Shown here: piece by piece, positions 1-58,157 of the stretch
Position numbering within the stretch: the first letter of the stretch is position 1
Layout: each line of letters opens with the position of its first letter
Origin: Fluviicola sp.
GTDB taxonomy: Bacteria; Bacteroidota; Bacteroidia; Flavobacteriales_D; Crocinitomicaceae
Reading direction: 5' to 3'
Assembly: GCA_002734065.2 (NCBI GenBank)
Contig: NVXU02000005.1
Coordinates: forward strand, 1-58,157
DNA length: 58,157 nucleotides
The notes under the pieces: generated by a model
What the model was told of the DNA's origin: nothing
What the model saw: only the letters and a program-made list of their open reading frames with translations
Databases searched by the model: none
Made by a program: the position numbers and the translations under genes

Positions 1-266
1 ATATAGTTGTCAAAATTAGTTCGGTCATTCCTAATTGGGAAATACAAATTATTGTTGGCATTTGCTGTTGGACAATGTGTGTCTCGAATATCGTGTGCCA
101 AGTAGTCAAGGATTGAACGTAAATGTCCAACCAAATCCTTTATGTCAATTTTTAATTCGCTTGAAATACTTTGGTCGTGTAAAGAACTCTCATAATCAGA
201 TTGTACTTTGGGCAATAATTCGTCTGCTCTACCAATTAATGCATTAATGTCATCTATTCTACTCAT
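1..266 (-). CDS. Hypothetical protein, C-terminus outside the window
   Basis: A reading frame starts at an ATG (266) and runs without a stop to the window edge, giving 88 visible codons. It begins MSRIDDINALIGRADELL and is charged and apparently all-helical, with a segment HLRSILDYLAHDIRD that loosely recalls HEPN-type helical proteins; that resemblance is a guess. A perfect 22-bp palindrome lies about 30 bp upstream of the start. No function can be assigned. The absence of in-frame stops over 88 codons of AT-rich DNA supports a real gene, but the rest of the sequence is needed. Confidence 0.6.
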   Translation of the reverse strand, partial: MSRIDDINALIGRADELLPKVQSDYESSLHDQSISSELKIDIKDLVGHLRSILDYLAHDIRDTHCPTANANNNLYFPIRNDRTNFDNY

Positions 267-296
267 TTTATTTTGGTTTATGTGCTATAACGGTAT

Positions 297-318
297 GATA
301 ATCGCAATTGCGATTATC
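297..318. promoter_or_regulatory. Perfect 22-bp palindrome upstream of the edge gene
   Basis: Self-complementary sequence with half-site GATAATCGCAA, lying 31 bp upstream of the ATG at 266 of the minus-strand gene. The same 11-mer recurs in a hairpin at 23283-23317 upstream of another minus-strand gene. It could be an operator or a short dispersed palindrome; the sequence does not decide. Confidence 0.4.
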
Positions 319-335
319 CGCCTAATAGTTTTCCA

Positions 336-581
336 CCCTAAATCTAATAAATTTCCCCCACTTCAGCCATTCTCCCCAACAAAAAAGCCACTCTGATCTC
401 TCAAAGTACCTTTTTCAACATTAACTATTAATCAGTGGCTTCTAGGTTTTTTGCCGTAGAAATGTTTGGTTGAATTACGAATTGATTTTCTGTTCCAATT
501 CCAGGTTACTTGTTGGTAGCTTCTCCAAGCGTAGTCGATTGGTGCCACTATAAAGTGCATGAAACGAGTGAATGGAATGAT
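336..581. repeat. Left copy of a ~246-bp direct repeat flanking katA
   Basis: Nearly identical to 2467-2713 (offset 2131-2132 bp) and in the same orientation. The copy includes the nar operon terminator region and the last ~149 bp of the cytochrome c-narI gene. The coding part differs by about 3 bases by eye. The terminator part differs more: the right arm of the hairpin reads AGTACC instead of AGTGGC, so the stem is broken. Similarity ends abruptly at 581. Confidence 0.9.
433..581 (-). pseudogene. Truncated 3' fragment of the cytochrome c-narI gene
   Basis: Matches the last ~49 codons of the intact gene at 2565-3965, including the MHF-VAPID and KKPR-H stretches, with a Leu-to-Ile and an Asn-to-Ser change. 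No upstream part of the gene is present and no start codon is associated. It is a remnant produced by the duplication that brackets katA. Confidence 0.85.
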
Positions 582-825
582 TTGACAACAACGATTACGT
601 CAAAGAGCTTACTTATCGTTGCTTGAGGTGTATGAATTATTAAACCCATCATTTTATGAACCGCTAAGTACGTGCCTGAGTTAGGAATACCCTGTGGGGA
701 TTTATAACGAAAGGGACTAACATAGCTGCCGTGCGCTTGGTGGCACTTCGACTAGCGTTCAGTGAACTGAGAGAGGCGCTCCGCTCAATTAGGAGCGGAG
801 CTGTTTACTCGATTCTCGGTAGTTA
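582..825. other. Unassigned spacer between the nar remnant and katA
   Basis: About 244 bp of unique sequence joining the truncated nar copy to the end of katA. Apart from a strong inverted repeat (778-801) I see no gene. Short stop-riddled frames look like decayed coding sequence, but I cannot name a source. It could be what remains of whatever brought katA here. Confidence 0.5.
778..801 (-). terminator. Inverted repeat just downstream of katA
   Basis: A perfect 9-bp stem, GCTCCGCTC / GAGCGGAGC, with a 6-nt loop, begins about 25 bp past the katA stop codon. It lacks a uridine tract on the katA side, so it is at best a weak or factor-dependent terminator. It is GC-rich compared with its surroundings. 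Confidence 0.4.
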
Positions 826-2304
826 TTATTTCATATACTCATCAATATTCACATTCAACCCTTTGGCAATTCCTGCTCCTAATTTAGGACTTACCCTAAA
901 CCAATGGCATAATTGACGATTGATAATTTCATCTTTTTTCTCTCCTTCAATTCCGTTCATTGCACCAATAATATTGCTAATTGTATTTTGTTGTTGTTTT
1001 TCAGTCATTACTTCTTCAAACAATCCTTTTGGTTGAGAATAATGGTCATCATCATTTAGGTTTCTATCAAAGTAAGCAACCTCATTGCTATCCAATTGAT
1101 ACGAAGGACTTTTATGCTTTTCATCTATATAATTACCATCAAAACTATTAGGGAAATGATTTTGAGAACTTCCTCCATTACCATCAAAACGCATTGCTCC
1201 GTCTCTATGGTAATTATTTGTGTCATAAGGGCATTTATTTACGGGTAAAGCATTGTAATTTGCTCCAATTCTATAACGTTGAGCATCTGGATAGGCAAAA
1301 ATACGTCCTTGTAGCATTTTATCTGGTGAAAAACCTATTCCGTCCACTAAATTTGAAGGCGAAAATGCTGCTTGCTCCACATCTTGAAAATAATTTTCTG
1401 GTATTTCATCCAATTCCATTTCTCCAACATCCATTAGTGGAAAGTCTGAATGTGGCCAAATTTTAGTCAAATCAAATGGGTTCCAATGAAAGGACTTTGC
1501 TTCTGTTAAAGTCATTATTTGAATTTTTAAAGCCCATTTAGGGAAATCTCCATTTTCAATAGCATTTACTAGATCTCTTTGAGAATAATCTGGGTCAGTA
1601 CCTTTTAACTCTGTTGCTTGAGCATCTGTAAATGTTTTATTTCCTTGTTTTGTTTTGTAATGAAATTTTACATAAAAACGTTCATTATCCTTATTTATCA
1701 TAGAAAAAGTATGACTTCCATAACCATTCATATGTCTATATCCATCAGGCGTTCCCCTATCTGACATTAATATCAAAACTTGGTGTAAACTTTCAGGGTT
1801 TAATGACCAATAATCCCAAACGGCAGTTGCATCTTTACAATTGGTTTTTGGATTTCTTTTTTGTGTATGGATAAAATCAGGAAACTTTTTAGCATCTTTT
1901 ATAAAGAAAACAGGCGTATTATTTCCTACAATATCCCAATTTCCTTCTTCTGTATAGAATTTTACAGCAAAACCTCTTGGGTCTCTTTCTGTATCTGCCG
2001 AACCTTTTTCACCTCCAACGGTGGAAAAACGAACAAATAATTTTGTCTCTTTTCCTATTTCTGAAAATAAATTTGCTCTACTGTATTTTGATATGTCGTG
2101 TGTTACTGTAAACTTACCATAAGCACCTGTTCCTTTAGCGTGTACAATTCTTTCAGGAATTCTTTCCCTGTTAAACTGTGCTAATTTTTCTTGTAAAAAG
2201 AAGTCTTGCAATAATGCAGGACCTCTTTCTCCGGCTGTTTGGGTGTCTTCATAATGATTTACTGGACAACCTGTGTTTGTGGTGATTTTTTTGTTTTTTG
2301 ACAT
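826..2304 (-). CDS. katA: Monofunctional haem catalase (KatA)
   Basis: Dismutates hydrogen peroxide to water and oxygen in the cytoplasm. The 492-aa length fits small-subunit (clade 3) catalases. The distal catalytic His is H55 in RIVHAKGTGAYG, the catalytic Asn is N128 in VGNNTPVFF, and the proximal haem Tyr is Y337 in RIFAYPDAQRYR; the RFSTVGGEKGSADTERDPRG signature is present in full. There is no signal peptide. Its position is unusual: it is monocistronic and bracketed by a ~246-bp direct repeat derived from the nar 3' end, so it appears to have been inserted beside the nitrate reductase operon. A TTCATTTG element (2327-2334) upstream could be its -7 hexamer. Function is essentially certain. 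Confidence 0.97.
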   Translation of the reverse strand: MSKNKKITTNTGCPVNHYEDTQTAGERGPALLQDFFLQEKLAQFNRERIPERIVHAKGTGAYGKFTVTHDISKYSRANLFSEIGKETKLFVRFSTVGGEKGSADTERDPRGFAVKFYTEEGNWDIVGNNTPVFFIKDAKKFPDFIHTQKRNPKTNCKDATAVWDYWSLNPESLHQVLILMSDRGTPDGYRHMNGYGSHTFSMINKDNERFYVKFHYKTKQGNKTFTDAQATELKGTDPDYSQRDLVNAIENGDFPKWALKIQIMTLTEAKSFHWNPFDLTKIWPHSDFPLMDVGEMELDEIPENYFQDVEQAAFSPSNLVDGIGFSPDKMLQGRIFAYPDAQRYRIGANYNALPVNKCPYDTNNYHRDGAMRFDGNGGSSQNHFPNSFDGNYIDEKHKSPSYQLDSNEVAYFDRNLNDDDHYSQPKGLFEEVMTEKQQQNTISNIIGAMNGIEGEKKDEIINRQLCHWFRVSPKLGAGIAKGLNVNIDEYMK

Positions 2305-2466
2305 TGCTTTATTATTTAATGAAATACAAATGAAGTAATTATTATAGGGAATTTAGATGTAAACGATATTGATAATTTTTATATCTATATAAATTTATCC
2401 TATTATTTTCTATTGCCGCCAACAATTGAATATAGTATCACTAATGTACCATACCTAAATTGCCTC
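2305..2466 (-). promoter_or_regulatory. katA upstream region
   Basis: AT-rich region with no reading frame. A near-consensus Bacteroidota -7 element (TTCATTTG on the minus strand, 2327-2334) lies 22 bp before the ATG. Unlike the nar and nor promoters, it has no TGAT-N4-ATCA site 33 bp further upstream. I could not identify a convincing OxyR or PerR operator. Confidence 0.4.
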
Positions 2467-2713
2467 CCCTAAATCTAACAATATTTCCCCACTTCAGCCA
2501 TTCTCCCCAACAAAAAAGCCACTCTGATTTCTCAAAGTGGCTTTTTTTAATCATTAACTATTAATCAGTGGTTTCTAGGTTTTTTGCCGTAGAAATGTTT
2601 GGTTGAATTACGAATTGATTTTCTGTTCCAATTCCAGGTTACTTGTTGGTAGCTTCTCCAAGCGTAGTCGATTGGTGCCACTAAGAAGTGCATGAAACGA
2701 GTGAATGGAATGA
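2467..2713. repeat. Right copy of the ~246-bp direct repeat
   Basis: This is the intact copy: it contains the working terminator and the real 3' end of cytochrome c-narI. Its left partner is 336-581. The two copies enclose katA, its promoter region and the 582-825 spacer. Confidence 0.9.
2512..2548 (-). terminator. Terminator of the nar operon
   Basis: The stem AAGCCACT / AGTGGCTT is flanked by A6 on the left and T7 on the right, so it can terminate in both directions. It serves the nar operon coming from the right and possibly transcripts from the katA side. It starts 16 bp past the narI stop codon. In the duplicated left copy this hairpin is disrupted. Confidence 0.85.
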
Positions 2714-3965
2714 TCGCTATCAGTAAGAAGGCTGAAATAACGTGAATCTGAATCCAAATAGGAGCGATTGCAATCACGTCCAAATCTGGATTTAGGTGGA
2801 ACACTGATACGAGGTAAGGAGTCAATGCCGTAGCAAACCATGTAGAACCCCATCTTACGAAGTAGGCAACTCCCAAACCGGAAACTATTTGTGTTAAAAG
2901 GATGGCATAAACGACCATGTCCATTTTATTGGTCACCAATAGCAAGGTTTTGGTTGTCAATCGACGATAAATCAATAACACCAATCCTAACAAAGCTGCC
3001 AAAGCAAAGGCAAAAGAAGAAATTTCAAGAATCAATAAACGCACCGGTTGCCCATTCCATGCCATCAAAGCACTTGGGAACAAAAACGCGATTAAGTGAC
3101 CAAAAAATAAGACCATCAATCCCCAGTGAAAAGGTTGTGAACCGTAAAACAGTTTTTTTCCTTCCAAGAATTGCGTGGACAAAGAAGAAACCTTGTATCC
3201 TTTCTTTTTGTATCGGTAGATACTGCCAATAATGAAAATGGAAAAAGCAACATAAGGAAAAGCGCCAAATAATAGTGCAGCTGCTGCACCTGTTCCGTTC
3301 GCTAAAAGCATGCTCAGAATGTAAATTGCGAGTCCTGCAATGGCAAGATACATAACGAATATCATCGGGAAGTTTTTGATTGCATAAGGTTCATCATGCA
3401 CACCGTTTTCTATTTTTAGTTGCTCAATTCTTTTTAAGAATCGACGCACATAGAAGATCAATAGAATGAGAAAGATACAAGCTCCATAGAGAAAGTATTT
3501 TTCACTTGCGCTCATTGGTTTCACTTCTGCAGTTCCCGTCGGTGCAACAGCCGTTGTGCCAGACCCAGAACCTGCTCCTGTTTCTGCCGCTGCTGCAACA
3601 GTTTCATCCACGTAAGCAAAGATGCTTGCTACCTCTTCTTCAGAAAGGTTAGGGTAGGGAGGCATCGGAATCTTGTTGAATTTTTCAAAGACTGCAACCG
3701 CATCTGCATCGCCACTCGCAATCAAATCTTGCGAAGCTGTAACCCAGTTGTAAATCCATTCTGCAGATCTTTTTTCTGTAACTCCAGCCAAGCCAGGACC
3801 TGTTGCATCCTTGGTACTTGCTCTGTGACAAACGGCACAGTTCTTTTTGAATAAATCTTCGCCTTGTGCAGAGACTTGCTTGGTAACGAATAATGCTACA
3901 GCCATCACTGTCAACAGTGCGATTCGTTTTCTTAACTTGTTTAAGTAATTTCTATTCTTAGACAT
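2565..3965 (-). CDS. narI: Cytochrome c-NarI fusion, nitrate reductase gamma subunit
   Basis: Membrane subunit passing quinol electrons to NarH, here with an extra haem c domain. Residues 1-34 are a signal peptide (..VSAQ). Residues 35-125 form a monohaem cytochrome c with C43-A-V-C46-H47 and a likely Met ligand, M101 (KIPMPPYP). An Ala/Gly/Thr-rich linker (125-150) leads to a NarI-like membrane domain (155-460). The NarI haem b ligands are recognisable by spacing: H280/H290 (10 apart, as E. coli H56/H66) and H408/H426 (18 apart, as H187/H205). Last gene of the operon, 18 bp after narJ. The fusion suggests periplasmic electron exchange with a cytochrome c partner in addition to, or instead of, quinol. 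Confidence 0.9.
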   Translation of the reverse strand: MSKNRNYLNKLRKRIALLTVMAVALFVTKQVSAQGEDLFKKNCAVCHRASTKDATGPGLAGVTEKRSAEWIYNWVTASQDLIASGDADAVAVFEKFNKIPMPPYPNLSEEEVASIFAYVDETVAAAAETGAGSGSGTTAVAPTGTAEVKPMSASEKYFLYGACIFLILLIFYVRRFLKRIEQLKIENGVHDEPYAIKNFPMIFVMYLAIAGLAIYILSMLLANGTGAAAALLFGAFPYVAFSIFIIGSIYRYKKKGYKVSSLSTQFLEGKKLFYGSQPFHWGLMVLFFGHLIAFLFPSALMAWNGQPVRLLILEISSFAFALAALLGLVLLIYRRLTTKTLLLVTNKMDMVVYAILLTQIVSGLGVAYFVRWGSTWFATALTPYLVSVFHLNPDLDVIAIAPIWIQIHVISAFLLIAIIPFTRFMHFLVAPIDYAWRSYQQVTWNWNRKSIRNSTKHFYGKKPRNH

Positions 3966-3983
3966 AACGCTTATTTTTTATTT

Positions 3984-4682
3984 TTAATCAGTAATTACTG
4001 CTTTATCTGTTTTAGTTGGTGTCGCACACGAACTTTCACAATTTGGAACCAAAGAACTTAAAGGATCTGCTTTGACAGAATTATCAACAAATTTCGCAAT
4101 GTTGAATTCTTCTCTCATCACCTCTAAAGTGGCAGAAATGGCAAAAAGATAGGCGTTTTTATTCTTCATATCTTCTTGTATAAGGACTTTTTGTTTCTTT
4201 CTTCTCACCTTTGTTTTGAGGGCAATTCGAGACGCTTCAAACTCCTTTTCCATTGCTTCAAGCGCTGGAATGTACATTCTTACAGCAAGTTCTTCTCTGA
4301 AAGCAGGGTCTTCAATTAAGGGAAGCAATGTGAGTGCATTGGGCAAATTATCCGCCAACTCTACACCGCAATCGTTTCCTGCTTTTGCTTGCTCTTTCTT
4401 CATTTGAACTAAGAATTCTCCCCGTTTATAGTCTTCTGCGTATAAAACATAACCTAAATCCAAGTAGCAAATAGCTTGAATGTGAAAAGTCATGCTAAAC
4501 AGTTCTTCTATTTCAACGATATTCTTGGTCTCCATGATTTCTTCAAAATTCTTAAACTCTTTGTAAGCAGAGGGATAGTAATCTTTCAGAAGTTGACCGC
4601 AATCGGCTATTTGTTGAGGATATCCCTTTGTAGGATACCTAAACAAATTGGCCAGTGCGTTGTATTGAATATTATTTTCCAT
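3984..4682 (-). CDS. narJ: Nitrate reductase assembly chaperone NarJ
   Basis: A 232-aa soluble helical protein of the NarJ/DmsD chaperone family, needed to load molybdenum cofactor into NarG and to prevent premature membrane docking of NarGH. The start MENNIQYNALANLFRYP resembles the usual NarJ opening, where L-x-YP is typical, and the FSMTFHIQAICYLDLGYVL segment is family-like. The C-terminal tail has two cysteines in SCATPTK. It sits in canonical order between narH (18 bp upstream) and narI (18 bp downstream). Sequence identity is evidently low, but the context makes the call safe. Confidence 0.88.
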   Translation of the reverse strand: MENNIQYNALANLFRYPTKGYPQQIADCGQLLKDYYPSAYKEFKNFEEIMETKNIVEIEELFSMTFHIQAICYLDLGYVLYAEDYKRGEFLVQMKKEQAKAGNDCGVELADNLPNALTLLPLIEDPAFREELAVRMYIPALEAMEKEFEASRIALKTKVRRKKQKVLIQEDMKNKNAYLFAISATLEVMREEFNIAKFVDNSVKADPLSSLVPNCESSCATPTKTDKAVITD

Positions 4683-4700
4683 TTCGTGTTCTTTTTCCGT

Positions 4701-6194
4701 TTACAATCCTCTGGCAGGTTTCTCTTTGAATCCAAAACCTGTTTCTCCTTTTGCATCTGCTGTTGCTTCCAACATTTCAATAGACTCTTCTCTATGTGCT
4801 GGTGGAATAACAAAACGTTCTTCAAAAGTGGCCAAAGAAGTCAATCTAAAGATGGCATTTGCAGTGTCTTTATCTACCTTGGCATTCGCCATTAAATCTT
4901 TCACTTCGTCTTTTGATAAATCACCCACCGTTTCATTACGTCTGTGGTATTTCACACTGAGTAATTTTTCGTAAACCTTTGTGATGGCTGCTGTATCTCC
5001 ATTAGAGAATAAAGAAGCTAAATACTTCACAGGTACACGATTTTGGTCCACTTTCGGGAATAAATCGGTAGAAATGGTTTCGTAATTACCGTTTTCATCC
5101 ATTTGTGCCATTGCTGGTAACATTGGTGGAACATAGAATAAGTTCGGCAATGTTCTGTATTCAGGATGCAAAGGCAAGGCAATTTCCCATTCTTTTACAA
5201 ACTTGTAAACAGGTGATTTTTGCGCTGCTTCTATGGTAGAATCATGAACACCGTTCTTTCTGGCTTCTGCAATTACTTTTGGATCGTTTGGATCTAAGTA
5301 AATGTCCAAATGGTTATAAACTAAATCTTTCTCTTCAGAATTCGCATACTTTTCAATTTTGTCTGCATCGTAAAGCATCACACCCAAATAGCGGATACGT
5401 CCCACGCAAGAATGCATACAAGCCGGTGCTTGACCAGACTCTAAACGTGGGTAGCAAAGAATACATTTTTCAGATTTCCCTGTGTGCCAGTTGTAATATG
5501 ATTTCTTATAAGGACAAGCAGTCACACACATTCTCCATGCTCTACATCTTTCTTGGTTGATTAACACAACGCCATCTTCACCTCTTTTGTAAAGAGCACC
5601 AGAAGGACAAGAAGCAACACAAGCAGGGTTTAAGCAATGATTACAAATTCTAGGCAAATATTGCATTGTCATTTGTTCTAATTGGAACATGGCATCTTGT
5701 TCTGCCTTCGACATGTTCTTAAAATTGACATCATTTCTAGCGTAATCAGGAGTTCCTCCTAAATCATCATCCCAGTTAGGACCTGATTTAATATCGATAG
5801 GTTCTCCAGTGATTAACGATACCGCTCTACCAATGGGTTGGTCGTCTCCTTCAGGCGCAGTGAATAAATCACTGTATTTATATGCCCAAGGATGGTAATA
5901 ATCTTCTAATTCTGGCATGTGCGGGTTGTGAAAGATGTTTTTCAGTCCTTTCAATTTCCCTGCGCCTTTTAGTTGAATTTTATCTCCTTTTTTCTCCCAA
6001 CCGCCTTTGTATATTTCTTGGTCTTCCCACTTAGTTGGATAACCAGTTCCCGGTTTTGTTTCAACATTGTTCCACCACATGTATTCTGCTCCTCTACGAT
6101 CTGTCCAAACGTTTTTACAAGCGACTGAACAAGTATGACAACCGATACATTTATCGAGATGAAAAACCATTGAAATTTGTGCTCTAATATCCAT
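4701..6194 (-). CDS. narH: Nitrate reductase beta subunit, four Fe-S clusters
   Basis: Electron-transfer subunit on the cytoplasmic side linking NarI haems to NarG. The 497-aa protein begins with C16-x2-C19-x2-C22-x3-C26, the same positions as in E. coli NarH. Further motifs are CNHCLNPACVASCP, the CRAWRMCVTACP motif whose Trp marks the [3Fe-4S] cluster, and KCILCYPRLESGQAPAC. No signal peptide is present, as expected for an enzyme facing the cytoplasm. It starts 29 bp after the narG stop. Confidence 0.97.
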   Translation of the reverse strand: MDIRAQISMVFHLDKCIGCHTCSVACKNVWTDRRGAEYMWWNNVETKPGTGYPTKWEDQEIYKGGWEKKGDKIQLKGAGKLKGLKNIFHNPHMPELEDYYHPWAYKYSDLFTAPEGDDQPIGRAVSLITGEPIDIKSGPNWDDDLGGTPDYARNDVNFKNMSKAEQDAMFQLEQMTMQYLPRICNHCLNPACVASCPSGALYKRGEDGVVLINQERCRAWRMCVTACPYKKSYYNWHTGKSEKCILCYPRLESGQAPACMHSCVGRIRYLGVMLYDADKIEKYANSEEKDLVYNHLDIYLDPNDPKVIAEARKNGVHDSTIEAAQKSPVYKFVKEWEIALPLHPEYRTLPNLFYVPPMLPAMAQMDENGNYETISTDLFPKVDQNRVPVKYLASLFSNGDTAAITKVYEKLLSVKYHRRNETVGDLSKDEVKDLMANAKVDKDTANAIFRLTSLATFEERFVIPPAHREESIEMLEATADAKGETGFGFKEKPARGL

Positions 6195-6223
6195 GTTATA
6201 TAGTATTAATTCTTAATTCTCTA

Positions 6224-9200
6224 TTAATATTCTACTTTCTCCATTTTTCTAACCAAGACGTGTGTATCACGGTTAACCCCAACAGGTCCCCAGTAGTTGA
6301 AATGGTAAGTAAACTGTCCATATCCACCACACATTAAATTTGGTTTTAAGTGAACTCTCGTAAATGAGTTGTTCATACCACCTCGACGTGGTTCTCCTTT
6401 TTCGCCTCTTCTAATTTGTGATTTAGGAATGTTGTATGTTCTTTCTACAGCGTGATAAACGATGCAGACACCTTTTGGTATTCTAGAACTTACACAAGCT
6501 CTGGCAACGTAAACCCCGTGATCATTGTAAACCTCAACGTGGTCGTTGTCATTGATGCCTAATTCTGCAGCATCTTCTTCACTCATCCAACACGGTTCGT
6601 TACCTCTAGAAAGTGTTAACATTCTTAATGTATCTCCATAAGTTGAGTGAATGTGCCATTTACCGTGAGGTGTTAAGCAATTCAACATTTTTGCTTTTCC
6701 ATCGTTCACCGTCTGTCTCAAATCTCCGTAAGCTTCAGGCGTTGGGGAAGGTTTGTAGGTAGCAATGTGCTCACCAAACGCGATGTATGCATCGTGATCC
6801 AAGTAGAAATGCTGACGTCCTGTCAACGTTCTCCATGGAACATACATATCTACGTTGTAAGTATAGGCGGCATAAGTCCTTCCTTCGTGCATCAATCCTG
6901 ACCAAAGTGGCGAAGAATTGTAACGCTTAGGTTGTGCCTGTAAATCACGGTATTCAATTTTGATATCCTTGTAAGGCTTACCTAATTCCGCGATTTCTGG
7001 AACTCCAATTTTCTCTGCCATGTTGCGGTAAGCTCTGTCAGACAACTTACCATTTGTCAATGTTGACAGGGACAGAATTGCATTGATTGCTTCCACATCG
7101 CCATGCAATGAAGGATATTCAGTTCCATCATCCCATTTCTGAACGTGTTGTCTATGTTCTAACATTTCGTCATAGACATCTTCGCACATATAGTGGTTAC
7201 CGTGAGCGCCTAATCCATTTTCTCTAACTCCTTTTCCAAGAGAAATAAATTTGTCATAGATTTTCTTGTAATCTCTGTCTTTGAAAACGATGTTATGCAT
7301 TGTTTCACCAGGAATTGGCTCGCATTCTCCTTTACTCCAATCTTTCAATCGAGTTTGACTCATTTCATCTTTAGAATCATGCACCAACGGAATATTGATG
7401 ACATCTTTCATTACCTCTGGTAAATGTTGAGGCGCCATTTCTTGTACTTTCTGTGCCAAGTCTCTGAAAATATGCCAATCCGTCTTAGATTCCCAAACTG
7501 GAGGAATTGCTTCCGAAAGTGGGTGAATAAACGAGTGCATATCTGTAGAATTAATATCTGCTTTCTCATACCATGAAGCCGTAGGGAGAACAATGTCAGA
7601 ATAGAGTGCTGACGTATCCATTCTGAAGTTGATATCAATGACCAAATCCATTTTTCCTTGTGGAGCTTTTTCTAAAAACTCAATGTCATGGGTTACATCT
7701 TCTGCAACTTCATCGGCAATTTTATTATTGTGCGTTCCTAGGTAATGATCTAAGAAGTACTCATGTCCTTTTGCAGAAGTACCGATTGCATTTCCTTTCC
7801 AAATAAACCAAACTCTTGGGAAGTTGATTTCTCTGTCTGGTTCTGTAATCGCATGTTTCAATTCTCCAGATTTCAATTGAGCCACCATGTGGTTTCTAAT
7901 TTCATCATCTGTAGAATGACCTGCCGCTTGTGCATCCTTAACAATGTCAAAGTTGCTTTTGCTGTATTGAGGATAGTAAGGCATCCAACCATTTTTAACA
8001 GCTTTTACTGCCCAATCTGCAGAGTGCATATTGGCTAGCTCGTTGTCTGGTGCAGAATTGTATTTTTTCTGGTTGCCATCGTACCTCCATTGGCAAGAAT
8101 TAATATAATGCCAAATAGGTCCTTGTTGCAAACGTGGAGCAGTGCCCCAATCTTTAGAACTCATAATGGTCGACCAAGAATCCATTGGCGCCAATTTTTC
8201 TTGTCCAACGTAGTGATTCATTCCACCACCATTCTTCCCATTACAACCCGTAAGCATTTGTGCCATAATTGCAGATCGGTACATCAAGTTCTCATGGAAC
8301 CAGTGATTAATACCGGCACCCACAATGACCATACAAGCTCCTTCAGTTTTTTCAGCAGTTGAAGCCCATTCTCTGGCCAATTGTATAACCTCTTTACGAC
8401 CAATTCCTGTGAAAATTTCTTGCCAAGCAGGTGTGTAAGCAGCGTCTTTGTCGTCATAAGATGTTGGGTAATCTCCTTCGAGACCTCTTCCCACACCGTA
8501 TTGTGCCATGGTGATGTCATAGATAGTTGCTACAGCTATTTTCTCGCCGTTAACATCAGTGATGTAACGAACTGGAACACCTCTCAATGCTTTTTTATCC
8601 AAACCGTACTCCGTGAATTCTACTTGAAGAACATCATCGTGTTTTTCTAGCAATGATAATTCAGGAGCATATTCTTTGCCTGTTTCACCATCGTTGAAAT
8701 TCAAATTCCATTTTCCTTTTTCATCTTGCCATCTAAAACCAGTTGATCCCATAGGAACAATCAATCCTCCCGTGTTGGCATCGAAATTTAAGAATTTCCA
8801 ATCGCCATTTTCTGCATCTTTGTGTTCAGTAATCTCGTTGGCTCTCATCATTCTTCCTGGTTGCAATTTACCGTCTCTATTTTCTAGTTTTACCAAGAAA
8901 GGAGTATCTGTAAATCGTTTCACATAATCAATGAAGTACGGAGTCTTTTTATCTACGTGATATTCTTTTAAAATTACATGTGTAACTGCCATCCAAAATG
9001 CACCATCAGAACCTGCGTGAACAGGAATCCATTGATCAGCGTGTTTTGCAACCATGCTAAAGTCAGGCGACATTACGACTGTCTTAGTACCATTGTGTCT
9101 TGCTTCTGAGAAGAAGTGAATATCTGGTGTTCTTGTCATTCCAAGATTTGCTCCCATGGAAACAATAAACTTAGATTTGAACCAATCGGCAGATTCACAA

Positions 9201-9865
9201 ACGTCTGTTTGTTCTCCCCAAATTTCAGGGAAGGCATTCGGTAAATCACAATACCAATCATAGAATGAGAGGTTAACTCCTCCCATCAGTTGCAAATATC
9301 TTGCGCCAGAAGCATAACTGAGCATACTTTTCGCAGGAATAGGAGCAAAACCGATGATTCTATCAGAACCGTATTTCTGAACGGTATAGATATTAGAAGC
9401 AGCAATTAATTCAGTGATTTCATCCCAACGGACTCTTCTAAATCCACCTTTACCTCTTGCTCTTTGGTATCTTTTTCTTTTGGTAGAATCGGCTTGCAAG
9501 TTGGCCCATGCTTTTACGGGGTCACCTCCAGCTTTCTCTTTTTCTTCACGGAACATGTCAATTAAAGCACCTCTAACAATAGGGTATTTTACTCTAATTG
9601 GACTGTATAAGTACCAAGAATAGGAGATCCCTCTTTGACAACCTCTTGGCTCATAAGGCGGAACTTCTTTGTTGAATTGAGGGTAATCCAATTGCTGCAT
9701 TTCCCAAACAACGATGCCGTCTTTTACGTGTATTGCCCAAGAGCAACCACCTGTACAGTTTACACCGTGTGTACTTCTAACAATTTTATCGTATTGCCAT
9801 CTGTTTCTGTAAAACTCTTCCCATTTTCGTGTTTTGGGAGATATTATGTCTTCGATCCAACTCAT
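6224..9865 (-). CDS. narG: Respiratory nitrate reductase alpha subunit
   Basis: Catalytic Mo-bisMGD subunit reducing nitrate to nitrite. The 1213-aa protein has the FS0 cluster ligands H33, C37, C41 and C76 with the exact 4-4-35 spacing of E. coli NarG (H50, C54, C58, C93). The Mo-coordinating Asp is D203 in [10 protein letters not shown]. There is no twin-arginine signal at the N-terminus ([15 protein letters not shown]), so the active site should face the cytoplasm and nitrate must be imported, yet no NarK/NasA transporter lies nearby. It follows a membrane-anchored cytochrome c gene after 34 bp and is transcribed with narHJI. Confidence 0.98.
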
Positions 9866-9899
9866 AATTGTTGTGTTTTATAATTAAACTAATTTCTAA

Positions 9900-10487
9900 T
9901 TAAAACTTTGCGTCAAACGCCTTACTTTGTCTGTCAAAAATTTCTCTTTTGACCATTTTATTTTTCTTGTTTCTCCAAATAAATGTGATGAGGATAAGAA
10001 TACCAAAGAGACCACCGGCTCCTCCCATTAACAAATAAGCTTCACCAGACATTGATGCTTTACTGTCTTTGTTTGCATTGGTGTAGTTAAGAAATGCCTC
10101 AATACTTTGTCCTTCTTCCAATTGAATTTGGCGATTTTTGTAGGATGCAATCATTGCAGGTCTATCAGGATTCATTAACCAACCACCAACTCCTGGAAAG
10201 GTCGTGGATATTTCTGTTAAATCTTTGGCAAAAAGGCCTCCTGGATATACGTTTTCATTGCTCACATTGTGGCAAGCAATACACGCAGGACCTCCGTTGA
10301 TTAATTTTTTGGTTCCTTGAAAAAGGTCCATGCCTTTCTGAACATCTTCTGTTAAGTCTGTTGTTTTTGTCTCTTGTACGTCTTGCGCAAATAGCGAGGA
10401 TGAACAAAAAATTGCGGCAACAAAAAGTGAACAAACTTGTTTAACTGTTTTTCTACGATTCATTCTATTTAGATTTAATATTCTCAT
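9900..10487 (-). CDS. Membrane-anchored monohaem cytochrome c of the nar operon
   Basis: 195 aa: signal peptide (1-34, ..SLFAQ), a periplasmic cytochrome c domain with C69-I-A-C72-H73, then a C-terminal membrane helix (about 150-170) and a short basic tail. It is first in the nar operon, 34 bp before narG, and is probably expressed from the FNR-like promoter at 10507-10550. By position it resembles the cytochrome accompanying NarGHI in Thermus-type operons. It may pass electrons to the haem c domain fused to NarI. M9 is an alternative start that still leaves a signal peptide. Confidence 0.8.
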   Translation of the reverse strand: MRILNLNRMNRRKTVKQVCSLFVAAIFCSSSLFAQDVQETKTTDLTEDVQKGMDLFQGTKKLINGGPACIACHNVSNENVYPGGLFAKDLTEISTTFPGVGGWLMNPDRPAMIASYKNRQIQLEEGQSIEAFLNYTNANKDSKASMSGEAYLLMGGAGGLFGILILITFIWRNKKNKMVKREIFDRQSKAFDAKF

Positions 10488-10506
10488 TTGATAAATTGTA
10501 ACACTA

Positions 10507-10550
10507 CAAATTTGAGAGTATCAGATTGCTAATACTATGATGTTGCTCAT
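10507..10550 (-). promoter_or_regulatory. FNR-like box and -7 element of the nar operon
   Basis: On the minus strand a site TGAG-CAAC-ATCA (within 10537-10550; one mismatch to TGAT-N4-ATCA, extended palindrome CTATGA/TCATAG at 10535-10552) is centred at 10543.5. A -7-like element CAAATTTG occupies 10507-10514, centre 10510.5. The 33.0-bp spacing equals that in the norC promoter. The start codon follows 20 bp later. This is the geometry expected for activation from about -41.5 by a CRP/FNR-family protein. Confidence 0.65.
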
Positions 10551-10570
10551 AGAATGAAATAAAAGTTGCT

Positions 10571-10735
10571 TGTTTTCGATTTGGAGTTAGGGGATTCGGA
10601 GATTGACGTAGTTGTTTGTCATCATTTGGAGATTGATGCTTACCCCTGTTATGATTTGGAGATTAAACAGCACCTGCTATGGGCATCAATCTCCGAATCT
10701 TCAAATTTCCAAATCTTCAAATATGTTTTAAAACA
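10571..10735. repeat. Cluster of ATTTGGAGATT repeats in both orientations
   Basis: Between norB and the nar promoter are four forward copies of GATTTGGAGATT-like units (10578, 10593, 10623, 10653) and inverted copies (10683-10699 and onward). GCATCAATCTCC at 10683 can pair with GGAGATTGATGC ending at 10639, giving a long imperfect hairpin. There is no uridine tract. It may insulate norCB from the nar operon or be a neutral dispersed repeat. Confidence 0.6.
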
Positions 10736-10750
10736 TACAATCTGTTAAAA

Positions 10751-12091
10751 CTATTCTTCGCTTTCTTCAGAGCAATGTGACAGTAGTCTTTTAATCATGG
10801 GAATAATCATCATCAGCATACTGATGAATAAGATACATCCAGCAATAATAAAAGCTAAGAATATAGGAGCAGATGATTCTTGCAATGCTCCATAAGAACT
10901 ATTTGACTCATTCACCATCCAAATGGCTTTAAAAACACCGCCAGCGATTAACGCAAACCAGAACAATAAAAGAGAAACATTGAAGATATAAAATCCATAA
11001 GTAACAACTTTTTGCGTTTCTAGCCCTTTTGATTTAACAAGTTTACTTACGATGTAGGATACCGAGGCAAGAAGAATTGTGGTGTTAATTCCGATGGTTG
11101 TTCCCATAGAATGCGCGACAGTAATATGTGTTCCATGCGTGAAATAATTGAACGCTGGAATAGACATCAACAAGGCAAGGGTTAAATTCAAGAACACCCA
11201 CAATTCGCTGGCGATTAAAAAGCGGTAAACGAGTAAATGTGTATTCTTTTTTTCTTTACTCAATGATTTACCCCAAGAATAAATGATCTGAATGAAGATA
11301 ATCCATTCTGTCATGCTAACGCCGTAGGCAACATATCGAATCCAAGGTGCAGTTGGTACTATATAGGTATGGTGCGCCCATCCAAACATCAGGTTTGTTA
11401 AACCCAAGAAGTAAAAGAAGAATGATATTTTCCCTCTACCAATAGAATCATCTCCTTTTATTTTTGCCATCAGGTAAATGGCTGTTCCGTACACCAAAAG
11501 ATTCCAACTTCCGACGAAGGACCCATAAGATTTCCATTGAATGCTTAAATCTTTGATGTAATCATTGCGAATGTTTGAGAATATCCAAAAGTGAGATTCG
11601 GATAAATGATAAATCATAAAAATAATTCCTGTTCCCCACATCCAATAATAGACAGGCCAATTTTTCACTTTCCCGGCCATTGTTTTGAAAAAGTTAATTC
11701 CAAATAGCAACCACCCAAGTAATATGGGAATGGTTAGCAGTGGGAAATATTCCAAGTATTCTCTCCCTCCCATTTTTCCGGATAGAAAAGAGTAATATAT
11801 TCCGAATGCAGTCAGGATGAATATAAGTAGGTGTGCTTTCCCTAGATTGGCAGAATACAGTGGAATTTTCTCCAACTTGGTGAGGTAAAAATAAATACCT
11901 CCCGTTGCCGTCAAGATAATCCATGAAACAACAGTCGTCGTGTGCATGGGTCTTAGCTGGTTAAAAGGAATGACATCCTTTAAAAAATCGGGGTAGAGAT
12001 AGACAAAAGAGCTTAAAACACCAATAAAAGCCCCTAAAAGCAATGCGCAGAGTCCTAGAATGATGAATATTAATGGGAAGTTTTTTTTCAT
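10751..12091 (-). CDS. NorB-like haem-copper oxidase superfamily subunit, non-canonical
   Basis: A 446-aa protein with about 12 membrane helices, paired with NorC as cNOR subunits are. Recognisable: RPMHT (H50, low-spin haem ligand), paired metal His H240-H241 in WAHHTY, and THITVAHSMG with H327 as likely proximal haem b3 ligand. Missing: helix VI (SYGSFVGSWNLL, 189-199) lacks the third metal His found ~51 residues before the HH pair in NorB (Tyr/Gly here), and the nearby catalytic Glu is also absent. The second His of the A/G-H-x-H motif is Met329, so a low-spin haem ligand is changed. It may be one of the non-canonical NO reductase families or have another function; Nor-like is as far as the sequence goes. 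Confidence 0.7.
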   Translation of the reverse strand: MKKNFPLIFIILGLCALLLGAFIGVLSSFVYLYPDFLKDVIPFNQLRPMHTTTVVSWIILTATGGIYFYLTKLEKIPLYSANLGKAHLLIFILTAFGIYYSFLSGKMGGREYLEYFPLLTIPILLGWLLFGINFFKTMAGKVKNWPVYYWMWGTGIIFMIYHLSESHFWIFSNIRNDYIKDLSIQWKSYGSFVGSWNLLVYGTAIYLMAKIKGDDSIGRGKISFFFYFLGLTNLMFGWAHHTYIVPTAPWIRYVAYGVSMTEWIIFIQIIYSWGKSLSKEKKNTHLLVYRFLIASELWVFLNLTLALLMSIPAFNYFTHGTHITVAHSMGTTIGINTTILLASVSYIVSKLVKSKGLETQKVVTYGFYIFNVSLLLFWFALIAGGVFKAIWMVNESNSSYGALQESSAPIFLAFIIAGCILFISMLMMIIPMIKRLLSHCSEESEE

Positions 12092-12098
12092 AACACAA

Positions 12099-12521
12099 TT
12101 ACTTGTAATTAACAGTTACCCAACCATCAGATTCGAAAATGGCATTTCGATCAGGGTAAAACCCCGTTTTATCAACTTCTGTTAAGAACGCTGCGATCTG
12201 ATTTTGCTCCTCCGTCGAAAAATTAAATTGAGGCATCGATTTTACACCACTGTTAAAAAAAGCCTTGGCATAGTCAATTCCTTTATTGGGATTGGATGCA
12301 ATATTTGTTAAATCTGGACCCAAATAACCGCCTAAACCATAAAGTTGATGACAGGCAGTACAGTTGTTTTCTTGCCATAAATGTTCTCCTTTTTGGGCTT
12401 TAGGCGACAAAATAACTGCTTGATTATTGGAAGTGTTCTGTGTGTAGATAACAATATTGTACCCTATAAATAGTAGAATTAGGCCGCCGAGGATGGTTCT
12501 ATTGTGTATTTTTTTATCCAA
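12099..12521 (-). CDS. norC: NorC-like membrane-anchored cytochrome c
   Basis: Electron-entry subunit for the NorB-like protein. 140 aa: an N-terminal anchor helix (about 10-26), then a periplasmic haem c domain with C-T-A-C-H in the NorC-type context LWQENNCTACHQLYGLGGYLGPDLTN (shown here as its span, residues ~48-73) and a likely Met ligand in KSMPQF. The start is TTG: no ATG occurs in frame before residue ~95, and TTG follows the predicted transcription start by only ~10 nt. It precedes the norB-like gene by 7 bp. Confidence 0.88.
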   Translation of the reverse strand: MDKKIHNRTILGGLILLFIGYNIVIYTQNTSNNQAVILSPKAQKGEHLWQENNCTACHQLYGLGGYLGPDLTNIASNPNKGIDYAKAFFNSGVKSMPQFNFSTEEQNQIAAFLTEVDKTGFYPDRNAIFESDGWVTVNYK

Positions 12522-12536
12522 CGTTTATTTTTTCGG

Positions 12537-12580
12537 CAAATGTATAGCACAACTGATTGTAGAAATATGATTTGAATCAT
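12537..12580 (-). promoter_or_regulatory. FNR-like box and -7 element of norCB
   Basis: A perfect 14-bp palindrome (12567-12580) contains TGAT-TCAA-ATCA on the minus strand, an exact FNR core. A perfect Bacteroidota -7 element TACATTTG lies at 12537-12544. Centres are 33.0 bp apart. The TTG start of norC (12521) follows the -7 element by 15 bp, so the leader is very short. Confidence 0.75.
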
Positions 12581-12627
12581 TGTCAGTCTTGAGCAATCCA
12601 ATGCTCTAATGCTCCAAAGCTCGAAAC

Positions 12628-12671
12628 ATGACAAACATCATTTCAGAGCTCAATCTTAGATAGTAATTTTG
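12628..12671 (+). promoter_or_regulatory. FNR-like box and -7 element of the acyl-CoA synthetase gene
   Basis: A site TGAC-AAAC-ATCA (within 12628-12641, one mismatch) is centred at 12634.5, and a consensus -7 element TAATTTTG (12664-12671) is centred at 12667.5, again 33.0 bp apart. The ATG chosen at 12689 follows by 17 bp. It lies back to back with the norC promoter. Confidence 0.6.
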
Positions 12672-12688
12672 ATTTTTTGAACCTTATA

Positions 12689-14746
12689 ATGATCAATAAA
12701 GAACTAATTAATCCAAAAAATATTGTCGTTATCGGCGGGTCTAACAACATCTTAAAACCAGGTGGAAAGATTGTTAAGAATTTAATCGATGGTTCTTTTA
12801 AAGGAGAGCTTTTAGTGGTCAATCCTCGTGAAAAAGAAGTGCAAGGAATTTCTTGTTACGCAACTACGGAAGATTTACCAGTCGTTGATTTAGCAATCAT
12901 AGTGATCTCTGCAAGTCAATGCTACCAAGTGATTGATGAGCTTGCAAGTAATAAAGCAACCAAAGCTTTCATTATTTTATCTGCTGGATTTGGAGAAGCA
13001 GGAGCGCTTGGAGTCCTTGAAGAACAGAAAATCGTTGAGAAAATAAACAGCGTCAATGGCTGTCTTATTGGTCCAAATTGTATTGGTGTGCTGAACAAAA
13101 ATTACAAGGGGATTTTCACTACCCCTATTCCAAATTTTGACAAAGATGGGTGTGATTTAATTTCTAGTTCTGGCGCAACTGCCGTTTTTATCATGGAAGC
13201 AGGAATAGGTCTAGGATTGAAGTTTGCAAACATTTATTCTGTTGGAAACGCAGCGCAAACTTCCGTAGAGGATGTCTTAGAATACATGGACGAAAATTTT
13301 GACCCACAATCGGATTCATCCATCAAATTACTGTATTTAGAATCCATTAAGAATCCTAAAAAATTACTCAAGCACGCAAAATCACTCATCAATAAAGGAT
13401 GCAAAATAGCAGCAATTAAAGCGGGAAGTACAGACGAAGGAAGTCGCGCTGCAGCTTCTCATACAGGAGCAATCGCAAGTTCAGATAGAATTGTTCGTGC
13501 TTTGTTTAAGAAAGCAGGAATCGTCTATTGCAGCAGTCGCAGAGAATTGATAACCGTTGCATCTATCTTTAACTACAAAGAGTTGAAAGGGAAAAACATT
13601 GTAATAATCACCCATGCTGGCGGCTCTGCTGTGATGCTCACCGACGTTTTAATCAAAGGGGGCTTGAATGTTCCTTCGATAGAAGGGGAGAATGCTGATA
13701 AACTTTTGGGCTTCTTACACAACGGTTCTTCAGTGAGCAATCCAATTGATTTCTTAGCCACTGGAACAGCCGAGCAACTTGGAATTATCATTGATTATTG
13801 CGAACATAAATTTGACCATATTGATGCCATGATTGTTGTTTTTGGCAGTCCTGGATTGTTCAATGTTCAAGACGTTTACAACGTTCTCAGCGTGAAATTA
13901 GATGTTTGCAAAAAGCCGATATATCCTGTTTTGCCGTCATTGATTAATGCGCAGAAAGAAATTGATAGTTTTTTGATAAAAGGGAACATTAATTTTCCAG
14001 ATGAGGTTGTGATTGGTCGTGCTTTGCCAGAAGTTTACAATACATTAAAACCGTCTTCAGAGAAAGTAATTCTCCCAAAAGTTGATGTGCAAAGAATTCG
14101 AAAAGTGATAGATGCCGCCAATGATGGCTTTCTTTCTCCCAGAGAAGTTAATGAACTACTAGATGCAGCAGAAATAAGTCGAGTAAAAGAAATTGTCGTC
14201 GCAACGAAATCTGAATTGCAAGAGAAATTAAGCTCTTTTTCTTTCCCTGTTGTGATGAAAGTTGTCGGGCCAATTCACAAAACGGATGTTGGCGGAGTCA
14301 TTCTCAACGTGCAATCAATGGAAGAGTCGCTTTCTCAATTTGATCGTTTAATGCAACTCGAAGATGCCAATTCTGTCATGGTTCAAAGCATGCACTCAGG
14401 CGTTGAACTTTTCATCGGCGTATTGAAAGAAAAAGGATTTGACCATGCCATTCTTTGCGGTTTAGGCGGAGTTTTTATTGAGGTTTTGGATGATTTCTCT
14501 ATCAATCTTTCTCCCGTCTCTAAAAAAGAAGCAAAAGAAATGGTTTTAAAGTTAAAAGGCTACAAATTAATTGAAGGAATAAGGGGAAATGAAGGGGTCG
14601 ATGAGCAACTGTTTATAGATACGATAGGCAAAGTCTCAGCACTGGTTGAAGTAGCACCAGAAATTCAAGAAATGGATATGAATCCGCTTTTTGGTAGAAA
14701 GGATAGTGTAACGGCGGTGGATACGAGGATTAGAGTTTTGAAGTAG
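12689..14746 (+). CDS. ADP-forming acyl/acetyl-CoA synthetase, fused alpha-beta
   Basis: Converts an acyl-CoA (probably acetyl-CoA) + ADP + phosphate to the acid + CoA + ATP, a substrate-level ATP source under anaerobiosis. The N-terminal half is CoA-binding and ligase-like (VIGGSNN, GPNCIGVLN, SSSGATA) with the phosphohistidine in AAASHTGAIAS (about H258). The C-terminal ATP-grasp half contains FPVVMKVVGPIHKTDVGGV, LCGLGGVFIEVL and EMDMNPLF. I chose the ATG at 12689 rather than a TTG at 12677, because a -7 element ends at 12671 and would leave almost no leader for the TTG. It is divergent from norC and shares the FNR-like promoter layout. Substrate specificity cannot be read from sequence. 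Confidence 0.88.
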   Translation: MINKELINPKNIVVIGGSNNILKPGGKIVKNLIDGSFKGELLVVNPREKEVQGISCYATTEDLPVVDLAIIVISASQCYQVIDELASNKATKAFIILSAGFGEAGALGVLEEQKIVEKINSVNGCLIGPNCIGVLNKNYKGIFTTPIPNFDKDGCDLISSSGATAVFIMEAGIGLGLKFANIYSVGNAAQTSVEDVLEYMDENFDPQSDSSIKLLYLESIKNPKKLLKHAKSLINKGCKIAAIKAGSTDEGSRAAASHTGAIASSDRIVRALFKKAGIVYCSSRRELITVASIFNYKELKGKNIVIITHAGGSAVMLTDVLIKGGLNVPSIEGENADKLLGFLHNGSSVSNPIDFLATGTAEQLGIIIDYCEHKFDHIDAMIVVFGSPGLFNVQDVYNVLSVKLDVCKKPIYPVLPSLINAQKEIDSFLIKGNINFPDEVVIGRALPEVYNTLKPSSEKVILPKVDVQRIRKVIDAANDGFLSPREVNELLDAAEISRVKEIVVATKSELQEKLSSFSFPVVMKVVGPIHKTDVGGVILNVQSMEESLSQFDRLMQLEDANSVMVQSMHSGVELFIGVLKEKGFDHAILCGLGGVFIEVLDDFSINLSPVSKKEAKEMVLKLKGYKLIEGIRGNEGVDEQLFIDTIGKVSALVEVAPEIQEMDMNPLFGRKDSVTAVDTRIRVLK

Positions 14747-14756
14747 ATGCCTGTTA

Positions 14757-14777
14757 GAGTGTGGAGTGTGGAGTGTT
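14757..14777. repeat. Three copies of a 7-bp GAGTGTG unit
   Basis: GAGTGTG GAGTGTG GAGTGTT begins 10 bp after the preceding stop codon. It is the same 7-bp word, inverted, as the CACTCCA array at 30205-30281. Confidence 0.7.
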
Positions 14778-14903
14778 GACTTTGGCTCCTGTTAGAAAGT
14801 ATAGCGGATAATGTATAATGAAGTAATTTTTATAAAAATAGTAGTGGTAAAGACTGACTAACTCCTTAACTCCTAATATTCTTAACTTCTTATTATAAAA
14901 AAA

Positions 14904-15833
14904 ATGAAAAACTTATCTGACAAAATAAATCAACTCAAAAAGGAAAAAAACGCGGTCATTCTTGCGCACTATTACCAAGAAGAAGCCATTCAAGACATTG
15001 CCGATTATGTCGGGGATTCTTTGGGTTTATCACAAATTGCCTCGACAACAGATGCAGATATCATTGTTTTTGCAGGCGTACATTTCATGGCGGAAACGGC
15101 AAAAATTCTCAACCCGAACAAAAAAGTTTTAGTGCCTGATATGGAGGCAGGTTGTTCTTTGGCAGATTCCATTCCAGTGGAGGAGTTTAAAGCGTTCAAA
15201 GCCTTGCATCCAAAGCATATTGTTGTCACTTATATCAATTGTTCTGCAGAAATAAAAGCGTTGAGCGACATCGTTTGTACTTCTTCCAATGCAGAAAAAA
15301 TTGTTGCTTCTATTCCAAAAGAGACGCCGATTATTTTTGCGCCCGATAGAAATTTAGGGAAGTACATCAATCAACAAACGGGTAGAAATATGCTGCTGTG
15401 GGATGGTGCGTGCGTTGTTCACGAGGCTTTTTCCATCGAGAAATTGTTAAAATTACACGCGCAACATCCCCAGTCAAAAATCATTGCTCACCCAGAATCA
15501 GAAATGCATATTATTGACGTGGCTGAATATGTGGGGTCAACGGCAGGGATGATTAACTATGTAAAAGAGCATCCGAAGGACAGTTTTATTGTCGCAACGG
15601 AGGCAGGCATTCTCTATAAGATGCAACAAGAAGTACCTGATACTGAGCTTGTTCCAGCACCTTCAAAAGAGGATAACACTTGTGCATGCAGTGAATGTGC
15701 CTTTATGAAGGTGAATACTTTGGAGAAATTATACAACTGTTTAAAGAATGAATCGCCAGAAATTATCGTTCCTGAAAGTACTAGAAAAAGGGCATTACTC
15801 CCGATTAAACGAATGTTAGACTTGTCTAACTAA
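14904..15833 (+). CDS. nadA: Quinolinate synthase NadA
   Basis: Condenses iminoaspartate (from NadB) with dihydroxyacetone phosphate to quinolinate, the first pyridine precursor of NAD. The 309-aa protein matches the short NadA form. [4Fe-4S] ligands are C84 (EAGCSLAD), C170 (WDGACVVHE) and one of the cysteines in the C260-x-C262-x2-C265 group; the substrate motifs AHYYQ near the start and HPES are present. nadB follows after 38 bp, so the two are probably cotranscribed. The stop codon lies inside the first of two tandem palindromes. Confidence 0.97.
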
Positions 15834-15853
15834 ATATGTTAGGCTCGTCTAAC
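15815..15853. repeat. Two tandem 16-bp palindromes at the nadA stop codon
   Basis: GTTAGACTTGTCTAAC (15815-15830) recurs 23 bp later as GTTAGGCTCGTCTAAC (15838-15853). Each is an inverted repeat with a tiny loop. The first encodes the last residues of NadA, so the second looks like a tandem copy of the gene end. They may form small hairpins between nadA and nadB. Confidence 0.7.
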
Positions 15854-15871
15854 TAATTTATTCTTACAATT

Positions 15872-17428
15872 ATGAAAACAGATTTCTTAGTCATCGGCGC
15901 TGGAATGGCAGGTTTGACCTACTCGATCAAAGTAGCGGAAAAATTTCCAGAGAAAAAGCTTGTTGTCGTAACAAAAGGGAGTGAATACGACTCCAACACG
16001 AACTATGCGCAAGGGGGAGTGGCTATTGTGCAGAATGAAGGCGATTCTTTTGAAAAACATGTCAGCGATACGTTAATTGCTGGTGATGGACTTTGCGATG
16101 AGAAAGTGGTGAGAATGGTGGTGAGCAACGGACCCGATTGCCTGAGCGAAATGTTGAACTGGGGAGTGCATTTTGACACGAATAAAACAGGCGATTTCGA
16201 CCTTGGAAAGGAGGGAGGGCATTCAGAAAATAGAGTTGTTCATCACAAAGATTTTACGGGAGCAGAAATTTCCAGAGCTCTTATTCAACGCTTAGAAAGA
16301 CTAGAGAATGTTGAATTTCTAAAGCATCATTTTGTCGTGGATTTACTTTCTGACCATCATTTAAAGAAGATGCTTCCTGAAAACGAAACAACTTGCTACG
16401 GCGCTTATGTTTTAAATGAAAAAACGAATGAAATTAGTACCATTCTATCCAAGATTACTTTATTGTCATCCGGTGGGGCTGGGCAAGTTTACGGTCACAC
16501 GACCAACCCCGAAATTGCCACTGGAGACGGTTTGGCAATGGCGTATCGCATCAAAGCAAAAGTGAAAGAGATAGAATTTATCCAGTTTCATCCGACTGCT
16601 TTGTATCATCCTGAGGAAACTCCTGCATTTCTTATTTCGGAAGCAGTGCGTGGATTTGGTGCAAAATTGATCACTAAAAATGGTGATAAATTCTTGCATC
16701 ATTACGACGAAAGAGAAGAACTAGCTTCGCGAGATATAGTGGCGAGAGCCATTGATTCTGAATTGAAGAAGAGGGGAGAAGAGTACGTTTATTTGGATTG
16801 TACGCATTTGGATCAGGAGAAATTCACCGCTCATTTTCCAAGCATAAAGCAAAAATGCCTGAGTTTGGGAATCGATGTGTTCAAGGATTTTATTCCTGTG
16901 CTTCCGGCCTCGCACTATATATGTGGCGGTGTTTCTGTGAATATGCATGGGCAAACTTCAATTAAGCATCTTTTTGCGAGCGGAGAATGTTCTCAAACAG
17001 GACTGCATGGCGCCAACCGTTTGGCATCTAATTCATTGCTTGAAGCATTCGTTTACGCTGAAAAATCGGCCAATAAATCGGCGGAATTAATAGATAAGAT
17101 AGAATTTCAACCAACTATTCCAGATTGGAACGCGGAAGGAACGATGACTCCAAAAGAGTTGGTGCTGATTTCTCACAATAAGAAAGAATTGCAAGAATTG
17201 ATGCGGAATTATGTCGGAATTGTTCGTTCCAATGAGCGATTAGAACGCGCGCGAATTAGATTGGAGTTATTGTACCATGAAACAGAACAATTGTATAAAA
17301 AAGCAACAATATCTCCGCAATTGTGCGAGTTGAGAAACATGATTACGGTTGCTTATTTGATTGTCACACATTCTCAAAAAAGAAAAGAGAACAAAGGAGG
17401 ATTTTACAATCTGGATTTGGTGAAGTAG
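15872..17428 (+). CDS. nadB: L-aspartate oxidase NadB
   Basis: FAD enzyme oxidising L-aspartate to iminoaspartate, using oxygen or fumarate as acceptor, so it can work anaerobically. The 518-aa protein starts with the dinucleotide fold FLVIGAGMAGL. It has the family motifs NYAQGGVAIV, SSGGAGQVYGHTTNP, FHPTALYHP, EAVRGFGAKL and CGGVSVNMHGQT, and SGECSQTGLHGANRLASNSL near the FAD. Partner of NadA immediately upstream. Confidence 0.97.
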   Translation: MKTDFLVIGAGMAGLTYSIKVAEKFPEKKLVVVTKGSEYDSNTNYAQGGVAIVQNEGDSFEKHVSDTLIAGDGLCDEKVVRMVVSNGPDCLSEMLNWGVHFDTNKTGDFDLGKEGGHSENRVVHHKDFTGAEISRALIQRLERLENVEFLKHHFVVDLLSDHHLKKMLPENETTCYGAYVLNEKTNEISTILSKITLLSSGGAGQVYGHTTNPEIATGDGLAMAYRIKAKVKEIEFIQFHPTALYHPEETPAFLISEAVRGFGAKLITKNGDKFLHHYDEREELASRDIVARAIDSELKKRGEEYVYLDCTHLDQEKFTAHFPSIKQKCLSLGIDVFKDFIPVLPASHYICGGVSVNMHGQTSIKHLFASGECSQTGLHGANRLASNSLLEAFVYAEKSANKSAELIDKIEFQPTIPDWNAEGTMTPKELVLISHNKKELQELMRNYVGIVRSNERLERARIRLELLYHETEQLYKKATISPQLCELRNMITVAYLIVTHSQKRKENKGGFYNLDLVK

Positions 17429-17661
17429 CAAGCTCAGTTTTGACTCTTTTTCGTCATGTAAGAACAGAAGCTAAATCATGTTATTTTTTCTCAGCATCAT
17501 GCCTCTGCATCTCCTGTGTCATAAGGATTTCTGCTGTTTATTATTTTGTTTATAACTTAGAAATCAAACAATTAAACTGCTTCATTTTTGAATTAATTTC
17601 GGTGATACATTCTGATTAATTGATGTAGTATTTCAATTAATTCTAATTCAAAAAAGCGAAA
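17429..17661. other. Spacer upstream of nrdG
   Basis: AT-rich, no convincing gene. Near nrdG there is a loose inverted repeat AATTGA/TCAATT (about 17619-17638), but no site with the TGAT-N4-ATCA form and the 33-bp spacing seen at the nor and nar promoters. Confidence 0.5.
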
Positions 17662-18108
17662 ATGATGCATTATTCCGACATACAAATTGTCTTGCAAGAG
17701 GTCCCTGGAGAAGTGAGTATTTGCTTCACAATTACAGGTTGTAATTTAAGGTGTGAAGGATGTCATTCTCCCTTTTTATGGAAAAATAAGTCGGGAGATG
17801 AGCTCACCGAGATGAAATACCAAGAAGTATTGGAATTGTACCAGAATTTTGCCTCATGTGTCTTGTTTATGGGCGGAGAATGGCATTCTGACGAACTCGT
17901 TGGACATCTTAAATTGGCCAAAGAAATGGGTTATTCTACCTGTCTTTATACAGGGTTAGATAAGGTTGATTCGGCAATTTCTTCTCAATTAACCTGGTTG
18001 AAAACGGGTTCTTGGCAAAAAAAACTCGGAGGATTGGACAAGCAGTGCACAAATCAAGTATTCAAAGAAGTAAAAAGTAATAAAATATTAAATCATCTAT
18101 TCAAATAA
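17662..18108 (+). CDS. nrdG: Anaerobic ribonucleotide reductase activase NrdG
   Basis: Radical SAM enzyme that installs the glycyl radical on NrdD. The 148-aa protein carries the CxxxCxxC cluster motif as C27-NLR-C31-EG-C34 within FTITGCNLRCEGCHSP, and MGGEWH, the SAM-contacting GGE motif. It lies 9 bp upstream of nrdD, which fixes the assignment. A second ATG is the next codon; either start is possible. Confidence 0.93.
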   Translation: MMHYSDIQIVLQEVPGEVSICFTITGCNLRCEGCHSPFLWKNKSGDELTEMKYQEVLELYQNFASCVLFMGGEWHSDELVGHLKLAKEMGYSTCLYTGLDKVDSAISSQLTWLKTGSWQKKLGGLDKQCTNQVFKEVKSNKILNHLFK

Positions 18109-18117
18109 AATCAAATT

Positions 18118-19986
18118 ATGCTAAGATTAACAAGTGAACAAGTCAACAAGAAAATAAGCTTCATTGATAGTTATATCAATGCAAATAATGCCGCGGATGG
18201 CTCCAAATTGGATGCAAATGCAAACGTGTCTTCCAAAAACATTGCTACAATGGAGGCAGAATTAAACAAGGACATAAATATTCAAGTCAACCGACAGTTG
18301 GTGAAGAATAAAATTGAAGAAATGTATGGAACAGAATTGTCCAATGAATACATCAGGCAAATTGAAAGTCATGAAATTTATGTGCACGATGAAACTTCTT
18401 TAAAACCGTATTGCGTTTCGATAAGCATGTATCCTTTTTTGTTTGACGGATTGACCAAATTGGGTGGAGAAAGTAGAGCTCCTCAGCATTTAGAAAGCTT
18501 TTGCGGAGAATTTGTCAACCTTGTTTTTGCTGTTAGTTCTCAATTTGCAGGGGCTTTGGCAACGGTAGAATTCTTGCTGTACTTTGATTATTTTGCGCGT
18601 AAAGATTTTGGAGATAATTATTTGGAAACACATTCTGAAGTTGTTAAAAATCACTTGCAGCATGTTGTTTATGCAGTGAATCAACCGGCAGCGGCAAGAG
18701 GTTATCAATCCGTTTTTTGGAACATTACCATTTATGATGAGCATTATTTTAACAGTATGTTTGAAGATTTTGTTTTTCCGTCCATGCACAAACCAGAATG
18801 GGATAACATTAAAAGTTTGCAAGGATTTTTCATGAAATGGTTCAATGCAGAACGAGAAATGGCTGTTTTGACTTTTCCTGTAGTGACAGCGGCGATGTTA
18901 GTAAAAGATGGAGAGCCAAAAGACAAAGAGTTTGCAAGTATGTGTGCAACAGAATTGAGTGAAGGGAATTCTTTCTTCATTTACCAATCAGAAAGTGCAG
19001 ATAGTTTGGCTTCTTGTTGCCGATTAAGAAATGAAATCAGTGACAACACATTCAGTTATTCTTTGGGTGCTGGAGGAGTTTCCACGGGTTCTATCAATGT
19101 AATTACTTTGAATATGAACAGATTGGTTCAAAAAGGGCATGATTTAAAGACGCAAATAGGCAAAATTCATAAATATCAGTTGGCATACAGAAAACTAATT
19201 GATGAATACAAAGCTGCGGGGATGCTGCCGGTGTATGATGCTGGTTTTATCTCTTTGGAGAAACAGTTTTTAACCATCGGAATCAATGGAATGGTGGAAG
19301 CAGCCGAAAGTCAAGGAATTGTTGCAGACAACAGCCAAGAATACAAAGATTTCGTAACGGCGCATTTGAAGGTAATTTACGATGCCAACAAAGAGGCAAA
19401 AAAGGAGTTTGGATATATGTTCAACACAGAATTTGTTCCAGCGGAGAATTTGGGCGTGAAAAACGCAAGATGGGACAGAGAAGACGGCTTATTTGTGCCA
19501 AGAGATTGTTACAATTCTTATTTCTACCCAGTGGAAGATGTTTCGATCAACTCATTGGATAAAATAATGATGCACGGAAAAGAGACCATTCAGTACCTAG
19601 ACGGAGGTTCCGCATTGCATCTTAACCTCGAAGAAGCACCCAACAAAGAAGGCTTTTTGAAATTAATCAAGGCAACGGCATTGGCAGGATGTAATTATTT
19701 TTGCTTCAATATAAAGATTACGATTTGCAATGATTGTGAGCACATTGATAAAAAAACACTGCGAAAATGCCCTAAGTGCGAATCAAGCAACATTGATTAT
19801 GGAACGCGTGTTATTGGTTATTTAAAAAGAGTTTCCAATTTTAGTTCAGATCGTCAGACGGAGCATGATTTAAGACATTATCATTTGAATAATGCACGAG
19901 AGAAAAGTGAAATGATTAGAAAACAACGAGTTGCAACGCTGGAAAATCATTTTTGCAAGGAAAATCAGGAAGTATTGGTGAAATAA
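18118..19986 (+). CDS. nrdD: Anaerobic (class III) ribonucleoside-triphosphate reductase
   Basis: Makes dNTPs without oxygen using a glycyl radical. At 622 aa it is shorter than E. coli NrdD because it has no N-terminal ATP-cone, so the usual dATP allosteric switch should be absent. Likely active-site cysteines are C99 (KPYCVS) and C300/C301 (ASCCRLR). The C-terminal zinc site is C537-x2-C540 and C551-x2-C554, followed by the radical glycine G567 in RVIGYL. Preceded by its activase. No class I enzyme is in the window. Confidence 0.95.
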   Translation: MLRLTSEQVNKKISFIDSYINANNAADGSKLDANANVSSKNIATMEAELNKDINIQVNRQLVKNKIEEMYGTELSNEYIRQIESHEIYVHDETSLKPYCVSISMYPFLFDGLTKLGGESRAPQHLESFCGEFVNLVFAVSSQFAGALATVEFLLYFDYFARKDFGDNYLETHSEVVKNHLQHVVYAVNQPAAARGYQSVFWNITIYDEHYFNSMFEDFVFPSMHKPEWDNIKSLQGFFMKWFNAEREMAVLTFPVVTAAMLVKDGEPKDKEFASMCATELSEGNSFFIYQSESADSLASCCRLRNEISDNTFSYSLGAGGVSTGSINVITLNMNRLVQKGHDLKTQIGKIHKYQLAYRKLIDEYKAAGMLPVYDAGFISLEKQFLTIGINGMVEAAESQGIVADNSQEYKDFVTAHLKVIYDANKEAKKEFGYMFNTEFVPAENLGVKNARWDREDGLFVPRDCYNSYFYPVEDVSINSLDKIMMHGKETIQYLDGGSALHLNLEEAPNKEGFLKLIKATALAGCNYFCFNIKITICNDCEHIDKKTLRKCPKCESSNIDYGTRVIGYLKRVSNFSSDRQTEHDLRHYHLNNAREKSEMIRKQRVATLENHFCKENQEVLVK

Positions 19987-20020
19987 GAAGAGCAACAGGA
20001 CAAAAGAGTCATATTTCAAC

Positions 20021-20064
20021 ATGATGCTTATTAGCTTTTCTTTATACGACTTGCTCTAATTTTG
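20021..20064 (+). promoter_or_regulatory. FNR-like box and -7 element of the 604-aa protein gene
   Basis: A site TGAT-GCTT-ATTA (within 20021-20034, one mismatch to TGAT-N4-ATCA) is centred at 20027.5, and a consensus -7 element TAATTTTG (20057-20064) is centred at 20060.5, exactly 33.0 bp downstream. The ATG at 20102 follows by 37 bp. Same geometry as the norC, nar and acyl-CoA synthetase promoters. Confidence 0.6.
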
Positions 20065-20101
20065 CTAATCTGTCGATAGGCAGACTAAATAAAAAAATAA
20101 T

Positions 20102-21916
20102 ATGTCAAAAACACATTCATTTCATATACCCGTGATGGGAATTGGATTCACCATCGATACTCCTATGAAAATAGCGCAGTACGGGATAGATTCTGTTATT
20201 TTTATTGGAGATGATATTCTCTTAGAGAAATTACGGGCAAAATTTTGCAGTAAATTCAATATGTCTTATTCTGAAATCAATGAGAAAGAAGAAGATTATC
20301 GTGCAAAAAGAATCACTTCTTACTTGAACCTGATCAAAGAACAGGCGGAAAAGAAGTTTGAAGAATTGAAGAATTATTCAGTAGAAAAAAGCAGCGAATT
20401 GAAAAAATATTTCAGCATGTTGCCCGATGCCTCTACAATTAAGCAAGAATTCAAACAATTTACGGAGAAAATACCCGATGCAACTGAAATTAAGGAATGG
20501 TTAAAAACCAACCTTTCTTTGGGTGATATCAATGTCAATATCATGACGAAATTGGACAAGGTCAATTATCGAAAGAAGGAAGAATTGCCTGTAGAATACA
20601 ATGATGCACATGCCGCTTTAAGAGGCTTTGCCAACAGTGAATTAAGTTCGTCTATTGTTTTTTCTGCAGGAATGAATCCTCGCTTATTTAGCTACATCGA
20701 GAATTTTGACGACTTTTTTCCAGATGCAGAAGGTTGCATTAAGAAGAAAGTAGTATTGAAAGTGAGTGACTATCGTTCGGCTTTAATTCAAGGAATGTTT
20801 TTAGCAAAAAAAGGAGTTTGGGTCTCGGAATACCGAATAGAATCTGGTTTGAACTGTGGGGGACACGCTTTTGCCACTGAAGGACAGTTAATGGGACCAA
20901 TTCTGGAGAAATTCAAAGAAAAAAGGAACGAATTAGTTGAAGAAGTGTATGCAGTGCTCGTTAATGCGCTGGAAGTCAAAGGACGAACAATTCCAAACAA
21001 GCCATTAGCGATTAGAGTAACTGCGCAGGGTGGCGTTGGAACTTCTGAAGAGCATGCGTTCTTAGTGAATAATTATGAGGTTGATTCCGTTGGTTGGGGA
21101 ACGCCTTTTTTGCTAGTTCCTGAAGTGACGTCCGTTGACGAAAATACCATGACGCAATTGAGTGAAGCAAAAGAAAAAGACTTATTTTTAAGTAATATTT
21201 CGCCTTTGGGAGTGCCTTTTAACAATTTACGAGGCAATTCTAAAGATCTTGAAAAGGCTGCTTTCGTTGATAAAGGAAGACCGGGAAGTTCTTGCCCTAA
21301 AAAATTCTTGGCGTTGAATAGTCAATTCACAGACCATTCTATTTGTACGGCTTCGAGACAGTACCAGAATTTAAAAATTGGTGAGTTAGAAACACAAAAA
21401 AAAGACCTTTCTGACAACGATTATCATTCAAAAATGAGTGAAATCGTCGATAAATCATGTATTTGTGTCGGTTTAGGAACGTCGGCACTGATGGTTAACG
21501 AAGTCGATAGAAGAGTGGAAGGCGACGCCGTTTCAGTTTGTCCAGGACCTAACATGGCTTATTTTTCTAAAAAGAGCTCTTTGCAGGAAATGGTTGGTCA
21601 TATTTATGGGAATAACAATGTGATGGTAAGGCAAGATAGACCAAATATGTTTATCAAAGAATTGGGTCTTTATTTGAAATACTTAACGGATGAAATGAGC
21701 GAAGTAATCGGGAAGTTAAATCGAAAACAAGAAAAGCACTTAACGAACTTTGTTCAGAATTTAGATGCTGGAATAGAATATTATGACAATCTGTTTGGCA
21801 GAATGAAAGACGGATTTGGAAAAGTGAGAGCATCTATGGAGAAAGATTTAGACGCTGCTAGAGAAATTCTCAACTTATTGTCTGAGAAATTAGTTGTATT
21901 GAAAGAAGTTACTTAA
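20102..21916 (+). CDS. Conserved-looking 604-aa protein, possible FMN/TIM-barrel enzyme, function unknown
   Basis: I do not recognise a named family. The N-terminus (HIPVMGIGFTIDTPMKIAQ, then YGIDSVIFIGDD) reads like the first strands of an aldolase-type TIM barrel. The segment 304-340 (LAIRVTAQGGVGTSEEHAF, then VDSVGWGTPFLLVPE) resembles the phosphate-binding end of nitronate monooxygenase or glutamate-synthase-like FMN barrels. A charged helical insertion (about 55-140) separates them. Eight cysteines occur, several in tight motifs: LNCGGHAF (C252), SSCPKKF (C398), HSICTAS (C415), KSCICVGLG (C453, C455) and VSVCPGPN (C480), so a cofactor or Fe-S site is possible. The C-terminal 80 residues are helical. 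No signal peptide. It follows nrdD but has its own FNR-like promoter and a strong terminator. Confidence 0.75.
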   Translation: MSKTHSFHIPVMGIGFTIDTPMKIAQYGIDSVIFIGDDILLEKLRAKFCSKFNMSYSEINEKEEDYRAKRITSYLNLIKEQAEKKFEELKNYSVEKSSELKKYFSMLPDASTIKQEFKQFTEKIPDATEIKEWLKTNLSLGDINVNIMTKLDKVNYRKKEELPVEYNDAHAALRGFANSELSSSIVFSAGMNPRLFSYIENFDDFFPDAEGCIKKKVVLKVSDYRSALIQGMFLAKKGVWVSEYRIESGLNCGGHAFATEGQLMGPILEKFKEKRNELVEEVYAVLVNALEVKGRTIPNKPLAIRVTAQGGVGTSEEHAFLVNNYEVDSVGWGTPFLLVPEVTSVDENTMTQLSEAKEKDLFLSNISPLGVPFNNLRGNSKDLEKAAFVDKGRPGSSCPKKFLALNSQFTDHSICTASRQYQNLKIGELETQKKDLSDNDYHSKMSEIVDKSCICVGLGTSALMVNEVDRRVEGDAVSVCPGPNMAYFSKKSSLQEMVGHIYGNNNVMVRQDRPNMFIKELGLYLKYLTDEMSEVIGKLNRKQEKHLTNFVQNLDAGIEYYDNLFGRMKDGFGKVRASMEKDLDAAREILNLLSEKLVVLKEVT

Positions 21917-21920
21917 AAAA

Positions 21921-21956
21921 AGAAGCTGTTGCAAAATTTTGCAACAGCTTCTTTTT
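21921..21956. terminator. Strong bidirectional terminator
   Basis: The stem AGAAGCTGTTGC / GCAACAGCTTCT with an AAAATTTT centre has A-rich sequence on one side and T5 on the other. It begins 5 bp after the 604-aa gene stop and lies 12 bp from the end of the convergent minus-strand gene, so it can serve both. Confidence 0.9.
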
Positions 21957-21967
21957 AATATTCTTCC

Positions 21968-23209
21968 TTAATACCTTCTTCTGTTCCCGTTTATATTCTG
22001 TTTGCTTTTTATCACATTGAAGCCTAAACTAACTCCAATCAATCCTCCATCTTTCTTGGAAGAATAGAATATATTGACAGGAATATTTAGATTTCCTGCT
22101 CTGAAAGTTCGACCAAAAGCAAAGACAAAAGAGGTGCTCAAAGCCACTTTTCCACGCGTATCCAAGTTCTTTTGTTCAACGTCGTATTCTGAGTTAAATT
22201 CTGATGGTTTTGGAGCTGTAAAGTTTCCTTGATCAAAGTATTCCGGATAGCTGGCTTCGTCATTGTAATTTCTATTGGCATAAGTATTCCATTCATCTTG
22301 CGTAATGTAATTCCCTTGATTCCCAAAGAGACCTTGGGTATCGAAGAACCCTCTTGACTCTGTTTTAAGGCCAAAACCAGGTCCAAAAGCAAACTCCCAA
22401 CCTCCTTTTCCGAATCTAAAACCATTCATTATGGTTAAGGTTGGAATAAATTGGCCTTGCTCCAATCCAGAAACATTGAATATTCCTTCGATAAGCCCAG
22501 AGAAATTTTCAGTGCCGACATACTGCCCTTCTAATTGAAAACCAATCATGCTCATAACGGGTAGAATATCCATTCCTCCTTGTGATTCTGGACGCTGAGC
22601 AAATTCAACAAAATCTCCAGTTAGAATTCCCATACCAACTCTAGGTCCATTGTTTTTAATTCTGCCAACATTGTTTGAGGTAATGACCTCGTTTTTGTAT
22701 GTTAATTGGTCGGCAACTTCTTTTTGAACCTCCATTTCGTGCATTTCTTTGAGTGTAATCTCGGTCATTCTTTGCAATTCATTAATCTGATTGTCAAATT
22801 CTTTCACTTTTGACTTGACAACCCTTTTATTCTTGACATCAATCAACTTAAGCGAGATTACAATTTTCTCTCCTAACAAATCATAACTTCCTGTTAGCAT
22901 ATAATCTACATTGAGGTCTTCTCCCAATCGAATCAGGCAGGTTTTGCTCAGGCAATTATCTCGATAATTAGAATCAACTGTGTAAATATCTTCCATATCG
23001 AATTCATCATAGACAATGTATGTATCCATCTTAATTAACTCTAAACGAAGCATTTTTGCAACGATGACAGAATTCGTTCTTAGTTTCACAACATTTGGGT
23101 TAGCAACTGCGATGCTCGATTTAGTTTGTCCTAAAGAGGAGGCAGAGAATAGTAGTTGGATGGCAACTATCGTTAATAAATTTTTAAGTACTGATTTTAC
23201 ATTTTTCAT
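21968..23209 (-). CDS. Secreted envelope protein with TolB-N/CsgG-like domain and beta-rich C-terminus
   Basis: 413 aa with a signal peptide (1-28, ..SSLGQ). Residues ~30-160 have the alternating pattern of TolB-N/CsgG-like domains (SSIAVANPNVVKLRTNS, MLRLELIKMDTYIVYD, VDYMLTGSYDLLGEKIVISL), which often sit in envelope assembly or sensing proteins. A helical stretch (about 150-190) follows, then ~200 residues rich in Gly and aromatic residues with FVFAFGRTFRAG and LIGVSLGFNVI near the end, resembling an outer-membrane barrel. Function unknown. Convergent with the 604-aa gene; a good -7 element (TACATTTG, 23233-23240) lies upstream. Confidence 0.7.
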   Translation of the reverse strand: MKNVKSVLKNLLTIVAIQLLFSASSLGQTKSSIAVANPNVVKLRTNSVIVAKMLRLELIKMDTYIVYDEFDMEDIYTVDSNYRDNCLSKTCLIRLGEDLNVDYMLTGSYDLLGEKIVISLKLIDVKNKRVVKSKVKEFDNQINELQRMTEITLKEMHEMEVQKEVADQLTYKNEVITSNNVGRIKNNGPRVGMGILTGDFVEFAQRPESQGGMDILPVMSMIGFQLEGQYVGTENFSGLIEGIFNVSGLEQGQFIPTLTIMNGFRFGKGGWEFAFGPGFGLKTESRGFFDTQGLFGNQGNYITQDEWNTYANRNYNDEASYPEYFDQGNFTAPKPSEFNSEYDVEQKNLDTRGKVALSTSFVFAFGRTFRAGNLNIPVNIFYSSKKDGGLIGVSLGFNVIKSKQNINGNRRRY

Positions 23210-23282
23210 AGCTTATCTATTTTTGTTTAGAACAAATGTATAGGTAGAACTATGAAAGTGATTACTGAATTTCGCTAGTGGA

Positions 23283-23317
23283 TGTTTATCATTTGCGATA
23301 ATCGCAAGTGGTAAACA
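23283..23317. repeat. Imperfect inverted repeat upstream of the envelope protein gene
   Basis: Arms TGTTTATCATTTGCGAT and its partner (TGTTTACCACTTGCGAT when read inverted) differ at two positions that can pair as G-U. The core contains GATAATCGCAA, the same 11-mer as the palindrome at 297-318. It lies 74 bp from the ATG and just beyond the tRNA terminator. Confidence 0.5.
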
Positions 23318-23323
23318 ATGAAC

Positions 23324-23353
23324 AAAAAAAAGACTTGATATGATTATCAAGTC
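23324..23353 (-). terminator. Terminator of tRNA-Leu
   Basis: Read on the minus strand, GACTTGATA-ATCA-TATCAAGTC is followed by T8, starting 9 bp past the tRNA 3' end. Classic intrinsic terminator. Confidence 0.9.
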
Positions 23354-23361
23354 CTTTAATG

Positions 23362-23443
23362 TACCCGGGAAGGGAGTCGAACCCTCACGTCCTAAGACAC
23401 ACGCCCCTCAAGCGTGCACGTCTACCAATTCCGCCACCCGGGT
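23362..23443 (-). tRNA. tRNA-Leu (anticodon GAG)
   Basis: 82-nt class II tRNA read from the minus strand. The acceptor arm ACCCGGG pairs with CCCGGGT, discriminator A. The D arm starts GGCGGAATTGGTAGAC, the anticodon stem CACGC/GCGTG encloses loop TTGAGGG (anticodon GAG), a long variable arm typical of Leu follows, and the T arm is GAGGGTTCGACTCCC. CCA is not encoded. It reads CUC and CUU codons. Confidence 0.95.
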
Positions 23444-23489
23444 TTATTTGCTACAAAGATAATTGAATCTTCTTAACGACGTAAAATAC

Positions 23490-23966
23490 CTATTGATTAA
23501 TTGCAGTGAAAATAGCGATGAAGATAATTGCTAATTTCATATCGTCAGAGACTTCCGAAAAATCTACATCAACGTTCCAACGATCAAAACTTTTCATGAA
23601 AACAGTATTTATAGAGCCGTCTGTATCTCCAGAAACACTCCATCGCTCAAGATCATTGCTAAAAGTGGACCTGATTCTTACCGTTTTTCCATCGCCCGTA
23701 ATTTCCCAAGAATTGTAATCATCATGAAAAACTGTTTTGAGTCTCACGTTGTTTCCAATTCTCCATTGATTCCAATCATCGTGAAAAATGGTTCTTATTT
23801 TTTTACCATTGTTGCTCCAACTGTTGTAGTCACCAGAGAATGTAGTGTTAATAGAGCCACCGTCAAACCTCCAGCGAGAAAAATCATCGTTAAAAGTAGT
23901 GGACAATCGTTGACTAATTCCAACTACTGGAAGCAGCACTAAAAAAAGAAGAGCAATTAATTTCAT
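23490..23966 (-). CDS. Secreted protein of six ~20-residue Phe-Asp-Trp repeats
   Basis: I start it at the ATG at 23966 (MKLIALLFLVLLPVV..GISQ, a clear signal peptide), 4 bp after the natB stop. The mature part is six units of the form [ST]-x-F-x-x-D-[FYWL]-x-x-W: TTFNDDFSRW, TTFSGDYNSW, TIFHDDWNQW, TVFHDDYNSW, STFSNDLERW, TVFMKSFDRW. Between the units are short Gly/Asn-rich turns. This looks like a small repeat beta-structure, possibly a propeller or solenoid, ending in a hydrophobic tail (KLAIIFIAIFTAINQ). Function unknown. Its position after an ABC exporter suggests cotranscription. Confidence 0.8.
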   Translation of the reverse strand: MKLIALLFLVLLPVVGISQRLSTTFNDDFSRWRFDGGSINTTFSGDYNSWSNNGKKIRTIFHDDWNQWRIGNNVRLKTVFHDDYNSWEITGDGKTVRIRSTFSNDLERWSVSGDTDGSINTVFMKSFDRWNVDVDFSEVSDDMKLAIIFIAIFTAINQ

Positions 23967-23970
23967 AAAT

Positions 23971-25161
23971 CTAAATGACAACATTTGTTTCTTTGTCGAA
24001 TCGCTTGTATGAAATAAATACAGCAATCACGGCCAATAATATCATTACTGCAAAACTCAAGCCAAGAAGTGAATAATTCAAGGTTCCGGCTACTAATTCT
24101 TTGGTAGAAAGAACAATATTCACGACTGGAATACACGCTGTGAGAAAAGTCAACTTAATTCCTGGGAAAAAACCAATCATTGCGGGCAGCACAACAATCA
24201 AATTAATAGGGGTGATAATACTCTGCGCTTCTTTGAAACTTTTAGCATACACGGCAACAGGTATCATGATTCCAGCAAAGAAAACCGTGAGTGGAAAAAG
24301 CAAGATGAACAACATCAACACAAATTTCAGTGTCAATATTTCGTGAACAACATTCAGTAATTCTTCATTTTCCACGATATTCATGACTTCTATGGAAATA
24401 AACAGTCCCAACAGTGCCGCAGATGCTGCAAGTAGCCCTGAAAGGACGACAACGCCCATTTTTCCGAATAGAATTTGCCAACGTGCGACAGGTGTTGTCA
24501 GCAAGGTTTCTATAGTTCCTCGCTCTTTTTCTCCCGTAAATAAATCAATGGCGGGGTACATACAACCTAAAAAACCGAAGGCAATGAAGATGTAGGGGAG
24601 AATTCCACCTGCCAAAATTCCAATCATTTCTTTGTCAGACGCAATGTTGGTATAGCTCGTTTCTATGGGGGTCAACTGCTCCACATTAAGGTCCAAATCA
24701 ATGTAGCGTTCCTGACGTGCAATATCTTCTATCGTTTTTACATAAGCCTCTGCTCGCTCTCTAACTCCCACATCTGTTGCATTGTAAAACACGGTGAGTT
24801 GCGCGGGATGTTTTTCTTCCATTGCATCACTAAAATAATTGTCAGCAAAAATCCCAACTTGAATAGAATCAACTTTTAGGTCGGCTTTTAAAGCAACAGA
24901 ATCTTTGTAGAGAATAATTTCTTTTTTGCCCAATGCATCAGGTAGATTTTCTAATTGCGTTAAGAAATAATTATTATCTTCTCCTACAAATCCAATTTTG
25001 AGTTCTTTTTGTGCAGCTTCTTCGGAGAATGATTCCGAAACGCTGACAAAAATGCTGAGAATGACAGGGAAAATTAATATCGGGATCACCAACATCATCA
25101 TCAAGGTTCGTTTGTCTCGAAGTGTGTCCTTTAATTCTTTCTTAAATATCGTAAAAATCAT
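23971..25161 (-). CDS. natB: ABC-2 type permease, NatB-like
   Basis: Membrane half of an ABC exporter. 396 aa: an N-terminal helix (MMMLVIPILIFPVILSIFV region), a large extracytoplasmic domain (about 45-190), then a block of five to six helices, the layout of NatB/ABC-2 permeases. The motif LFTGEKERGTIETLLTTPV, at the start of the helical block, is characteristic. The ATPase gene overlaps it by 4 bp upstream. NatAB in Bacillus exports sodium; here the substrate is not shown by sequence. Confidence 0.88.
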   Translation of the reverse strand: MIFTIFKKELKDTLRDKRTLMMMLVIPILIFPVILSIFVSVSESFSEEAAQKELKIGFVGEDNNYFLTQLENLPDALGKKEIILYKDSVALKADLKVDSIQVGIFADNYFSDAMEEKHPAQLTVFYNATDVGVRERAEAYVKTIEDIARQERYIDLDLNVEQLTPIETSYTNIASDKEMIGILAGGILPYIFIAFGFLGCMYPAIDLFTGEKERGTIETLLTTPVARWQILFGKMGVVVLSGLLAASAALLGLFISIEVMNIVENEELLNVVHEILTLKFVLMLFILLFPLTVFFAGIMIPVAVYAKSFKEAQSIITPINLIVVLPAMIGFFPGIKLTFLTACIPVVNIVLSTKELVAGTLNYSLLGLSFAVMILLAVIAVFISYKRFDKETNVVI

Positions 25162-25934
25162 GCTTCAGCGAGGTTAGAAGATTTAACAATTCGGATAAAT
25201 TCTGCGGTTAAACTATCGCTTTGCATTTGCGATTTGAAGTCAGTCATTGTTCCGTTAAAAAGCATCTTTCCTTCATGAATAATAGCCAAGTCATCACAGA
25301 GCAAATCGACCTCACTCATGATGTGACTGGAGAAAATCACTGTTTTTCCTTCGTTTTTGCAACTTCTGATGAGTTCAATGATGTTTTCCGCTGTAATTAC
25401 ATCCAAGCCGCTTGTGGGTTCATCAAAAACAACAACATCTGGATCGTGAATCATGGTTCTGCAGATGGAAACCTTTTGCTTCATTCCTGTAGAAAGCTTT
25501 CCGATTCTCTTGTTCTGAAAAGAATGCATGTCGAGCAAGGCGTATAATTTTTCTTTGCGTTCTTCAAATTTATCTTTGGGTACTTCGTACAAATCGGCGA
25601 AATATTTGATGAGCTCGTTGGGTGTTAATCGTGCGTACAGACCTGTTGAACCTGTCAAAAAACCAATCTGTTTTCGTGCTTCTTTAGGATTTGCAATTGC
25701 GTCAACGCCATTAATAACAATGGATCCAGAGCTAGGTGTGAATATCGTTGAGATCATTCTCAATGTGGTTGTCTTGCCAGCACCATTGGGACCCAGTAAC
25801 GAAAAAACCCGCCCAGGTTGGCAGGTAAAACTGATGTCATCAACGGCAATTGCCTTTGCATCAGTGGTATTTAATTCTTTCCGTTGCTGCCTGGAGAGAA
25901 TAAATTCCTTTGTAAGATTTTTAATTTCGATCAT
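25158..25934 (-). CDS. natA: ABC transporter ATPase, NatA-like
   Basis: 258-aa nucleotide-binding subunit energising the downstream permease. Walker A is GPNGAGKTT, the signature is LSTGMKQK, and Walker B with D-loop is VVVFDEPTSGLD, followed by the switch His in SSHIMSE. First gene of a three-gene unit with natB and the six-repeat protein. Confidence 0.93.
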   Translation of the reverse strand: MIEIKNLTKEFILSRQQRKELNTTDAKAIAVDDISFTCQPGRVFSLLGPNGAGKTTTLRMISTIFTPSSGSIVINGVDAIANPKEARKQIGFLTGSTGLYARLTPNELIKYFADLYEVPKDKFEERKEKLYALLDMHSFQNKRIGKLSTGMKQKVSICRTMIHDPDVVVFDEPTSGLDVITAENIIELIRSCKNEGKTVIFSSHIMSEVDLLCDDLAIIHEGKMLFNGTMTDFKSQMQSDSLTAEFIRIVKSSNLAEA

Positions 25935-26049
25935 CTACTTTTTTAATTGATGCTTAAAAGTAAGCATTAAAAAAAGAAGCAAATGTTAAATTATTAGAAG
26001 CAGAAGAATTTATGGTTGAGTGGTAGTTATTATACATACTCAAAAAAAA

Positions 26050-27579
26050 CTACTTTAAAAGCAAACTCCTCTTCGGTCGCAATGCTTCCTTCCAAGAAAA
26101 GCCAGATATAAACTGCTCGTCTTTTTTAATTTGGTCCATGGGATAAAAAGCGCCGTCTGGTTCTTCCAAGTAAGTGATGCCAGAAATTTCGTTGCTATCC
26201 AAGTCTATTCGGAGGTCACTAGCATACAAGCGATTCATGCCTTGTCGTTTTTTGGTGAAGGTAGAATCCGTTTTTATTTCTTCTTCGGGGTAGAAAATAG
26301 TCACCGCATTGCCCGAAACATCGGCGCGGTACAAATCATTGTCTCTGAATTTTGCGACGATGTTCTTGCCCGCAATCTGATTGTACAAAGTATCTTTTTG
26401 AACCTCCATCACAATAGATGCTTTCTCCAAAATATTCACTTGATGAATGAGCGTGTCAGAAAGATGAATGGTGATTAATTCTCCCTTTAATTCTGCCGTT
26501 TTTGCCCAAACAATAGGTTGAGTATTGAGAATAATTATTTCTTGCGATTCGTCGAAAGTGATGCTGTCAGCGACGCACTGAACCTTCGTTGAGAATATTC
26601 TAGCATTGCGATACGCTTTCATGACGTTGGAGTTGTCAATTTTCTCCATGAATAAAGTATCGGCAAAAACGTACATCGTATCGTCTTTCATGTACTTGGT
26701 TGCATAAGCGTTTCCAGTCAGAAAAGAATAATTTAGTGTGTCGGAAGAATAGGCATAATCGCCATTAAATTCTAAATTCTGCGTTGAATCTTTGTAGTAA
26801 ACATTGCCTTTTCCAATGGAATATCCTTCTTCAGGATGATAAATTAAGGTGTCTGCCGCGATGTAATCTTTCTCTTTGGAAATCCACGCGTTTTGGCGCA
26901 ATGTTCCTTGTCCAGTTGTGGTGTTGTACCAACCAGATTCACAGTACATGGTCGAATTATCAGTCTTGATGTCAGTTGGGCCGTAAAAAAACACCTTTTT
27001 CTGACTGTAAATGTACTGTAAAGTGTCCGTTTCCATATGCAAGCCGGGTCGGTCGTAAACAACATCCTTGCTGAAGAAAAAATTCTTAGAATTCGGATGA
27101 AAATAACCGATTCTACTGGTCAAAATTTCTTGCGTGAGAATGCTTTCAACACGACCTCCGTAATGATAGTGCGCTTGTCCTTTTTTGGCATCGTAATCGA
27201 GTGTGTCGGTGGTCAATTTAAACTCATTGTCACGCACCCGGACATTGCCCCAAAGTTTTGCCTTGCGCGTTTTCCCATTGTAGTAAAGCGAATCGCAGAA
27301 GAGGTTGAGTGTGTCTCTTTTGTTGATGTGCACGTTTCCGTATGCTCGAACGGCTCGTTGTTTTTCAAAATAATGCGCAGAATCGCAAAACATTTTATTG
27401 CCTTGATAGATAAAAGAAACGTTGCCAATCAATCGGTGGACACCTGTTTTTTCATCGTATTCTAAAGTTTCAGAACCCGGTAATAATTCAATCTCATTCT
27501 GAGAGAATACGTGGGATGAAACCAAAAAAAGTGCGCCAATGAACAGCGCACTTCTCAATATATTGAATTTTGCAATCAA
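26050..27579 (-). CDS. OstA-like (LptA/LptD N-domain) periplasmic protein
   Basis: 509 aa with a signal peptide (1-26, ..SSHVFSQ). The protein is built of repeated short strands of the type 'D-[ST]-L-x-Y-[DN]' (DTLDYDA, DSLYYNG, DTLQYIY, DTLIYHP, DTLNYSF), the beta-jellyroll fold used by LptA/OstA to carry lipopolysaccharide across the periplasm. Bacteroidota often have this long OstA-like form. It overlaps purA by 4 bp and ends the fur-STAS-purA-ostA unit. Likely role: LPS transport bridge. Confidence 0.8.
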   Translation of the reverse strand: MIAKFNILRSALFIGALFLVSSHVFSQNEIELLPGSETLEYDEKTGVHRLIGNVSFIYQGNKMFCDSAHYFEKQRAVRAYGNVHINKRDTLNLFCDSLYYNGKTRKAKLWGNVRVRDNEFKLTTDTLDYDAKKGQAHYHYGGRVESILTQEILTSRIGYFHPNSKNFFFSKDVVYDRPGLHMETDTLQYIYSQKKVFFYGPTDIKTDNSTMYCESGWYNTTTGQGTLRQNAWISKEKDYIAADTLIYHPEEGYSIGKGNVYYKDSTQNLEFNGDYAYSSDTLNYSFLTGNAYATKYMKDDTMYVFADTLFMEKIDNSNVMKAYRNARIFSTKVQCVADSITFDESQEIIILNTQPIVWAKTAELKGELITIHLSDTLIHQVNILEKASIVMEVQKDTLYNQIAGKNIVAKFRDNDLYRADVSGNAVTIFYPEEEIKTDSTFTKKRQGMNRLYASDLRIDLDSNEISGITYLEEPDGAFYPMDQIKKDEQFISGFSWKEALRPKRSLLLK

Positions 27580-28856
27580 GCTAATACTTTATTGTTAAGT
27601 GTTTGTGTTCTGTCCGGACCAACCGAAACAACTGTAATTGGAACCTCCAATTTTTGTTCCAAATAAGTCACATACGCTTTTAATTCTGCCGGAGCATCCT
27701 CAAAAGACGATAATTTTGTTGTGTCACAGTTCCATGCTTTAATTTCTTCATACACAGGAACAACTTCCACGTCATTAACGTCGTAAGGGAAGTAATCGTA
27801 TCTTTCTCCGTCAATTAAATAATGTGTACACGCTTTTATGGTGTCGAAATTATCCAAAACGTCTGCTTTCATCATTGATAATTCTGAAACGCCATTAATC
27901 ATAATTGCGTACTTCAATTGTGGAATATCAATCCATCCGCATCTTCTTGGGCGACCTGTTGTTGCGCCAAATTCAAAACCTTCTTTTCTGATTTTTTCTC
28001 CGACTTCATCTTCGAGTTCAGTAGGGAAGGGGCCGCTTCCAACACGGGTGCAGTAAGCTTTGAAAATACCGATAACGTCACCGATGCGTGTAGGTGCAAC
28101 GCCTAGTCCTGTGCAGGTTCCAGCAGTCACTGTGTTAGAGGATGTCACAAAAGGGTAGGTTCCGAAATCAATGTCTAACATCGTTCCTTGCGCACCTTCT
28201 GCAAGAATTTTTTTACCTGCTTTTAATGCGTCGTTGATGTATTGTTCACTGTCAATCGCATCGAGTTCTTTCAACTTCTCAATGGCTGCCATCCAAGGTC
28301 CTTCCAATTCGTCAAGGTTGTATTCAAAATCAGGGAAACGCTTCAACATGGCTTTGTGTTTTTCCACCAATGCTTTGTATTTTTCTTCGAATCTTGGAGA
28401 ATAAATATCTCCAACACGCAAGCCATTTCGACCTGTTTTGTCCATGTAAGTCGGTCCAATTCCCTTTAAGGTGGAGCCAATTTTATTCTTTCCTTTTGCT
28501 GCTTCTGATGCTGCATCAAGAATTCTATGAGTTGGAAGAATAAGGTGTGCTTTCTTTGAAATAATCAAACGAGAAGGAATGTCAATGTTGAAAGGCTTCA
28601 ACTTATCCAGTTCCTCTTGAAAAATCACAGGATCAATCACGACTCCGTTGCCGACGAGGTTCATCACTCCGTCTCTAAAAATTCCTGACGGAATGGTATG
28701 GAGAACGTGCTTTGTTCCTTCAAATTCAAGTGTGTGTCCCGCATTTGGACCTCCTTGAAAACGAGCAATAATATCGTATTTTGGTGTTAATACATCGACG
28801 ATTTTCCCTTTTCCTTCGTCGCCCCATTGTAATCCTAAAAGTACATCTACTTTCAT
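27576..28856 (-). CDS. purA: Adenylosuccinate synthetase PurA
   Basis: GTP-dependent ligation of IMP and aspartate, the first committed step to AMP. The 426-aa protein has the N-terminal GTP-binding motif QWGDEGKGK, then FQGGPNAGHT, GIGPTYMDK, the loop EGAQGTMLDIDFGTYP, and the C-terminal TGRPRRCGWID. It overlaps the STAS gene upstream and ostA downstream by 4 bp each, so all are translationally coupled. Confidence 0.97.
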   Translation of the reverse strand: MKVDVLLGLQWGDEGKGKIVDVLTPKYDIIARFQGGPNAGHTLEFEGTKHVLHTIPSGIFRDGVMNLVGNGVVIDPVIFQEELDKLKPFNIDIPSRLIISKKAHLILPTHRILDAASEAAKGKNKIGSTLKGIGPTYMDKTGRNGLRVGDIYSPRFEEKYKALVEKHKAMLKRFPDFEYNLDELEGPWMAAIEKLKELDAIDSEQYINDALKAGKKILAEGAQGTMLDIDFGTYPFVTSSNTVTAGTCTGLGVAPTRIGDVIGIFKAYCTRVGSGPFPTELEDEVGEKIRKEGFEFGATTGRPRRCGWIDIPQLKYAIMINGVSELSMMKADVLDNFDTIKACTHYLIDGERYDYFPYDVNDVEVVPVYEEIKAWNCDTTKLSSFEDAPAELKAYVTYLEQKLEVPITVVSVGPDRTQTLNNKVLA

Positions 28857-29206
28857 TGAACTTGTTTAAATTGATTGATTGCTTCCGTCTGATTTTCGCA
28901 GATGGTATAGATTTCATCCAGTTTGGAGATGGCGAAAATCTTCTCAACGTTGCCACTTACTCCTGTTAATATTAATTCTCCCCCCATAATTCGTGATTTA
29001 GTCAACGTACGCATGAAAAAACTAATTCCTGAAGAATTGGTGTGCGTTAAATTGGTCAAATCAAAAACAATGCGGTAATAGTTCTGATTAAGGTAATCAA
29101 AAACGATTCTTTCTAATTCAAGATAGTCATCGTCTGTTGTAATTTTACCTGTTAATTTGTAAACAATTACAGGATCTTGTATATCTATTTGATACGTCAA
29201 ATTCAT
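28853..29206 (-). CDS. STAS-domain protein (anti-sigma antagonist type)
   Basis: A 117-aa single STAS domain. The segment IVFDLTNLTHTNSSGISFF matches the conserved strand-helix turn where anti-sigma antagonists carry a phosphorylatable Ser (here S in TNSSGI). No kinase or phosphatase partner is nearby. It starts 1 bp after the fur stop codon and overlaps purA by 4 bp. Confidence 0.8.
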   Translation of the reverse strand: MNLTYQIDIQDPVIVYKLTGKITTDDDYLELERIVFDYLNQNYYRIVFDLTNLTHTNSSGISFFMRTLTKSRIMGGELILTGVSGNVEKIFAISKLDEIYTICENQTEAINQFKQVQ

Positions 29207-29207
29207 A

Positions 29208-29657
29208 TCAGTCTTTTTTTGAGTTTTTCTTTATTCCGTAGAAATAAAGAGAATGATGTTGTATTTCTATGTCGAAAATTTCTTCGATCGTCGCTTTGAT
29301 GTTCTGAATTCGGGGGTCGCAGAATTCGAGTAATTCTCCAGTATCTGTTAACACAACGTGATCGTGCTGCTTAGAGCCATGCGACTTCTCGAATTGAGCA
29401 ATGTTTTTTCCGAACTGGTGTTTGCGCACTAAATTACATGCTAAAAGTAAATCTATGGTGTTGTAAAGTGTTGCTCTGGAAACGCGATAATTCTGATTTT
29501 TCATCTTCACGTACAAGGCTTCGATGTCAAAATGACCATCGTAATTGTATATTTCATCAAGAATAGCAAAGCGTTCGGGTGTTTTTCTGTGCTGATTCTG
29601 CTCTAAATAAGCGGAGAATATATTTTTGACCTTCGTACGTAATTCTTCGTGAATCAT
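29208..29657 (-). CDS. Fur-family metal-responsive regulator
   Basis: DNA-binding repressor, probably for iron. Start set at the ATG 29657, preceded by GAAAG, rather than a TTG 21 bp upstream. 149 aa: the winged helix (about 10-85) contains [14 protein letters not shown], the typical Fur recognition helix. The dimer domain begins with H-rich [12 protein letters not shown]. Only one cysteine (EFCDPRI) remains where many Fur proteins have CxxC, so there is no structural Cys4 zinc site. First gene of the unit with STAS, purA and ostA. Confidence 0.88.
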
Positions 29658-29753
29658 CTTTCGTTCAGTAAGCAACAAAATTAGAGTTTAATAAGTGATT
29701 CCCCCTTTTTTTTAATGGAAAATTTGGGGAGTTTTCAACAACTTATCATTATT

Positions 29754-29778
29754 TGAGTGTTGAGTGATGAGTGCAGAG
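29754..29778. repeat. 7-bp TGAGTGN repeats upstream of the four-helix-bundle gene
   Basis: TGAGTGT TGAGTGA TGAGTGC AGAG. Read inverted this is the same word family as the array at 30205-30281, so the small gene between them is bracketed by inverted repeat arrays. Confidence 0.7.
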
Positions 29779-29842
29779 TTTTTTTTTGAAAGCTTGGTTT
29801 TATCGAATAATTATTCTTAGCTTGAATAAGAAAACTACTATT

Positions 29843-30205
29843 ATGAAAAAAAGCATTATGCAAGAAAAGAGTTATTCTTTTGCAATTCAGAGTATAAATC
29901 TTTACAAAGAATTGATTTTAAAAAAAGAATATGTTTTAAGCAAGCAGTTATTACGATCCGCAACTTCTGTTGGAGCTAACATTAGAGAATCAAGAAATGC
30001 TCAAACAAAAAAAGATTTTATTCATAAACTTTCAATTTCACAAAAAGAATGTGATGAATCTATTTATTGGTCAGGACTTCTTCAAGAAACGAATTATATA
30101 GATATGGAAACCTATCAAGAAATGTCTAATTCTGGAAATGAAATTCTAAAAATGTTAAAAAGTAGTATCATTACGGCAAGAAATAACTTAAATAGATTTT
30201 CTTAA
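29843..30205 (+). CDS. Four-helix-bundle protein (23S rRNA intervening-sequence family)
   Basis: 120 aa from the ATG at 29843; further upstream frame lacks a good start. The family signature is clear: KQLLRSATSVGANIRESRNAQ, at about residues 34-54, then KKDFIHKLSISQKECDE. Members occur free-standing in many Bacteroidota and in rRNA intervening sequences; their molecular function is not settled. The stop codon is at the edge of a 7-bp tandem repeat array, and a matching inverted array lies upstream, which suggests a mobile or recombination-prone cassette. Confidence 0.85.
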   Translation: MKKSIMQEKSYSFAIQSINLYKELILKKEYVLSKQLLRSATSVGANIRESRNAQTKKDFIHKLSISQKECDESIYWSGLLQETNYIDMETYQEMSNSGNEILKMLKSSIITARNNLNRFS

Positions 30206-30281
30206 CACTCCACACTCCACACTCCACACTCCACACTCCACACTCCACACTCCACACTCCACACTCATCACTCATCACTCT
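30205..30281. repeat. 7-bp tandem repeat array spanning two convergent stop codons
   Basis: Eight perfect ACACTCC copies (30205-30260) followed by ACACTCA, TCACTCA and TCACTCT. The stop codons of the four-helix-bundle gene (ending 30205) and of the TerB-like gene (30275-30277) both touch it. Copy number is expected to vary by slippage. Confidence 0.95.
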
Positions 30282-30703
30282 AACACGAATCTACGTAAAA
30301 TCTCCTCTTTCCCACAACCGTCCATTGCACATTGCATAATTACTGGTTCACATTCTTCGATTTGTTCTGAAGAAAATCCCAAAGCGATTCCGTATTTTGC
30401 TACAAGTTGTTCTTCGGCTGGGTCAACGATGCCGTCAACGACTACCATCTGAATGAAATCGATAAAACGCTCGTATCTTTCTTCTTTAGAAATCGGTGGA
30501 GTCATTGGGTACGAATCTGGATGTCCAATTATTTCTGCAACTTGCTCAGAAGTTAAAGACAAACGTTTTGCCGTTCTTGCCAAAAGTTTAACCTCGGCAT
30601 CGTCAATTTTGCCGTCAACTCTTGCGAGCATCACTAAATTCTTAAATAAACCTTTATCAGAAGACTGTTTCCCTGATTCAAATAATTGTGCTATTGTACC
30701 CAT
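30275..30703 (-). CDS. TerB-like (tellurite-resistance TerB family) protein
   Basis: 142-aa helical cytoplasmic protein with two similar halves, each with an acidic turn typical of TerB: VMLARVDGKIDDAEVKLL and MVVVDGIVDPAEEQLV. TerB domains may bind metal at such Asp/Glu clusters, but the family is involved in varied stress roles. Monocistronic; its stop codon lies inside the tandem repeat array. Confidence 0.75.
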   Translation of the reverse strand: MGTIAQLFESGKQSSDKGLFKNLVMLARVDGKIDDAEVKLLARTAKRLSLTSEQVAEIIGHPDSYPMTPPISKEERYERFIDFIQMVVVDGIVDPAEEQLVAKYGIALGFSSEQIEECEPVIMQCAMDGCGKEEILRRFVLE

Positions 30704-30759
30704 TTTGTTCTAAAATTATTGGCGCAAAGATAGTGCATCCAAAGACCTTTGCAACAGAA

Positions 30760-31332
30760 TTAGTCAATATTTTTTTCGATGTATCCTATCAGAGAATGAA
30801 TGACCTTAATGTGAATTTCTTGTGCTCTATCAGCAAATTCAGAATGTGGTGCACGAATTTCAATGTCGCACAGGTTGGCCATTGCTCCTCCCGTTTTTCC
30901 AGTGAGACCAATGACTTTCATTCCTTTGCTTTTTGCAACCTCAATCGCGTTGATTATGTTCTTAGAATTTCCAGAAGTTGAGATTGCTAAAAGAACATCG
31001 TCTTTTTTGCCAATTCCTTCAATAAAGCGAGAAAATATTTTATCAAAACCATAATCATTGCCGACACAAGTGATATGAGAGGGGTCAGAAATGGAAATTG
31101 CAGCAATTGATGGTCGGTCGTCTCGGTAACGTCCTGTGAGCTCTTCTGCGAAATGCATGGCGTCCGACATGGAGCCTCCGTTGCCGCAACTAATTACTTT
31201 TCCGCCGTTGCTAAGGCTTGAAACCATTACCTGGCCTGCGTTTGCGATCTTGCTGTGATTTTCTGTTGTGTTAAATTTTGTCAGAATTTCTTCTGCTTCA
31301 GAAAATTGGTCTGCTATTTGTTTAGTGTTCAT
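30760..31332 (-). CDS. gmhA: Sedoheptulose-7-phosphate isomerase GmhA
   Basis: Makes D-glycero-D-manno-heptose-7-phosphate for the LPS core. I start at the internal ATG (31332, MNTKQIADQ), which gives 190 aa, the family length. SIS-domain motifs are [18 protein letters not shown] and [11 protein letters not shown]. The metal-binding residues are likely H and E in MHFAEEL and Q and H in [11 protein letters not shown]. Confidence 0.93.
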
Positions 31333-31398
31333 TGAAGATGAATTTAAAATCAAAAATAAATAAATTTATGGCAGTTGAGTTAAATAAAATCAATTTGC

Positions 31399-31406
31399 TA
31401 TATTTG
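31399..31406 (+). promoter_or_regulatory. -7 element TATATTTG
   Basis: Consensus TAnnTTTG 34 bp before the ATG at 31441, with a TTG at 31375-31377 at -33 spacing. No FNR-like site 33 bp upstream. Confidence 0.55.
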
Positions 31407-31440
31407 AACCCGAGCTAAACCGCTCTAAAACAAATTAATT

Positions 31441-31869
31441 ATGAAAAAAAGTTTACTAGTCCTTATCGTTTCCTTTATGACAACACTGTCATTCTCGCAG
31501 CATTCAGAGTGTTTTTTACGATTGCAAAAGGCGTTTGACGCACGTGGAGCCTTTACAGTTTCAGATGATATGCACAGAAATGTCATTATTTCTTATTTCC
31601 AAACGGACGGAGGTTCTGTTTGTTATTCAGGAAAAGCACGTGTTGAAAATGGTTTAATTGTCTCCATATTTTTACAATATGATGATAATGCCTATGAATT
31701 GATAGAGAAGAAATTTTACAATTCTAAAAAGAATCCACCAAAAATAATCAATGGAATTTCAGAAATGATATTTAATGAGGACGGTGAGAAATTTAAAATT
31801 GTTTTCATCGATCAACTTCGACCAAAGAAAAAAGCGTACAAGGTTGTGGAATTACCAGACGATTTATAA
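31441..31869 (+). CDS. Small secreted protein, unknown function
   Basis: 142 aa with a signal peptide (MKKSLLVLIVSFMTTLSFSQ). The mature part (about 120 aa) is mixed alpha-beta with one internal Cys pair, no repeats and no domain I recognise. It has its own promoter and terminator, so it is a monocistronic gene. No sorting domain is present, so periplasmic or lipid-free envelope localisation is most likely. Confidence 0.7.
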   Translation: MKKSLLVLIVSFMTTLSFSQHSECFLRLQKAFDARGAFTVSDDMHRNVIISYFQTDGGSVCYSGKARVENGLIVSIFLQYDDNAYELIEKKFYNSKKNPPKIINGISEMIFNEDGEKFKIVFIDQLRPKKKAYKVVELPDDL

Positions 31870-31886
31870 AAATATTAGAGATTGAG

Positions 31887-31919
31887 AAAATCCTGTTCTG
31901 CTAAAGAGCGGGATTTTTT
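31887..31919 (+). terminator. Terminator after the small secreted protein
   Basis: AAAATCC and GGGATTTTTTC form the outer stem and TTCT/AAGA an inner one, followed by a T-run; it starts 17 bp past the stop. Confidence 0.7.
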
Positions 31920-31945
31920 CGTTTAGAATACTTACATTTACAGCA

Positions 31946-32740
31946 ATGAATGTTTTTCACAATAAAATCGCATGGGTCATTGGCGCATCCTCTGGAATTG
32001 GGAAGGAGATGGCTGTTCAATTAGCCAAGAATGGTGCGAAAGTGATTTTGTCTTCTCGCAAGAAAGAGCAGTTAGAGGAAGCTCTTGCAACACTGGAAAG
32101 AAAGGACGAGCATTTAATTCTGCCTTTAGATTTAGAACATTCTGCCAACTTTCCAGAATTGGCAAAACAAGTCATTGAGAAATACGGCCGCATTGATTTT
32201 CTGTTCAACAACGGAGGCTTGTCGCAACGATCGAATGCCGCAGACACGCCTTTAGAAGTTGACCGCAGAATAATGGAAATCAACTATTTTGGCAACATTG
32301 CATTAGCAAAAGCCGTTTTGCCGTACATGCAGAAGCAAAAATCTGGTCATTTGGTCATTATTTCTTCCATTGCAGGGAAATTTGGCTTCTTTTTACGTAG
32401 TGCCTATTCTGCATCGAAACATGCGCTCCATGGTTTCTACGAAAGTGTTCTGTTGGAAGAAGAAAAGAACAACATCAAAGTAACCATTGCTTGCCCAGGG
32501 AAAATAAATACCAATATTTCTGTCAATGCACTGAATTCTGAAGGTTCTACCCACGGAAAAATGGATCACAACCAAGAAACGGGAATGTCTGCTGAAGAAT
32601 GTGTAAAACAACTCCTTTCTGCCGTCAAAAAAGAAAAAAAAGAGGTGCTAATTGGGAATAGAGAGATTAAAGCGGTGACTTTGAAAAGATTTTTTCCGAG
32701 GTGGTTTTGGAAGGTGATTAGGAAGCAGAAGGTGATGTAG
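31946..32740 (+). CDS. Short-chain dehydrogenase/reductase
   Basis: 264-aa NAD(P)-dependent oxidoreductase. Cofactor motif VIGASSGIG, structural NNGG, catalytic Ser in IISSIAG and the YSASK dyad (Tyr, Lys) are present, and a CPGKINT segment follows. The C-terminal tail RFFPRWFWKVIRKQK is basic and aromatic, resembling the membrane-associated tail of DHRS7-like enzymes. Substrate unknown. Confidence 0.88.
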   Translation: MNVFHNKIAWVIGASSGIGKEMAVQLAKNGAKVILSSRKKEQLEEALATLERKDEHLILPLDLEHSANFPELAKQVIEKYGRIDFLFNNGGLSQRSNAADTPLEVDRRIMEINYFGNIALAKAVLPYMQKQKSGHLVIISSIAGKFGFFLRSAYSASKHALHGFYESVLLEEEKNNIKVTIACPGKINTNISVNALNSEGSTHGKMDHNQETGMSAEECVKQLLSAVKKEKKEVLIGNREIKAVTLKRFFPRWFWKVIRKQKVM

Positions 32741-32825
32741 GATGAAAATTAAAAATTAAAATTTCGATAAACTCAATGCGAGAAATGAAAAATGCAGTTG
32801 ACTCTCTGAAATTTTGAGACTTCGT

Positions 32826-33743
32826 TTAATTGATGACGATTTTCTGCCATGCAACATTCTTACTGTTAAAAATCTGTATAAAATAGACTCCTTTAGCGAT
32901 ATTCAAAAGGTCTATTTCATCAATAAACTTTGTACTTTTTATTGAGTGTATCATATTGCCATTTGAGTTATAAATTCGAATATTTTTTTCGTCATTACTT
33001 TGAAATTCTATTTGAAACGTCCCGTTAGACGGATTTGGATAAATTTTCACGGTTGAAAGTTCATTTTCACTTAAACTACTCGTTAAAAGAACACAATTTG
33101 GACAAACATTAGCGTTTGAATATAAAGTATCGCTCGTGCAATAGTTTGGATATGCATAAGCTGTCTCAATGATTAATTCATTTGCTGGAATATTGTAAAT
33201 GATTCCACCGTACACATTGCCATTATAATAATAGTCCTCATTGCATAAACCTTTTTCATTCCACTTAAATCCCCATACTCTATCTTCCCAAACCACTCCA
33301 TCATAGGAAATTCTAATCCCTTCAAGTTCCATGAAATGATGATAACTCCCATCGCTTAGTAATGTAGAGTCTTTGGCAGTTACTCTTGCATCGTAATAGG
33401 GTACCCCAAAATCGTATAAACTTGAGATTGTATCTCCTACATTTGCATCAAAATCCATGATTAATTTTTCTTGAATGGTGTCAAAAATTCCATATAGCTT
33501 ATTTCCAACCTGTCTAATTCCAAAAGAATAGTTATTTGCTCCAAAAAGTACTTTTTTATAGGAGTTGCCTATAATGACTGTGTCACTCAGAGGATTAATG
33601 TGATAGTTTCCTGAATACATAGTCGTTCCTCCTTGAGTATAGAAAAAACTACAAAAAGTACACGAGTCTGGAATTAATTGATAGTTCTGAGAATAAACAA
33701 AATTAGATGTTACAATAGAGGCGATTATTAAAAGGTTTCTCAT
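32826..33743 (-). CDS. Secreted protein with T9SS type A sorting domain
   Basis: 305 aa with a signal peptide (1-18, ..FVYSQ) and a C-terminal T9SS type A sorting domain (about 228-305): VKIYPNPSNGTFQIEF, then IRIYNSNGNMIHSI and LNIAKGVYFIQIF. The middle (20-220) has several Cys (ending CTSDTLYSNANVCPNC) and no recognised catalytic domain. It is exported by the type IX system and anchored or released at the cell surface. Function unknown. Confidence 0.85.
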   Translation of the reverse strand: MRNLLIIASIVTSNFVYSQNYQLIPDSCTFCSFFYTQGGTTMYSGNYHINPLSDTVIIGNSYKKVLFGANNYSFGIRQVGNKLYGIFDTIQEKLIMDFDANVGDTISSLYDFGVPYYDARVTAKDSTLLSDGSYHHFMELEGIRISYDGVVWEDRVWGFKWNEKGLCNEDYYYNGNVYGGIIYNIPANELIIETAYAYPNYCTSDTLYSNANVCPNCVLLTSSLSENELSTVKIYPNPSNGTFQIEFQSNDEKNIRIYNSNGNMIHSIKSTKFIDEIDLLNIAKGVYFIQIFNSKNVAWQKIVIN

Positions 33744-33855
33744 GGTGTATCTTTTTTATAGGATAAAAAGTTCTTTATGATATTCAAATATACGTCAAAA
33801 TTATAATTTGATAAAAAATAGATTATTTTTGAAGAGGGGAGGATGGTTTAAAAAA

Positions 33856-34416
33856 TTAAAATTGGTCAATTTCATTCTTCTTAACTTCCACTTTCTCTTT
33901 AAAAAACCACTTAGATATTCTATCGAAATTAGTGAGAATAAGATAACCGAGAACGATATTTATTCCAGAAACGATCCACTCAATATAATCAACTTTTATT
34001 AAATCGAAAGTTGTCAAAAATTCATCTAACATATTATCCTTTTGGATACTCGCTTTGAATGAGAGAATTGTATTTCTTAGGAATGGAGCTATACTGGTAA
34101 AGAGTAAAAAACTTGCTATTATAACCAATCCAATCTTAATAAACGCACTTGAGTTAACATTTCCCAGCTTAATTTCTGCAGAATCATAATTTTTAGTGAG
34201 CCTTAGGATTTTAATTATTTGGTCAGTTTTAAAAATCAACACCCATGCTATGAATCCAGATAAGACAATTGGCGAAATGAAACTGATTAGATAAAAAAGA
34301 TCATCCAAATAAAGGAACAAATAGGAAATTCCTGAAATAAAGGAATAAACGAGTTGCGTGATTAAATACAGCCCGAAAAATTTAATTAGAATTCTAAAAA
34401 AGTCTTTTTTTGTCAT
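33856..34416 (-). CDS. Membrane protein, unknown
   Basis: 186 aa with four likely transmembrane helices (about 9-35, 42-62, 95-113 and 148-163). The tail is basic and charged (FFKEKVEVKKNEIDQF). No signature motif. A 74-bp gap separates it from glyA upstream on the same strand, so cotranscription is possible but not shown. Confidence 0.65.
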   Translation of the reverse strand: MTKKDFFRILIKFFGLYLITQLVYSFISGISYLFLYLDDLFYLISFISPIVLSGFIAWVLIFKTDQIIKILRLTKNYDSAEIKLGNVNSSAFIKIGLVIIASFLLFTSIAPFLRNTILSFKASIQKDNMLDEFLTTFDLIKVDYIEWIVSGINIVLGYLILTNFDRISKWFFKEKVEVKKNEIDQF

Positions 34417-34489
34417 TTATATTTTCCAATCTTTGAGAGTTGCCCCCTAACAACTGTGAAGTTCATTTTTAACCTTTCATTCTTCATTT

Positions 34490-35764
34490 CTACTTAACAA
34501 ACAAAGGTCTTCCTCCCATCATCTCATTCACTTCTTTCTTCACTTCAGCAATTACAGTTTCATCCTCCATATTCGTAATCACTCGGTCCATTAAGTCAAC
34601 AACTTTTGCCATTTCATCCTCTTTTACACCACGAGAAGTGATGGCCGGAGTTCCTACTCGAATTCCAGAAGTAACGAAGGGAGATTCTGTATCAAAGGGA
34701 ACCATGTTTTTGTTCACCGTGATGTCAGCAAGTACGAGTGCATTCTCTGCATCTTTTCCTGTGACTCCTTTTGAGCGTAAATCAATAAGCATTGAGTGGT
34801 TGTCTGTACCACCAGATACAACGCCGTAACCTTTGGCAACAAATGCGTCAGCCATCGTTTTTGCGTTCGTCACAACTTGTTGCATGTAGGTTTTGTAATC
34901 GTCAGAAAGTGCTTCTTTAAATGCAACTGCTTTTGCGGCAATAACATGTTCTAACGGTCCACCTTGAGAACCTGGAAACACTGCAGCATCTAATAATGCC
35001 TTCATTGATTTTGGATTTCCATTCTTCCATTTGAGGCCAAAAGGGTTGTCGAAATTCTTGCCCATCATAATCACCCCACCTCTCGGTCCACGCAGTGTTT
35101 TGTGTGTCGTTGTGGTCACAATGTGACAATGTTCCATCGGATTATTGAGAATTCCTGCGGCAATCAATCCCGCTGGATGCGAAATGTCAGCTAAAATCAA
35201 TGCGCCCACTTTATCGGCAATTTCTCGAACTCTTTTGTAGTCCCAATCACGAGAATAAGCAGATGCACCGCAAATAATTAGTTGAGGTTTCTCTCGCAAA
35301 GCAACTTCTTCCATCATGTCATAGTCAACACGCCCCGTTTCTTTATTCACTCCGTAAAATGAAGTTTTGTACAACTTTCCGGAGAAATTAACCGGAGAAC
35401 CGTGCGTTAAATGACCACCATGAGAAAGGTCGAATCCTAATATTTTATCGCCTGGATTTAAACAGGCCAACATCACTGCGGCATTTGCTTGAGAACCTGA
35501 ATGCGGTTGAACGTTTGCCCATTCTGCACCGAATAATTTACAAACTCTCTCAATGGCAATATTCTCTATCTTATCAACGACTTCGCAACCTCCATAATAA
35601 CGTTTTCCAGGAAGTCCTTCTGCGTATTTATTCGTGAGAATGCTACCCATTGCTTCCATTACTTCGTTACTCACAAAGTTTTCTGATGCGATTAATTCAA
35701 TGCCGTTTAGTTGGCGGTGTTTTTCTTCTTTGATTAAATCAAAAATTGCAGTGTCTTGTGCCAT
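34490..35764 (-). CDS. glyA: Serine hydroxymethyltransferase GlyA
   Basis: PLP enzyme interconverting serine and glycine with tetrahydrofolate, the main source of one-carbon units. 424 aa. Family motifs [25 protein letters not shown], and the PLP-lysine loop [14 protein letters not shown] (about K227) are intact. It starts 4 bp after an epimerase gene ends, so the two are likely one unit. Confidence 0.97.
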
Positions 35765-35768
35765 GTGA

Positions 35769-36686
35769 TCAATAATTTCGTTTGTAAATTAATTTTAAAC
35801 CATCGTTAAGCGTAGTGTCAGGCTTGTATTGAACGAGTGATTTTAATTTCTTTGAACTTCCAACTCTTCTTTCTACTTCATAATCGTAGCGTTTTTTTGG
35901 TGCTTCAATGAACTTAATTTCAGAAGTAGAACCTGTAATTTCTTTTATTTGCTCAGCAACATCAATGATGCACCATTCAGCTTCATTGGCAATATTGACT
36001 GTGTGGCATCCTTTCAAGGTCATCAATCGGACGCAAGCATCTACGGTATCATCAATGTAAGTGAAATCTCGTGTTTGTTTTCCAGAACCAAAAACAGTGA
36101 TTGGTTTGTTGGCTAAAGCTTGCTCAAAAAACAGTGGAATGACCATTCTGTTGTCTTGATTCCAACCGTAAACATTGAAAAAACGCAAAGAAACAACATC
36201 AATTCCTCTTTCTTCATGATGCGAAGCCAGGTAAATTTCGTTGTAGCGTTTTGCCATTGCATAAGAAGTTCTTGGATCAACCAAAACCTCTTCCGTCAAC
36301 GCATTCTCTATGGCAGAATGTCCATAAATTCCACTTGTTGAAGCGTACATTATTTTCTTAATATTGTTGACTTCTGCTGCGTTTACAACATTTCTTGTTC
36401 CGATAACTTCAACATCCATTGTTTCTACAGGATTGTCTGCAACGATATCGACCCCTAAAACAGCTGCTAAGTGGAAAATCAAATCGCAACCTCTCGAAGC
36501 GTCAATTACCGTATCTAAAACTCTCACATCACCTTTAATGAAGTTTATTTTAGAAAAAGTGTCTTTTTCTAACTTGTTACCTCTTAACAATGAGTCCAAA
36601 ACGACAACATCGTGTCCATCATCCACTAACCTTTTTGTCAGATTACTTCCAATAAATCCTGCGCCTCCGGTGATTAATATTTTCAT
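35769..36686 (-). CDS. NAD-dependent sugar-nucleotide epimerase/dehydratase
   Basis: 305-aa extended SDR. The Rossmann motif is [10 protein letters not shown]. The catalytic triad is probably the Ser/Thr in STSGIYG, and Y and K in [10 protein letters not shown]. The motif SLRFFNVYG and the C-terminal [10 protein letters not shown] are like those in UDP-glucose/UDP-glucuronate family enzymes. It likely makes a sugar nucleotide for surface polysaccharide. Specific reaction not assignable. Cotranscribed with glyA. Confidence 0.88.
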
Positions 36687-36719
36687 AGTATTGATTTGTT
36701 ACAAATATAGATAATTAAG

Positions 36720-37140
36720 AAAGGAGAATTAAGAATTAAGAATTAAAAATGAAGAATTGACGTTGATTCGTGTGAAATTGGAGCGTTAGAGCTTTGGAGC
36801 TTTGGAGCTTTCGAACTTTGGGTTCCAGTTTACGAGTAAAACCTATCCAGCTCTGTGGACCTCTGCGCCTTCTCTCCCGAAAGGTCGGGACAAGTTGTGG
36901 TTCTCTGTGAAAAAAAGAGCATTGGAGCTTTCGAGCTTTCGAGCGTTGGACAACTTACGAGTAAAACCTACTCAACTCTGCGAACCTCTGCGCCTTCTCT
37001 GTGGTTCTCTGTGAAAAAAAGAGCATTGGAGCATTGGAGCTTTCGAGCGTTGGACAACTTACGAGTAAAACCTACTCAACTCTGTGAATCTCTGCGCCTT
37101 CTCTGTGAAAAATGGAAGACGTGCCCTTCCGCTAATAAAA
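36720..37140. repeat. Gene-free repeat block: 8-bp GAGCTTTG units and a ~100-125-bp tandem repeat
   Basis: This stretch has no gene; reading frames in it are translations of the repeat. It begins with 8-bp units GAGC-[GT]TT-[AGC] (GAGCGTTA GAGCTTTG ..., from 36781). A longer unit starting ACGAGTAAAACCTA follows at 36831, 36956 and 37060. Each long unit contains a core of CTCTGTGGACCTCTGCGCCTT-type sequence followed by an 8-bp array. One core copy is also found at 42100-42141. Confidence 0.85.
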
Positions 37141-37143
37141 GGA

Positions 37144-37893
37144 CTACATAACCCTCTTCACACAAACCAACCGATGCGAAATTTCCCCGCTTTCTTCACG
37201 AATAATCCCTTCTTTCGTCATTCTGTCCTTTCTTACATGACCAGATGCATGAATTATAGCTCCTTTTCCATCTAAAATTCCAACGTGCATTATTTTTCCT
37301 TTATTATTCTCAAAGTAGGCGATATCATTGGCTTGAATGTCTTCAAAATTAACATCTTGTCCCACTGAAATTTGTTGAGAAGCATCTCGGGGTAAATTGA
37401 CATCAAACAATCGATAGATGACTTGAGTTAATCCAGAACAGTCGATTCCAAAGGGTGATTTTCCGCCCCAAAGGTAAGGTGTGTTGAGGTAGTCTAAAGC
37501 GTATTCTATGGGAGAATTTAAACGAGTAGTCGGCCTCTCTAAAAAAGTGAATTTTTCATTAGCAATGGAAAAAAAGTCGTCTTTTTGAGGAAGAAAAGAA
37601 CCTCTAAAAATTCTTTGCTCGCCGTTTTTTATAGTGATAATCACCTCTCTGTCAGTCAGATATGAGGAGTTATTTTTCCACCAGTGATTTTCTTCTTCTG
37701 TCAATTTTTCAAAGTGCTTAGAATCAATGAAGCCAGAATAGTTGTCCGATTGAGTTGTGATTTTAGCCCAAGATTCGTTGACTTCTTCGACGGTAATTAA
37801 TTCTCCGAAAAGCAATTGAGTAACCATTTCTGCTTGGTCTTTCCCTTCTGCGCGAACAGGCGAAATACTGACTTTACAATAAGCCGGAAACAT
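37144..37893 (-). CDS. NlpC/P60 family cell-wall peptidase with SH3-like domain
   Basis: 249-aa C40 peptidase that probably cleaves peptidoglycan stem peptides. Residues 1-120 look like a bacterial SH3 tandem. The catalytic domain begins ~130 with FGIDCSGLTQ (C152), followed by MHVGI (H203) and IIHASG (H215). No signal peptide is evident. It overlaps the DinB gene by one base, so translation is coupled. Confidence 0.88.
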   Translation of the reverse strand: MFPAYCKVSISPVRAEGKDQAEMVTQLLFGELITVEEVNESWAKITTQSDNYSGFIDSKHFEKLTEEENHWWKNNSSYLTDREVIITIKNGEQRIFRGSFLPQKDDFFSIANEKFTFLERPTTRLNSPIEYALDYLNTPYLWGGKSPFGIDCSGLTQVIYRLFDVNLPRDASQQISVGQDVNFEDIQANDIAYFENNKGKIMHVGILDGKGAIIHASGHVRKDRMTKEGIIREESGEISHRLVCVKRVM

Positions 37894-38471
37894 TATTTTT
37901 TTGGAAAATTACGGTTGTCCTTCAAGTTGGTAACCTGTTGAATGTGTCGCTGATTGTGATAAGTAACAAACAATAATGCGTCTCCTAAACGAAGTCGCAC
38001 AATTTTTGAAATGGATATCGGAATCTTCACGCGACGTAAATTAACCGTTGCTGCTTTATCAATAATCGTTAGAAATTCTTCCTGCTGCTGAATAAATGTC
38101 TCTACTTCCTTACCTGTAACCAATGTAGGGTCATGTGAAGGATTATTCCCTTTCTGCGCTCTAAATTTTCGTTTAATGTTGTTTAAACGACCTAATTTCA
38201 TCGATTTCCAAGCAGAACGACCTAAGGGAGAACTGATAAACGCCTCTTTCGTGGAGGTAAAGCGTGTGTTCTCAATCTTTTTAATAAAAGCAGGATGATA
38301 ATACTTTCCGTATTCGTTGACGTGAGCAATGATTTGAGCAACACTCCAAATACCAGGATTCGGAACCCAAGCCAATTGAGCATCACTCATTTTACGGCCA
38401 TACTTCGCCATAAAGTCGATATTTGACTGAGTTATTTCTCTAACTGTTTGAAGTAATTGAACTGTTGTCAT
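37893..38471 (-). CDS. DinB-like four-helix metal-binding protein
   Basis: 192 aa from the ATG at 38471; the longer frame starts upstream without support. DinB-superfamily pattern: a first His in IAHVNEYGKYY and two later in TYHNQRHIQQV, three ligands of the usual metal site. Such proteins include metal-dependent transferases for low-molecular-weight thiols, but function varies. Upstream member of a two-gene unit with the NlpC/P60 peptidase. Confidence 0.8.
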   Translation of the reverse strand: MTTVQLLQTVREITQSNIDFMAKYGRKMSDAQLAWVPNPGIWSVAQIIAHVNEYGKYYHPAFIKKIENTRFTSTKEAFISSPLGRSAWKSMKLGRLNNIKRKFRAQKGNNPSHDPTLVTGKEVETFIQQQEEFLTIIDKAATVNLRRVKIPISISKIVRLRLGDALLFVTYHNQRHIQQVTNLKDNRNFPKK

Positions 38472-38638
38472 TTCTTGAATTAGGTACTTATTTCTAATTA
38501 ATAACAAAAATAAAGAATTATTAGGGAATTGGCATTGTTTTATAATTATTTATTGTATGGCTCGGTCGCGACCAACCCCTACAATAAATAATTATAAAAA
38601 ATCCTTACTTTCGCAACAAATGGAATTATACAAACACG

Positions 38639-39409
38639 ATGCAATCTAAGAAACCATTAATTTTAGTCACCAACGACGATGGAATCACAGCAAAGGGAAT
38701 TATCTCCTTGCAAAAAACGATGGCAGAATTTGGCGATGTAGTCGTCATTGCGCCTGATTCTCCACAATCTGGAATGGGGCACGCAATTACCATCAACGAG
38801 CCGCTGCGATTAAAGAAAGGTGATTTTTTTAAGAATGTCGAAGCTTATTCTTGCTCCGGAACACCCGTTGATTGCGTAAAATTGGGAATTTATGAAGTTC
38901 TTCACAGAAAACCTGATTTAGTTGTCTCTGGGATCAATCACGGCATTAATGCTTCAACGAATGTTCTGTATTCTGGCACCATGTCCGCAGCAGTCGAAGG
39001 AGCGATGGAGGGAATTCCTTCTATTGGTTTTTCATTGTGTAGTTTTGACAGCAATGCTAACTTTGCAAATGCAATGGACGTTGTGAGAAAAGTGGTAAAG
39101 AAAGTGCTGGAGAATGGAATGCCAAAAAACGTTTGTTTAAACGTCAATATACCTGATGTGGCAGAAGGAGAAATTAAAGGATTAAAAACTTGCAAACAAG
39201 CGCACGCCTTTTGGGAAGACCGTTTCGACAAGCGCACTGATCCTTTTAAAAAGGATTATTATTGGATGACAGGCGATTTTGTAGCGCAAGACACAACCAA
39301 GGATACCGACCTGTATTGGATAGAAAAAGGATACGCCAGCATTGTGCCTACGCAATTTGATATGACGGCCTATGCAGCAATGAACGAAATTGAAAATTGG
39401 AACTTATGA
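38639..39409 (+). CDS. surE: 5'/3'-nucleotidase SurE
   Basis: 256-aa acid phosphatase acting on nucleoside monophosphates, involved in stress survival. The metal-binding start LVTNDDGI, the SGTPVDCV and SGINHG motifs, and the NVNIPD motif are intact. It is first of the surE-membrane protein-lpxB run with overlapping stop and start codons. Confidence 0.95.
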   Translation: MQSKKPLILVTNDDGITAKGIISLQKTMAEFGDVVVIAPDSPQSGMGHAITINEPLRLKKGDFFKNVEAYSCSGTPVDCVKLGIYEVLHRKPDLVVSGINHGINASTNVLYSGTMSAAVEGAMEGIPSIGFSLCSFDSNANFANAMDVVRKVVKKVLENGMPKNVCLNVNIPDVAEGEIKGLKTCKQAHAFWEDRFDKRTDPFKKDYYWMTGDFVAQDTTKDTDLYWIEKGYASIVPTQFDMTAYAAMNEIENWNL

Positions 39410-39711
39410 AATTAAAAAGATGGACAATGAATCATACAAAAGGAGTTCTTTTGGGTATAATTACCCCATTGATTCTTGCGCCCTTAGTTTTATGGGTCAT
39501 TTCGCTCACGCAAAGCTATTATTTTGAACAATTATGGCATAAGTTCACCTTAAATAGACCATATCAAATTAAAATAATCACCATTGCAATTATTGCCAAT
39601 TTAGGATGGTTTTACTTATTTCTGAATAAAGAAAAATTCGACATTGCTAAAGGAGTAATTCTTGGAACGGTCCTTTTTGCACCGTACATCATTTACATTA
39701 AGTTCTTTTAA
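39406..39711 (+). CDS. Two-helix membrane protein between surE and lpxB
   Basis: 101 aa starting at the ATG that overlaps the surE stop (ATGA). Three hydrophobic helices span about 15-35, 60-75 and 83-99. The stop overlaps the lpxB start by one base (TAATG). Its fixed place between surE and lpxB argues for a role in envelope lipid synthesis, but the sequence carries no signature. Confidence 0.8.
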   Translation: MKLKRWTMNHTKGVLLGIITPLILAPLVLWVISLTQSYYFEQLWHKFTLNRPYQIKIITIAIIANLGWFYLFLNKEKFDIAKGVILGTVLFAPYIIYIKFF

Positions 39712-40832
39712 TGAGTAAAAAGACAAAAATTTATTTCATTGCTGGAGAAGCTTCTGGAGATTTGCACGCGGCAAATTTGATGCAAGCTATGTTGGATAAA
39801 AACGATGCTTTAGACTTTCGTTTTTGGGGTGGAGATAAGATGCAAAACGTCGCGAAAAAAGGCTTGGTGAGACACATTAACGATCTTGCATTTATGGGCT
39901 TTTTGGAGGTTCTTTTAAACATCAGAACTATTCTTGGCAACATTTCTTTCTGCAAAAAAGACATCGAAGAATACGCCCCTGACGCATTGGTTTTGATAGA
40001 TTATCCGGGTTTTAATTTGAGAATTGCAGAATGGGCAAAATCGAAGGGAATTAAGGTTTATTATTACATTTCTCCGCAAGTTTGGGCGTGGAAACAAAAT
40101 AGAGTGCATAAAATCAAGAAGGTGGTGGACAAAATGTATGTCATTCTGCCCTTTGAGAAAGATTTTTACAAGAAGTTCGATTTTGATGTAGAATACGTCG
40201 GGCATCCTCTGTTGGACGAAACCGCAAAGTATAATTTTGATACTTCAAGTGTGTTTTTAAAGAATCACAGCCTTGATGACAGACCAATAATAGCAGTGCT
40301 TCCAGGAAGTCGCAAGCAAGAAGTAAGCAAGAAATTACCCATCATGCTTAAAGCATTGGAAGGTCTGGATTCGCATCAGATTGTCATCGCTGGAGCGCCA
40401 ACTTTAACGGAAGAATTCTACCAAAACATAGACCAATCAACGAAAATAATTTTTGGAAAAACGTATGAGTTATTGGCCAATTCAAACGTGGCAGTCGTCA
40501 CTTCTGGAACCGCAACTTTGGAAACGGCTTTATTTAAAGTGCCGCAAGTTGTTTGCTACAAAGGTTCACAGGTTTCTTACGCCATTGCTAAAAGGTTGAT
40601 TAAAGTGAAATATATTTCGTTGGTGAACTTAATAATGGATGCTGAAGTGGTCAAAGAATTGATTCAAAAAGAGTGCAATCCTGAGAAAATTCGCGCAGAA
40701 GTTGACCGATTAATCACTGACGATTTGTACCGAACAAAAGTGATTTCCGACTATGAAAAACTCGCCAAAATTCTCGGTGGAGGAGGAGCCAGTGAAAAAG
40801 TTGCACAATCCTTGTTGAAAACTATTCATTAA
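39711..40832 (+). CDS. lpxB: Lipid-A-disaccharide synthase LpxB
   Basis: 373-aa glycosyltransferase (family GT19) joining UDP-diacylglucosamine and lipid X, so this organism makes lipid A. Motifs: FIAGEASGDLHAA at the start, YYISPQVWAWK, and LPGSRKQEV, then VTSGTATLE. Coupled to the preceding membrane protein by a TAATG overlap. Confidence 0.97.
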   Translation: MSKKTKIYFIAGEASGDLHAANLMQAMLDKNDALDFRFWGGDKMQNVAKKGLVRHINDLAFMGFLEVLLNIRTILGNISFCKKDIEEYAPDALVLIDYPGFNLRIAEWAKSKGIKVYYYISPQVWAWKQNRVHKIKKVVDKMYVILPFEKDFYKKFDFDVEYVGHPLLDETAKYNFDTSSVFLKNHSLDDRPIIAVLPGSRKQEVSKKLPIMLKALEGLDSHQIVIAGAPTLTEEFYQNIDQSTKIIFGKTYELLANSNVAVVTSGTATLETALFKVPQVVCYKGSQVSYAIAKRLIKVKYISLVNLIMDAEVVKELIQKECNPEKIRAEVDRLITDDLYRTKVISDYEKLAKILGGGGASEKVAQSLLKTIH

Positions 40833-40864
40833 CGGCGAATAACGTCCATTACTGAATTGTATTT

Positions 40865-42040
40865 TTGACTGTGCGAAATTGTTTACTCATCTTTTTTTTT
40901 CTAATCGGATCTTTCGTTTCTGCACAACAGGTGCGCATTGGCGTTTTTCATTCTAAGAAAATTTCACAAATTACTTTACAAGTTTCAAGCGGAGAATATC
41001 GTGTTTTTGGGGACACTACTTTCTTGAAAACACTTCATGCAGAAGAATCAATGAGCGTCAAAACGATAATCAATGACGTCTCTATAAGTGTTGATGGTGT
41101 TGGGTTTTGGAAGTTTGCAAAGATTTTTATTGTTCCGAGCAAGAATAATTCTTCTCTAAAATACACAACGACACATCCCGTTTATAAAGCGAGAATTTAC
41201 GATGATGGTGTAGAGCTTTCTACCGCAAAATCAAAGTTGAAAATCGTAAATATCGTTGATATGGAAGATTATCTCTCTGGCGTTATTGAGTCGGAAGGTG
41301 GTGGTGGTAAACATCTTGATTACTACAAAGTGCAGGCCGTGATGAGCAGAACCTATGCACTGAAGAATGAGAAACGGCATCGCAAAGAAGGCTTTCAATT
41401 GTGTGACGGAGTCCATTGTCAAGCCTATCATAAAAAGTTGACGCATACGCCGAAAATTAGACAAGCCGTGAAAGAAACCAAAGGAGAAGTTTTGGTTGAT
41501 GCTAGAAACAAGTTGGTTACCTCCTTCTTTTCTGCCAATTGCGGAGGACAAACGAATGACGCTTCGTATGTTTGGAACACTTCCGTTTCTTATATAGAAA
41601 GCTTCATTGATACCTTTTGTATTCACACACGGCAATCCACTTGGACGAAGAAAATCAGCAAAAATGCGTGGAAAAATTTCTTAAAAAAGCAATACAATGT
41701 CACCGAAGAGCAGGTTGGAAAATTGCTTTACAATTTTGATCAAGAACAACGAAAAGCGTTTTACATTCATCCATCTTTGGGTGTTCCTCTTCGTGATTTA
41801 CGAAAAAAATTCAAGTTGAAATCTATTTTTTTTAGCACGCATTTAGAAGGAGAATTTGTGGTTTTAAACGGCCGTGGTTTTGGTCACGGCGTTGGACTTT
41901 GCCAAGAAGGAGCAATGAATATGGCAAAAAACCACATTTCTTACGACAGAATAGCACGGTTTTATTTCAAAGATGTAAGGGTGATTGATTATTACAAGGA
42001 GTTGTATTTTAAGCAGGAGTTTAGAGCACTAGAGCACTAG
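40865..42040 (+). CDS. SpoIID/LytB-domain secreted protein
   Basis: 391 aa with a signal peptide (..FVSAQ, near residue 22) and a SpoIID/LytB domain (about 120-375) ending in the diagnostic GRGFGHGVGLCQEGA. In spore formers SpoIID is a lytic transglycosylase on denuded glycans; in Bacteroidota the role is probably cell-wall remodelling. The start is TTG (40865) or GTG (40871); no ATG is in frame. The last residues and stop codon are encoded by an 8-bp tandem repeat. Confidence 0.85.
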   Translation: MTVRNCLLIFFFLIGSFVSAQQVRIGVFHSKKISQITLQVSSGEYRVFGDTTFLKTLHAEESMSVKTIINDVSISVDGVGFWKFAKIFIVPSKNNSSLKYTTTHPVYKARIYDDGVELSTAKSKLKIVNIVDMEDYLSGVIESEGGGGKHLDYYKVQAVMSRTYALKNEKRHRKEGFQLCDGVHCQAYHKKLTHTPKIRQAVKETKGEVLVDARNKLVTSFFSANCGGQTNDASYVWNTSVSYIESFIDTFCIHTRQSTWTKKISKNAWKNFLKKQYNVTEEQVGKLLYNFDQEQRKAFYIHPSLGVPLRDLRKKFKLKSIFFSTHLEGEFVVLNGRGFGHGVGLCQEGAMNMAKNHISYDRIARFYFKDVRVIDYYKELYFKQEFRALEH

Positions 42041-42053
42041 AGCATTAGAGTAT
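42022..42053. repeat. 8-bp TAGAGCAC repeat containing the SpoIID-like gene stop codon
   Basis: TAGAGCAC TAGAGCAC TAGAGCAT TAGAGTAT. The stop codon of the SpoIID-like gene is at 42038-42040, so array slippage would lengthen or shorten the C-terminus. Confidence 0.85.
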
Positions 42054-42099
42054 TGAGGAAGCTGTGTGATTAATGTATAATGTATAATGGAAGTGGTTT

Positions 42100-42141
42100 T
42101 CTCTGTGAACCTCTGCGCCTTCTCAGTGGTTCTCTGTGAAA
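42100..42141. repeat. Single copy of the CTCTGTGAACCTCTGCGCC dispersed repeat
   Basis: Nearly identical to the core of the tandem block at 36831-37130 (for example 36976-37017). Same orientation, downstream of the SpoIID-like gene. Confidence 0.75.
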
Positions 42142-42175
42142 TAATAAGTATTGAGCAGTCAAATAGTCAAAAAAC

Positions 42176-42460
42176 TCACTCTTCAAAAATCACAAACACA
42201 TCCTCATCATCCTTCTTGAAGAATTTTTTCTCACGAGCGTACTTTTCAATTTCACTGTCGTATTTTAATTTATCGAGAATGCTTGTTGTTACGTGTAAAT
42301 CGTCCAACATCATTGCTTTTTTCTCTTTGAGGTCTCTCAATTTGTATTTCTGAGAGATGACAGAAAAAATATCATTTTCATCCAAGAATAAGACAAACAC
42401 TAAAAACAGAGTGCTCGCAAGAATAAATTTATTTTTAAGATAAGGAAGATACTTCTTCAT
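42176..42460 (-). CDS. FtsB/DivIC-like septum formation protein
   Basis: 94 aa: a short basic cytoplasmic N-terminus, one transmembrane helix (about 13-27), and a coiled coil (about 35-80) with KLRDLKEKKAMMLDDL, followed by an acidic tail (KKDDEDVFVIFEE). The YAREKKFFKKDDEDVF stretch is the DivIC-type end. Probably part of the FtsL-FtsB-FtsQ divisome complex. Confidence 0.85.
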   Translation of the reverse strand: MKKYLPYLKNKFILASTLFLVFVLFLDENDIFSVISQKYKLRDLKEKKAMMLDDLHVTTSILDKLKYDSEIEKYAREKKFFKKDDEDVFVIFEE

Positions 42461-42535
42461 GTCTCAAAGATAAGCGAGAAGTACAGTGTTTTAATAAAAG
42501 GCCAAAATTCTTTTGCAAAGAGATATGTTGAAAAG

Positions 42536-42589
42536 AAAAAAGCCGCTTCTGGTCATCGAGTTTAATCGAGATGCAAGAAACGGCTTTTC
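42536..42589 (-). terminator. Long hairpin terminator of the 244-aa secreted protein
   Basis: Outer stem AAAAGCCG...CGGCTTTT and inner TCGAGTTTAATCGA form a two-part hairpin with T-runs on both sides. It lies 18 bp past the stop codon of the gene at 42608. Confidence 0.8.
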
Positions 42590-42607
42590 AATTATTTTCA
42601 GCAAAGA

Positions 42608-43342
42608 TTAGTTGACAATCTCGTCGTATCTTTCTTTCCAATCTGCATCTTCTTCAAACCATTGCGCAGTTTTGTTAAGCAATGCTCTTGCTTTGTCCTT
42701 TTGACGAGTTTTCTTTAAACCTTCTGCAGAAGAAAGTAAGCCGAGTTTAAAAACTTTTAAATCTGCCTCACTCCAACCTTCAACGGACGTTAATTCTGCC
42801 AATAGTTTTTCACCATCTTGCCACAAAGTTCTTGCAGTCGGCTTGTCTTGATCGTTGTATTTACATGCTCCCATTAAATATTTAACGCCAACATAATTGG
42901 TGGTGATTTTCTGATATTTAATTGCCCAACCATAAGCTCTTTTAAAATTTCCATCGGAAATTTCATTGTCAATGACTTCAAACAGACTCAATTGAAACTT
43001 ATCAATAAATTCTTTGTGCTCAACAATTGTAGAACCTTCATTGTACTTTTTGTCATATTTCATCCCCTTTGACAAGTACTTGATTGCATCTTTGTAGGCA
43101 TTCTTGAACTTCTCATTGTCTGTTCCAGAAAGTGAAATTTTATACAAGCCTTTTGACAACCAGATATAAGGAAGAACGTCTTTTTTCGTCTTGTCTTTCT
43201 CCGTGTAACCCGAAGCAACTTTCGCTAATTTCTCATAGTTCGCATCTGCGTAGAGAATTTTTAAATCATCATATTTTGGAGGTTGTGCATACGTCAACGT
43301 TGTGATGAATAAAAAGCTTAAAATAGTAAGAAAATGTTTCAT
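42608..43342 (-). CDS. Secreted helical-repeat (TPR-like) protein
   Basis: 244 aa with a signal peptide (1-19, ..TLTYAQ). The mature part is almost entirely helical, with helix pairs at about 20-50, 55-95 and later ones that look like degenerate tetratricopeptide units (WLSKGLYKIS, AIKYLSKGMKYDKKYN, KARALLNKTAQWFEE). No catalytic motif. Possibly an envelope scaffold. Monocistronic with its own terminator. Confidence 0.7.
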   Translation of the reverse strand: MKHFLTILSFLFITTLTYAQPPKYDDLKILYADANYEKLAKVASGYTEKDKTKKDVLPYIWLSKGLYKISLSGTDNEKFKNAYKDAIKYLSKGMKYDKKYNEGSTIVEHKEFIDKFQLSLFEVIDNEISDGNFKRAYGWAIKYQKITTNYVGVKYLMGACKYNDQDKPTARTLWQDGEKLLAELTSVEGWSEADLKVFKLGLLSSAEGLKKTRQKDKARALLNKTAQWFEEDADWKERYDEIVN

Positions 43343-43463
43343 TTGTTTATGTTTTCACTGTGAAATTCAAATACTGTGCCGAAAAGTTGTAATTCAAAGT
43401 TATCAATTTTTTTTTAATCTAAGGTTATTTGTTTTTACGCCGTTAACTCTTGACTGTTAGTAT

Positions 43464-45596
43464 TCACTCAACACTCTTAATCAACAATCCTAAAATCTCT
43501 TGCGCTGCCTTAGATATTTTCGTACCGGGTCCAAAAACGCCAAAAACGCCTGCTTCGTAGAGAAAATCGTAGTCTTGTCTCGGAATAACTCCTCCCGCAA
43601 TGACCATGATGTCTTCTCGACCTAAATTCTTTAATTCTGCTATCACTTTTGGCACCAATGTCTTATGACCAGCGGCTAAAGAAGAAACACCAAGAATGTG
43701 AACGTCGTTTTCAACGGCCTGTTTAGCAGCTTCTTCCGGAGTTTGAAAAAGAGGACCAATATCCACATCAAATCCAATATCGGCGAAGGAGGTGGCAATA
43801 ACTTTTGCTCCTCTGTCGTGCCCGTCTTGCCCCATTTTGGCAACCATAATACGTGGCCTTCGCCCTTCTAACTTGCTGAATTGATCAGCCATTTCTTTTG
43901 CTTTGTTAAAGTCTGTATCTCCCATAGATTCTGATGAATAAACGCCACTAATTGATTTAATTGTTGCTTGATATCGTCCATAAATTTCTTCCATTGCCAA
44001 AGAAATTTCTCCCAAAGAAGCTCTTTCTCTTGCGCAACGAACGGCAATTTCTAATAAATTTCCTTCTCCTGATTTTGCAGATGCGGTCAATTCCTGCAAA
44101 AGTGCATCTACTTTAGATTGATCACGATTGGCGCGGAGTTTATTCAAACCTGCAATTTGTTGCGTTCTCACAGCAGAATTATCAACCTCCAAAATGTCCA
44201 TTTCGTCTTCTTTTTCTAACTGAAAGCGGTTCACACCGACAATAATGTCTTTTGCGGAGTCGATTCGGGCTTGTTTTCTCGCTGCCGCTTCTTCAATGCG
44301 CATTTTGGGAAGTCCTGTTTCGATGGCCTTTGCCATGCCTCCCAATTCTTCAACTTCGGTGATTAATTCCCATGCTTTGTCAATCAGTTCTTCGGTGAGT
44401 TTTTCTACAAAATAACTACCTCCTAACGGATCAACGTGTTGCGTAATTCCTATCTCTTTTTGCAAATAAATTTGCGTATTTCGAGCAATTCTTGCAGAAA
44501 AATCAGTCGGTAAGGCAATTGCCTCGTCCAAAGCATTGGTATGCAAAGATTGCGTTCCGCCCAGTACTGCTGCCAATGCTTCGATGCAAGTTCTCGCAAT
44601 GTTGTTGTAGGGATCTTGCTCGGTTAAACTCCAACCTGAAGTTTGGCAATGCGTTCTCAATGCCAGTGATTTTACATTTTTTGGAGAGAATTGTTGAACT
44701 AATTTAGCCCACAGAATTCTCCCTGCACGCAATTTCGCAACCTCGGTGTAATGATTCATCCCGATTGCCCAGAAAAAACTCAATCGAGGTGCAAAAGTAT
44801 CGATATCCATGCCTGCATTGATGCCTGCACGTAAATATTCCAGACCATCTGCTAGGGTATATGCCAATTCAATCGCGGCAGTTGCACCTGCTTCTTGCAT
44901 GTGATAACCCGATATCGAAATCGAATTAAATCGAGGCATATTTGTCGATGTGTATTCAAAAATGTCAGAAATAATCCGCATTGATGGCAATGGAGGGTAA
45001 ATATAGGTGTTCCGAACCATAAATTCTTTCAAAATGTCATTCTGAATGGTTCCGGAAAGTTCTTTTTGGTCAACGCCTTGTTCTTCTGCGGCTACAATAT
45101 AAAAAGCAAGAATGGGCAAAACGGCACCGTTCATGGTCATGGAAACAGACATTTTGTCCAAAGGAATTTGGTCGAAAAGAACCTTCATGTCTATTATAGA
45201 ATCGATGGCAACTCCTGCCTTGCCAACATCTCCTTCTACACGAGGATGGTCTGAATCGTAACCTCTGTGCGTTGCTAAATCAAAGGCAACGGACAGTCCT
45301 TTTTGTCCTGCAGCAAGATTTCTGCGGTAGAATGCGTTCGATTCTTCTGCGGTAGAAAAACCAGCATATTGGCGGATTGTCCACGGGCGAATAGCATACA
45401 TCGATGAATAAGGTCCGCGCAAATAGGGCGCAATACCAGAAACGAAACCAATATGTTCGGTGTTTTCTATGCTCTTTTTAGAATAAAATGACTGCAAATC
45501 AATTTTTTCTGCGGTTGTAATCACCGTTTCACTGTTTTGCATCTTTTTTTCGCTCACAGTTTCAAAAGCGATGTCTGTGAAGTTGACTCTTTTCAT
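43464..45596 (-). CDS. Methylmalonyl-CoA mutase, large (B12-binding) subunit
   Basis: Adenosylcobalamin-dependent interconversion of methylmalonyl-CoA and succinyl-CoA. 710 aa: the TIM-barrel catalytic domain with [18 protein letters not shown], and a C-terminal B12-binding domain (about 580-710) with the cobalamin His motif [11 protein letters not shown]. Its small partner overlaps it upstream by 4 bp. This enzyme serves propionate metabolism or the propionyl-CoA route. Confidence 0.97.
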
Positions 45597-46942
45597 GCGT
45601 TAACAGTTTTGTATTCTCTTTCGAGAATTAAAGGTTTTAAATTCAAATAATTGACTTCGTATGCCCAGTCATTCTTCATTTCTTCATTGGGAGGATAGAT
45701 GTTCATTCCAATGCCAGTGATTTTTCCTTCGTTGAAGAAGGCGATGCGTAAATTACGTTTTTCTGTCACTTTTTGAGTAAAATCAATCAGTATTTCACTG
45801 TTAAACAGACCTCCTTTTGCATCTATTTGCTGAAATTCAGCCCATGCTTTTCTGCCCACTAATTCTGTCAATTTTTCGATAGAATAGCTGCCTCCAAGTG
45901 GGTCAATTACTTTGTCAAAATAAGATTCTTCCGCTAAAATCGATGAAATGTTCAAGGCTGTTCTTTCTGCCAATTCACTTTCTCCATTGCTTGAAAAAAT
46001 ATCGTAAGGAAGTATTGCAAGCGCATCAACGCCAGCATTCACGGCGGACATAGCTTCCGTTGTTTGTCGCAAAAGGTTGGTGTGCGGATCCTTTAAGGAT
46101 TTGTTCAAATGTGTTGTAACGGCAGTAATGTGGCAATTGTAAGAACAAGAATGTTCTGGAGAATAGGCCCGAACTATTTTTGACCACAATTGTTTCAAGC
46201 TTCTGAATTTTGCCGTTTCTAAGAAGTAATTGCTGCCAATTCCGAGGTTAAAAGTAACACACGCCGATGCTTCGTCAATGGAGAAGCCTTCTGCCATTAA
46301 TTTTACCAAGTATTCATGTGCGGTGCTCAAAGAGAATGCTATTTCTTGCCATGCGTTTCCACCGGCCTGTTGAATTTTGAAACCATTGACAGCACAAAAA
46401 CGTTGTTGATTTATTTTGAAATTCTGCGCAACAGCTGTGAGGTCATTAAGCTCAAAACTATCCTCGTGAAAATCAATGTTGTATTGAATATTTGCTTCTT
46501 TTTGGAGCAGAGAATGCAGTGTTTCAAATTCTTGAACGGATTGCACAACAAACTGAGTATGGATGTATTCAAATCGAATCCCTTCGAGAACAATCTTCCA
46601 TTCTGTCTTGGCTATTGCGGTTTTAAAAATCAATAAATCAGCCCCTGAATTAAGTGCATGCAAAGCCTTTTTATTTGCCTCTTTTTCATTTTGAATGAGA
46701 ATCAGCTTGCCATTTTGAAAAGCATTGCTTGGTTTGTTCATTCCTCTTTTGTTCGGATAGTTGCCCGGTAGTTCATTCTCCGCAATTGAATCTTCATTGT
46801 GGTAATAGGTAGAGAATTGGATGTCCTCGATAGCGTCATTTACGACCAATAAATCGGGGTCTTTTCCTTTGAGGTCGGCTTCTATTTTTGTGACCCATTC
46901 TTCTTTGGAAACCTTGCTAAATTCTTTAAAAAAATCACTCAT
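45593..46942 (-). CDS. Methylmalonyl-CoA mutase, small subunit
   Basis: 449 aa, homologous to the catalytic domain of the large subunit but without a B12-binding domain; it pairs with the large subunit as a heterodimer. Conserved blocks include the [16 protein letters not shown] region and [16 protein letters not shown]. The 8-bp overlap with the preceding EI24 gene and 4-bp overlap with the large subunit indicate coupled translation. Confidence 0.92.
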
Positions 46943-47717
46943 TGTTATTGCTTTCGATTTGCTCAGTATTCATTTTAATCTCGTTCTTTTTTGGCAATGC
47001 TTTTGTGATGTGTAAATATACAATTGCCGATATCATCACAGTCACAACAGGTGCTATAGGTACTCCTGCTATTGGGATTGCGTAGATTGCAAGAAAAATA
47101 CCACCTGTTAAAATCATTGACAGTGGATTTCTGAAAGCGAATCCAAGGGTGCTAAACACACCTTTTTCATAGCGTTCTAAAGAGAAGTCGTAAAAGGAGA
47201 AACCGAAGAAGAACGCAGACATCGTCCAATAGACGTAATCGTCTAAGAATCCAAGTCCAAAAATCCATGAAAAGAGGTAATAAATGCCCATTAATCCGAA
47301 TTCTAAGACCAACGCGATGATGACAACGAAGATCATTCTGATAATGTCATTGACAAAGCGAATTAAGCCTCCAGTGAATTTAGTTCCTGTTAATTTATTG
47401 TCTAATTTTTCTCCAAGAAGAGTATTGAAAGGAGAAAGAGCAGTAAGCACGATGAAGATGTAGAGTTGTTCAAAAAGGGAGCTGATAAAACCAAGAAAAC
47501 TATGAATTCCCGAGTTTGCATATCCTGCTAACCAGTCTAACCAAGAATATTCACTGGAAAGGTTAAAGGCTTCGTCTAAACCAAAGATACCTCCGCGAAA
47601 CCAAAGGAATAGTAATGTAATTACGGCTCCTGGTATAAAAAAGAGGAGATAATTGCCTTTTGCAAGGAGTTCTAGGGTTTTTATAATTCCGGTTATGTGG
47701 TATTTAATCGAATTCAT
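46935..47717 (-). CDS. EI24-domain integral membrane protein
   Basis: 260 aa with about six to seven membrane helices and a charged C-terminal tail. Pattern VLTALSPFNTLLGEKLDNKLTG and SFYDFSLERYEKG match the EI24/CysZ-like family, whose best-studied member imports sulfate. Substrate here unknown. Overlaps the mutase small subunit by 8 bp. Confidence 0.8.
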   Translation of the reverse strand: MNSIKYHITGIIKTLELLAKGNYLLFFIPGAVITLLFLWFRGGIFGLDEAFNLSSEYSWLDWLAGYANSGIHSFLGFISSLFEQLYIFIVLTALSPFNTLLGEKLDNKLTGTKFTGGLIRFVNDIIRMIFVVIIALVLEFGLMGIYYLFSWIFGLGFLDDYVYWTMSAFFFGFSFYDFSLERYEKGVFSTLGFAFRNPLSMILTGGIFLAIYAIPIAGVPIAPVVTVMISAIVYLHITKALPKKNEIKMNTEQIESNNNE

Positions 47718-47740
47718 GGCTCGAAGGTACTTATTTTCGA

Positions 47741-47905
47741 TTAAAAATAAACCTTCTTAATCACTAAATACAATCCTGCATAAAACAGCATAATTCCCAT
47801 TCCTAATTGCACGATTGAAGTGTAACCTTGCTTTCGCCAATACAGCCAATTGAGCGTACCGAAAATTATTGCGGGAAGAATGGGGTAAAGGTAAACAGAA
47901 ACCAT
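47741..47905 (-). CDS. 54-aa membrane protein, previously easy to miss
   Basis: 54 codons, starting at the ATG that abuts the YegS-like gene stop (TAA-ATG with no gap) and ending 23 bp before the EI24 gene. Sequence begins MVSVYLYPILPAIIFG, has a charged YWRKQG turn and a second hydrophobic helix GMGIMLFYAGLYLVIKK: two membrane helices with a short loop. The tight coupling on both sides and the clean hydrophobic pattern support expression. Function unknown. Confidence 0.7.
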   Translation of the reverse strand: MVSVYLYPILPAIIFGTLNWLYWRKQGYTSIVQLGMGIMLFYAGLYLVIKKVYF

Positions 47906-48781
47906 TTATTTTCCAATCAGTACATTTAGACTTTGTGGAACAACACTGACGTTTAGGTCAGCTTTTACATCAAACGGCTCCCCGTCGTAGTGTGCAATTT
48001 TTTCCGAAAGGTGAATTTTTGCATTTTTAAAGGATAAAATCTCCGTAAAACGGGATTTATCACTCGTTTTTCGGAAAAAACGATAGATAATAGAGGGTGC
48101 AGACCAAATAGAGAAAGGTTTTAAGATACACATTTCTAACTTTCCGTCTGTTACATCAGATTTTGGAGAAATAGCAAAACCATTTCCAAATTGCGAAGAA
48201 TTGGCAACTGTCAACAGAACGACAGGCAATGTTTTTACTTTTCCATCTATGTCAATAGATACATTGATAGGGTTGTATTTAAAAAATTCTTTAAAAATAA
48301 GGTAGATGTAACCTCTTAAACCTCGTTTTGTGTGCGTGTCAAATTTCTTAGCAATAACGGCGTCAAAACCGTATCCTGCAACGCCTAAAAATGACTTATC
48401 ATTCACTTTTACAGTGTCCATTTTGATGGCGTTATTCTCATTGATACATTTAATAGCTGAGGCAATATCCATCGGAATTTTGAGGTGTCTTGCGAGACCA
48501 TTTCCAGATCCGGCAGGTACAATCGCCAATTTGGTATCGGTTCCAATAAGCGTTGTTCCAACTTCATGCACAGAACCGTCTCCACCTACAGCGCAAACAA
48601 CATCGTAACCACTTTCTGCCGCTTCTTTGGCAATTAATTTTCCATGCCGGCGGTATTCGGTGTAAACGATATCGTAATCGAAACGACCTAAATCAAGGTG
48701 TTCTTCGATTAATCCTGGTATCAAATTCTTTCGACCGACTCCCGATTTTGGATTTATTATAAAGCGTATTTTCTGTCTCAT
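47906..48781 (-). CDS. Diacylglycerol kinase-family lipid kinase (YegS/DgkB-like)
   Basis: 291 aa. Phosphorylates a lipid such as diacylglycerol or a sphingoid base, the latter being plausible because many Bacteroidota make sphingolipids. Signature AVGGDGSVHEV and PAGSGNGLARH (ATP/lipid site) are intact, with INPKSGVG at the N-terminus. It overlaps the LTA-synthase-like gene upstream by 4 bp. Confidence 0.92.
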   Translation of the reverse strand: MRQKIRFIINPKSGVGRKNLIPGLIEEHLDLGRFDYDIVYTEYRRHGKLIAKEAAESGYDVVCAVGGDGSVHEVGTTLIGTDTKLAIVPAGSGNGLARHLKIPMDIASAIKCINENNAIKMDTVKVNDKSFLGVAGYGFDAVIAKKFDTHTKRGLRGYIYLIFKEFFKYNPINVSIDIDGKVKTLPVVLLTVANSSQFGNGFAISPKSDVTDGKLEMCILKPFSIWSAPSIIYRFFRKTSDKSRFTEILSFKNAKIHLSEKIAHYDGEPFDVKADLNVSVVPQSLNVLIGK

Positions 48782-50679
48782 TCTATTGTTGTTTGATTCA
48801 GATTCAAGTCTCTATTGTACGTTTGAAGCATCGCTTTTACACGGTTTTCATTCTGTTTTCCTTCTTCTTTATAGAAAGAAAGAGAGTCAATTGGAGACAA
48901 GCTCTGAGTCGTGAAATTATGCAAAAATCGTGCCTTACCGTCAATAATAGTAGTCATGTGTTGATTTTTGAAGTAAAAGTAAGACCCACTTATGTATGCA
49001 AGTGACTCTCTGTCAGTGTCTTGATAGATTGAATTCCCGAAGGCATAATAATCCGTTTTTATGTTCAATAAGTCCAAAATAGTCGGCATAAGATCCAATT
49101 GTTGGATGATTTCATCCTTTTTTCCGACACTAAGATAACCTTTTGGATGGTAAAACAAAATTGGAATACGATACATCTGCGTTCTGATGCTGTATTTTTT
49201 TGTTTTTGAACCAGGTGTATGATCGGCAAGTATAACAAACAAGGTGTTATCATACCAAGGTTGCTTCTTTGCCTCTTTGAAGAATTCTTCAAGCGCATAA
49301 TCACCATAATTGATTGACGCACACAGTTTCTGAGGACCTTGCTTTACTTTGTCACGCATGTGTTCTGGTATAAAGTAGGGGTGATGCGATGATAAGGTAA
49401 AAAGCGTGCTAAAAAACGGTTCTTTTAAGTCAGACATCATTCGGGCAGTCCATGGATTGAAGTATTCGTCTAAAATCCCCCAAGTCATATCAGAATGCTT
49501 CTCATTGTTGTATTCCGTTCTCCCAAAATAGTGATCGAAGCCTGTTAAATGCGCAAAACCATCAAATCGCATAGAACCATTGGTTGCTCCGTGGTAAAAT
49601 GCTGATTCGTACCCGTTTTTTGCAAGAATATTAGGGAGTGTATTGATTTTATTGTCTCCAAAAGGAGAGGAAATGTATGGATTATCCATTAAAGTAGGCA
49701 TAGAAGCAATGATTGCGGGAATGGCTTCTATTGATTTCTTGCCGTTTGCGAAACCGTAGTTAAAACTCATCGATTGTTCGATTAAGGAGTCTAAAAAAGG
49801 CGTGTAACCTTCTCCATTTTGATAAGATCCAATAAATTCGATACCAAAGCTTTCCAGAACGATAATCATCACATTCGTGTTGTCAGGTAGGATGTTTTGA
49901 GGAGCTGTTTTTTTCTTCGGAGAAAAATAACTTGCTAATTCTTCATCTTTAAAATAACTAAGAAGCTCAAGACTGCCTTGGTCTATGGTTTTAACCATGG
50001 TAAAAGGAGTTGTGAGCACAAGGCTAGTATTCTTTCCTTTGGTGAAATTGGATGCCTCAATTATTCCAGTCGGTTTTAAAGCGAACCCTCCACGACTCAC
50101 TACAATAAGAATAGGAAGTGCAATGACGATGGCTAGAACGTTCTTTCTGTAGAATAATTTAGGCTTGGTTTTAAAACTTGCAAACGTCCCTGTTGCTTTC
50201 CTGTAAAGGATTTCGCTAAGTGCTATGAGAATAATTAAGAACAAAAAGAGATGCCAAAAGTCAGAAATAAAAGTAGTTGCTAACTGTCCAATATCATTTC
50301 CTGTACTCACCATTGAGAATAAATCAAAGGTTGATCTCTTGCTTGTATATGTAAAATACTCTACGTCTAAAAGGTTAAGCGCAATGAGCAAGGTATTGGT
50401 TGCATGGAATAGAATTTTGAAGAATACCCGATGGATTTTGTATTCTCTTATCGGCAGAGGAATCAAAAATAGAACGTAAAAGGGAAAGAAAAATAAGCAA
50501 ACGGTCATCATGTCGAACCACAAACCGAGAATAAAATCAAAGACAGAAACGTCATTGAAAGCGTTAGAGTTGAATGCAAGAAAAATCAAACGTGTAATAA
50601 ACAGCATCAAAACAGCAATTCCCAATCTTTTAAAAAGAACAATTACATGAATTGGTAAGAAATCAATGATTTTTCGCAT
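48778..50679 (-). CDS. LTA-synthase-like membrane phosphotransferase
   Basis: 633 aa from the ATG at 50679 (the longer frame starts with TTG). Four to five membrane helices (to about residue 205) precede an extracytoplasmic alkaline-phosphatase-fold domain. Metal-site motif IIVLESFG (E276), a nucleophile candidate in NGKKSIEA (S316), and ILADHTPG (Asp, His). In Gram-positives this family polymerises glycerol phosphate; in Gram-negatives it may transfer phospho-head groups onto glycans or lipids. Next to a lipid kinase, so a lipid cycle is plausible. Confidence 0.85.
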   Translation of the reverse strand: MRKIIDFLPIHVIVLFKRLGIAVLMLFITRLIFLAFNSNAFNDVSVFDFILGLWFDMMTVCLFFFPFYVLFLIPLPIREYKIHRVFFKILFHATNTLLIALNLLDVEYFTYTSKRSTFDLFSMVSTGNDIGQLATTFISDFWHLFLFLIILIALSEILYRKATGTFASFKTKPKLFYRKNVLAIVIALPILIVVSRGGFALKPTGIIEASNFTKGKNTSLVLTTPFTMVKTIDQGSLELLSYFKDEELASYFSPKKKTAPQNILPDNTNVMIIVLESFGIEFIGSYQNGEGYTPFLDSLIEQSMSFNYGFANGKKSIEAIPAIIASMPTLMDNPYISSPFGDNKINTLPNILAKNGYESAFYHGATNGSMRFDGFAHLTGFDHYFGRTEYNNEKHSDMTWGILDEYFNPWTARMMSDLKEPFFSTLFTLSSHHPYFIPEHMRDKVKQGPQKLCASINYGDYALEEFFKEAKKQPWYDNTLFVILADHTPGSKTKKYSIRTQMYRIPILFYHPKGYLSVGKKDEIIQQLDLMPTILDLLNIKTDYYAFGNSIYQDTDRESLAYISGSYFYFKNQHMTTIIDGKARFLHNFTTQSLSPIDSLSFYKEEGKQNENRVKAMLQTYNRDLNLNQTTIE

Positions 50680-50716
50680 AAAACTCAAAAGTAGAAAAAT
50701 ATAATCGGAATTAATT

Positions 50717-50724
50717 TATCTTTG
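50717..50724 (+). promoter_or_regulatory. -7 element TATCTTTG
   Basis: Consensus TAnnTTTG 20 bp upstream of the ChaN-like ATG at 50745. No FNR-like site 33 bp upstream. Confidence 0.55.
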
Positions 50725-50744
50725 TCAGAAACAATTAAAAAAAA

Positions 50745-51611
50745 ATGAAGACACTCATACTTATCTCTACACTATTTATTTCTTGCAATTTATCCGCGCA
50801 AAAGATGGAAGCTTACACCTTGTATAATGCTAAAGGAAAGAAAGTAAGCTTTAAAAAACTGGCAAAGGATGTAACAGATACAGAGTTTGTTTTTTTTGGA
50901 GAATATCATGATAATCCTATTTCTCATTGGTTGCAATTGGAGGTTCTCTCAGTGATGCAGAAAGAATATGGAGAGAAATTGATGTTGGGTTTTGAGATGT
51001 TCGAACAAGATCAACAAACTTTACTTAATGATTACTTAGAAGGTGAAATTACCGCAAAAGAGTTTGAAAAAGAAGCTCGATTATGGCCCAATTACAAAAC
51101 GGATTATAAACCGCTGATTAAATTTGCTATCGAGAATAAATTAGCGTGTATTGCCAGTAATATTCCAAGAAGACACGCTTCTTTGTTGTTTAAATACGGC
51201 AGAGATACCCTAACAACCTTAACAGAAGAAGAGAAAAATTGGATGGCACCCATTGATTTTAAGATAGACACAACCTTATCGCAATACATTGAAATCGGTA
51301 AGATGGCTGTTCACATGAACGGGATGTCTGGAAAAGATTTGATGCAAGCACAAGCGATAAAAGATGCTACTATGGCTTATTTCTCTCTAAAAAACATGAA
51401 AGATGGCAATGTTATGTTGCACGTTAATGGAGCCTTTCATTCTGACTTCTACCAAGGGATTATGTGGTACATTCAACAAGCAAAACCAGAAATGAAAATT
51501 GTAACCATTTCTACCGTTAGTCAGAAAGACATTTCTAAACTGGATAAAGAACACAAAGGAAGAGCGGATTATATTATTTGCGTTAACGAAAACATGACTA
51601 GTACTCATTAA
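50745..51611 (+). CDS. ChaN-family haem-binding/Tiki-like protein
   Basis: 288 aa with a signal peptide (..NLSAQ). Sequence VFFGEYHDNPISHWLQLEV and FEMFEQDQQ carry the Tiki/ChaN His and Glu pair; HVNGAFHSDF near the C-terminus adds further His. ChaN binds haem and may help iron uptake; a protease-like role is known for related Tiki proteins. First of a run of five plus-strand genes. Confidence 0.85.
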   Translation: MKTLILISTLFISCNLSAQKMEAYTLYNAKGKKVSFKKLAKDVTDTEFVFFGEYHDNPISHWLQLEVLSVMQKEYGEKLMLGFEMFEQDQQTLLNDYLEGEITAKEFEKEARLWPNYKTDYKPLIKFAIENKLACIASNIPRRHASLLFKYGRDTLTTLTEEEKNWMAPIDFKIDTTLSQYIEIGKMAVHMNGMSGKDLMQAQAIKDATMAYFSLKNMKDGNVMLHVNGAFHSDFYQGIMWYIQQAKPEMKIVTISTVSQKDISKLDKEHKGRADYIICVNENMTSTH

Positions 51612-51621
51612 TTTATCAAAA

Positions 51622-52314
51622 ATGAAGTTCAAATTAATAATAAGTGTCGTTTTTTTATTTCTATTGGTTGAACCGGTAAATGCTCAAAGCGATAGCACCA
51701 GCAAATCTTCCACCTCTTTGTTTTTGTACACAAACTGGTCGAGTACGTACAGGAAATTAATCGTCAATGAAGGGCTTTTTGCGGATAGCATTGGTTTTCG
51801 AGTGGACGAAACAAAGTACAATCTTTGGTCTTTCGGTTTGGGATTCAGAAGTGATATCTCCAACAATATTACGGTTGAAGGCGGGGTTGCTTTTCAAAGA
51901 AATGGAGAGAGGTATGACTTCGAAGAATCGGATACTCTATATAAGTACGATTCTCAATACAATTACATCTCCATGCCGATAAAAGTGTATTATAAATACG
52001 GAAAAAGAGCAAAAGTAATCGCTGGAGTGGGTGTTGTACCTCAATTATTTGTTAATTTTAAACAGACCTTGGAAACTGTATCCAAGGACAAGCAGCAGAC
52101 GAAAGAGGATATTAAGACCAAGATCGGCTACAACAGTTTTGTGTTTAGTACGGTGTTTAACGTTGGATTTGAGTATGATTTATCTGAAAAAACAACCATA
52201 ATAATCATGCCTGAGTACAGGTTACAACTGACTTCAAGTTATTTGAAAACCAATGGGTTAAAACACTTTGGAAGATCTTTAGGATTGAATATTGGCTTGT
52301 CATTCTACTTATAG
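51622..52314 (+). CDS. Outer-membrane beta-barrel protein
   Basis: 230 aa with signal peptide (..EPVNAQ). The mature sequence is made of amphipathic strands such as LFLYTNWSSTY, LWSFGLGFRS, ITVEGGVAFQR and the end strand LGLNIGLSFYL, ending in a hydrophobic residue, as in 8-strand barrels. No identifiable ligand or enzyme motif. 10 bp after the ChaN gene. Confidence 0.8.
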   Translation: MKFKLIISVVFLFLLVEPVNAQSDSTSKSSTSLFLYTNWSSTYRKLIVNEGLFADSIGFRVDETKYNLWSFGLGFRSDISNNITVEGGVAFQRNGERYDFEESDTLYKYDSQYNYISMPIKVYYKYGKRAKVIAGVGVVPQLFVNFKQTLETVSKDKQQTKEDIKTKIGYNSFVFSTVFNVGFEYDLSEKTTIIIMPEYRLQLTSSYLKTNGLKHFGRSLGLNIGLSFYL

Positions 52315-52317
52315 AAC

Positions 52318-53412
52318 ATGAAAATTAAAGAAATAACTGATTTTTTAGAATCACTAGCGCCACTTTCTAGCCAAGAAGGGTATGATAACTGTGGGTTGAT
52401 TGTTGGCGATGCTAATACCGTAGTTGAAAAAACATTAATCACTTTGGACTGCATCGAGGCAACAGTCGACGAGGCGATTGAAACAGGTTGTAATTTAATC
52501 ATTGCGCACCATCCTATTATTTTTAGCGGAATTAAGAAATTGAATGGGAATAATTACATTGAGAGAACTGTGATTAAAGCCGTAAAGAATGACATTGCGA
52601 TTTATGCAATTCACACCAACTTGGACAATTATCAATTTGGAGTGAATTTTGAAATTTCTCAACGATTAGGCTTGAAAAACGTAAAGGTTCTTGCCCCAAA
52701 AAGAGGTGTTTTGACTAAATTGGTATGTTTTGTGCCTTTGAAGAATGTACAAGAAGTTGCCAATGCACTTTTTGACGCTGGAGCAGGAAGAATAGGCAAT
52801 TATGAGGCATGCAGTTTTCAAACTGAAGGTAATGGCACTTTTAAACCATTAGAGAATGCCAACCCCGTTGAAGGAAAGGTGGGAGAATTATCGACGGTCA
52901 ATGAGCAACGACTCGAGGTGTTGGTTTCTAATCACGTTTTAGGTAAAGTTGTGAGCGCTATGAAAAAAGTGCATCCCTACGAAGAAGTTGCCTACGAAAT
53001 GTATCCAATTCTCAATGAAAACCAAAGCGAAGGCTCTGGGATGGTTGGAGAATTGGAAACAGACATGGAAGCAACAGTATTCTTGCAAAAATTAAAAGAT
53101 ATTTTCAACTGTAAAGTCATTCGTCACACCTCAATTCTGCAGAAAACAGTTAAAAAAGTTGCTTTTTGTGGTGGAGCAGGAAGTTTTTTATTAGAGAATG
53201 CAAAAAAGAGTGGAGCAGACGTGTTTATCACTGGTGACTTCAAATACCACGAGTTTTTTGATGCAGAAGATGACCTCATTATTGCCGATATCGGGCATTT
53301 TGAAAGTGAACAATACACTTCTCATCGATTAGAGCGTATTTTGACGGAAAAATTTAGTAAATTTGCCCTTCGTTTAACGGAGGTAAATACAAACCCAATA
53401 AATTATTTTTAG
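52318..53412 (+). CDS. Nif3-like dinuclear metal-centre protein
   Basis: 364-aa YbgI/Nif3 family, with a central PII-like insertion. Metal ligands appear as HH in IIAHHPIIF, HTNLDN and GHFESEQ. The hexameric family is widely conserved, enzymatic role unsettled. It precedes the zinc-ribbon gene by one base, a frequent pairing in bacteria. Confidence 0.9.
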   Translation: MKIKEITDFLESLAPLSSQEGYDNCGLIVGDANTVVEKTLITLDCIEATVDEAIETGCNLIIAHHPIIFSGIKKLNGNNYIERTVIKAVKNDIAIYAIHTNLDNYQFGVNFEISQRLGLKNVKVLAPKRGVLTKLVCFVPLKNVQEVANALFDAGAGRIGNYEACSFQTEGNGTFKPLENANPVEGKVGELSTVNEQRLEVLVSNHVLGKVVSAMKKVHPYEEVAYEMYPILNENQSEGSGMVGELETDMEATVFLQKLKDIFNCKVIRHTSILQKTVKKVAFCGGAGSFLLENAKKSGADVFITGDFKYHEFFDAEDDLIIADIGHFESEQYTSHRLERILTEKFSKFALRLTEVNTNPINYF

Positions 53413-53413
53413 G

Positions 53414-54163
53414 ATGGCAAAAACAGCAACTAAAAAAGATCAAACTATAGCTGAAAAGTTAGATAGTTTATATGCTTTACAAGTAATTGATTCTGAGATT
53501 GATAGAATTAAAACTGTCCGAGGAGAGCTACCTTTAGAGGTGCAAGACTTAGAAGATGAAGTGACAGGTCTTGATAATCGCATTGAAAAAATGCAGGAAG
53601 AATTGAAAGAAATGGAAACAGAAGTTTCTGATAGAAAGAATTCGAACAAAGATGCTGTGGAAGCAATCAAGAAGTACAAGAAACAGCAAGAAAACGTTCG
53701 TAACAATAGAGAATACGATTCTATTTCAAAAGAAATTGAGTTTCAAGAATTAGAGATTCAATTGAATGAGAAGAAGAGCAAAGAGTCTAATTTTAAGATT
53801 ACGAGCAAAGCTGAAATTCTTGAAGCAGCAATTGAGAAAAAGAAATTGAGATCAGAAGATTTAGCGACTAAAAAAGCAGAATTGGATGAAATCATTGCAG
53901 AAACTCAAGCGAAAGAAGAGAAGTTGACAAAGAAATCAAATACGGCTATTAAAAAATTAGATCCTCGATTAGGGAAGGCTTATGCCCGTCTTAGAGCGAG
54001 TGCTAAAAATGGATTGGCTGTTGTGCAAGTAGATAGAAATGCTTGTGGAGGTTGTTTTAACAAAATTCCGATTCAACGTCAAATTGACATTCAAGCGAAG
54101 AAAAAAGTAATCGTATGTGAGCACTGTGGACGAGTATTAGTTCCAGGTGAATCAGAAGATTAA
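53414..54163 (+). CDS. C4-type zinc-ribbon coiled-coil protein
   Basis: 249 aa: a long coiled coil (about 15-185, heptads of Lys/Glu) followed by a zinc ribbon: C-x2-C (NACGGCF) and C-x2-C (VCEHCG). Family of Nif3-associated zinc-ribbon proteins of unknown function, possibly acting on nucleic acids. Coupled to the Nif3 gene. Confidence 0.88.
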   Translation: MAKTATKKDQTIAEKLDSLYALQVIDSEIDRIKTVRGELPLEVQDLEDEVTGLDNRIEKMQEELKEMETEVSDRKNSNKDAVEAIKKYKKQQENVRNNREYDSISKEIEFQELEIQLNEKKSKESNFKITSKAEILEAAIEKKKLRSEDLATKKAELDEIIAETQAKEEKLTKKSNTAIKKLDPRLGKAYARLRASAKNGLAVVQVDRNACGGCFNKIPIQRQIDIQAKKKVIVCEHCGRVLVPGESED

Positions 54164-54185
54164 AAATTAGCAACTATATTTTTTT

Positions 54186-54238
54186 AAAACCGCTCCTGTA
54201 TCTCGACTAAGTTCGATGACCAAGGAGCGGTTTTTTTA
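54186..54238 (+). terminator. Intrinsic terminator after the zinc-ribbon gene
   Basis: AAAACCGCTCC and GGAGCGG followed by T7, starting 22 bp past the stop; the spacer is long (about 25 nt). The helicase ATG lies only 10 bp after the T-run, so its promoter must overlap the terminator. Confidence 0.9.
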
Positions 54239-54248
54239 TTTTGCAACA

Positions 54249-55472
54249 ATGAAATTCTCGGACTATAACATATCGGATGAAATAAAAGCGCAGTTGAAGG
54301 TACTGGGTTTTAATAAACCTACGGACATTCAGTACAAAGCGATAAAACACATTCTCAATGGAGAAGACGTGATGGCTATCGCACAAACAGGCACTGGAAA
54401 AACGGCTGCTTTCGCCATTCCGACGATTAATATTCTTCAAAAAAAAGGAAAATACGTTAAAAAAGGAGTAAAATGCTTGGTCATGGTTCCAACACGAGAA
54501 TTAGCCAAGCAAATTGCCTCTGTTTACAGAGAAATTGGCAAGAAAACAAGCGTTAAAGTTTTCGGGCTGTTTGGAGGCGTAGAGCAAGAGCAGCAAATTG
54601 CAACCTTGAACAATGGGGTAGATGTAGTCGTTGCAACTCCTGGAAGAATGTTTGATTTAATTTCGCAAGGAGCCTTGGATTTGTCTTCTGTCAAGTTTTT
54701 AATTCTGGATGAAGCCGACTTAATGTTAGACCTCGGTTTTGCTAAAGACATCACTGATGTTATGCGATTTATACCGCAAAAGAGGCAAACTTTGTTCTTT
54801 TCGGCGACCATTTCAAAAAAGATTAAAAAATTGGCGTATGATGTGGTTAAAAACGCCATTCGTATTCAAATTTCTCCTAAAAATCCAGTTGCAAAAACGA
54901 TAACGCACACCATTATCGATGTTGAAATGGATGACAAACGTTTTTTCTTGGAAAACATTATTAAAGAGAACGAAGAAAGCAAGGTCATCGTTTTTGTAAG
55001 AACGAAAGTAAGAGCAGAAAGAGTTGTTGCAGCCATGGAAAGAGTTTCTATCAGTGCTGAAGGTTTGCATGGAAGCATTGATCAAAAAGAGAGATTCGCT
55101 ATCCTCGAACGTTTTGCAAAAGGCGAGAATAAGGTCTTGATTACAACAGATGTTGCCTGTCGAGGAATTGATATTCCCAATGTTGATTCGGTTGTTAACT
55201 ATGACATTCCTGAGAATCCGGAGAATTATGTTCACCGATGCGGACGAACAGGTAGGGGTAAAAACAGAGGGCAAGCACTTTCTTTCTGCAGTTCAGATGA
55301 AAAAGAATTGGTAGAAGCTATTGAAGAATATACCGGTGATAAAATTGACCGCTTTGACCTATCCAAAGGGGATTACCTAGAAATTCTAGACGGTTCTGAT
55401 GACGGTGGCAACAACTGGAAAAAACTCATTGACGAAGAAAATAAGTTCAATGATTTGGACTTGGAATGGTAA
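54249..55472 (+). CDS. DEAD-box RNA helicase
   Basis: 407 aa from the ATG at 54249; an earlier ATG at 54216 is inside the terminator and rejected. ATP-dependent RNA unwinding. All motifs are present in order: KPTDIQ (Q motif), AQTGTGKT (I), PTRELA (Ia), TPGR (Ib), LDEAD (II), SAT (III), TTDVACRGID (V), HRCGRTGR (VI). No extended C-terminal domain, unlike DeaD/CsdA. Single gene. Confidence 0.95.
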   Translation: MKFSDYNISDEIKAQLKVLGFNKPTDIQYKAIKHILNGEDVMAIAQTGTGKTAAFAIPTINILQKKGKYVKKGVKCLVMVPTRELAKQIASVYREIGKKTSVKVFGLFGGVEQEQQIATLNNGVDVVVATPGRMFDLISQGALDLSSVKFLILDEADLMLDLGFAKDITDVMRFIPQKRQTLFFSATISKKIKKLAYDVVKNAIRIQISPKNPVAKTITHTIIDVEMDDKRFFLENIIKENEESKVIVFVRTKVRAERVVAAMERVSISAEGLHGSIDQKERFAILERFAKGENKVLITTDVACRGIDIPNVDSVVNYDIPENPENYVHRCGRTGRGKNRGQALSFCSSDEKELVEAIEEYTGDKIDRFDLSKGDYLEILDGSDDGGNNWKKLIDEENKFNDLDLEW

Positions 55473-55519
55473 TCCTTTGTTTTATAATTAGTTGATTATT
55501 TTCTTTTAACACAATATGT

Positions 55520-55551
55520 TTTGATTAATTCAGACAAATAGTGTACTTTTG
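55520..55551 (+). promoter_or_regulatory. Consensus Bacteroidota promoter
   Basis: TTTG (55520-55523) and TACTTTTG (55544-55551) separated by 20 bp, a full -33/-7 match, 40 bp upstream of the T9SS gene ATG. No FNR-like site 33 bp upstream of its -7 element. Confidence 0.75.
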
Positions 55552-55591
55552 CCGATGAAATGATTTTTATAAGCAACTAAACCCATCAGTT

Positions 55592-57196
55592 ATGAAAAAT
55601 TTCAAACTACTTTTAACGAAGACATTCGTACTTTGCACATTTATATTTACCCTATCTAATGGGTATTCTCAATTTACAACAGACTTCGAATCTAGAAGTA
55701 TTGGGATATTTAAGTCAGAAGTCGTTGATGATACGATGGAAGATGCTTCAGGTTTTAGCCTTGAAAAAACAGCGACTTGTTCAAATATTAGTCAAGGGAC
55801 AATACCATTGATGGATTGTTCTGATATTGGAACAAGTGCATATAATACGAATTCTTTACTCGCGAATGTCGACTATACACCTGGTGCATCACCACCATCA
55901 CCTTACCCAGGTTGTTATAGCGGTCTTGAAACTGCTGGTAACTGGTCGGTTTATGATCTTGATGCGAGCGTGGAAACTGTCTCCATAACAGTTGACTTTT
56001 CTAGTTTTGCTGAAGGAGGTGGTTTATTTAATTTATACATGTCTTTTTATCAGGGGACTGATTGTTCTAATCTTACACAAGTGGCATGTGAGCTAGTTTT
56101 AACGTATGATTTATTGCTTGGTTGGATTCCAATAGACCCAATAATTACAGGGTTAGATCCCACACAACAACTATGGGTTTCCACTGCCGCTGATGATATT
56201 TTCTTATTAGATGTCGAGTTAAGAGGTTTTGTTGCTCCCGTTAATTCAACTTGTGTAACTGCGGTTAGTACAAGTGTTGGATGTAATGCCGGAGCCGTTG
56301 GTCAAACAAGTTGGACAGGTCCATCGAATAATGGAGTCACATGTTCAGGAGGAACTTGGTATTCAAATGAGAATACAGTATTCTATACCTTTACGGCGAC
56401 TGCAGCAAATGCAACACTTGAAATTCAAAATGTTGTTTGCAACGATGGAACAAACGGAGAAGCTCAGTTTGCAGTTTGGGATGCTTGCGGAAACATTGGT
56501 GATTATACAACAGGATTTTTAGGATGTGCTGTTGGAGCAGGGACTTTATCAATGCCAGCATTGACAATTGGAAATTCTTACATTATAGTTGCTGATGGAC
56601 AGGCTGGAGATGCATGTACGTGGGACTTTGTTTCTACAGGAATCGCATTGCCAACTGAGTTGATTAGCTTAGAAGCAGAAAGTTTAAGCGGATACAACCG
56701 TGTTTACTGGACAACTGCAAGTGAAATTAATTCAGATTATTTCATTGTAGAGAAATCAGTGGATGGCTTTGAATTTGAAGCAATTGGAACGGTGAAGAGT
56801 GCAGGAAACTCTCAAAGTATCATTGATTATTCTTTCGATGATTACGAGCAAAGAAACGAAAATGTTTATTACCGACTAAAGCAAGTTGATTTTGACGGGA
56901 AGTTTGAGTATCACGGTCCAAGGTCATTAAATTTTCTTGGCAAAGATGAGTTGACAATCACACCGAACCCTTTGAAAAATGGAGGTGTTATTAACTTTCC
57001 ATTCAAAGCAAAACAATCTTATTCAATGCAATTGATTGATGTGAGCGGGAGAATTCTTCAAGCAGAGCAAATTTATAATTCTATATTTCAGTCATCATAT
57101 GTGATTAGTACAGCAAGCCTTAAAAAAGGAATGTACACATTACGATTAACGGACAGCAATGGCAAAGTAAGCCAGACTAGAATGCTTAAGAATTAA
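55592..57196 (+). CDS. Secreted protein with T9SS type A sorting domain
   Basis: 534 aa with a signal peptide (..SNGYSQ). N-terminal half carries a Cys- and Thr-rich region with several short beta repeats. A typical pre-sorting segment VYWTTASEINSDYFIVEKS lies at about 370-390, then the T9SS type A sorting domain (about 450-534), starting TITPNPLKNGG. It is exported to the surface. Ends 3 bp from the convergent T9SS gene. Confidence 0.88.
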   Translation: MKNFKLLLTKTFVLCTFIFTLSNGYSQFTTDFESRSIGIFKSEVVDDTMEDASGFSLEKTATCSNISQGTIPLMDCSDIGTSAYNTNSLLANVDYTPGASPPSPYPGCYSGLETAGNWSVYDLDASVETVSITVDFSSFAEGGGLFNLYMSFYQGTDCSNLTQVACELVLTYDLLLGWIPIDPIITGLDPTQQLWVSTAADDIFLLDVELRGFVAPVNSTCVTAVSTSVGCNAGAVGQTSWTGPSNNGVTCSGGTWYSNENTVFYTFTATAANATLEIQNVVCNDGTNGEAQFAVWDACGNIGDYTTGFLGCAVGAGTLSMPALTIGNSYIIVADGQAGDACTWDFVSTGIALPTELISLEAESLSGYNRVYWTTASEINSDYFIVEKSVDGFEFEAIGTVKSAGNSQSIIDYSFDDYEQRNENVYYRLKQVDFDGKFEYHGPRSLNFLGKDELTITPNPLKNGGVINFPFKAKQSYSMQLIDVSGRILQAEQIYNSIFQSSYVISTASLKKGMYTLRLTDSNGKVSQTRMLKN

Positions 57197-57199
57197 GAA

Positions 57200-58157
57200 T
57201 TACTTCTTAAATAATTTAGTCGTGTACGTTTTCTCAGCAGTTGTTATTGCGATGAAATAAAGTCCTTGAGAATATTCTGTCAAGTCTAAATCAAAACGAT
57301 TACCTCCTGCAACAACATCTAAAGATGTATTAACGATTACTCGTCCATCATTGGTCATCACTTTCAGTGAAGCTGACTGCTTAGAGTAAGTGTTAAATAT
57401 AACTTCCGTTATACCAGATGTTGGATTCGGGAATACCGAAAGCATATCATAGTCATCACTTAAAATATTAACAGAACGAATTTCTGAGTATTTTGACTTA
57501 CCATCAATATCAAATTGATTTAAGCGATAGTAATTTGTTCCAACAGTCGGGTTTGGGTCAACGGAATAGTATTGACTTGTGTAATTTGAGTTTCCTACGC
57601 CTTTTACTGTATGAAATACTTCAAAATTAATTCCATCTGTTGATTTTTCTACTTCAAAACGATCATTGTCTCTTTCTGATTCAGTTTCCCAGTATAAATC
57701 TACCACATCAAATTCTGGTGCGTATTCCACAGTAAATTCTGAAAGTTCGACAGGTAAAATTGTACAATCGAGGAGTGCTGTCCCTCCAAAAGATAGTTGA
57801 TAACCTCCACCAGAACCAGATGTGGTCCATTCATCAATTACCAACATATAACTTTCACCTATTGTAACATTCATTGATTGAACGAAAGAATTTCCAGTTA
57901 CGTCTTCTGTGAAGTCAGTGTCACCACCAATCCCAGTATTGCCTGTCATTCCTGAATCAGAACATCTTAATGGAGCGCCAAGTGTTCCACAAGTAACGTT
58001 AGGTCCATAAACAGCAAGGTCATAATCATCTGTTGCTATTGTTGGGGTTAATAAAATATCTAAAGAGCCAGTAAAAGAAACTGTAAACGTAAACCAGTTC
58101 GTATTATTCTCTCCACCAGCAGGACAGGTTCCATAGCTACATCCTTCGGCTACGATG
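57200..58157 (-). CDS. T9SS-secreted protein, N-terminus outside the window
   Basis: The reading frame continues without a stop from the internal Met at 57949 to the window edge, so the true start is outside. The visible part reads NWFTFTVSFTGSLDILLTP.. near the edge, then a CUB-like or pre-peptidase-like beta domain, a WETESERDNDRFEVEKS segment and the T9SS type A sorting domain (about last 80 residues, SVFPNPTSGITEVIF). The same architecture occurs in its convergent neighbour. Surface protein of unknown ligand. Confidence 0.85.
   Translation of the reverse strand, partial: IVAEGCSYGTCPAGGENNTNWFTFTVSFTGSLDILLTPTIATDDYDLAVYGPNVTCGTLGAPLRCSDSGMTGNTGIGGDTDFTEDVTGNSFVQSMNVTIGESYMLVIDEWTTSGSGGGYQLSFGGTALLDCTILPVELSEFTVEYAPEFDVVDLYWETESERDNDRFEVEKSTDGINFEVFHTVKGVGNSNYTSQYYSVDPNPTVGTNYYRLNQFDIDGKSKYSEIRSVNILSDDYDMLSVFPNPTSGITEVIFNTYSKQSASLKVMTNDGRVIVNTSLDVVAGGNRFDLDLTEYSQGLYFIAITTAEKTYTTKLFKK

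Follow-up and report, generated by a model that had tools for sequence, protein, structure and literature searches.

Predicted class II CRP/FNR-type operators at a fixed distance from the -7 element before nitrate reductase, nitric oxide reductase and two further genes of a Fluviicola genome

The promoters of norC, of a nitrate reductase (nar) cluster, of a CoA synthetase gene (acs) and of the gene for a conserved 604-aa protein (u604) all carry a palindromic box at one fixed distance from the -7 element in a 58,157-nt stretch of the genome of a Fluviicola species (here, the window). The box, its fixed spacing and its recurrence before orthologous genes, as well as the presence of suitable regulators, are observed in the genomes analysed here. 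We conclude that the four sites most likely serve a CRP/FNR-family activator as operators, in class II promoters recognised by the Bacteroidota primary sigma factor.

Results

Four promoters share a box and its spacing

An earlier note on this DNA had placed the sites before norC, nar, acs and u604 33.0 bp, centre-to-centre, from the -7 element, i.e. with a 23-bp gap between the 12-bp site and the 8-bp -7 element, and all four distances were confirmed (Table 1). The TGAT-N4-ATCA core that it described, with 0 or 1 mismatch, was also present at all four promoters, and we refine it to a full box, ATGAY-N4-RTCAT. The TGA-N6-TCA palindrome is present at norC, acs and nar and in the genome-wide set, and the u604 operator, TGA-N6-TTA, is one arm off it. 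The norC and acs boxes have 0 mismatches to the 14-bp box pattern at gap 23. The nar and u604 boxes fit the strict pattern with 2 mismatches only, a level at which many matches are due to chance; support for these two comes from the position weight matrices (PWM) and the orthologs described below.

Table 1. Coordinates of boxes, -7 elements and genes in the window, and of candidate regulator genes elsewhere in the host genome (contig C32).
Feature	Position	Strand	Remarks
norC regulator box ATGATTCAAATCAT	12567..12580	-	centre 12573.5; core TGATTTGAATCA; perfect ATGAY-N4-RTCAT; predicted -41.5
norC -7 element TACATTTG	12537..12544	-	centre 12540.5; exact TAnnTTTG
nar operon regulator box ATGAGCAACATCAT	10537..10550	-	centre 10543.5; core TGATGTTGCTCA (1 mismatch)
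nar -7 element CAAATTTG	10507..10514	-	centre 10510.5; one mismatch, C for T at -12 (CAnnTTTG)
acs regulator box ATGACAAACATCAT	12628..12641	+	centre 12634.5; core TGACAAACATCA (1 mismatch to TGAT-N4-ATCA)
acs -7 element TAATTTTG	12664..12671	+	centre 12667.5; exact TAnnTTTG
u604 regulator box ATGATGCTTATTAG	20021..20034	+	centre 20027.5; core TGATGCTTATTA (1 mismatch); one half weak
u604 -7 element TAATTTTG	20057..20064	+	centre 20060.5; exact TAnnTTTG
195-aa cytochrome c-like protein	9900..10487	-	CIACH haem motif; first gene of nar cluster
Remaining nar cluster	2565..9865	-	
narG	6224-9865	-	
narH	4701-6194	-	
narJ-like	3984-4682	-	score under narJ cut-off
narI fused to cytochrome c	2565-3965	-	
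norC + norB	10751..12521	-	
norC, cytochrome c	12099-12521	-	
norB, haem-copper oxidase family	10751-12091	-	
acs	12689..14746	+	CoA-binding, Succ_CoA_lig (succinyl-CoA-ligase-like) and ATP-grasp domains
u604, conserved 604-aa protein	20102..21916	+	
REG1	C32:39334-40023		beside hemN, heavy-metal P-type ATPase, ccoNO
REG3	C32:169862-170572		divergent from moeA-like and mobA-like genes; RIC nearby
REG4	C32:182.6 kb		after moaA (moaA above cut-off)

The TAnnTTTG element of the Bacteroidota sigma-A promoter is exact at norC, acs and u604. The C at -12 of the nar element recurs in all four genomes with the nar site (the window and L203, L204 and L205), and the nar promoter is possibly weak and activator-dependent. 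Elsewhere, the -7 element of u604 is AAnnTTTG in Flavobacterium, and that of acs is TAnnTTTA or TAnnTTCG in several loci; -7 elements that are often degenerate fit activator dependence.

In E. coli, class II activators bind at -41.5. The nearly invariant promoter bases of F. johnsoniae are T-12, A-11, T-8, T-7, T-6 and G-5 (PMC6847099), and the -7 box of F. psychrophilum spans -12 to -5 (PMC9723704). Because TAnnTTTG at -12 to -5 is centred at -8.5, a site 33.0 bp away is centred at -41.5; the published position of the -7 element thus predicts the class II position for the sites and strengthens the class II reading of the earlier note. Upstream distances of 39.5 and 41.5 bp from the start have been called almost optimal for Fnr-dependent promoters (PMC5398030). 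By the same published rule (PMC6847099), transcription of norC is predicted to start at about 12532; predicted starts for acs and u604 are at about 12676 and 20069, respectively.

Among 49 promoters of other species used to train a PWM, the base before TGA is A in 32/49 and T in 2/49, and the base after TCA is T in 47/49. The enterobacterial FNR box TTGAT-N4-ATCAA differs in these flanking bases. The model of the 49 promoters contains no conserved TTG at -33; what it shows is T-richness on the downstream flank of the box: model position 22 is T in 40/49, as against A in 25/49 at the mirrored position (Fisher P 0.0025), and the next mirrored pair does not differ significantly (P 0.20).

Genes behind the promoters

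The 195-aa cytochrome c-like protein gave no match in a Pfam search. NorC and NorB are called NO reductase on the basis of the earlier note and the neighbourhood, not of a curated model. The designation of Acs as an acyl-CoA synthetase stood and is narrowed to the NDP-forming type by its CoA-binding, Succ_CoA_lig and ATP-grasp domains; we predict it to be of the ADP-forming acyl/acetyl-CoA synthetase type.

U604 matched no Pfam family, and a relative is encoded in 18 of 80 NorB loci. Six cysteines are invariant in 15 aligned sequences (the window and 14 others), and an AlphaFold model (pLDDT 72) has a weak similarity to enoyl reductases of the FMN-dependent TIM-barrel type (DfnA ER, PfaD and FabK; best E 1.4e-5, TM ~0.33). 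Together, these features suggest that U604 is probably an uncharacterised anaerobic redox enzyme.

The spacing is enriched over chance

When at most one mismatch per element was allowed, gap 23 gave 5 pairs in the window, i.e. the four named pairs and one inside a gene at 41737, while the other 60 gaps averaged 0.77 pairs, with gap 2 also reaching 5; moreover, 1/60 Markov-2 shuffles of the window reached 4 pairs at gap 23. By this loose rule, the window alone is only suggestive. The promoters at 31399, 50717 and 55544, which the earlier note had contrasted as lacking the site, indeed lie outside the 14 best PWM sites per strand, and no such site is visible in them at this spacing.

The host genome (3.49 Mb) contains 68 pairs of TGAN6TCA and TAnnTTTG at gaps 8-38, 11 of them at gap 23 against an average of 1.9 at each of the other 30 gaps (Poisson P 5e-6); the 11 include at least one pair (C32:159381) that falls within an open frame and has <9 bits. 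With TTTG alone replacing the full -7 element, gap 23 still peaked (8/29; next highest 3). A search of the host genome for the 14-bp box RTGAY-N4-RTCAY at gap 23 returned 7 perfect matches, 10 with 1 mismatch and 58 with 2, and the reversed control of this whole search returned 35. With the box one base further away (gap 24), there were 0, 4 and 60 matches at 0, 1 and 2 mismatches, respectively, and 46 in the reversed control.

Scored with the PWM from the 49 promoters of other species, the four sites rank 1 to 4 in the window (norC 29.6, acs 20.3, u604 18.6 and nar 15.5 bits), and the next match has 5.6 bits; the training rows were labelled by tblastn and a simple rule, with a few labels naming the following downstream gene. 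In 40 Markov-2 windows, 0.05 matches per window exceeded 14 bits, with a highest score of 18.1. A PWM from norC and nadA promoters only still had the four sites as its top four (29.7, 18.1, 15.1 and 14.3; next 6.6).

Layout and spacing recur in other genomes

NorB neighbourhoods were taken from Flavobacteriales, other Bacteroidota and some Proteobacteria. In the best 80 of 106 such loci, exact pairs numbered 49 at gap 23, 3 at gap 22 and 6 at gap 24, and every other gap from 0 to 60 had at most 3; there was no peak at class I spacings, at least one helical turn further upstream, over the same gaps in the same 80 loci. In 60 genomes of the window's class, 60/149 strict boxes lie at gap 23, 18 at gap 24 and 9 at gap 22, while other gaps have ~2.2 each. 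Across the phylum, 36/198 genomes have a strict box at gap 23, i.e. 31/49 of the window's class (own genome included) versus 5/149 others, with 115 strict matches as opposed to 2 for the reversed pattern. In total, the spacing proposed in the earlier note is enriched over chance in the host genome, in the 80 related loci and class-wide.

Two other spacings were seen. L083, L095 and L097 have sites at gap 24 with a box like TATGACTATAGTCATA. They precede an FNR-like gene of 195-208 aa in both L095 and L097, and other genes in each of the three loci; they are a possible variant with its own spacing. In G262, 3/10 strict boxes are nearer the -7 element by roughly a helical turn, at gap 12; this could reflect repression, another regulator or chance.

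In a held-out test, a model trained on 21 norC promoters (accepting gaps 22-24 and >12 bits) found the layout before nadA in 22/38 loci, before acs in 11/14 orthologs, before u604 in 10/16 (9 at gap 23 and 1 at gap 24) and before nrdG in 1/7 (gap 22); these loci include close relatives and are not independent. The negative controls, i.e. the upstream regions of norB and nadB, which in the window lie behind norC and nadA, respectively, gave 0/77 and 0/38. NAD synthesis appears to be tied to the anaerobic switch, with nadA having its own site in 22/38 loci (among L045-L124). Using the norC and nadA model, norC scored in 0/15 loci sorted as proteobacterial and in 32/60 of the remaining loci, a count that takes in the training loci, the sorting being our own reading of record names.

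The nar site is present in 3/4 relatives whose nar locus was retrieved; for nar of G241, the gene strand of the retrieved stretch gave nothing >11 bits. No site was found at the u604 orthologs of the near relatives G016, G247 and G231, although the norC and nadA model places one at gap 23 in 10/16 orthologs from the NorB loci; the G004 ortholog is truncated at the end of its contig. In the host genome, a u604 paralog (G000:C3:66567) has its own site with the same layout (24.8 bits).

Further candidate targets in the host genome

Elsewhere in the host genome, gap-23 sites precede the nos gene run (33.1 bits), in which the first gene encodes a fasciclin-domain protein and NosZ scores above the NCBIfam cut-off; ccoNO (29.8 bits); a fatty-acid desaturase gene (28.6 bits); the gene for the iron-sulfur repair protein RIC (26.8 bits), which is above its cut-off; a PTPS-family protein gene (25.9 bits); a moeA-like gene (24.5 bits) under the full-length MoeA cut-offs; a 128-aa gene (22.1 bits) that we take for DoxX-like; and genes for a cytochrome c (21.7 bits), a 138-aa cNMP-domain protein (20.6 bits) and a pyridine-nucleotide oxidoreductase (18.3 bits). 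The targets in the host genome make physiological sense and are largely anaerobic-respiration genes. The 138-aa cNMP-domain protein (G000:C32:169.4-169.9 kb, L038) adjoins REG3 and is too short for the usual DNA-binding part.

The homogentisate dioxygenase gene has a site of 19.8 bits with the -7 element TATTATTG, and the tryptophan dioxygenase gene has exact elements at gap 22. The two oxygen-using dioxygenase genes lie at G000:C53:71.4 kb and 76.7 kb (L195 and L042), and plain anaerobic activation leaves the box at these genes unexplained.

Candidate regulators

The earlier note correctly stated that no regulator is encoded in the window, and candidates are located elsewhere in the genome. 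Six PF00027 proteins are encoded in the host genome. REG1-REG4 match PF00027 (cNMP-binding-type) and PF13545 (Crp HTH) above cut-off, and REG1, REG3 and REG4 combine the CRP/FNR architecture with an E-T-x-x-R helix. REG2 (216 aa), which has an RVVISR helix in place of E-T-x-x-R, was set aside as a binder. Among the neighbours of REG1, hemN scores above its cut-off and the heavy-metal P-type ATPase below the family cut-off; the moeA-like and mobA-like neighbours of REG3 are both below full-length cut-offs. Scores with NCBIfam PRK11161 (Fnr) are 80.4 for REG1, 92.4 for REG3 and 74.2 for REG4, all under the cut-off of 228.

REG1 has a set of four cysteines (C11, C14, C60 and C113) with equivalents in REG3, and REG4 is without the set. 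C11, C14 and C113 align with FNR cysteines, C113 with the one that we take to be C122, while C60 is without FNR equivalent; in the alignments, there was no counterpart of the third N-terminal cysteine of E. coli FNR, presumably C29. In the jelly-roll topology, we assume, the strand with C60 would be adjacent to that with C113. Among 47 distinct genes from other genomes, fused and other paralogs among them, 28 have all four cysteines. A model of the L047 ortholog of REG3 has the CRP/FNR fold (pLDDT 76), with 2gau as best match (E 1.2e-18) and FNR structures also high. We predict that the four-cysteine paralogs REG1 and REG3 are the likeliest binders; REG4, without the cysteine set, may share the same boxes.

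Regulator genes and boxes also lie close together. REG3 orthologs directly follow norB in L046, L047 and L073, and REG4 orthologs are beside norB in L048, L081 and L109. In the host genome, a site of 13.3 bits with a poor -7 element (GACCTTTA) precedes the hemerythrin-moaA-REG4 gene run, and the gap between REG3 and the moeA-like gene has sites of 24.5 bits towards moeA and 12.1 towards REG3. In several genomes, a box is a few kb from a regulator gene, and in G211 directly upstream of it. Crp-domain proteins in ~350-370 aa frames, with an extra domain, are common in the class, none being listed for the host genome; they may be the regulator in genomes without single-domain types.

Co-occurrence of sites and regulators was analysed in 61 genomes, i.e. 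all 36 site-positive genomes, all 18 site-negative genomes of the class and 7/144 site-negative others, such that 25/162 site-negative genomes were covered. A regulator profile gene was defined as a single-domain match to REG1/3/4 with E <= 1e-50 in a frame of <=277 aa. Such a gene is present in 28/36 site-positive versus 7/25 site-negative genomes (Fisher P 1.8e-4, ignoring kinship) and in 19/19 genomes with at least 3 strict sites. The full four-cysteine set, counted for most genomes in one gene rather than in every profile match, occurs in 23/36 site-positive versus 6/25 site-negative genomes (P 0.004, ignoring kinship) and in 16/19 site-rich genomes. In G031 and G114, listed with 3 and 5 strict sites, respectively, the regulator is closely similar in its helix and lacks all four cysteines; in the site-rich G107, the gene examined has three of four. 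G026, G058, G072, G083, G099, G157, G177 and G209 have sites and no such profile gene under these cut-offs, and G157 (2 sites) has no regulator match even at E <= 1e-25.

Discussion

From these observations, we infer binding, activation rather than repression, and the signal. A regulator dimer would bind ATGAY-N4-RTCAT centred at -41.5, adjoining polymerase at TAnnTTTG (-12 to -5), and would recruit polymerase in response to low oxygen, nitrogen oxides or both. In the window, its targets would be nitrate reductase, NO reductase, the CoA synthetase and U604; outside the window, it would likewise turn on N2O reductase, cbb3 oxidase, RIC and molybdenum-cofactor genes.

There is close to an even chance that the same boxes serve two or three paralogs, either shared or contested between them: REG1 and REG3 as presumed O2 sensors and REG4 as a presumed NO sensor. 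FnrL and Dnr of Dinoroseobacter provide a precedent (PMC5398030). The E-T-x-x-R helix is common to the three paralogs, different paralogs lie beside norB in different species, and sites are present both before the hemerythrin-moaA-REG4 run and in the gap between REG3 and the moeA-like gene; moreover, the cysteine-less regulators of the site-rich G031 and G114 raise the likelihood of shared boxes. However, the -7 element of the site before the REG4 gene run is poor.

It is very unlikely that the boxes are repressor operators, i.e. that in air RNA polymerase is blocked by a CRP/FNR-family protein bound at -41.5. A -33 contact would be expected at about the place of the box, and the two oxygen-using dioxygenase genes carry it; however, activation would require a rigid spacing to the -7 element, whereas a blocking operator would be expected to tolerate shifts, and the degenerate -7 elements of several targets would fit promoters that depend on an activator.

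We regard it as very unlikely that the regulator is a CRP/MalR-like carbon sensor rather than an oxygen or nitrogen-oxide sensor. A study including a Flavobacteriales genome found the CRP/FNR homologs encoded by genomes of Ignavibacteria, Flavobacteriales and Saprospiraceae to lie close to MalR, predicted MalR-like carbon-sensor control and reported no evidence of denitrification control by the CRP/FNR family in those organisms (PMC8510549), and REG1-REG4 retain a cNMP-binding-type domain. However, the box differs from TGTGA-N6-TCACA, the targets have largely to do with anaerobic respiration and two candidates have the four-cysteine set; moreover, that study searched with a MalR profile and so could have missed the ATGAY-N4-RTCAT box (PMC8510549). 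That the pairings arose by chance in an AT-rich genome with frequent TGA and TCA words is barely credible, for although gap 2 equals gap 23 in the window by the loose rule and one shuffle in 60 reached 4 pairs, the spacing peaks genome-wide, locus-wide and class-wide, the other-species model ranks the four sites as its top four, and the held-out ortholog test discriminates against the norB and nadB controls.

Returning to a CRP/FNR-family activator, we tentatively propose, at slightly less than even chances, that Flavobacteriales and related Bacteroidota have their own Fe-S-sensing FNR branch. In this branch, the third ligand would be relocated (two N-terminal cysteines, one in the beta-roll and one at C122), and the ATGAY-N4-RTCAT box would be held rigidly at -41.5 to TAnnTTTG. 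In this lineage, the branch would serve as a general oxygen switch that governs cbb3 respiration, N2O reduction and denitrification as well as the anaerobic metabolism of NAD and CoA, and paralogs without the cysteines would recognise its box in response to a second signal.

Many flavobacteria denitrify or reduce N2O. In open-access full text, we recognised no flavobacterial description of low-oxygen sensing or of such a regulon; subscription papers could hold one. Box, spacing and candidate regulators make up a directly testable regulon, and the promoter layout lets unknown anaerobic genes such as u604 be annotated.

The working principle, that of FNR class II promoters, is known; what differs is the box, the promoter type and the cysteine set of the regulator. 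The class II promoters of E. coli FNR and Pseudomonas Anr/Dnr share with those described here TGA-N6-TCA, a centre at -41.5 (here predicted) and anaerobic respiration targets; however, the outer bases are A/T here and T/A there (ATGAY..RTCAT versus TTGAT..ATCAA), and the promoters here are TAnnTTTG promoters of the Bacteroidota sigma factor without -35/-10 hexamers. The four-cysteine candidates resemble the FNR protein of E. coli and Aliivibrio in the CRP fold, the N-terminal C-x2-C, the cysteine aligned with C122 and the E-T-x-x-R helix. By contrast, REG1 and REG3 are without a counterpart of C29, have a beta-roll cysteine instead (REG1 C60), and score 80 and 92 bits with the NCBIfam Fnr model, far under its cut-off of 228.

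The DNR, NnrR and HcpR regulons similarly place nor, nos and nitrosative-stress genes under CRP/FNR-family control (Rodionov 2005, PMC1274295), but their motifs are CTTGATnnnnATCAAG, GTAACnnnnGTTAC and others, and the box described here differs from the HcpR2 box GTAACnnnnGTTAC; a word search of the main text of that study gave no mention of Flavobacter or Cytophaga (PMC1274295). Dinoroseobacter shibae, with FnrL and Dnr, likewise has several CRP/FNR paralogs, and its nos, nir and haem genes have sites 41.5 or 39.5 bp upstream of the starts; however, these are alphaproteobacterial promoters with TTRAC/TTGAT-type boxes (PMC5398030). The box, the spacing and the candidate regulators also suggest that class II geometry persists where sigma factor and -7 element are very different.
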